In this document: positions 1-33,819 of the stretch, piece by piece
How positions within the stretch are numbered: position 1 is the first letter of the stretch
Layout of the letters: each line of letters begins with the position of its first letter
DNA from: Candidatus Gastranaerophilales bacterium
GTDB taxonomy: Bacteria > Cyanobacteriota > Vampirovibrionia > Gastranaerophilales > Gastranaerophilaceae
Reading direction: 5' to 3'
Assembly: GCA_905236205.1 (NCBI GenBank)
Contig: CAJOPF010000011.1
Span: forward strand, 1 to 33,819
Length of the DNA stretch: 33,819 bases
Position numbers and translations under genes: made by a program
Notes under the pieces: generated by a model
Told to the model about the DNA's origin: nothing
What the model saw: the letters and a program-made list of their open reading frames with translations, nothing else
Database searches by the model: none

Positions 1-590
1 AATAATAAAATTACCAACATCAAAATTAACTCAATTGAAACAAGTACAACACCAATTGACATACCTGCTTTCAACGGTAAGTTTAAAATGTTCAAAGGAT
101 TACCTTTTAATGCGGTAAATGCAGTTCTTGAGTTAGCTAAAGTGTTCATTCTGATACCGAACCAAGCTACGGCATAAGAACCTAAAATACCGATAACTGA
201 AAAAGCTAAAATGATAAGAACACCTGTCCAACCCATTTTAGCTAATCCACCAAAGTAAAATGCAATACATAAACCGATTAGAATTTCTAATGCGATTAAG
301 AATTTACCTTGTTGAACCAAATAAGTTTTACAAGTTTCAAAAATTGTGTTTCCAACTGCAGCCATGCAATCATGAACTTCGTTTTTCTTAACTTGTAAAA
401 ATGCGATAAGTCCGAAAATCAAACCTAAAACAGAAACTCCAAGTCCCCACAATAACAATGTGTGACCTAAAGGATAATGTTTTGCGATTTCCGGAACTAC
501 CAAATCTGCTTCACTTGCAAATGCAGGAGCAGAAATCATCAACAATGAAAGCAACATTGCCGACAAAGTCATTCCGTTTCTTTTTTTCAT
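1..590 (-). CDS. hppA: Membrane-bound ion-translocating inorganic pyrophosphatase, N-terminal part (3' end beyond window)
   Basis: Manual translation of the reverse strand from ATG at 590: MKKRNGMTLSAMLLSLLMISAPAFASEADLVVPEIAKHYPLGHTLLLWGLGVSVLGLIFGLIAFLQVKK...ETCKTYLVQQGKFLIALEI...AWFGIRMNTLANSRTAFTALKGNPLNILNLPLKAGMSIG; open to the window edge; M-PPase-like TM pattern and 'IRMNTLANSRTA' motif. SD-like AAGGAG upstream. Confidence 0.8.
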   Translation of the reverse strand, partial: MKKRNGMTLSAMLLSLLMISAPAFASEADLVVPEIAKHYPLGHTLLLWGLGVSVLGLIFGLIAFLQVKKNEVHDCMAAVGNTIFETCKTYLVQQGKFLIALEILIGLCIAFYFGGLAKMGWTGVLIILAFSVIGILGSYAVAWFGIRMNTLANSRTAFTALKGNPLNILNLPLKAGMSIGVVLVSIELILMLVILL

Positions 591-819
591 GTTTTCTCCT
601 TCACTAAAAAAAAAGTTAAATATTAATATCCAAGAAATATTCTCACATAAACATTTTTTTTTGCAACAATGTAAACAAAAATTCATACAATTAGATTACG
701 GTTCAAATTAGTGTATATATTACATTATAAACTATTGTAAAATTTTTGTTTTTAAGTAACAAATTTTTTTTTTAGGAGTATTATTATAAGTACGATTTAC
801 TAACTAATGCACAACAAAC

Positions 820-1965
820 ATGATTTTAAGACATCTTGAAGCTCAAACATTAACTCAAACACCGGTATTAAAGAATGTTGTAAAAGAAGTTCCAACAGTA
901 CAGGCAAAAACAGAGGAAAAAGGTACAGATAACAAAATTGAATCTAAAGCACTGTCAAGCTACTTTAGAGGCGGTCAAATGGTTCATTTTGAAGGTCATC
1001 ACTGTTCAAAATCAGATTTTAAAGTAAAAAAAGAAGAAGGTATTCCATGCGCATGTTGCGGTCGTTTAATGATGACAAACAACGGCGTTCAAAATTTTGA
1101 ACGTAAAGCAATCGGAGCAAAAGGTGAGGATTTACAAAATCTTTTGACTGTTAACATGGATTATTTCAGAGGAACTGAAAAAGCTGTAGTGAATTTCTTG
1201 GTAAAAACATCTAAAATAAATCCTAACTTAACAATGAAGGGTTTATTAACTCAATATTCACCAAACGCAAAATCTCTATTGGAAGAAGAACAAAGAAATG
1301 TTTTGGCAGAAGTATCAAATAAAGCATCCGTATTAGGAAAAGACAATCCTGTAGAAAAATGTGTGCAAAAAGCATTAAAAGATATTGAAAAAAGCACTGA
1401 TGAGAAACACTTTGAAAGAAAACCTTTCTTAAAAAAATTGGTTGATGCAACAAAAGACATGGAAGACAAAGAGCTTGCTGGTCAAATACTTGATAGTGCA
1501 GTAAAATTACCAATGTCAAAAAATTCAATAGAAGCATTTATAGTAAAATATGCTCATGGCAATAAAGAAGATAGAGACATAGCTCACAGACTTGCTCAAA
1601 CAGCAGTTTCAACAGCTGAGCACATTCATCCTGATACATTAGGCGGTCCTGACCATACAGCTAACTATGTTGCAGAATGTGGTGATTGCAACAGCAAAAG
1701 AGGTCACATGCCATTGGAAGAATGGATGGAAAACTTTCCAAACATGCCAAGAAGCGTTCAAAGAAATATTGACGAGGTAACTGAAAGAATTATTAAAGGC
1801 AACCTTGGAAGCAGATATGACGATTATCCGATGGATATACAAGCAACAATGAACCGAGAAACAGGCGGAATAATCAGACTTAAGGTAAAAAATCCTGAAG
1901 AAATTCAAAAAGCAAGAGAAGAAAGAGGACTTGCGCAACCTGAAGAATCGAGTTCTCATCACTAA
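820..1965 (+). CDS. HNH-endonuclease-like protein with separated N-terminal CxxC and C-terminal HNH core (paralog A)
   Basis: CACCGRLMM near residues 77-85; AEHIHPDTLGGPDHTANYVAECGDCNSKRGHMPLEEWM near the C-terminus; homologous along its length to 2039..3475. Confidence 0.75.
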   Translation: MILRHLEAQTLTQTPVLKNVVKEVPTVQAKTEEKGTDNKIESKALSSYFRGGQMVHFEGHHCSKSDFKVKKEEGIPCACCGRLMMTNNGVQNFERKAIGAKGEDLQNLLTVNMDYFRGTEKAVVNFLVKTSKINPNLTMKGLLTQYSPNAKSLLEEEQRNVLAEVSNKASVLGKDNPVEKCVQKALKDIEKSTDEKHFERKPFLKKLVDATKDMEDKELAGQILDSAVKLPMSKNSIEAFIVKYAHGNKEDRDIAHRLAQTAVSTAEHIHPDTLGGPDHTANYVAECGDCNSKRGHMPLEEWMENFPNMPRSVQRNIDEVTERIIKGNLGSRYDDYPMDIQATMNRETGGIIRLKVKNPEEIQKAREERGLAQPEESSSHH

Positions 1966-2038
1966 ATCAATAACAGATAATAATTATATATTTATATAGG
2001 TCTCAAAAAACAATTTAGGAAATAGGTAATATTTAAAA

Positions 2039-3475
2039 ATGCACGTTCAAAGAATTATGGCAGCTGCGCCAATTTCGACAGTATCAAACAAAACTCAAAC
2101 TCAAAAACCGGAAGCACAAAATGTAACAGCACCTTTTGAAGCAAATTCTTCAAAAGCATCACAAATTGCAAGAAACTACTTCATGGCATCTCAAATGGTA
2201 AATCCTGCATTCACAGGTTTTCCTTGTTCAACTTCTAATTTCAGAGTAAAAGAACTTGAAGATATGCCTTGTACTTGCTGTGGTCGTCCAATGATGACAA
2301 ATAAACAGATTGATGACTTTACATTAAAAGCATCTAAAGCATCGGGAGAAGGATTGAACCAAATTTTAGAAGACCACATGAAATATTTCAGAGCTGAAGA
2401 AAAAGCTATTGTGCATTATATACAAAAACAATTAAAAGGTGATTATCCGGATGCTGACTTAACATCAGCTATTTCAAGAACAAATCCGTCTGCAAGACAA
2501 ATATTAAGAGATGAGCAAGCAGATGTTTTAAGAAGAACAAGCGAAATTTCAAAAGAACTTTTAGGTGAAAACAATCCTGTACAAAACGCTTGCGAAAGAG
2601 AATTAAACACTACTTTTGCTACTGATAAAGCAAAAAACAGACAAAAAAATAAAGCAGGTTCTGGAGCAGGAGCTAATTTTGACAGAACTAATTTCTTAAC
2701 AACTTTGGTTAAATTAGAACATAACAAAGGCATTGAACACGAAAAAATGCACCACATCTTAGACGTAGCTGTCCAATTACCTGAATCTGAAAAAATCATT
2801 GATAAAATGCTTACACAATACGGCAAAGGAAACAGTAATGAAAGATTTGCTCACAGACTAATCCAAAAAGCCGTAGTAACAGCAGAACATATTCATCCAA
2901 AATCAAAAGGCGGTCCTAACGCAACAAACAATTACATGGGTGAATGCCAAGAATGTAATGGTTCTCGCGGAAACATGTCTTATGAAGAATGGATGAAACG
3001 TTACCCTAACATGCCTGATAATATTCAAGTACACGCTGATGCAGTAACTGAAGAAATTATAAAAGGTAAAATTGGCGGTAACTACGACGATTATCCTGTG
3101 GATTTAAAAGCTGCAGTTGAATCAGAAACCGAAGGAAAAGTTGTTTTAACTGTTAAAAATCCTGAAGAAATTGAAAAGGCAAGAGAAGAAAGAGGTTTGA
3201 CAAAACCCGAAGCTGATGCAAAAGAAAAAGCTAACGCTTCAGGTGCTTACCAAGGCTCTTACCATGGAAACCCTGCATTAGAAGGCAGTTCTAAAAAGAC
3301 TTCTTCAACAGGTACAACGACTAATTCTACAGAAAAACCTCAACAAACAACAACTAACAATACAACTAAATCAGGAAAAAGTCATAAAGGACACAAAGGC
3401 GGTAAAAGACATCATATCGTTCAATTCCCTTCTCAAATGACTCAAGCTGAAGAAATTCAAGAAGAAGTTGCTTAA
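2039..3475 (+). CDS. HNH-endonuclease-like protein, paralog B, with low-complexity Thr/Lys/His-rich C-terminal tail
   Basis: CTCCGRPMM ... AEHIHPKSKGGPNATNNYMGECQECNGSRGNMSYEEWM; tail STGTTTNSTEKPQQTTTNNTTKSGKSHKGHKGGKRHH. Confidence 0.75.
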   Translation: MHVQRIMAAAPISTVSNKTQTQKPEAQNVTAPFEANSSKASQIARNYFMASQMVNPAFTGFPCSTSNFRVKELEDMPCTCCGRPMMTNKQIDDFTLKASKASGEGLNQILEDHMKYFRAEEKAIVHYIQKQLKGDYPDADLTSAISRTNPSARQILRDEQADVLRRTSEISKELLGENNPVQNACERELNTTFATDKAKNRQKNKAGSGAGANFDRTNFLTTLVKLEHNKGIEHEKMHHILDVAVQLPESEKIIDKMLTQYGKGNSNERFAHRLIQKAVVTAEHIHPKSKGGPNATNNYMGECQECNGSRGNMSYEEWMKRYPNMPDNIQVHADAVTEEIIKGKIGGNYDDYPVDLKAAVESETEGKVVLTVKNPEEIEKAREERGLTKPEADAKEKANASGAYQGSYHGNPALEGSSKKTSSTGTTTNSTEKPQQTTTNNTTKSGKSHKGHKGGKRHHIVQFPSQMTQAEEIQEEVA

Positions 3476-3490
3476 TATAATTAAGAAAAT

Positions 3491-3532
3491 AAAAAGAGCG
3501 TAATTTCCAAAATCGGGAGTTACGCTCTTTTT
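3491..3532. terminator. Bidirectional intrinsic terminator between convergent HNH paralog B and rsmD
   Basis: aaaaagagcgtaa-(tttccaaaatcggga...)-ttacgctcttttt: 13-bp perfect inverted repeat with A/T tails; the right arm carries the rsmD stop codon. Confidence 0.8.
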
Positions 3533-4026
3533 AAAAATGTTAGGAATTTATCGCCGTATTTTTTTTGTTTAATTATTTCATAATTTAAAAAATCAACATC
3601 TTCTGTATGTTCAAGTATAACTATTTTACATTCGGGCAAAACAGAGAGAGCCTGTTCATAAACGCCAGCATAATATGGCGGATCAATATATACAACGTCA
3701 AAATATTGCTGTGGTAAATGTTTTAAACAATCACTTTTTATAAGATTTTGATTTTCACCGATTTTTCTATAATTATCTTCTAAAATTTTAAAAATTTTAT
3801 TATTTTTTTCAATTGCAGTAACATGCTTAAAACCTCTTGATAAAGCTTCGAGTCCCATAATTCCCGAACCTGCAAACATATCAAGAAAATTTGCATCCTC
3901 AAAGTCTATTATTGCCTGAAGCGTGTTAAAAACAGCCATTCTGATTTTTGAAAGCGTTGGGCGTGTTATGCTTTCATCAGGTGCATAAATTTTTTGTCCT
4001 TTATATTTGCCTGCCGTAATATTCAT
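3520..4026 (-). CDS. rsmD: 16S rRNA (guanine(966)-N(2))-methyltransferase RsmD
   Basis: MNITAGKYKGQKIYAPDESITRPTLSKIRMAVFNTL...FLDMFAGSGIMGLEALSRG...DVVYIDPPYY; start moved from 4056 to the internal MNITAG start. Confidence 0.9.
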   Translation of the reverse strand: MNITAGKYKGQKIYAPDESITRPTLSKIRMAVFNTLQAIIDFEDANFLDMFAGSGIMGLEALSRGFKHVTAIEKNNKIFKILEDNYRKIGENQNLIKSDCLKHLPQQYFDVVYIDPPYYAGVYEQALSVLPECKIVILEHTEDVDFLNYEIIKQKKYGDKFLTFLKRA

Positions 4027-4027
4027 G

Positions 4028-4888
4028 TTACTTTCCGTTAATTGCAAAATAAACATCTTTAAGACGTTTTTTGCTTATGTGAGTATATAATTGAGTTGTT
4101 GCGACATCACTATGTCCCAAAAGTTCTTGTACAACACGTAAATCAGCGCCGTTTTCAAGCAAATGTGTTGCGTATGAATGTCTCAGTGTGTGCGGTGAAA
4201 TATTTTTGTGTATTTTTTTCCCTTGTTCATGAATAAAAACATATATATCCTGCCTTGAAAAACATCTTCCTTTATCGGAAATCAATAAAGTTTTTGTATC
4301 AAGCCTGAACTTTTTAATCAAGAAATCTCTGTGAGGAATATATAGTTTTATTGCAGAAATCGCTTTTTTGCCGAGCGGAACAATTCTTTCCTTTGAGCCT
4401 TTACCAAAAGCAGTTAAATATTTTGCACTCAAATCAAAATTATTGATTTTCAAATTTGTCAGCTCTGAAACCCGAAGTCCGCAACCGTACAACAATTCAA
4501 TAATAACTTTTTGAGTTACGGTTAAATTTTCGCGTAACATTTCTTCTATTTCCGCAACTGTCATAACTTTTGGTAATCTTTGAGGTACTTTTGGTCGTTC
4601 CACTGTCAAAGTGGGGTCAAACTTACATAATTCATTCGCACAAAGCCACTTAAAAAAACCTCTGAGTGAAGCAATTTTTCGGATTACACTTGTCGGAGAA
4701 TAGTTATTTTCTCTTAAAAACCTGATATAAGAATTTATTCCCATTCTTGTAACATTATCAAAATCAGGATGATTTGAATAGTCCAAAAACATAAGAATAT
4801 CACGCCTGTATGCGTCAATTGTATTTTTAGACAGACCTCTTTCAAGTTCAAGATAATCTAAATATTCTGACAAAATTTGCGTATCCAT
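4028..4888 (-). CDS. xerD: Xer-type tyrosine recombinase (XerC/XerD family)
   Basis: N-terminal SAM-like core (LERGLSKNTIDAYRRDILMFLDY), LLYGCGLRVSELTNL, HTLRHSYATHLLENGADLRVVQELLGHSDVATTQLYTHI. C versus D not resolved. Confidence 0.85.
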   Translation of the reverse strand: MDTQILSEYLDYLELERGLSKNTIDAYRRDILMFLDYSNHPDFDNVTRMGINSYIRFLRENNYSPTSVIRKIASLRGFFKWLCANELCKFDPTLTVERPKVPQRLPKVMTVAEIEEMLRENLTVTQKVIIELLYGCGLRVSELTNLKINNFDLSAKYLTAFGKGSKERIVPLGKKAISAIKLYIPHRDFLIKKFRLDTKTLLISDKGRCFSRQDIYVFIHEQGKKIHKNISPHTLRHSYATHLLENGADLRVVQELLGHSDVATTQLYTHISKKRLKDVYFAINGK

Positions 4889-4950
4889 ATTCGTATTATA
4901 ATATTTATCAAAAATTTATTCTTGCTTTAAATATATTATTTTTGAGAACA

Positions 4951-4990
4951 AAAAAAATAAAAGATGAAAAATATCATCTTTTATTTTTTT
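4951..4990. terminator. Intrinsic terminator hairpin (17-bp perfect stem) after the 5008..6294 gene
   Basis: aaaaaaataaaagatga-aaaata-tcatcttttattttttt. Confidence 0.7.
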
Positions 4991-5007
4991 TATATATTCA
5001 ATTAGTA

Positions 5008-6294
5008 CTATGCGAATGTTTTGAAGGAATCTTCAACGTTCTTTTTAGATATTTGTTTTACTGTGTCAATTTCTGTTTGAACGGCATTGTGTTCAGTATC
5101 AAGCTGTTTCAGTTTCAATTCAAGCTCTCTGTCCTGAGCGTGAACAATGGATGTTTTTGCGTTGATATTGTTCATTTCCTGTTCATATAAATAAGACTGA
5201 TAAGTGTACTCATTCATAGCTTGGTTATATGCTTCGTCATCCGTAATTGTATTTGCGGATATCGGATAATCTTCACCTCCATAGTTGAAACTTTGAACTC
5301 TGTTGTTGCCGTCACGACTGATAGTTACACCTTTGTATGAATCTTCTACGAAATTGGTTACCTCACTTGCAGAGTAGTAAACTACATGATCATCACCTGT
5401 AGAAGCTTTCGCAGCTTTGATATCAGAGGTTTTGTAGTATTGGTAAACAGGTTTTTCATCTGTTCCAACATTTGCTACCCAAATATTATCGGCACCATTG
5501 TTTGACAATCTATCGTACGCATCTTTATGCAAACTATCTTTTGAATCTACGTAAGATAATTTAGCGGTTTTTCCATTGTATGTGGTTATTGAGCCACCTG
5601 AATAGTTATCAGCTGTAAGATTCTTACCTTCATAAGCTTGTAGGGTTTGTGCCGGACCAGGAGTACCTGTACCCAAACTGTTTATTTGTTCTGAAGTAAA
5701 GAATTGTGTTGTACCATTCATCACAACTTTATACAAACGTTTACTTGTATCTGATGCATCACAACCCATTTGATTCCAAGCTGATAGTTCAGGTTCAGCA
5801 CCAGGTTTTGTATTATACGGAGTTACTGTTGCATCTTTCCATTCATTTGAAGCATTCAAGTATTGGAAATTTGTAGCATCTTTTCTTCTTAATTGAGTTG
5901 TTAAATCAGGATAAGTGTAAATCGCGTATGTATCAGAAGTAACAGAAGTGTTTGTCAAATCTGTTCTTTGTTTAGTTGTACAAGCAGGGAAACCTAATTC
6001 TTTTTCGGAATAAGTAAACAGAACAGTATATGTACCGTCATTACCTTTCGCAAATTGGGTAACAGTTGCTTGAGTATCATAGCTGCCTGGGATTATAAAC
6101 GAGTATTCAACCCTTGTGTAATCCTGTGTATTAGGTGGCACAGGAACTTGCAGCGTCAGCATTTGGTTATACAAATTAGCAGATTCATTTGATAGTTCAG
6201 TTCTTTGTTGGTTAATTTGCTGACCTTGATATTCTATATTTGTTTTTCTTGCGGTAAGGTTTAAAAATCTTGCCTGTGATGCTGCCATGCCCAT
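5008..6294 (-). CDS. Uncharacterised protein with conserved helical termini and divergent middle (paralog of 22063..23364)
   Basis: MGMAASQARFLNLTARKTNIEYQGQQINQQRTEL...; C-term QDRELELKLKQLDTEHNAVQTEIDTVKQISKKNVEDSFKTFA; SD-like AGGAG. Confidence 0.85.
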   Translation of the reverse strand: MGMAASQARFLNLTARKTNIEYQGQQINQQRTELSNESANLYNQMLTLQVPVPPNTQDYTRVEYSFIIPGSYDTQATVTQFAKGNDGTYTVLFTYSEKELGFPACTTKQRTDLTNTSVTSDTYAIYTYPDLTTQLRRKDATNFQYLNASNEWKDATVTPYNTKPGAEPELSAWNQMGCDASDTSKRLYKVVMNGTTQFFTSEQINSLGTGTPGPAQTLQAYEGKNLTADNYSGGSITTYNGKTAKLSYVDSKDSLHKDAYDRLSNNGADNIWVANVGTDEKPVYQYYKTSDIKAAKASTGDDHVVYYSASEVTNFVEDSYKGVTISRDGNNRVQSFNYGGEDYPISANTITDDEAYNQAMNEYTYQSYLYEQEMNNINAKTSIVHAQDRELELKLKQLDTEHNAVQTEIDTVKQISKKNVEDSFKTFA

Positions 6295-6397
6295 AATTTT
6301 TTCTCCTATGCTATGTCATTCGTCTATGTCGGCATGTTTAATGATGAATTTAGAAAAATCAACATGATATCATCTATTTAGTGTATACAAAACTTAA
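6295..6397 (-). repeat. 103-bp leader repeat, inverted copy of 21960..22062
   Basis: Reverse complement ttaagttttgtatacactaaatagatgatatcatgttgatttttctaaattcatcattaaacatgccgacatagacgaatgacatagcataggagaaaaaatt; 3 mismatches, no gaps to the other copy. Confidence 0.95.
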
Positions 6398-6561
6398 CAA
6401 AATTCTAAATCTCACTTATAACAAGAAAAACTAAAGTGTACATTTTTAAATAAATACAGCAATAAAGGGTAATTTTATATAATATTATATTAAAATTTCA
6501 AAACAAGACATGCTTTTGTGCCAATATTTGGTAATTTAATGCAGAAACAACTGACGTATTA

Positions 6562-9500
6562 TCAATCAACAGAGAAGATTTCCTTAATATCATCAATAGT
6601 AAGCGATTTTGTAATATTTCTGTCGACAGAAATTACGCTGTCAACAAGATTTCGTTTGATAGATTTAAGTTTTTGAATTTTTTCTTCAACCGTATTCTTA
6701 GTAATAATTCTGTAAACAAATACTTTCTTCGTTTGTCCGATACGGTACGCACGGTCTGTTGCCTGATCTTCAACCGCAGGATTCCACCAAGGGTCATAGT
6801 GGATTACATAATCTGCACCCGTCAGATTCAAACCTGTACCGCCCGCTTTTAAACTGATTAAGAAAATTGGAATACTTGTTGTTGAATTAAATCTTTCAAC
6901 AGCACCCTGACGGTCTTTTGTTTTACCTGTTAAGTATTCATAAGCAATACCTGTTCTTTCCAGCCAGCCTTTAATGATATCAAGCATATCCACAAATTGG
7001 CTGAATAACAGAACTCTGTGACCTTCCGAAATAATTTGTTCCAGCATTCCCTTCAAGTGCTCAAATTTACCTGACTGAATATCACCCTTAACCATATCTT
7101 TATCATATAAGCGAGGGTGACAGCATATTTGACGTAAACGTAACAATGCTGAGAAAATTGACATTCTGCTCTTTTCAAGACCATTTTGTTCAATAGACTT
7201 GAACAATTCTTCTTTTGTACTGTCAAGTACATCAAGATAGAAATCTTTTTGATCAGGAGTCATTTCACAGTATGCAATATTTTCTACTTTATCAGGTAAG
7301 TCTTTAGCAACGTCACGTTTCATACGACGTAAGATGAACGGATAAATTTGCATCTTCAAACGTTTTTCAACGGTCTTATCTCCGCGTTCCATAATCGGAT
7401 TAACGTATCTGAAATTAAATTCCGCAACATTAAATAAGAATCCAGGCATCAAGAAATCAAATACAGACCATAATTCTTCAAGCCTGTTCTCAATAGGAGT
7501 ACCAGAAAGAGCGAGTTTGTGGTCTGCACTAAGTTGTTTCACGGATTGCGCCGTTTGACTCATCGCATTTTTAATATTTTGAGATTCATCAAGAATTACA
7601 TATCTGAATTTTAACTCTTTCAATTCCTCTATATCACGTCTTATAAGAGCGTAACTTGTTATAACAACATCATAATTGGGGATTTCCGAAAAAAGATTTT
7701 TTCTGTCCACACCCGCTAATTTTAAACATTTTAAATCCGGAGTAAATTTTTGAATTTCTGATTCCCAGTTAAAAACAACAGAAGTAGGACAAACTACCAA
7801 AACAGGCATATCACCATCTGTTTCTTTTGCCTTTTGAATTAAACTCAAAGCCTGAAGCGTTTTACCAAGCCCCATGTCGTCTGCAAGAATACCGTTTAAG
7901 CCGTATTTATACATGAACCATAACCAGCTGAAACCTTTCATCTGATATTCACGAAGTTCTGCATTAACACCCTTCGGCAGTTGCAAGTCTTCTTCAGTAG
8001 AGAAGGAAGATATTTGCAACCAGAATTTTTGGAATTCCTCGCTCAAAACCAATTCAAACCCTCTTGTCTGCAATTCCTGCACCAAACCTGCACGATATGT
8101 TTTTACTATAAATTTATTTTCGTCATTTCGGTAGGCATCAAATGAATTAAAAGATTTCATCATTGCATAAATATCTTCGGCAGGATATTCAACAAAGCCC
8201 AAACTTCTCACGCGGCTGTATTTTTCATTATTTTGAATAGTTTCGTAAATTTCATCAAACCCGATTGTATCTTCTCCAACCTGACCGTACAATTGAATTT
8301 CAAAACTGTCTTTTGAATCTTGTGAAAAATCAATTTTTGCACACATTTTAAACGGTTCTTCAACCAATTTGAAGAAACTTACATCATCTTTTTCTTCAAA
8401 AACCCAGCCCTCACCAGCTTTACTCATGTAATAATTATAAAAATCAATTGCATTTTCTTTGTCCATCGCAAGGTTATTTGTTTGCATAGGAACAAATCTG
8501 CAAGCCAAAAGCATTTGATAAGCTTCAATTTCGTGTTTAATGTTACGTTTAACCCAATAAATCATATCGTCTTCTTTACGTTTTACCGTAACATAAGGAG
8601 TTTTTTCCGCGGTTTTTGAAAACGGAACTCTTACTCCGTCATATTCAAATTCTAAAGAAGCTTTCAAAGATTGGTCATAATCAATACCAAGAGTTACTAT
8701 TTTCTTTGGTGGTCGTTGTTCCAAGAATAATTTGCTGATTGTCTCAGAAACTTCCACATCAATAAGTTCCTGTAATTTCGGCAATTCTTCATATATAAAT
8801 TTACCGCCTTCCGCATCTTTCAAATCAGTAAATGTAGATTTAATAAGATTTTGAGGAACGACATTCATTGAAACATTTGTAGGAAAAATTACATTTTTAT
8901 ATCTGCCCCATTTTATTTGTCTGGAGAAATATCTAACTTCCTCAAAAGGAATAATATCATCTTTATCAGGTCGTTTCCAGTATAATTCAAGCATGATGTT
9001 ACCTGCCTGAGAGCTGTTAACAGCCAAAACCAAACGCCATTCTTTATCGGTAAATTTAATTACATTCTTTGTTTTTTCATCTAAAACTTCATCTGCAGCT
9101 GCCAATAGAGGAAACATAGGCGCAAACTTTGGTATAGGAATATCATACCAGCCTGCTTTTTTGTCCTGACGTGCAGTTTTTAAAATTTGCTGAAATATTG
9201 CAACTTCAACTTTTTGAGAATTATTTAATACAAAAGTTGAATCATTTTTTTGCGCTTCAATCAAGCCCAGCAAAATAGGTTCAATTGCCCTTACAACCTT
9301 TCCTGTTGTTCTTGACATAACCAAAATAGAAAAGAAATTAGGTTTTCTTTTCGGATTAAAGTGGAAAATATAATTACCCTTAGGCGGCTCTGTAAGAGTT
9401 GTATTCTCGTCGCTGTAATCAGCTTCTATACCGAATTTAGTTTCAAGCCAATCTTCATAAGCATGTTCATCAATTGCCTTTATCGCAATAGCAACGGCAT

Positions 9501-9738
9501 GTTTACACCATTCTTCTTTTAAAGGACAATTACATCTTGCTTCAACTTTATTCTTTTTAAAAATTAAATCCGTATTGTAAGAATCTTGGAAACTTCCTTT
9601 TACCTTACCCATATAGAAATTTTTTTCAGGGTAAGATTCAAGTATCATATCCTTTGTATAATACTCATATCCGCGCCGCCAACTTCCTGCGGTTGCATTT
9701 TCTTTCAAATATTTAAAATTGAATTCAGGAGCACCCAT
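6562..9738 (-). CDS. SNF2-family helicase with N-terminal SWIM zinc finger
   Basis: SWIM motif CNCPLKEEWCKHAVAIA; ILADDMGLGKTLQALSLI; LDESQNIKN; SGTPIENRLEELWS; DPWWNPAVEDQATDRAYRIGQ. Confidence 0.9.
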   Translation of the reverse strand: MGAPEFNFKYLKENATAGSWRRGYEYYTKDMILESYPEKNFYMGKVKGSFQDSYNTDLIFKKNKVEARCNCPLKEEWCKHAVAIAIKAIDEHAYEDWLETKFGIEADYSDENTTLTEPPKGNYIFHFNPKRKPNFFSILVMSRTTGKVVRAIEPILLGLIEAQKNDSTFVLNNSQKVEVAIFQQILKTARQDKKAGWYDIPIPKFAPMFPLLAAADEVLDEKTKNVIKFTDKEWRLVLAVNSSQAGNIMLELYWKRPDKDDIIPFEEVRYFSRQIKWGRYKNVIFPTNVSMNVVPQNLIKSTFTDLKDAEGGKFIYEELPKLQELIDVEVSETISKLFLEQRPPKKIVTLGIDYDQSLKASLEFEYDGVRVPFSKTAEKTPYVTVKRKEDDMIYWVKRNIKHEIEAYQMLLACRFVPMQTNNLAMDKENAIDFYNYYMSKAGEGWVFEEKDDVSFFKLVEEPFKMCAKIDFSQDSKDSFEIQLYGQVGEDTIGFDEIYETIQNNEKYSRVRSLGFVEYPAEDIYAMMKSFNSFDAYRNDENKFIVKTYRAGLVQELQTRGFELVLSEEFQKFWLQISSFSTEEDLQLPKGVNAELREYQMKGFSWLWFMYKYGLNGILADDMGLGKTLQALSLIQKAKETDGDMPVLVVCPTSVVFNWESEIQKFTPDLKCLKLAGVDRKNLFSEIPNYDVVITSYALIRRDIEELKELKFRYVILDESQNIKNAMSQTAQSVKQLSADHKLALSGTPIENRLEELWSVFDFLMPGFLFNVAEFNFRYVNPIMERGDKTVEKRLKMQIYPFILRRMKRDVAKDLPDKVENIAYCEMTPDQKDFYLDVLDSTKEELFKSIEQNGLEKSRMSIFSALLRLRQICCHPRLYDKDMVKGDIQSGKFEHLKGMLEQIISEGHRVLLFSQFVDMLDIIKGWLERTGIAYEYLTGKTKDRQGAVERFNSTTSIPIFLISLKAGGTGLNLTGADYVIHYDPWWNPAVEDQATDRAYRIGQTKKVFVYRIITKNTVEEKIQKLKSIKRNLVDSVISVDRNITKSLTIDDIKEIFSVD

Positions 9739-9961
9739 CTTCTAATACAGGTTTCACTTTCTTTTTCTTACTTAAGGGTGTAACAAACGGTTCAAGTATA
9801 AACTAATACTATTACTCTTAAGACGACCGTAATTAAATTATTGCACGAAAAATTTTAATTGCAAGCAAAAAATACATTAAATGTATGATTTTCAAAATTA
9901 AATTATAATAGTAATATTTATATGTATATTAGTTTGTGGCAAATATGGGGGGATATTTTAA

Positions 9962-11143
9962 ATGCCAAAAATGGCACAAAAACAGATAAATACAATAAGA
10001 AATTATGCAAATCCTCAAGCATATTCTTACGTTAATGTGCCTATTAAAACAACAAGAACAAGAAAAAGAATTCAAAATGCTGTTCAACCTAAAAAGAGAA
10101 AAAGATTTAACCCTCTTGCGCAGCTTGTTTCAATGATATTCTTTGCTTGTGTAGGTTATTTTATTATACCAACTGTATTTCATGATATTTCACTGCCTCT
10201 TTTGACAGGAAAACAAAATTATTCACATATTAAAACAGATTATTATAATCTTTTATTTCCGACAACAAACTATCTTTCAAATACTATTTTCCAAAACAGA
10301 CGTGCATTGGCTCCTGCAGGAACAAAAAAGCCTTTAATGACACCTATATACAGAACGGAAGAACTTACAATTCTTGAAAAAAGTTTAAGAGAATTGATGG
10401 CAAAATATCCGACAATAAAACCTGCTATAACGGTTTGGGATTTCAATACAGGAAAATATGCAGATATAAACGGTTCGGAAATTTATCCTGCAGCAAGTAT
10501 AATCAAGGTACCTGTTTTAATAAGTTTATTCAAATCAATTGAAGCTAACAAACTGTCTATTTACGATGAAATGTACCTGACAAATTACTACAAAGCAGCA
10601 GGTTCAGGTAATCTTCAATATCATTCTAACGGTCAAAAATACACAATCGACCAATTAGCAAAAGTTATGATACAAGATTCTGACAATTCCGCAACAAACA
10701 TGCTAATGTCAAAATTAGGTTCTATGACTTCTGTTAATTCGGATTTGAGAAGCTGGGGTATAAAACGTACTTACGTAAAAACTTGGCTTCCTGATTTAAA
10801 AGGAACGAATTACACAACAACAAATGATATGGCAACAATGCTTTTTAATCTTGATAATCCTACATTCTTGAGTATAAATTCAAGAGAGTATATCGTTGAT
10901 TATATGAGCCACGTAAAAAATGACAGACTTATTCCGCAAGGACTTGGCGAAGGTGCAACATTCCTGCACAAAACAGGTGATATAGGGACTATGCTTGGAG
11001 ATGCAGGTATTGTATTTATGCCTAACGGTAAAAAATATATCGTAGTAATTATGGCAAACAGACCGTACAATTCTCCGCTTGGCAAAACCTTCATACAACA
11101 AGCATCAAAAATAATCTACACTTATATGTCAACTGTTTATTAG
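9962..11143 (+). CDS. Membrane-anchored class A beta-lactamase-fold serine hydrolase
   Basis: Basic N-term followed by a TM segment (LAQLVSMIFFACVGYFIIP); SxxK (AASIIKVPVLISL), SDN (QDSDNSATNM), KTG (LHKTGDIG). Confidence 0.8.
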   Translation: MPKMAQKQINTIRNYANPQAYSYVNVPIKTTRTRKRIQNAVQPKKRKRFNPLAQLVSMIFFACVGYFIIPTVFHDISLPLLTGKQNYSHIKTDYYNLLFPTTNYLSNTIFQNRRALAPAGTKKPLMTPIYRTEELTILEKSLRELMAKYPTIKPAITVWDFNTGKYADINGSEIYPAASIIKVPVLISLFKSIEANKLSIYDEMYLTNYYKAAGSGNLQYHSNGQKYTIDQLAKVMIQDSDNSATNMLMSKLGSMTSVNSDLRSWGIKRTYVKTWLPDLKGTNYTTTNDMATMLFNLDNPTFLSINSREYIVDYMSHVKNDRLIPQGLGEGATFLHKTGDIGTMLGDAGIVFMPNGKKYIVVIMANRPYNSPLGKTFIQQASKIIYTYMSTVY

Positions 11144-12097
11144 AGAATAGTTTTTCTTTAAGTTCATAATCCTTTCATAAGCTGCTTCTATACGTTCCTG
11201 AAGCAGCTTACTACTTTTAGCTTTTTCGGCAATATTTTCTATAACTTCTATTGTTTTATCTTCGGAATTTCTGTATATAAACATATCAACACCTGCAATT
11301 ATAGACCTTTCACAAGCATTTTCATAATTATCAAGCGCCCCCATTACCATATCATCCGAACAAATAACGCCATCATAAAATTTTCTCAGGTAATTTATAA
11401 CGTTTTTGCTTAATGTTGACGGAATAACATCGTCATCAAAGCATTTACAATTCAAATGAGCAACCATAACCATATCAACAATACCTAATTCAATAAGAGA
11501 TTTAAAAGGTTTTATATGATATTTTTCCATATCATCCAAAGATAAATTTATTGTCGGTAAAGTTAAATGGCTGTCGCAATCAGCATCACCATGTCCTGGG
11601 AAATGTTTTATACACGAAATTATTCCGTTTTTTTTATAATTTCTGATTACCGTTTTTGCGCCTAAAATAACATCATTAGGATTATCCGAAAAAGCTCGTT
11701 CACCAATAATCGGATTTTTAGGATTTGTATTAACATCACAACATGGTGCAAAATTAAGATTTATACCATAATCTCTCAATTCTTCCGATATTTGCTGAGT
11801 TTGACTTTCCAAAAAGTCAATACCTTTTTCATAAGCGAATTTTGCACTTATATATTTTTTTTTGCCCCAAATATTTTCTGTTCTCTCAACTCTGCCACCT
11901 TCCTGATCAATTGAAAAAAAAGGCATGATTTTGGCATGGCATGACAAGCGCTTTATTAAATTTTTAAAATCATCCTTAGAAAGTATATCATCTTTAAAAA
12001 AGATAACGCCACCTAATCCTTTATTTAAGGCGTATTCAAGGTTATTACCTTTACATCCGAGGATAAACATCTGATACAATTTTTGTACGATTTCCAT
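11129..12097 (-). CDS. nagZ: Glycoside hydrolase family 3 beta-N-acetylhexosaminidase (NagZ-type)
   Basis: SIDQEGGRVERT and KHFPGHGDADCDSHLTLP signature; start trimmed from 12127 to MEIVQKLYQMFILGCKG. Confidence 0.85.
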   Translation of the reverse strand: MEIVQKLYQMFILGCKGNNLEYALNKGLGGVIFFKDDILSKDDFKNLIKRLSCHAKIMPFFSIDQEGGRVERTENIWGKKKYISAKFAYEKGIDFLESQTQQISEELRDYGINLNFAPCCDVNTNPKNPIIGERAFSDNPNDVILGAKTVIRNYKKNGIISCIKHFPGHGDADCDSHLTLPTINLSLDDMEKYHIKPFKSLIELGIVDMVMVAHLNCKCFDDDVIPSTLSKNVINYLRKFYDGVICSDDMVMGALDNYENACERSIIAGVDMFIYRNSEDKTIEVIENIAEKAKSSKLLQERIEAAYERIMNLKKNYSLINS

Positions 12098-12170
12098 ACA
12101 AATAATCATACATTTAATTGAGGTCAAATTGCAAGTTTTTTTGTATTATATAAACACAAGGGGACGGGTA

Positions 12171-12626
12171 ATGAAAAAATTATTAACACTATCTTTAGCA
12201 GCTATATTTATAATTATTGCATTTACAATGGATGCCTCAGCGGCTAAAAAATCATCAAAAAAGATAAGTGCGGAAGATATTGAAGCAATGACAACAACCA
12301 TTGATACTTTAACAAAAAAAGTTTACGGACACGCTTTGTTGTCACCTGAAGATAACCAAAATTTGATTGAAGTAAAAATAAAACTTGATAATCAAATGCT
12401 TGTTGCTCCTGACGCAAGTTTGGCTCCGCTTTACTTTAAGGCAGGAGATTTATATCAAAAAAGACAAATGAAGCAAGAAGCCGTTGACTGTTATCAAACA
12501 ATTTTAGAAAATTTTGCAGATACAGCTTTGGCACCAAAAGCAAGAACATCACTTCGTGCAATGGGTATACAAGTTGCAGACCCTGTACAAAAAACAGGCT
12601 CTGAAGGCGAGGAAGATGAGGAATAA
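12171..12626 (+). CDS. Exported TPR-like protein
   Basis: Signal peptide MKKLLTLSLAAIFIIIAFTMDASA; TPR-like segment LAPLYFKAGDLYQKRQMKQEAVDCYQTILENFADTALAPKARTSL; SD aagggg. Confidence 0.65.
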   Translation: MKKLLTLSLAAIFIIIAFTMDASAAKKSSKKISAEDIEAMTTTIDTLTKKVYGHALLSPEDNQNLIEVKIKLDNQMLVAPDASLAPLYFKAGDLYQKRQMKQEAVDCYQTILENFADTALAPKARTSLRAMGIQVADPVQKTGSEGEEDEE

Positions 12627-12661
12627 CCTTTAGGGATAGGAAATTAACAGACGATTTTTCA

Positions 12662-12690
12662 GGCGATTTTAAAAATAAAATCGCCTTTAA
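12662..12690 (+). terminator. Intrinsic terminator after 12171..12626
   Basis: ggcgatttt-aaaaat-aaaatcgcc followed by ttt. Confidence 0.6.
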
Positions 12691-12694
12691 TTTT

Positions 12695-12725
12695 GCAAAA
12701 AAAAGGCAAGCACCTTGTGCTTGCC
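12695..12725 (-). terminator. Intrinsic terminator of the HU gene
   Basis: On the minus strand: ggcaagcac-aag-gtgcttgcc followed by tttttttt. Confidence 0.85.
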
Positions 12726-12746
12726 GAAATACTTGTGATTAGTAAA

Positions 12747-13019
12747 CTACTTTACTAATTCTTTAAATCTTTTACCTGCAACGAAAGCTGGAACTGTTTT
12801 TGCAGCGATTTTAATTTCTGCACCTGTTTGAGGGTTTCTACCTGTTCTAGCTGCACGTTTGCGAGGTTCAAAAGTACCGAAGCCAACTAAAGTAACTCTT
12901 TTTCCTTTTGAAACTGTTTTTTCAACTGTTGCCATTGTTGCTGTTAAAACGTCTGCTACTGCTTTTTGAGATAATTTAGCTCTTTTTGCAACTTCTTTTA
13001 CTAATTCTTCTTTGTTCAT
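12747..13019 (-). CDS. hup: HU family DNA-binding protein
   Basis: MNKEELVKEVAKRAKLSQKAVADVL...GFGTFEPRKRAARTGRNPQTGAEIKI. Confidence 0.95.
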   Translation of the reverse strand: MNKEELVKEVAKRAKLSQKAVADVLTATMATVEKTVSKGKRVTLVGFGTFEPRKRAARTGRNPQTGAEIKIAAKTVPAFVAGKRFKELVK

Positions 13020-13196
13020 TTTTAACCCCTTTCCTATAATTATGAACTATACAATGACAGTTATCGAAATACATGCCCGTATCCCTTATAACATGCCTTC
13101 TCTACGTTTAATTATACATTATAAAACAGATAATACAAGCATTTTCAAGAAAAAAACATTAAAAATCTTTACAATTGAAACGTTTGAACGCTTAAT

Positions 13197-14063
13197 TTAT
13201 CTTATTCTTGCAAAAGTAATATTTTTATAAAAATATTGCAGAATTTGGTATCCGTAATACCCTTGTTTTGCAAGGTTATTGGCACCATGCTGAGACATAC
13301 CGACACCATGCCCGTTTTTCTTTACGTTCTCATCAAAAGATGGTACAGCTCTAACATATGGTAAATCATGATTCCAAACCTGACCTGCTGATACAGTATG
13401 CCCGCCTGCTGATGCAGAATAAAAAGCCGGTATTATTTTTGAGTCATGGATAATAACAATACCCTCGGTATCTTTAACCGCCTGATTTGTATTGTTTTTT
13501 TCTGCAGAGGCTCCGTTATAAGCCTGATCTTCCGGAGTATCTTTTAAATCATAACCATACTTCCAACGTTTGCCCAAATTTGCATAAGCATAACTTCTTG
13601 CCGCAACAGCTTGAGCTTTGTGAGCTTCAAACTCCCAACTTGAAGGCATCTCGGCAGGAACTACCCCCCTTAAATACGATTCCATATCTAATTTATTTAT
13701 CAAAACCAAGTTTCCACCCATATTTTTTACAATAAAAATGCCGCGATACCACTTGTTTTTTGCACTTACGAAACCGTCATTTTCAGGTTTTACGGTTATT
13801 TCATCTGTATCTAAGCTGTAATATTTACCGCCGATTTTCATCAAAATATTATCGTTAAAAGCCTTAAATTCGTAATTTCTCATCGGGTCAAGCATGTAGA
13901 TAGCTTTATTTGTGTGAGCATTTATTATAGGTGCGTACGTTGAAGTGCCAAGACGAATACTCTCTACGTTCGTAAGCAAACCAATTTTTATGTCATGAGC
14001 ATGTGCCGAAGGCGCGAAAATAAACATGCAAAAAATAATCAATAATATTACAGTTTTTTTCAT
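13197..14063 (-). CDS. SpoIID/LytB domain protein (exported)
   Basis: Signal peptide; MESYLRGVVPAEMPSSWEFEAHKAQAVAARSYA; FYSASAGGHT; NGHGVGMSQHGAN. Confidence 0.9.
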   Translation of the reverse strand: MKKTVILLIIFCMFIFAPSAHAHDIKIGLLTNVESIRLGTSTYAPIINAHTNKAIYMLDPMRNYEFKAFNDNILMKIGGKYYSLDTDEITVKPENDGFVSAKNKWYRGIFIVKNMGGNLVLINKLDMESYLRGVVPAEMPSSWEFEAHKAQAVAARSYAYANLGKRWKYGYDLKDTPEDQAYNGASAEKNNTNQAVKDTEGIVIIHDSKIIPAFYSASAGGHTVSAGQVWNHDLPYVRAVPSFDENVKKNGHGVGMSQHGANNLAKQGYYGYQILQYFYKNITFARIR

Positions 14064-14117
14064 GATTTAATACTACCCCAACAGTATTATAAATCAAATT
14101 AAACTAAATAAAAATAA

Positions 14118-14711
14118 TTATGCTTGTTTTTTTTCTTCGTAAGGTTTAATACCTAATTTATCACAAATCCAACCACCGGCTTTTCTTGCGTATTTAGGAG
14201 CATAAATTGTAGCTAAAGAATAAGTTACACCGATGATTAAAGCAGGTAATTGTCCCATACCTTTTGTATTTTTTGAGAAGTCACCAACTTTTTGAGCAAC
14301 AGTATTTAAACATTTTGTATTTTTTACAAAATTAGGAACTGTTTTTAACATTACATGTTTTGCAGCAAACTTAGCACTCCAGCCTAAAGTTTCTTCAATA
14401 CCTTTTCTTAAAGGTGAGCTTGATTGGAAAACTTGAACTGCTGATTTACACATACCGATTTCATCACCTTGTTTTGCAACATTGATGAATAAACCTGCTG
14501 TTTTTAAAGAATCACTATTTTCAGAAGCTTTTGTGAAAGAATCTACAACACCTCTTGCAGCTTCACCCCAGCTATTTTCAACTTTAGCAAGTTTTTGAAC
14601 AACTTTAACAGCATTACCTGTTGCACAGTACGCAGCAAGTTTATCACCGTTTGCAGCTTTTTTCAAATTTCTTACTAATGATATTGATTCTGAAATATAA
14701 TTTGATGACAT
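14118..14711 (-). CDS. Uncharacterised small helical protein (paralog 2 of tandem pair)
   Basis: SESISLVRNLKKAANGD... LPALIIGVTYSLATIYAPKYARKAGGWICDKLGI; similar ends to 14738..15373. Confidence 0.75.
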   Translation of the reverse strand: MSSNYISESISLVRNLKKAANGDKLAAYCATGNAVKVVQKLAKVENSWGEAARGVVDSFTKASENSDSLKTAGLFINVAKQGDEIGMCKSAVQVFQSSSPLRKGIEETLGWSAKFAAKHVMLKTVPNFVKNTKCLNTVAQKVGDFSKNTKGMGQLPALIIGVTYSLATIYAPKYARKAGGWICDKLGIKPYEEKKQA

Positions 14712-14737
14712 TTTGTTTTCTTTTTAAACCTTATTTT

Positions 14738-15373
14738 CTATCCGAAATAATATTTTTTCGTTTTTCCGTCCGCTGTTTTGTGATTATCAGGCGGATCTGA
14801 TTTTGCAAGTCCCAGCTTATCAGCAATCCACGAGCCTGCTTTTCTGAATGCCGCCGAGCCTACCATTGAACCTACGGTAAATGCGACACCGTAAACTATC
14901 GCCGGAATCACCTTTAATGGTCCACCCTTTGCATTACAGAACTTAACCATTGCATCATTTGCCTGTTTTATGCCTTTTATATTTGCAATACTTTTTGCAT
15001 GTTTAATCATCGCACCTTCGACAATTAACATACCTGCGAAATCACTTCCTTCTTCCAATAAAGCTCTTGCAGGAGTGTCAGATTTCAAAACTCTTATACC
15101 TGCACATATACCTGAAATAGGGTCTGTATTTCTGCAAAGTTTAACACCTTGTCTTACGGCTTTACCAACTTTGCTGCCTGATGTAACTTTGTCAAAAGTA
15201 TCAACAATAGAAGAACAAAGTTTTGTTGTTGCTTCCGTACCTTGTCCTGAAGCTAATTTAGTTATAAGTTTTGAGGCATGACCAACAGTAGACGCATGTC
15301 TCAAGATGTTTCCGTCTTTAGCCTTTTGATAGTTGCCTACCAGTGATATTAACGATGATACGTAATTTGCCAT
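14738..15373 (-). CDS. Uncharacterised small helical protein (paralog 1 of tandem pair)
   Basis: SSLISLVGNYQKAKDGN... IPAIVYGVAFTVGSMVGSAAFRKAGSWIADKLGL. Confidence 0.75.
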   Translation of the reverse strand: MANYVSSLISLVGNYQKAKDGNILRHASTVGHASKLITKLASGQGTEATTKLCSSIVDTFDKVTSGSKVGKAVRQGVKLCRNTDPISGICAGIRVLKSDTPARALLEEGSDFAGMLIVEGAMIKHAKSIANIKGIKQANDAMVKFCNAKGGPLKVIPAIVYGVAFTVGSMVGSAAFRKAGSWIADKLGLAKSDPPDNHKTADGKTKKYYFG

Positions 15374-15511
15374 TTCCTTACACTACAAAAATATATTTGT
15401 ATACCTACACATATCTAAAAAGTCCCTAAAAGCATGAAAATTGCTATTTTTTGAACTTTTCGTAAACTTTTGTTACACACAAAATACTATTGGGGCAACA
15501 AATTTATTATA

Positions 15512-16150
15512 TCATTTTTTATCACAAATGCAATAATAGTCACAATTACACTTATTATTTTTTAACAATTTTATTTTGTTATTTTGTAACAAAATAATTT
15601 CATTTAAAACTTTTTTTATACGTTCTTCATATTCAAGCTTAATTTCTTGTGATAATTTGATAATTTTTTCTTCGTTATTTTTTAAATCCAGATATATAAA
15701 ACTTAGTGAGCTATATTTTTTTATAAATTTATCCGCGCATAATAAATATACCATTGTTTGGTAATCATATTCAGGATTTTGAGGAATAGAACCTGTTTTA
15801 TAATCTAAAATATAATAATCATCATTATTTTTTACAAGTGCATCAAGACGACCGCCTACCCAATTATCTTCAATTTTGCAAGCCAATTGATATTCACTGC
15901 CGACAACATCATATTGGAAATATTTTATATTTTTTAAGTAATTCCAAATGAGTTTTTCATCTTTATTTAAAGATTGTTCTTGTTTTTCGATATTATAGCC
16001 CTTTAAAAAATAACTTGCCATTGCGTGAATATTTTTTCCTTTTTGGTAAAAATATTTGTTTTGCGGCAGACTAATCCTGTCTACGTAAATGTAGTTATAC
16101 TTTTGCGGACATTCTTCAAAAATTTTCAACATTGCAGGAGATATTATCAT
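15512..16150 (-). CDS. PD-(D/E)XK (RecB/Cas4-like) nuclease with possible Fe-S cysteines
   Basis: FEECPQKYNYIYVDRI; GGRLDALVKNNDDYYILDYKTGS; C-terminal CNCDYYCIC; 4-nt ATGA overlap with the helicase gene upstream. Confidence 0.8.
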   Translation of the reverse strand: MIISPAMLKIFEECPQKYNYIYVDRISLPQNKYFYQKGKNIHAMASYFLKGYNIEKQEQSLNKDEKLIWNYLKNIKYFQYDVVGSEYQLACKIEDNWVGGRLDALVKNNDDYYILDYKTGSIPQNPEYDYQTMVYLLCADKFIKKYSSLSFIYLDLKNNEEKIIKLSQEIKLEYEERIKKVLNEIILLQNNKIKLLKNNKCNCDYYCICDKK

Positions 16151-19100
16151 GCATTAACTCCTTTCAATAATTTTTCAAAAATTATGCTCGGATTTTGCGG
16201 CTGCACTTTTCCGTATAATTTAGTTTCTCTTGCAACCGTAAAAATCAATTGTCTTTTTGCCCTTGTAATTGCTACATACAAAAGCCGTAAATTTTCGGCT
16301 ATTTGCTCTTTTTTCAAATCATTTTCCGATTTTTTACGATAATCTGGATTTAATTCTCTTACCTGTTCAATAAAATCCGTATTTTGCTTTAATTCCATTT
16401 GTCTTATATCAAGCGGAAGCGATTTTTCCGTAAATTCAGGAATAAAAACATAATCAAATTCATCACCTTTTGATTTATGGTAGGTCATAACCTGAATTTT
16501 CCCTTCAAGAAATTCTTTATCCGATTCGTCTTCTTCCGAAAAAAATTTAAAACCGCTTAAATTTGGGCGTTTTGCAAGTGCTGTAAGTTTTTCAAGAACA
16601 GTTGAAAAATCTCTGTTTGAAGCCGATAATCTTTTTATTAGTGTTGAAATTAAATATACATTGGATTTTTCAATATCGCTTTTGTGATAATTTAATCCTA
16701 TTTTTACCGCAAGTTCTTCAGGTGGTAATGACGAAAAATTGAGCCAATAAACAACATCCCAGTAAAATATTGCCAAGTCGATATCCATTTCATCAACATC
16801 AGACAAAACAAACGGTTGCGTAAGATTTCTTATATCAACCTGTAATCTTGGCGTGTAAAATCCGTTTTCGGCAAGTATTTCGTAAGAGCTTGCAATAATT
16901 TCATTATCAAAAGGTTTTTCTATAATTTTTAAAATAGCGTAAATTGTTCTATAAACATTTTTCTGTTCAAGACATTCCGAACGAGAAATACTTTTAAACC
17001 CTGCATTTGTAATAAAGGAAAGCCAACTGCCGACTTGATAATTACTGCGCAAAAGTATTCCTACCGTAGCTTTTGGATTTTTTATCAGAATATCTTTAAT
17101 TTGTTTTATAATATAATTTTTTTCTGCGTGCGGATTATCAAAAATAACCGATTTTACAGCTCTTTCCGATACAGGATTTTTACCTTCAACAGGTTTCATG
17201 AATATGCGGTAAAAAGCGTTTTCATAAGTTTTATCTTTTTCTGCCATTATTACAAGATTATTTGCCAATTTCCAAACATCATGGCAACATCTTTGAGAGC
17301 AGTCCATTTCAACACTTTGACTTTCTTTTATAAACTTTCTGAAACCATCTGTATCTGCATTTGAAAATGTTGTCGTAATTGCCTGATTTATATCACCGCA
17401 GCGGATTAAATTACCGTTTTTTGAGCTTAAAAGCCCTATTAACTTTTGTTGAATTGCAGATGAATCCTGAGCTTCATCCTCTATTATATATTTACATGTA
17501 TCTTGATAATATTTTAATATATCCTTATTTTCTTCCAGCAATTTAACCGATGACAGCAGCATATCATCATAGTCAATAAGATTTTGTTCTGTTAATGCCT
17601 GTTGATATTTGTTATAAAAATCCGTAAATTTTTTAATTTTTACATTGTTGTTGTCTTTTGGTAAAACTCCGCCCCCCAGCTTAAAAACAGATATAGATCT
17701 ATCGTAATATTCTACTTCGTACTTTTTCAAATCTAATTCATTTGATATCCGCTGAATTATTCCGCCCCTTTGAGAATCATCACAAATTTCGAAATCAGAA
17801 GCAAGCCCAAGGCGCTCAAAATTTGAATTGTCTTTCAATATTCTAAGAGCAAGCCCATGAATTGTACTAATATTTGGCAATTTTGAATTTTCAGTGTTAA
17901 TACTTTTTATTCTTTCTCTAAAATTCCTTGCAGCTGACTCCATGTAAGTCAGAACAAATATATTTTCAGGATTTATGTTGTTGTTAAGAAGTTTTATTAT
18001 AAGAGCAAGCAAAATTGTCGTTTTTCCAGCCCCAGGGACAGCGGAAATAGCCATTTTACCACCTTTGTAGTCAAGGACTGTTTTTTGGTCGTCGCGTGGA
18101 ACAAAATTGAAAGAAGTTGTTTGAGTTTGATTTTCGTCATGTTTCAAATATTGTTCTATACCGCCGTAATTTTCTACGCCTGAGCCGTCAAAAAGACTTG
18201 AAAATGTATATATGTATTCTTTTGCGCATAATGTAAGTTTTCTCAATACTCTTGATGTTTTCTGCAAAGATAACGTTATATCATCTTCAATTGTATATTC
18301 ATTTTTATTCCAGTCTGACTGAAATACCCAAGCATTATAAAGCGGGCCTGTATCATTTTTTACCCATTCTAAAGATGAAACGTCAAGCCACAGTTGAAAT
18401 TTCGTTTGAATTTGATTATCTATAATTTTTTGAGGCGTTGCAACAACAAGATTATTTTCATCTATTTCAACTGTTGAATAAGGATTTTCGGCAATAACAG
18501 AATTTTCTATTTGTAAAATTACATCTTTTTGTTTTAAATCATTTGCAAAAACATCTTCAAAATCCTGCAATTCTTTTACGAAAAAAGAAAATTTATTTAT
18601 CTCATTTTTATTTGCCAAACGAAAATCAAAAAGTTCCGTATATATTTTAAAGACTTGTTCCGACAGCCTCAAATCCGTCTTTTCAAGCGTTTTTACAAGA
18701 TTTTTAAATTTAATATATTTTTCTGTGTAATCAGAATAACTAAATTCATAATCAATCAATTTTTTCGTTTTGGTAAACTGTTCCAAAATCGTTTTACAAT
18801 GTCTTATTGGAATGCCCAAGATATCTGACAGAATTATTCTTAAATCAAATTCCGTAATATTATTTTTTAAATCAGTATTTAATTTTAAAATGGTTAAAGC
18901 TGAGTTTACAAAAGGATTTTGAATCAATTTTTCGTTTCCTGATAAAAACAATAAATCCGCATTTTTAATATTTTCTCTCAGCGAAAATTTAATCATATCA
19001 TCAATAACAGGTGTAATTATGGTAATATCGGAAGGTTTAAACCCTTTTTGCAAAATATTCTTTACTTTTAGTACAGCCAAATCAATCATAGAAGCTCTTT

Positions 19101-19998
19101 TTGACGGAGACACGCAAGCAAAATACTTTAAATTTGAGCTTTTACCCTGTTGTATATTTTCGTATAAAGTTTGTGCGTCTTTAGATAATTTTGAATTATT
19201 TTGCAAAATTTTAGGTTCTTCACCGACCAAATTTTCCATTTTTTTATAAATATTTTTATCTGCGCTCAAATATCCAGTACGGCTTGAACCATACTTATCA
19301 CAAGACACAAACATATCTGTTAATTGGGGTTTTAACGAAGAAATAAAATCAAAGCAAACAGGAGTAATTTCATCTGCGTCATCAACAAATATATATTTTA
19401 TATTTTTAAATATATCTGTATTTTTATATAAATAATTAAATAACAACGTCTGTCTTAAATAGTCAAAACTTCTGAAATTAAGTGTTTTCAGCAACAGACT
19501 TTTAACAGCTTTTTCCGCATCCTCAGAAAAGCCTTCTTTTAAAACCTTTTCAGAACGCCATTTTACATCATCTTCGCTTAAATTATTTTGTATAATAAGA
19601 GAATAGCGTCTAAAAAGCTGCTGCAACAAAGATTTTTTAGAATTATATCCCTCAAATTTTATATCTTTAATTATATCTTTTAATAAAAATTGAGAAACCT
19701 CTAACCCAATCATATTCGGAATAATAACTGGTTTACCGCTTTTAAGAACATTTTCCAGATAAGCCCAATTTTCAATAACCGTATTATAAACAAGTCCGAA
19801 AAACGAATATACTTGGATTTTACAAATAGAATGAATATTTAACAATGGCAAAACACCGTTGATAAACCTTTCTTTTGCAGAAGAATTATTTACCAATACA
19901 AGAATTTCATTTGAAGAAATGCCCGAATTAAGTAATCGGGCATATTCTTCAATCAATATTTGCGTTTTGTTTGATGATAGAGAACCTTCAATTAACAT
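16147..19998 (-). CDS. Large UvrD-like SF1 helicase with an additional N-terminal UvrD-like module with degenerate Walker A
   Basis: C-terminal module: AISAVPGAGKTTILL, IIEDEAQDSS, MTYHKSKGDEFDYVFIPE, LRLLYVAITRAKRQLIFT. N-terminal module: EGSLSSNKTQILIEEYARLL, IFVDDADEI. Confidence 0.85.
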   Translation of the reverse strand: MLIEGSLSSNKTQILIEEYARLLNSGISSNEILVLVNNSSAKERFINGVLPLLNIHSICKIQVYSFFGLVYNTVIENWAYLENVLKSGKPVIIPNMIGLEVSQFLLKDIIKDIKFEGYNSKKSLLQQLFRRYSLIIQNNLSEDDVKWRSEKVLKEGFSEDAEKAVKSLLLKTLNFRSFDYLRQTLLFNYLYKNTDIFKNIKYIFVDDADEITPVCFDFISSLKPQLTDMFVSCDKYGSSRTGYLSADKNIYKKMENLVGEEPKILQNNSKLSKDAQTLYENIQQGKSSNLKYFACVSPSKRASMIDLAVLKVKNILQKGFKPSDITIITPVIDDMIKFSLRENIKNADLLFLSGNEKLIQNPFVNSALTILKLNTDLKNNITEFDLRIILSDILGIPIRHCKTILEQFTKTKKLIDYEFSYSDYTEKYIKFKNLVKTLEKTDLRLSEQVFKIYTELFDFRLANKNEINKFSFFVKELQDFEDVFANDLKQKDVILQIENSVIAENPYSTVEIDENNLVVATPQKIIDNQIQTKFQLWLDVSSLEWVKNDTGPLYNAWVFQSDWNKNEYTIEDDITLSLQKTSRVLRKLTLCAKEYIYTFSSLFDGSGVENYGGIEQYLKHDENQTQTTSFNFVPRDDQKTVLDYKGGKMAISAVPGAGKTTILLALIIKLLNNNINPENIFVLTYMESAARNFRERIKSINTENSKLPNISTIHGLALRILKDNSNFERLGLASDFEICDDSQRGGIIQRISNELDLKKYEVEYYDRSISVFKLGGGVLPKDNNNVKIKKFTDFYNKYQQALTEQNLIDYDDMLLSSVKLLEENKDILKYYQDTCKYIIEDEAQDSSAIQQKLIGLLSSKNGNLIRCGDINQAITTTFSNADTDGFRKFIKESQSVEMDCSQRCCHDVWKLANNLVIMAEKDKTYENAFYRIFMKPVEGKNPVSERAVKSVIFDNPHAEKNYIIKQIKDILIKNPKATVGILLRSNYQVGSWLSFITNAGFKSISRSECLEQKNVYRTIYAILKIIEKPFDNEIIASSYEILAENGFYTPRLQVDIRNLTQPFVLSDVDEMDIDLAIFYWDVVYWLNFSSLPPEELAVKIGLNYHKSDIEKSNVYLISTLIKRLSASNRDFSTVLEKLTALAKRPNLSGFKFFSEEDESDKEFLEGKIQVMTYHKSKGDEFDYVFIPEFTEKSLPLDIRQMELKQNTDFIEQVRELNPDYRKKSENDLKKEQIAENLRLLYVAITRAKRQLIFTVARETKLYGKVQPQNPSIIFEKLLKGVNA

Positions 19999-21764
19999 TT
20001 TCTGGTTTTAATTTCGTCTAAAATCATATCAACAAATTCATCAACGGATTTTGTTCCTATTTGACCGACACCTCTTTGTCTTACCGCAACAGAATTTGAT
20101 TCTTGTTCCTTATCGCCGACAACAACAACGTAAGGTACTTTTTTGTCCTGCAAATTTTCCCTTATTCTGTAATTCATACTTTCCGAACGATCGTCAAGCA
20201 AAGCTCTTATGCCGTTATCACGGAGTTTTTTGTAAACTTTTTCAGCAAAATCAGCATGCTTTTCGTTTGAAATAGGTACAACAGAAACTTGTGTAGGAGC
20301 AAGCCATGTAGGAAAAGCTCCGGCAAAGTGTTCGATTAAAATACCATGGAAACGTTCCATTGAACCGAAGATTACGCGGTGAAGCATAACAGGAGTTTTT
20401 AGCTGACCATCTCTATCCTGATATTTAATATCAAATCTTTCAGGTAAATTGAAATCCAACTGAATAGTCGCACATTGCCATGTTCTGCCGATAGCATCTT
20501 TTACTTTAAAGTCAATTTTAGGTCCGTAAAAAGCTCCGTCACCTTCATTTATATCATATTTCATGCCACGTCTGTCCATAGCTTCTTTCAAACCTGCTTC
20601 TGCAAGCTCCCAATTTTCAAGTTTACCTACATAGCTTTCAGGACGAGTTGATAACTCAACTTCAAAACTCATTTTAAAAATATCCATTGTATCAGCAACA
20701 AAATCAATAATAGCATTGATTTCATCAACCAATTGTTCAGGAGTGCAGAAAACGTGAGCATCATCCTGAGTAAAGCCTTGGACGCGGGTTAAACCTGATA
20801 AAGCTCCTGATTTTTCTTTTCTGTAAACTGTTCCCAATTCAGCCATTCTCAATGGTAATGAACGGTAAGAATGTCTGTTTGCCTGGTAAATCAATATGTG
20901 GAACGGACAATTCATTGGTTTTACAATGTATTGTTCATCATCTTCACTTTCTTTTTGAATAAAGAACATGTTTTCTCTGTAATGGTCTATGTGTCCTGAA
21001 AGTTCCCACAGTTTGGATTTTGCAATTTGAGGTGTATTAACTATAACATAACCTCTTTTTCTGTGTTCGGTTCTCCAGTAATTTTCAATTTCTTCACGGA
21101 CTGTTGCCAAATTAGGATGCCATAAAACAAGACCTCCGCCAATTTCTTCTCTTACAGAGAATAAATCAAGCTGAGTACCAAGTTTTCTGTGATCACGTTT
21201 TTCAGCTTCCTCAAGAACATGCAGATAATTTTCCAAATCCTCTTTATTCCAAAATGCCGTTGCATATATACGTTGAAGCATTTTGTTTTTTTCGTTACCA
21301 CGCCAATATGCACCTGCGATTTTTAATAATTTTATTGCATTACCTTTTATGTAACTTGTATTTGGAACATGCGGTCCTGCGCAAAGGTCATTAAATAATA
21401 CGTTACCGTCTTTATCTTTTGTCAGGTACAAAGTAGGGGCATCGTCTCTGTGTTCTTCCAACAATTCAGCTTTATATATTTCGCCCTGAGACTTAAATTC
21501 GTTAATTTGAGCATCTACGTCTTCGACAGAAACTTTTTCAAAAGAAAGATTTTGCTTTAAAATTTCTTTCATTTTTTCTTCAATTTTAACTAAATCTTCC
21601 TGAGTAAAAGTATGTTCATCCAAATCAAAATCATAATAAAAACCTGAATCCGTAGCTGGTCCTATCGCCAATTTTGCATGCGGAAACAAACTTTGAACAG
21701 CCTGCGCCATGATATGAGATGCAGAGTGTCTTAACACATGCAAAGTTTCATTATTTTTTTCCAT
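19992..21764 (-). CDS. thrS: Threonyl-tRNA synthetase lacking the TGS domain
   Basis: MEKNNETLHVLRHSASHIMAQAV...; MNCPFHILIYQ; LSGLTRVQGFTQDDAHVFC; start trimmed from 21872 to 21764, which has SD aagggg. Confidence 0.92.
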   Translation of the reverse strand: MEKNNETLHVLRHSASHIMAQAVQSLFPHAKLAIGPATDSGFYYDFDLDEHTFTQEDLVKIEEKMKEILKQNLSFEKVSVEDVDAQINEFKSQGEIYKAELLEEHRDDAPTLYLTKDKDGNVLFNDLCAGPHVPNTSYIKGNAIKLLKIAGAYWRGNEKNKMLQRIYATAFWNKEDLENYLHVLEEAEKRDHRKLGTQLDLFSVREEIGGGLVLWHPNLATVREEIENYWRTEHRKRGYVIVNTPQIAKSKLWELSGHIDHYRENMFFIQKESEDDEQYIVKPMNCPFHILIYQANRHSYRSLPLRMAELGTVYRKEKSGALSGLTRVQGFTQDDAHVFCTPEQLVDEINAIIDFVADTMDIFKMSFEVELSTRPESYVGKLENWELAEAGLKEAMDRRGMKYDINEGDGAFYGPKIDFKVKDAIGRTWQCATIQLDFNLPERFDIKYQDRDGQLKTPVMLHRVIFGSMERFHGILIEHFAGAFPTWLAPTQVSVVPISNEKHADFAEKVYKKLRDNGIRALLDDRSESMNYRIRENLQDKKVPYVVVVGDKEQESNSVAVRQRGVGQIGTKSVDEFVDMILDEIKTRKC

Positions 21765-21959
21765 GATTATCCCCTTCCATAATTTACTATATATAAATAT
21801 ATACCACTTAAAAGAATTAAATACAAATATATTGAGATTTACATGCCAAATATTTATGTTTCTGTATTGCAAAAGGCAAGAAAATAAGCAAATTTTAATT
21901 GTTTAATAAAAAATATCAACATTAAAAGTCCTTTTCTACACAGCCTTTTCAGACATTTA

Positions 21960-22062
21960 TTAAGTTTTGTATACACTAAATAGATGATATCATGTTGATT
22001 TTTCTAAATTCATCATTAAACATGCCGACATAGACGAATGGCATAGCATAGGAGAGATAATT
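21960..22062 (+). repeat. 103-bp leader repeat, inverted copy of 6295..6397; includes 10-bp palindrome ATGATATCAT (21984-21993)
   Basis: Base-by-base comparison: 81 bp identical (21960-22040 vs 6317-6397), then 3 mismatches up to the start codon. Confidence 0.95.
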
Positions 22063-23364
22063 ATGGGCATGGCAGCATCACAGGCAAGATTTTTAAATCT
22101 AACCGCAAGAAGAACAAACATAGAATATCAAGGTCAACAAATTAACCAACAAAGAACAGAATTAGCTAATGAATCTGCTAATTTGTATAACCAAATGTTG
22201 ACGCTTCAAGTTCCTGTTCCTCCAAATACACAAGATTACACTAAGATTGAATATACTTTCCAAATTCCTGGTAATTATGATACCGAAGCAACTGTTGCAC
22301 AATTTGCTAAAACTAATGTTCCGGGTCAATATACGGTTATATTTAACTATACTGAAAAAGAATTAGGTTTCCCTGCTTGCACAACTAAACAAAGAACAGA
22401 TTTGACAAATACATCTGTCACTTCAGACCAAAACGCAGCTTATACTTATCCTAATTTAACATCACAATTAAGAAATATAGGTGGCACAAATTATCAATAC
22501 TTAGATTCAGCCAATGTTTGGCAAAATGCGACTGTAGCTGAGATCGCGACAGCTCCTAGTGAACCTGATTTATCAGTATGGAATCAATTGGGTTGTGACG
22601 CTACAGATGTAAATAAACATTTATATAAAGTTACTATGGGTGGTACAATACAATACTTTACTCCTGAACAAATAAAAGGATTACAACCAGGTACATCCGC
22701 TACAGATCCTGGTGCAGCACAAACTTTACAAGGTTACCAAACTGCTGCAGTAGCAGCTGGCAGCAACTATTCCGGTGAAAGCATAACAACATATCAAGGA
22801 AAAACTGCTAAATTGTCTTACGTTTCTGCTAACGACAGTTTACATAAAGATGCGTATGATCACCTGTCAAACGGTGGTACAGAACTTGTTTGGGTAGCTA
22901 ATATCGGAACTGAAGATAAACCTGTTTACCAATACTACAGAAGCTCTGATATTGCTGAAGCTAAATCTGCCACAGGTGATAATCACGTAGTTTACTATAC
23001 TGCAAGTGATATTGACGTATTTAAAGAAGACAGTTACACTCCTGTAACTATCAGTCGTGATGGTAATAACAGAGTTCAAAGCTTCAACTACAACGGTGAA
23101 GATTACGCCGTTAGCGCTAATACTGTCACAGATGATGACGCATACAACGACGCAATGAACGAATACAAATATCAATCTTATTTATATGAACAAGAAATGA
23201 ATAATATCAACGCTAAGACTTCTATTGTTCAAGCTCAAGACAGAACTCTTGAATTGAAGCTTAAACAATTGGATACAGAGCACAACGCAGTTCAAACAGA
23301 AATGGATGCTGTTAAAGGTGTCTGCAAGAAAAACGTTGAAGATTCTTTCAAAACATTCGCTTAG
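22063..23364 (+). CDS. Uncharacterised protein with conserved helical termini and divergent middle (paralog of 5008..6294)
   Basis: MGMAASQARFLNLTARRTNIEYQGQQINQQRTELANESANLYNQMLTLQVPVPPNTQDYT...; C-term LELKLKQLDTEHNAVQTEMDAVKGVCKKNVEDSFKTFA. Confidence 0.85.
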   Translation: MGMAASQARFLNLTARRTNIEYQGQQINQQRTELANESANLYNQMLTLQVPVPPNTQDYTKIEYTFQIPGNYDTEATVAQFAKTNVPGQYTVIFNYTEKELGFPACTTKQRTDLTNTSVTSDQNAAYTYPNLTSQLRNIGGTNYQYLDSANVWQNATVAEIATAPSEPDLSVWNQLGCDATDVNKHLYKVTMGGTIQYFTPEQIKGLQPGTSATDPGAAQTLQGYQTAAVAAGSNYSGESITTYQGKTAKLSYVSANDSLHKDAYDHLSNGGTELVWVANIGTEDKPVYQYYRSSDIAEAKSATGDNHVVYYTASDIDVFKEDSYTPVTISRDGNNRVQSFNYNGEDYAVSANTVTDDDAYNDAMNEYKYQSYLYEQEMNNINAKTSIVQAQDRTLELKLKQLDTEHNAVQTEMDAVKGVCKKNVEDSFKTFA

Positions 23365-23369
23365 TATAA

Positions 23370-23540
23370 AAGGCTCTGAGGCTAACAAAAAATATAATGT
23401 TTTAATACCGCCTCAAAACCTCAATAACTTAGTGTCAGAATTGTATCTCAAAAAGAACTGTTCGGGCAACCGAACCAATACAACGAGTCTTTTGGCAGAG
23501 CAATCTATGCTATGTCGGCTCTGCCATTTTGCTCGTTTTA
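23370..23540 (+). ncRNA. Candidate structured RNA / structured 3' UTR
   Basis: tgaggc(23377-23382)/gcctca(23410-23415); gttcgg-gcaa-ccgaac (23460-23475, GNRA loop); aacgag(23482-23487)/ctcgtt(23532-23537) enclosing tggcagagc/gctctgcca (23493-23501/23518-23526). Confidence 0.4.
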
Positions 23541-23583
23541 AAATTTACTCAAAATTTCATAATCACTCTTATATAAAATTCTT

Positions 23584-23606
23584 AGGTGTCGAAAGACACC
23601 TTTTTT
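23584..23606 (+). terminator. Intrinsic terminator
   Basis: aggtgtc-gaaa-gacacct followed by ttttt. Confidence 0.85.
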
Positions 23607-23634
23607 ATTGTTAAAAATTTGCACTAATGTTTTT

Positions 23635-23651
23635 TTTGATTTAAAATCAAA
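23635..23651. promoter_or_regulatory. Near-perfect palindrome upstream of the glutamate-synthase-like gene (possible operator)
   Basis: TTTGATTT-a-AAATCAAA ending about 21 nt before ATG 23673. Confidence 0.3.
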
Positions 23652-23672
23652 TAAAAGTCAGAGGGGGAAGAT

Positions 23673-25043
23673 ATGGCTATAGAAAGACAAAGACAACACG
23701 AACAAGACCCAATGGTCAGAAAAAATAATTTTGAACCTGTTGAGGATAATTTAACCGATGAGCAGGCAAAACTTGAATCTTCAAGATGCTTAAATTGCAA
23801 GAATCCGAGATGCGTTTCCGGCTGTCCCGTAAATATAAATATACCCGCTTTCATTCACCAAGTAAAAGAAGGTAATTTGGAAAAAGCAGGTGAAATAATC
23901 AGAGAATCCAGCATGCTGCCGTCTGTTTGCGGTCGTGTTTGCCCGCAAGAAAGACAATGCGAAGGCAAATGTGTTTTAGGTATAAAAGGTGATTCCGTTG
24001 CAATAGGAGCATTGGAAAGATACGTAGGCGACGCAACAAAAGCTGCTGAGACAGAAATTAAACCTAGCGGTAAAAAAGTTGCCATTGTAGGTTCAGGTTG
24101 CGCAGGTATTACGGCAGCTGCAGATTTAAGAAAAGCAGGACACGAAGTTACTGTATTTGAAGCCTTGCATGAGCTTGGCGGTGTTTTAAGATATGGTATT
24201 CCGCCTTTCAGATTACCAAGAACTGTTTTAGACAGAGAACTTGATGCCTTAAAGAAAATGGGCGTTGTATTTAATAAAAACGTAATTGTCGGAAAATCAA
24301 TAACCTTAAAGCAACTTGAAGAAGACGGTTATGATGCGATATTTATTTGCTCAGGCGCAGGTTTACCAAAAATGCTTGGAATTACAGGTGAAAATTTTAA
24401 CGGAGTTTATTCCGCAAACGAATTTTTGACACGTGTAAACCTTATGCACGCAAATGATGAAAAATACCCTACACCGTTAAGAGTTGGTAAAAAAGCAGCT
24501 ATTATTGGCGGTGGAAATGTTGCAATGGATGCAGCAAGAACAGCTTTAAGAGCAGGGTTTGAGGATGTTACCATAGTATACAGAAGAACAGAAGCTGAAC
24601 TTCCTGCAAGAAAAGAAGAAGTTCGACACGCAAAAGAAGAAGGTGTCGTATTTAAGCTTTTGCACTCACCAATGGAAATCTTGGGAGAAGAAGGCTACGT
24701 AACAGGCTTAAAATTAGAAATTATGGAGCTTGGAGAACCTGATGAAAGCGGAAGAAGAAGACCAGTCGGAACGGGAGAAACAACAGTTGTTGATGTAGAT
24801 ACGGTAATTGTTGCTTTAGGTACGGGACCAAATCCTATTATTCAAAAATCAGCAAAAGCTGACGGCTTAGACATTGTTACCGATAAAAAAGGTTATATAA
24901 CAATTGAAGCTGAAACAGGATTAACTTCTATTCCAAAAATTTATGCAGGCGGAGACGTTGCTCCTACGGGAGAATCAACTGCAATTAACGCAATGGGTGC
25001 AGGAAAAAGAGCGGCTAAGGCTATAAATGAAATGCTTAAATAA
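23673..25043 (+). CDS. gltA: Glutamate synthase small-subunit-like NAD(P)H-dependent oxidoreductase
   Basis: CLNCKNPRCVSGCPVNINIPAFI, CGRVCPQERQCEGKC, VAIVGSGCAGITAAADLRKAGHEVTVFEA, IIGGGNVAMDAARTALR, YAGGDV. The symbol is the one used for the homotetrameric NADPH-GOGAT-type subfamily; not certain. Confidence 0.85.
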   Translation: MAIERQRQHEQDPMVRKNNFEPVEDNLTDEQAKLESSRCLNCKNPRCVSGCPVNINIPAFIHQVKEGNLEKAGEIIRESSMLPSVCGRVCPQERQCEGKCVLGIKGDSVAIGALERYVGDATKAAETEIKPSGKKVAIVGSGCAGITAAADLRKAGHEVTVFEALHELGGVLRYGIPPFRLPRTVLDRELDALKKMGVVFNKNVIVGKSITLKQLEEDGYDAIFICSGAGLPKMLGITGENFNGVYSANEFLTRVNLMHANDEKYPTPLRVGKKAAIIGGGNVAMDAARTALRAGFEDVTIVYRRTEAELPARKEEVRHAKEEGVVFKLLHSPMEILGEEGYVTGLKLEIMELGEPDESGRRRPVGTGETTVVDVDTVIVALGTGPNPIIQKSAKADGLDIVTDKKGYITIEAETGLTSIPKIYAGGDVAPTGESTAINAMGAGKRAAKAINEMLK

Positions 25044-25875
25044 ATTATTACTAATTTTTATGTCGATATTGTATCTGTGTTCTTCTGCTTTGGCGGCATT
25101 TGACATAGATACTTCCGTTGATGACGCAATACGCAAAAAATATAACCCAAAAAAAATAGAAGAAGATTTATTGCCGCCTCTGCCCAATAATTTAAAAAAT
25201 GATGTGCCATTAAAATCAAATGAAAATTTTTCAAAGCCTGTTTTTTCAGCACCACCGCTAAAAGAAGTGAAACAGACTAAATTTTCACAAGGACAGCACA
25301 TAACGTTAAAAAGAGGTACAAAAATCACCGTAAGATTAACTTCAGGTATATCGGACAAATTATCTGTCGGCTCAAAGATATATTTTAAATTATCAAAACC
25401 TATTAGGACAAGATATTTTTCCCTTCCTGAAAACACAAGATTTATCGGAGTTATAACAGATTCTCACTCTCCACAATTAAGCGGTAATGGTGGTTTAATT
25501 GTCATAAAAATTGAAAACATAACCATTAACGGAAAAACACAGGAAATCAATGCAAAAATAACAAAAGCAAATTACAAAAAAATATTCTTTAACAATATAA
25601 AAGGTAAAAGAACTTATTTAAAAAATGTTGCTAAATCAACAGAACCGGGACGAAAATTTTACGGAAAAATGTGGTCAAAAACAAAAAAACTTGCAAACGA
25701 TAGTGTAACTTTAATATTTAGTCCGTTCACACTAATAACGGGAGTCGCTGTTTTAGGAGTAAATGTAATCGGTTCACCTGTATTTGCGCTATTTTCAGAG
25801 GGCGGAAGCATTTCAATACCTGCTAACAGCCCGTTTGAAATAAAATTATTGGAAGATACGACAATATATAATTGA
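25027..25875 (+). CDS. Exported protein with a beta-rich TrbI-like C-terminal region
   Basis: Signal peptide MKCLNKLLLIFMSILYLCSSALA; ITLKRGTKITVRLTSGISDKLSVGSKIYFKL...; overlaps the gltA stop by 17 nt. Confidence 0.6.
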   Translation: MKCLNKLLLIFMSILYLCSSALAAFDIDTSVDDAIRKKYNPKKIEEDLLPPLPNNLKNDVPLKSNENFSKPVFSAPPLKEVKQTKFSQGQHITLKRGTKITVRLTSGISDKLSVGSKIYFKLSKPIRTRYFSLPENTRFIGVITDSHSPQLSGNGGLIVIKIENITINGKTQEINAKITKANYKKIFFNNIKGKRTYLKNVAKSTEPGRKFYGKMWSKTKKLANDSVTLIFSPFTLITGVAVLGVNVIGSPVFALFSEGGSISIPANSPFEIKLLEDTTIYN

Positions 25876-25886
25876 AAGGAGAAAAT

Positions 25887-27365
25887 ATGATTTCAGAATT
25901 ATTATTATCAATGATGATTAACCCCGATTTGGATAAATTAAATCTTATTGCACACACTGATAAAAAACCGGCAGTTGCGGCGACACAACAGACAAAAGCG
26001 GAAAGAACGCCTTTTACTCAAGCTTTTGTTATACAGGAAGATAACAGAACAAATATGTATAACATTGAGGATATTCAAAAGTATTATGATAATTTAATCA
26101 ATTTGGTAATAAAAGATTTTTCCGCAAGAAAAAGTAATCCTAAAGAGTTTTTAAAATGGGTTGATTTACCATCCGAACAACTTGCAAAACATGGAACAAA
26201 ATCTCACTTGGATGAAATTTATGACCAAGCACAAATATTAAAATCAAGAAAAACGACGGAAGAAAGACCTTTGGTTGTTTTAGGCATAGGCGGTTCAAAA
26301 CACACTGCAGAATTTTTATTAAACATGAACGGTGTAGGCAACAAAGGCAAAGTTTATTTTTATTCCGATATTGATCCTGTAAGTTTTGACAATTTTTTAC
26401 AAGAAGTTCATAAACCGATAAACGAATTAAACTTCTTGGTTGTTTCAAAATCAGGAACAACATTTGAGACAAAAGACGGATTTTTAAGGTTTGAATACAA
26501 ACTTTTTGAATATTACAAAAATCAGGGGCTATCTGATAAAGATGCTCTTAGCGCAGCACAAAGCCACTTTGCAATTTGCACTGACAAAACGCCAAACGGT
26601 AAAAATCTCAGAGGCAAAATAGGATTAAAAAACGGTAAAGATAATAATTACATAAAAGAGCTTTATATCCACGACGGTGTAGGCGGTCGTTTCAGCATGT
26701 TTGATGACGCAGGACTATTTGCAGCTGCTTACGCAGGAGTAACTAAAGATAAAGCAACAAGAATTTTAAAAAGTGCGGCTCAAACATCTAAAAATTGTTT
26801 AAACAACGATATAAAAATAAATCCTGCAGCAAGAAGTGCATTATTTAATCTTTATGCTTATCAATTCGGATATAAACTGAAACAGCAACAATATTTCGGA
26901 CGATTATTTGAAGGCGGCGGAGAAAATTGGATAAAACAATTGTATTTGGAATCGCTCAAGGATTTTGATTTTAACGCAACAAAAGCTCCTGACAGTATGC
27001 ACTACGCATCAGAAGGATTTTTCTATCCTGCAAACAGAGACAAATACCACGTTGTAATGACGGCTATGTCACCTGAAATATCTCCTAATTACAAAAAATA
27101 TTTAGGAGCAATACTTATATCCTACGCAGAAAAAGTTCCTGTTGAAATGGAAATTCTTGACGTTGAAAATGATGCCATAAAACCAGAAGCAATAGGAGAA
27201 TACGTTCAGGCAAAACACTTTGAAATAGTATATACAGGTATGCTAAGAAGACAGGCAAAAGCTCAAATGCCTGAGAAATTACCTGAAGTATTCCAATCAC
27301 ACGTTGAAGTTTATAAAAACAAATTTAAACCAAACAGTCCTTATGAACTTGCTCCAGGGCAATAA
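25887..27365 (+). CDS. pgi: Glucose-6-phosphate isomerase
   Basis: VLGIGGSKHTAEFLL, VVSKSGTTFETKDG, GVGGRFSMFDDAGLFAAAYAG; ATG 25887 preceded by aaaggag. Confidence 0.85.
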   Translation: MISELLLSMMINPDLDKLNLIAHTDKKPAVAATQQTKAERTPFTQAFVIQEDNRTNMYNIEDIQKYYDNLINLVIKDFSARKSNPKEFLKWVDLPSEQLAKHGTKSHLDEIYDQAQILKSRKTTEERPLVVLGIGGSKHTAEFLLNMNGVGNKGKVYFYSDIDPVSFDNFLQEVHKPINELNFLVVSKSGTTFETKDGFLRFEYKLFEYYKNQGLSDKDALSAAQSHFAICTDKTPNGKNLRGKIGLKNGKDNNYIKELYIHDGVGGRFSMFDDAGLFAAAYAGVTKDKATRILKSAAQTSKNCLNNDIKINPAARSALFNLYAYQFGYKLKQQQYFGRLFEGGGENWIKQLYLESLKDFDFNATKAPDSMHYASEGFFYPANRDKYHVVMTAMSPEISPNYKKYLGAILISYAEKVPVEMEILDVENDAIKPEAIGEYVQAKHFEIVYTGMLRRQAKAQMPEKLPEVFQSHVEVYKNKFKPNSPYELAPGQ

Positions 27366-27436
27366 CAACACCATACAGCACTCGTTGAGGTATCGGTATT
27401 TGTATAATTACGACAAATAGATTTACAATAATTTTC

Positions 27437-27472
27437 GTGCTATCCTTAAAATATGGATAGCACATTTTTTTT
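27437..27472 (+). terminator. Terminator-like hairpin (9-bp stem + T-run) overlapping the start of the next CDS
   Basis: gtgctatcc-ttaaaatat-ggatagcac-atttttttt; ATG 27453 sits at the loop/stem junction. Confidence 0.7.
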
Positions 27473-28763
27473 AAATCCTGTACTAATTTCAATAATATTA
27501 CTTTGTGTATTATGTTTGTGCAAAGTAAACGTTCTGTTGTCCATAATGATATCCGCAATCACAGCGGGCATTTGCGCCAAAATGAATATAACGCAAATAA
27601 TGAATACCTTTATATCAGGAATGGGTAACAACTCGGAAACAGCGCTCAGCTACATTCTTTTGGGAGCTTTTGCTGCAGCGATGACACAAACTGGACTTGC
27701 AGGAACATTAGCAAAAAAAATATCACAACTTATAAAAAACAATAAATTTATACTCTTTGTCGTTTTAACCGTAATTGCAATGCTTTCACAGAATTTAATT
27801 CCTGTTCATATTGCATTCATACCTATTTTAATTCCACCTCTTTTAAATATAATGAATACTCTAAAAATCGACAGACGTGCGGTTGCGTGCTGCCTTACAT
27901 TTGGCTTAAAAATGCCATATATAGTTATTCCTGCAGGTTTCGGACTAATATTTCAAGGCTTGATTGCAGATAATGTAGTTCAGAACGGAATGACAATGGT
28001 AAAATCAGATGTTTGGAAATACACAACAATACTTGGTCTTGGTATGTTTATCGCATTGTTGATTTCAATTTTTATATCTTACAGAAAACCGAGAGAATAC
28101 GAAAATATTGAGATTTCAGAAACAAAAAATAATCAAAGCGATAAATTCACAAAAGAGCATTATATAACACTATTTGCGGCATTTGCGACATTACTGGTTC
28201 AATTAGTAACAAAATCTCTGCCGCTTGGAGCATTAGTGGGCTTGGGAATAATTTTCGGTACGGGCACTATAAAACACCACAAAATGGACAACTTGATAGA
28301 TGAAGGTGTAGGTCTAATGGGATACATCGCATTTGTAATGCTCGTTGCAGCAGGATTTGCGGCAGTATTAAAATCTACGGGCGGAATTGAAACTTTTGTA
28401 AGTTCCGTTATGAGTGTTATCCCTGCAAATAAAATTATTGCAAGCGCATTGATGCTGTTAACAGGCTTATTTATAACAATAGGCATAGGAACTTCTTTTG
28501 GTACAATACCGATTTTGGCGGTTATTTTTGTGCCTGTGTGTATCAGTTTAAATTTTAATCCTGCAGAAACAGTGGCAGTTATTGCCGCAGCCGCAGCATT
28601 AGGTGATGCGGGCTCTCCTGCATCTGATACGACTCTTGGTCCGACAGCAGGTCTTAATGCAGACGGACAACACAACCATATAACAGACACCTGCATACCG
28701 ACATTTATACATTACAATACGGCTCTGATTTTATTTGCATTGATATCAGTTATATTGTTCTGA
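27453..28763 (+). CDS. Na+/H+ antiporter family protein (NhaC/YuiF-type)
   Basis: NPVLISIILLCVLCLCKVNVLLSIMISAITAG N-term; LSQNLIPVHIAFIPILIPPLL; GDAGSPASDTTLGPTAGLNADGQHNHI. Confidence 0.8.
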   Translation: MDSTFFLNPVLISIILLCVLCLCKVNVLLSIMISAITAGICAKMNITQIMNTFISGMGNNSETALSYILLGAFAAAMTQTGLAGTLAKKISQLIKNNKFILFVVLTVIAMLSQNLIPVHIAFIPILIPPLLNIMNTLKIDRRAVACCLTFGLKMPYIVIPAGFGLIFQGLIADNVVQNGMTMVKSDVWKYTTILGLGMFIALLISIFISYRKPREYENIEISETKNNQSDKFTKEHYITLFAAFATLLVQLVTKSLPLGALVGLGIIFGTGTIKHHKMDNLIDEGVGLMGYIAFVMLVAAGFAAVLKSTGGIETFVSSVMSVIPANKIIASALMLLTGLFITIGIGTSFGTIPILAVIFVPVCISLNFNPAETVAVIAAAAALGDAGSPASDTTLGPTAGLNADGQHNHITDTCIPTFIHYNTALILFALISVILF

Positions 28764-28767
28764 TTTT

Positions 28768-30177
28768 TTAAAATCTGAAATAAATAAACGGATTGTATGT
28801 TCCCACAGCGATAAATAATGTTGAGAAGAAGAATAAAACTAAAAGCCAAACATTTACACCAATTCTGGCAATTTCAGATTTAACAAACAGCATATTTTTA
28901 AATATCGGAACAGAGCATAATATTGCTGCAACAAAAGCAATCGTTTCAAAGGTTCCTAAATAATACCAATTTGAAAATATCACATCATCAGGACAAACTC
29001 TCAATATGCCGAACATATTTGCAAGATATTTTAAAGCATAATGTAAATTATCAGCCCTGAAAAATATCCAACCGATTACAAAAACAAAAATACAATACAA
29101 ATGCATTAACACTTCCGTTTGAATTTTATGCTTTTGTTTTTCAAATTCTTTTATATTATATATTTTTTCCAAAATTATAAAAAATCCGTGCCATATACCC
29201 CAAACAATAAAGTTCCAACTTGCGCCATGCCAGATACCCGTAAGCAAAAATACTATTCCTAAATTACGGCAGGTTGCGAATAATCCGTTTCTGTTACCGC
29301 CCAATGAAATATAAACATATTGCTTAAACCACGTTGAAAGAGATATATGCCATCTTCTCCAAAATTCCGTAATTGATTTTGAAATATAAGGATAATTAAA
29401 GTTTTCCATAAATCTAAAGCCAAAAATTAAGCCTAAACCTATTGCCATATCTGAATATCCAGAAAAATCAAAATAAATTTGGAAAGTATAAGCAACAGCA
29501 CCTAACCAAGCCGTTAAATGAGAAAATGTATCTGGTGACTGTATGAATATTTTATCTGCAATTGCCCCCATTGTATTTGCAATTAAAACCTTTTTAGATA
29601 AGCCGATAATAAATCTTTTTACACCTAAACTAATACTTTCAAAATCGATTTCTCTGTTGTTTATTTGTTCTTCAACATCATGATATTTTACAATCGGACC
29701 TGCAACTAATTGAGGGAAAAGACAGATGTAAAGAGATAATTTGTAGATATCTTTTTGAACCTTAACTTCTTTTCTGTAAACATCAATTAAATATGACATT
29801 GCTTGGAAGGTGTAAAACGAGATACCAATAGGCATTACAACATTTAACGCAGAAATATTCAAACTAAAAATATTATTAACATTGGTTAATATAAAATTAA
29901 AATATTTAAAATATATTAAAAAAGACAAATCTGCAATTACGGTAAGAATTAAAAACAGTTTATCCGCTTTTCTGTAATTATCAATTAAAACAGCACCAAG
30001 ATAATTGATTACAATTGTCAAAAGCATTATTGCAAGATACCTTGGCTCACCCCAAGCATAGAAAATTATACTTGCAATAAGTAAAACCGTATTACGTAAC
30101 TCCTTTTTAACTGAAAAATAAGATATAAAAAGCAACGGTAAAAATATAAAAATAAATGTCATTGACGAAAAAAGCAT
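28768..30177 (-). CDS. MBOAT family O-acyltransferase (AlgI-like)
   Basis: MLFSSMTFIFIFLPLLFISYF; AWGEPRYLAIMLLTIVINYLGA; ITEFWRRWHISLSTWFKQYVYISLGGNR; LTGIWHGASWNFIVWGIWHG. Confidence 0.92.
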   Translation of the reverse strand: MLFSSMTFIFIFLPLLFISYFSVKKELRNTVLLIASIIFYAWGEPRYLAIMLLTIVINYLGAVLIDNYRKADKLFLILTVIADLSFLIYFKYFNFILTNVNNIFSLNISALNVVMPIGISFYTFQAMSYLIDVYRKEVKVQKDIYKLSLYICLFPQLVAGPIVKYHDVEEQINNREIDFESISLGVKRFIIGLSKKVLIANTMGAIADKIFIQSPDTFSHLTAWLGAVAYTFQIYFDFSGYSDMAIGLGLIFGFRFMENFNYPYISKSITEFWRRWHISLSTWFKQYVYISLGGNRNGLFATCRNLGIVFLLTGIWHGASWNFIVWGIWHGFFIILEKIYNIKEFEKQKHKIQTEVLMHLYCIFVFVIGWIFFRADNLHYALKYLANMFGILRVCPDDVIFSNWYYLGTFETIAFVAAILCSVPIFKNMLFVKSEIARIGVNVWLLVLFFFSTLFIAVGTYNPFIYFRF

Positions 30178-30180
30178 TCT

Positions 30181-31389
30181 CTACCAACCCTTAAAATTCT
30201 TCAATTTATTGATGTACACAGAAGACATATATACAACTACCGCATCCGGTTTTTCTTTAAGTATTGTTTTTCGCAATTTTTTAAAATCAGGTAATCTGTA
30301 TTTATGCACTTCGTTAAAACTGGAAGCTATAATGTACGACATACTTTCAGTATAAGAACCTCCAACTAAAAATAATTTGTATTTACCGTCAGGATTTTTG
30401 AAATAAGAATATGCTTTCTTGGCTTTGATAACGGATTTTGCAGGAAAAATATAGTCATAATAGCGATATTTTACTTTTAGACCCAGTTTTTCTTCATCCA
30501 AAAATGACATTCTTGATTCTATCCCTTTTGTAAATTCTCGGTTATAGTCATATCTGATATCTTTATCTTTAAATTTTTCAAATTTCTTCTTAGGAACAAC
30601 CGATAAAAGAGGTAAGTCCTTTTTTAAATCTTTAATAATTTTTTCATAGATTAAATATACGGCACTGTCTGTTATATGGTTATCAGTTTTATAATGCACA
30701 TACTCGTCATCGTCAATCATTTGTTCCAAATCATCAATAGGATACATTATATCTATGCCGTATTTTTTATGACTTATTGAAAGCAAATCCTTCAATAATT
30801 TTCTATTGATATTGTTTTTGTAAAGCAAACAATCATCTTCATACAAAATATCCTTTTGCGGAACAATAACAACTCTGCAAACTATATTGTTTTTATCACA
30901 AAAAGAATAGAATCTGTTTAGCGATGCTGCTATCTCCTCAGGTTTGTATATGTAATCCTTTTTAAAATAGTTGTAAAACAGCATTTTTGCTTTTTTATTG
31001 TACGAAACATTATCATAAAGCACAAATTTATAATTTAATGCCAATTTGAGGTTATAATAAAATCTTAATAAGTTTTCCCTTAAGAAAAATCTGTCGTTAA
31101 ACCAATTATCAAAGTTCTTTCCAAATTTGTAATTTATCCTTTTATCAGCAGTAATAAAATTTTCCCATTTTGCAAGAGTTCTATGCTCGGATTTTGACTC
31201 CTTTGCATCTGTTATATAAAGAGTAGGAATGAACAAAAAGAGGCAAAAAGCACACAAAAACAATATTTCCGTTATTGAAATATTCTTTGAGTTTTTAAAT
31301 TCAATAACTTTATCTACTATTTTATACGTCAATAAAAAGAATAGTATTATAACCGATATAAAAAATAATTTGTCAAATCCCATAACCAT
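30181..31389 (-). CDS. AlgJ/AlgX-like (DHHW-type) SGNH-like acetyltransferase partner
   Basis: N-terminal TM; YKTDNHITDSAVYLIYEKI (D-x-H region); LFLVGGSYTESMSYIIASSF; adjacent to MBOAT with a 3-nt gap. Confidence 0.7.
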   Translation of the reverse strand: MVMGFDKLFFISVIILFFLLTYKIVDKVIEFKNSKNISITEILFLCAFCLFLFIPTLYITDAKESKSEHRTLAKWENFITADKRINYKFGKNFDNWFNDRFFLRENLLRFYYNLKLALNYKFVLYDNVSYNKKAKMLFYNYFKKDYIYKPEEIAASLNRFYSFCDKNNIVCRVVIVPQKDILYEDDCLLYKNNINRKLLKDLLSISHKKYGIDIMYPIDDLEQMIDDDEYVHYKTDNHITDSAVYLIYEKIIKDLKKDLPLLSVVPKKKFEKFKDKDIRYDYNREFTKGIESRMSFLDEEKLGLKVKYRYYDYIFPAKSVIKAKKAYSYFKNPDGKYKLFLVGGSYTESMSYIIASSFNEVHKYRLPDFKKLRKTILKEKPDAVVVYMSSVYINKLKNFKGW

Positions 31390-31505
31390 AACTTTATGCT
31401 ATCACAAAAAACTGCCTATGCAATAAAATTCTAGGTAATTACATACACAGATAAGATGTCCCGCTCGGACAGAGTGAACTTTTGGTGGCAGGAGTTTCTT
31501 TGTAT

Positions 31506-31533
31506 CACGTTTCTTTGCGGTCAAAGAAATGTG
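31506..31533. repeat. Inverted repeat/hairpin in a relatively GC-richer non-coding block
   Basis: cacgTTTCTTTG-cggt-CAAAGAAAtgtg. Confidence 0.5.
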
Positions 31534-31676
31534 GTAGGATTCTGTAAATATTTTATTCGTATATCAAATTCTATTTTTAAAGATTATTATAAAAATATCC
31601 AATCGGCTAATTGCTTTATACGTAAAAAAGATTTTTAATATAATTAAATCTTTTTCATACTTCCAGCTATTCTTAT

Positions 31677-31705
31677 GAGCCTTTTTTCATTAAAGGGCTC
31701 TTTTT
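31677..31705 (+). terminator. Terminator-like hairpin upstream of the SLH gene
   Basis: gagccttttttcattaaagggctcttttta. Confidence 0.5.
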
Positions 31706-31863
31706 ATTTTAATAATTTTACGACTTACCCGAAAAGTTATTTCTAAATAGCCTTAGTATATAACCGCTTTCGACAATGTTATAAAACAATTTAAAGGGCA
31801 TAATCTTAAAGAAAGTGAAGGAACTACATTTAACAATAAAACCAAATAAGGAGGTTAGAAAAA

Positions 31864-33792
31864 ATGAAATTCAAAAAATTAACAGTAGCAGCTTTAATTG
31901 CTTTAGGAATAAGCGCAACAGCCGTAAGCAACGCTGCAAATGCAGCTTGTCCTTGTAACAGCGACTTGCCTAAGGTAAGCGCCCCTTGCGAAAAAGTAAC
32001 AAAAAAATGCAACAAGTGCCATAAAGCAAAACCAAAATGTAAATGCCAAAAATCAGAAGAAATCAATGAACGCTGCGCTAAAAAAGCTCAGCCGACATGC
32101 GCAAGTTGTGCTTCTGCACAAACAACCGACCGTAAAGACATGAAACAAATCTACGGATACCCTAATGCAATATACGGAACAAATAACTATGTAGGAGAAA
32201 GAGCAAATTCGATTACATCAAGTGAAAATTACTTAAATCCTAATATTGCGGGTGCAACAATTACGTCAGACGGTTCAATGACAGGTGCCGCAAGTCAATT
32301 GCCTTACTTAAATTCCAATATGGATACCATTAACGGAGTAAATGTAAGCGGTGAAGAACAATATCTTGACGGCGGATGCCCTATTGATATTCATACCGAA
32401 AATTCTATTGATGCACTGAAAAGAAGCTACGAACCATTTGATTTGAAATCAAATTTAAAAGGAATGACAGGAGCAGCTGCTAATTTACTTAATTATTTCC
32501 CTGATGTACCTGAACAGCACTGGGCATCTTGTGATATCGACAAATTAGCTATGAATGACGTTGTTGTCGGCTATCCTGACAGAATGTTCAAGCCAAACAG
32601 AAATGTATCAAGAGCAGAATTTGCAACAATGCTTGTAAAAGGCTTCAATATGGACAACTGCTCTCTTGAACCAAAATGTATTTTCTCTGATGTACCTGCA
32701 GGAAATTGGGCTAATCCTATGATTGCAAAAGCCGTAGACGAAAAACTTATGAAAGGTTATCCAAACGGCAGATTTATGCCTAACAACCATGTAACACGTG
32801 CAGAAGCACTTACGGCAATGGCAAAAGGTTTGAATAATTGTTCAATAGACGAATGTAAAGCAAAAGAAATTTTGTCTAAATACAAAGACGGCGGCAGAGT
32901 TCCAAGCTGGTCTAAAATTCCTATCGCAACAGCTTTGGAAAATGGAGCTTTGTCAGACTTACCAAATTCAGATATGATTTTACCTGATAAAACAGCTTCA
33001 AGAGCCGATATTGCATCAATGCTTCAAAATGTACGTGTAGCAGGCGGCTATGACAATAATCCAAAAACCGCAAATGCCGCATGTCCTATCGACACAAGCA
33101 AACAAGCATATTTAGAAAACGAAGAAGTTGTAAAAATTCCTACATTAAAACTTGAATTTTTAGATGAAATCAACGCTAAATCTGCTCACGTCGGTCAAAG
33201 ATTTGCAGCTAAAACATTGGAAGAAGTAACAATTAACGGACAAGTTTACCCTTGCGGTTCACGTGTAAACGGTAAAGTTATAGAAGTAATCCGTCCAAAC
33301 GGCTGCAAAGAAAAAGGTGCTTTAAAACTTGCGTTTACGGAAATTCAAAACGGTAATTGCAAAGCAGAATTGCCAAAACAAATTTTAACAGCACAAATCA
33401 ATAAAAAGAAAAATCCGCACTTTATCGCAAGAACACTTACATTCCCATTCACATGGGCAGGTACACTTGTCGGCACAACAGCAAGAACAGCAGGCGGTCT
33501 TGTTTCAAACCTCGGTAACGCAGTTGAAAATGTTTCAAACGGAGTAGGAACAGCTTTGGGCGAAACATCACAAGCTCAATTCAAAGCAGCAGGCAGAAGC
33601 GTCGGCGATGCTCTTGTTGAAACAGTTAAAGCTCCCGTTGATATTACAAGAACAGCACTATCAGGAACAATGGGCTTGTTCCAAACATCAGGAGACGAAA
33701 TTGCTTATGTTGTAGACCCTAAAGGCGCTAAAATATCGGCTGTTAACCCTAAAGAACATATCACAATCGCATTTGGTTGTGCAAATAAATAA
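31864..33792 (+). CDS. Cysteine-rich SLH-domain envelope protein with C-terminal TrbI-like region
   Basis: Signal peptide; 10 Cys in about 60 aa after cleavage; SLH repeats FPDVPEQHWASCDIDKLAMNDVVVGYPDRMFKPNRNVSRAEFATMLVKGF and FSDVPAGNWANPMIAKAVDEKLMKGYPNGRFMPNNHVTRAEALTAMAKGL plus a degenerate third; strong SD aaggagg. Confidence 0.88.
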   Translation: MKFKKLTVAALIALGISATAVSNAANAACPCNSDLPKVSAPCEKVTKKCNKCHKAKPKCKCQKSEEINERCAKKAQPTCASCASAQTTDRKDMKQIYGYPNAIYGTNNYVGERANSITSSENYLNPNIAGATITSDGSMTGAASQLPYLNSNMDTINGVNVSGEEQYLDGGCPIDIHTENSIDALKRSYEPFDLKSNLKGMTGAAANLLNYFPDVPEQHWASCDIDKLAMNDVVVGYPDRMFKPNRNVSRAEFATMLVKGFNMDNCSLEPKCIFSDVPAGNWANPMIAKAVDEKLMKGYPNGRFMPNNHVTRAEALTAMAKGLNNCSIDECKAKEILSKYKDGGRVPSWSKIPIATALENGALSDLPNSDMILPDKTASRADIASMLQNVRVAGGYDNNPKTANAACPIDTSKQAYLENEEVVKIPTLKLEFLDEINAKSAHVGQRFAAKTLEEVTINGQVYPCGSRVNGKVIEVIRPNGCKEKGALKLAFTEIQNGNCKAELPKQILTAQINKKKNPHFIARTLTFPFTWAGTLVGTTARTAGGLVSNLGNAVENVSNGVGTALGETSQAQFKAAGRSVGDALVETVKAPVDITRTALSGTMGLFQTSGDEIAYVVDPKGAKISAVNPKEHITIAFGCANK

Positions 33793-33819
33793 TTTCTATA
33801 TGAAATTATTTATGAACAG

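Follow-up and report, generated by a model that had tools for sequence, protein, structure and literature searches.

Tandem HNH-type proteins of a Gastranaerophilales genome with a helical domain between the two CxxC pairs of a putative zinc knuckle

The 33,819-nucleotide stretch of DNA analysed here (hereafter the window) carries two adjacent genes, ORF1 and ORF2, whose products are, in our judgement, probably HNH nucleases of the [CxxC]2 type, in which a helical domain separates the two halves of a single zinc site and which would nick their substrate intracellularly, as part of DNA processing or of a defence. This reading is drawn from sequence comparisons and predicted structures. HNH enzymes are a known class, but such a split-knuckle architecture is new among them. 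The window corresponds to contig C11 of a 1.86-Mb genome, the closest named relatives of which are MAGs of Cyanobacteria/Gastranaerophilales from animal guts. The source bacterium, one of the Gastranaerophilales (Melainabacteria), is a gut-dwelling, non-photosynthetic relative of cyanobacteria. The features of the two genes are collected in Table 1.

Table 1. Features of the HNH gene pair and of its 3' neighbour (positions in the window).
Feature	Position	Strand	Basis
ORF1, split-knuckle HNH protein, 381 aa	820..1965	+	ORF; HNH_5 30.8 bits; orthologues in four records
ORF1 variable N-terminal leader, residues 1-54, predicted disordered	820..981	+	pLDDT 23-36; identity among orthologues
ORF1 first (putative) zinc-knuckle half CACCG (C77, C80)	1048..1062	+	C77-x-x-C80-G81; HNH_5/HNH positions 1-4 when spliced
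ORF1 all-helical insert, residues 87-260	1078..1599	+	AlphaFold2, helices only; no PDB fold match
ORF1 HNH core, residues 263-298 (H268, N282, C287, C290, N291)	1606..1713	+	HNH_5 match
ORF1 C-terminal helical flank, residues 301-356 (EEWM..FPNMP...YDDYP)	1720..1887	+	conservation
ORF2, tandem paralogue, 478 aa	2039..3475	+	ORF; HNH_5 30.1 bits; identity to ORF1
ORF2 first (putative) zinc-knuckle half CTCCG (C78, C81)	2270..2284	+	
ORF2 helical insert, residues 92-275	2312..2863	+	AlphaFold2 core model
ORF2 HNH core, residues 279-315, modelled strand-strand-helix	2873..2983	+	HNH_5 match; core model low confidence
RsmD/Cons_hypoth95 rRNA-type methyltransferase, convergent, 3' of HNH pair	3520-4056	-	

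Both ORFs are complete and lie in tandem, with 73 bp between them. The coordinates, frames and motifs that the first-pass annotation had given for these HNH-like paralogues were all recovered, and the two proteins are 41–42% identical overall, the identity varying by region (knuckle: 56%; insert: 35%; HNH: 58%; C-terminal flank: 52%; leader: 22%). On the 5' side, the pair faces a divergent gene for a proton pyrophosphatase, while on the 3' side the gene of the RsmD-type methyltransferase is adjoined by that of a XerD-like recombinase, likewise convergent, both of which look like housekeeping genes. The same tandem recurs in related genomes: four related records (L006–L009) preserve the order hppA–HNH–HNH–rsmD–xerD, some with one more gene between the second HNH gene and rsmD, orthologues of ORF1 (75–80% identical) occupy the equivalent position in four related records whose flanks are complete, and tandem pairs with gaps below 500 bp are found in 12 genus groups. 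No toxin-immunity, restriction or phage gene adjoins the pair in the window, which agrees with the first-pass annotation as far as immunity and phage genes are concerned, but its statement that no partner methylase is adjacent needs correcting in that the 3' neighbour does encode a methyltransferase, albeit a convergent one of the RsmD-like rRNA type. Elsewhere in the window, two paralogous proteins beginning with MGMAASQARFLNLTAR(K/R)TNIEYQGQQINQQRTEL (5008-6294 on the minus strand and 22063-23364 on the plus strand) have no Pfam match and are possibly components of an envelope or flagellum-like structure; two adjoining small, paralogue-like proteins (14118-14711 and 14738-15373, both on the minus strand) have no Pfam match either.

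The two proteins follow a common plan. In ORF1, the leader is 41–52% identical among orthologues (vs. 78–98% for the domains) and is followed by a conserved F57-x-G59, with F57 present in 150 of 192 aligned relatives. The CxxCGR motif originally noticed near residue 80 reads CACCGR at residues 77–82 of ORF1 and CTCCGR at residues 78–83 of ORF2, and the HNH core placed near residues 280–350 corresponds to AEHIHPDTLGGPDHTANYVAECGDCNSKRG (from residue 266) in ORF1 and to AEHIHPKSKGGPNATNNYMGECQECNGSRG in ORF2, this core being 85–98% identical among orthologues. The long helical stretch that had been predicted between them is likewise there, since 188 residues separate C80 from the catalytic H268 in ORF1 (family median: 189) and the helices are predicted confidently. 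Finally, the flank following the core is as conserved as had been remarked (88–91% identity in ORF1 orthologues, in addition to the 52% between paralogues), and ORF2 carries an extra C-terminal tail (about residues 373–478) that is of low complexity and rich in Lys and His. In the AlphaFold2 models, which were built from an 11-sequence alignment, the insert consists entirely of helices in ORF1 (pLDDT mostly 85–97), and it is modelled with similar scores in the core model of ORF2 (mostly 85–96, with one weak loop). The HNH region has a pLDDT of 36–75 in these models; in the core model of ORF2 it forms, at low pLDDT, a strand (E222-228), a second strand (E242-246) and a helix (H247-255), in the order expected of an HNH fold. 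Neither model, the HNH part of which is uncertain, had a fold match at E <= 0.001 in the PDB and viral libraries. Matches of the insert to Ribosomal_S7, DotZ and NRD1 (Pfam/PDB) all lie above E 0.09 and were set aside as noise. Both proteins accordingly carry, after the first CxxC half-knuckle and ahead of the first predicted HNH strand, a domain of about 170 residues predicted to be all-helical, which most likely projects from the knuckle loop and would serve to recognise the substrate or to bind a partner.

Membership of the HNH family, suspected at first from motifs, holds in profile searches: both proteins exceed the 27.5-bit cut-off of Pfam HNH_5 (ORF1: 30.8 bits; ORF2: 30.1 bits), which puts the assignment well above chance, and fall slightly under the 21.4-bit cut-off of Pfam HNH (19.0 and 20.9 bits). 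In both ORFs, the HNH_5 match begins at profile position 9–10, so that the model's first CxxC has no counterpart at that place. A first CxxC near the catalytic His characterises the [CxxC]2 subtype but not HNH enzymes at large. The distance between the two is about 11–18 residues in ordinary [CxxC]2 HNH nucleases vs. 188 residues here, and a first CxxC that is displaced but present is what sets ORF1 and ORF2 apart within the HNH class. The residues of the presumptive active site are nearly invariant: the position of H268 is a His in all 191 relatives having a residue there, N282 is conserved as Asn in 186 relatives and N291 in 190 of 192, and members devoid of zinc ligands still possess the equivalents of all three. 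The proteins are best described as candidate beta-beta-alpha-metal HNH nucleases of the [CxxC]2 zinc-knuckle type, with an HNN active site composed of H268 (general base), N282 and N291 (metal ligand). Established HNH chemistry leads us to expect that this site would nick double-stranded nucleic acid using one divalent metal ion.

Alternatively, the pair might be what remains of an IscB-like HNH protein from a homing element or a transposon, still binding DNA but catalytically inactive. In favour of this, IscB gives the nearest match in NCBIfam (for ORF2, 29.7 bits, far under the 175-bit cut-off), and some family members have lost their zinc ligands. We regard this as very improbable, given that H268, N282 and N291 are nearly invariant even in the zinc-less members, that the HNH core is so highly conserved in orthologues, and that no insert-bearing phage or plasmid relatives were found.

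With at least about 185 residues of sequence between them, the two CxxC pairs most likely complete a single structural zinc site. The first-pass annotation had left the choice between a site split by an inserted domain and two separate sites, and three independent tests on the sequences point to the former: a splice test, a one-sided co-loss of the Cys pairs and the persistence of the two pairs where a copy is catalytically dead. When the knuckle is joined straight to the core, the HNH_5 score rises from 32.2 to 38.0 bits for ORF1 and from 34.8 to 41.9 bits for ORF2 (Pfam HNH for ORF2: from 25.2 to 33.3 bits), and all insert-free splices give a full-length match that starts at profile position 1, while control splices with an insert helix reach only 32.8 and 35.2 bits. 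Across the 176 relatives in which all four positions are aligned, 111 keep both pairs, 43 have lost both, 22 retain the N-terminal pair alone and none the C-terminal pair alone; among these 22, 16 have an Asp or a His as a possible ligand (11 CxxD, 5 HxxC). One of the 176 sequences (L021_2867) is apparently an ordinary short-spacing HNH protein (with the sole spacing of 27), and its omission leaves the conclusion unchanged. The co-loss evidence amounts to few independent events, parsimony placing 5 changes (losses) in the N-terminal pair and 11 changes in the C-terminal one; under random placement on the tree, the one-sided pattern has a probability of about 0.003 with 5 losses and of 0.035 with 3, and a test on independent pairs, too few for significance, never went in the opposite direction. 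As for the dead copies, all seven double-domain proteins (648–690 aa) have an N-terminal copy without the catalytic [DE]H in which both CxxC pairs are present, about 200–216 residues apart. These double-domain members are found in L162–L164 and L166–L169, and their second copy is intact.

According to the competing view, the N-terminal CxCCG would bind a zinc of its own, with additional ligands provided by His or Cys residues such as C62 or by a dimer interface, and the CxxC of the HNH core would belong to a second, incomplete site. The low-confidence model does show the knuckle as a separate small hairpin, and the 22 proteins with an altered C-terminal pair keep the N-terminal one. Yet the position of C62 is occupied by a Cys in no more than 45 of the 192 relatives, so that a conserved second ligand pair is not evident near the knuckle, which itself aligns with the beginning of the HNH profile that the core match lacks. 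Taken with the lack of any C-terminal pair without its N-terminal counterpart in the 176 relatives and with the two pairs retained by dead copies, this makes two zinc sites distinctly unlikely, and we favour a single split site as the better reading. The literature adds to these tests: GVE2 HNHE has a four-Cys site made of C76, C79, C114 and C117, with H93 as the catalytic residue and the same order of elements (PMC5304195), which likewise speaks for one site. Canonical short-spacing versions also exist in phages and in the same genome as ORF1 and ORF2 (CQYCGKHLSSDELTLDH, L235), the latter allowing a direct comparison with the split form. A real split site would mean that a domain of 170 residues can be accommodated between the halves of a four-Cys zinc knuckle, and that zinc and catalysis can be lost separately, leaving zinc-less proteins with an intact active site and dead ones with an intact zinc site. 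Such copies would be natural mutants for probing the role of zinc in HNH enzymes.

Relatives occur in 138 of the 146 genomes sampled in the same family (120 of the 125 of good quality), at 1 to 12 copies per genome, and in 52 of the 60 genomes sampled at the order level. The genomes G018 and G054 (genus g19) have 12 and 9 copies, respectively, many of them on separate contigs. Beyond Gastranaerophilales, only scattered partial matches were obtained, those in other cyanobacteria being limited to the HNH core of about 50 residues; phage records yielded HNH-core matches devoid of the insert architecture, and plasmids and viral contigs no matches at all. A class-level match outside the order (G182, E 9e-6) was discarded, as it covers the query partially and corresponds to no family ORF. 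This wide occurrence in the lineage, along with the absence of the architecture from phages and plasmids, indicates a chromosomal, lineage-specific family rather than a passing mobile element. No known family with such a spacing between knuckle and core was found, nor, in the collection of papers searched, any on Gastranaerophilales and HNH endonucleases. The split-knuckle HNH family appears to be undescribed so far, even though nearly all members of a common uncultured gut lineage carry it, often in several copies.

Some clues to function come from a subfamily of about 700–800 aa, whose long C-terminal extension is predicted to be a coiled coil, and which is linked to a gene for a Ski2/Mtr4-like DEAD-DSHCT helicase (PADLOC HamB: 104 bits; PDB Ski2: 217 bits). 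At 11 of the 25 helicase loci examined, nine with the closest homologues of the helicase and two with more distant homologues, the HNH gene starts 1–20 bp inside the end of the helicase gene, an overlap that implies translational coupling (junctions in L241–L249, L251 and L254). This suggests that the helicase and the HNH protein share a nucleic-acid substrate, and a two-gene system for defence or for RNA/DNA processing is possible. No such partner was detected in the genus of the window (E <= 1e-60). Considering both the context of the subfamily and the lack of such a helicase in this genus, an intracellular nicking pair is favoured for the window, with its site of action most likely in chromosomal DNA processing or defence. 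A broader alternative, to which we give rather little credence, is that the insert serves as a recognition module in a Gastranaerophilales-specific nuclease system, helicase-guided or leader-targeted, Hachiman-like but distinct, in which the HNH protein and a Ski2-like helicase bearing a similar N-terminal leader would make up a two-gene unit in several genera, and that the window pair forms a stand-alone heterodimer cutting both strands.

The leader opens another route, in which its ending, [VI][ST]F[KG]G, would be a targeting signal and the proteins would be secreted or injected effectors acting in other cells. A similar leader that fits the pattern M[KR][IV]...[VIL][ST]F[KG]G, perhaps a targeting or docking signal, is also seen on unrelated proteins (L033:2540-3553, L118:2531-3325, L200:325-1824 and L068:306-761) and on the helicases in L241–L265, the partner helicases included. 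Moreover, F57 is widely conserved while the remaining leader is the least conserved part of the protein, and the variable copy number (1 to 12) would suit effectors. Against this, a signal peptide is not apparent by eye, no immunity gene adjoins the pair, an ATP-dependent helicase partner suits cytosolic action, and near-universal occurrence is more in line with housekeeping. The leader motif itself is found at 6 protein N-termini vs. 4.9 expected in 400 kb, and 6 vs. 4.6 in 320 kb; with no enrichment at N-termini, the idea of a genome-wide N-terminal signal was dropped as unsupported. Export or injection thus seems unlikely to us, and it is with moderate confidence that we prefer to see the window pair as intracellular nicking proteins involved in DNA processing or defence.

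Several known systems resemble the split-knuckle proteins in part. The best sequence matches among solved structures are the HNH domains of type II-C Cas9 (4ogc, AnaCas9, and 8d2k; E about 4e-4); type II-C Cas9 and IscB have in common with ORF1 and ORF2 the HNN-type residues and a P...W after CN, and the P...EW of the ORF1 flank aligns with Cas9. Unlike Cas9 and IscB, however, the two proteins have no RuvC or guide-RNA domains and match over the HNH core only. Membership of IscB/Cas9 was rejected (23.6 and 29.7 bits vs. a cut-off of 175, in the HNH region only). The helicase-linked subfamily recalls Hachiman HamB and Ski2-Mtr4, in that the gene of its partner, a DSHCT helicase of the Ski2-like kind, forms an operon with a nuclease-type gene that it overlaps, but the second gene encodes a split-knuckle HNH protein, and the neighbours of the window pair include no helicase gene. 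The HamA models of PADLOC matched neither the window proteins nor one long-form member, and because HamA is absent, the helicase–HNH pair is not Hachiman. To go by the title cited in PMC12817073, a phage packaging HNH protein provides a precedent for a helical insertion in the HNH fold; there, the insertion would lie inside the beta-beta-alpha motif, whereas in ORF1 and ORF2 it lies between the zinc-knuckle halves. Finally, the closest likeness is in the [CxxC]2 HNH nucleases (PF01844, PF14279; GVE2 HNHE and Gme HNHE, 4H9D), with which the window pair shares the CxxC–His–Asn–CxxC/N order, a strand-strand-helix predicted at low confidence and four putative Cys ligands; it departs from GVE2 HNHE in that 188 residues, instead of 14 (C79 to H93), separate the first CxxC from the His, with an all-helical domain in between (PMC5304195).
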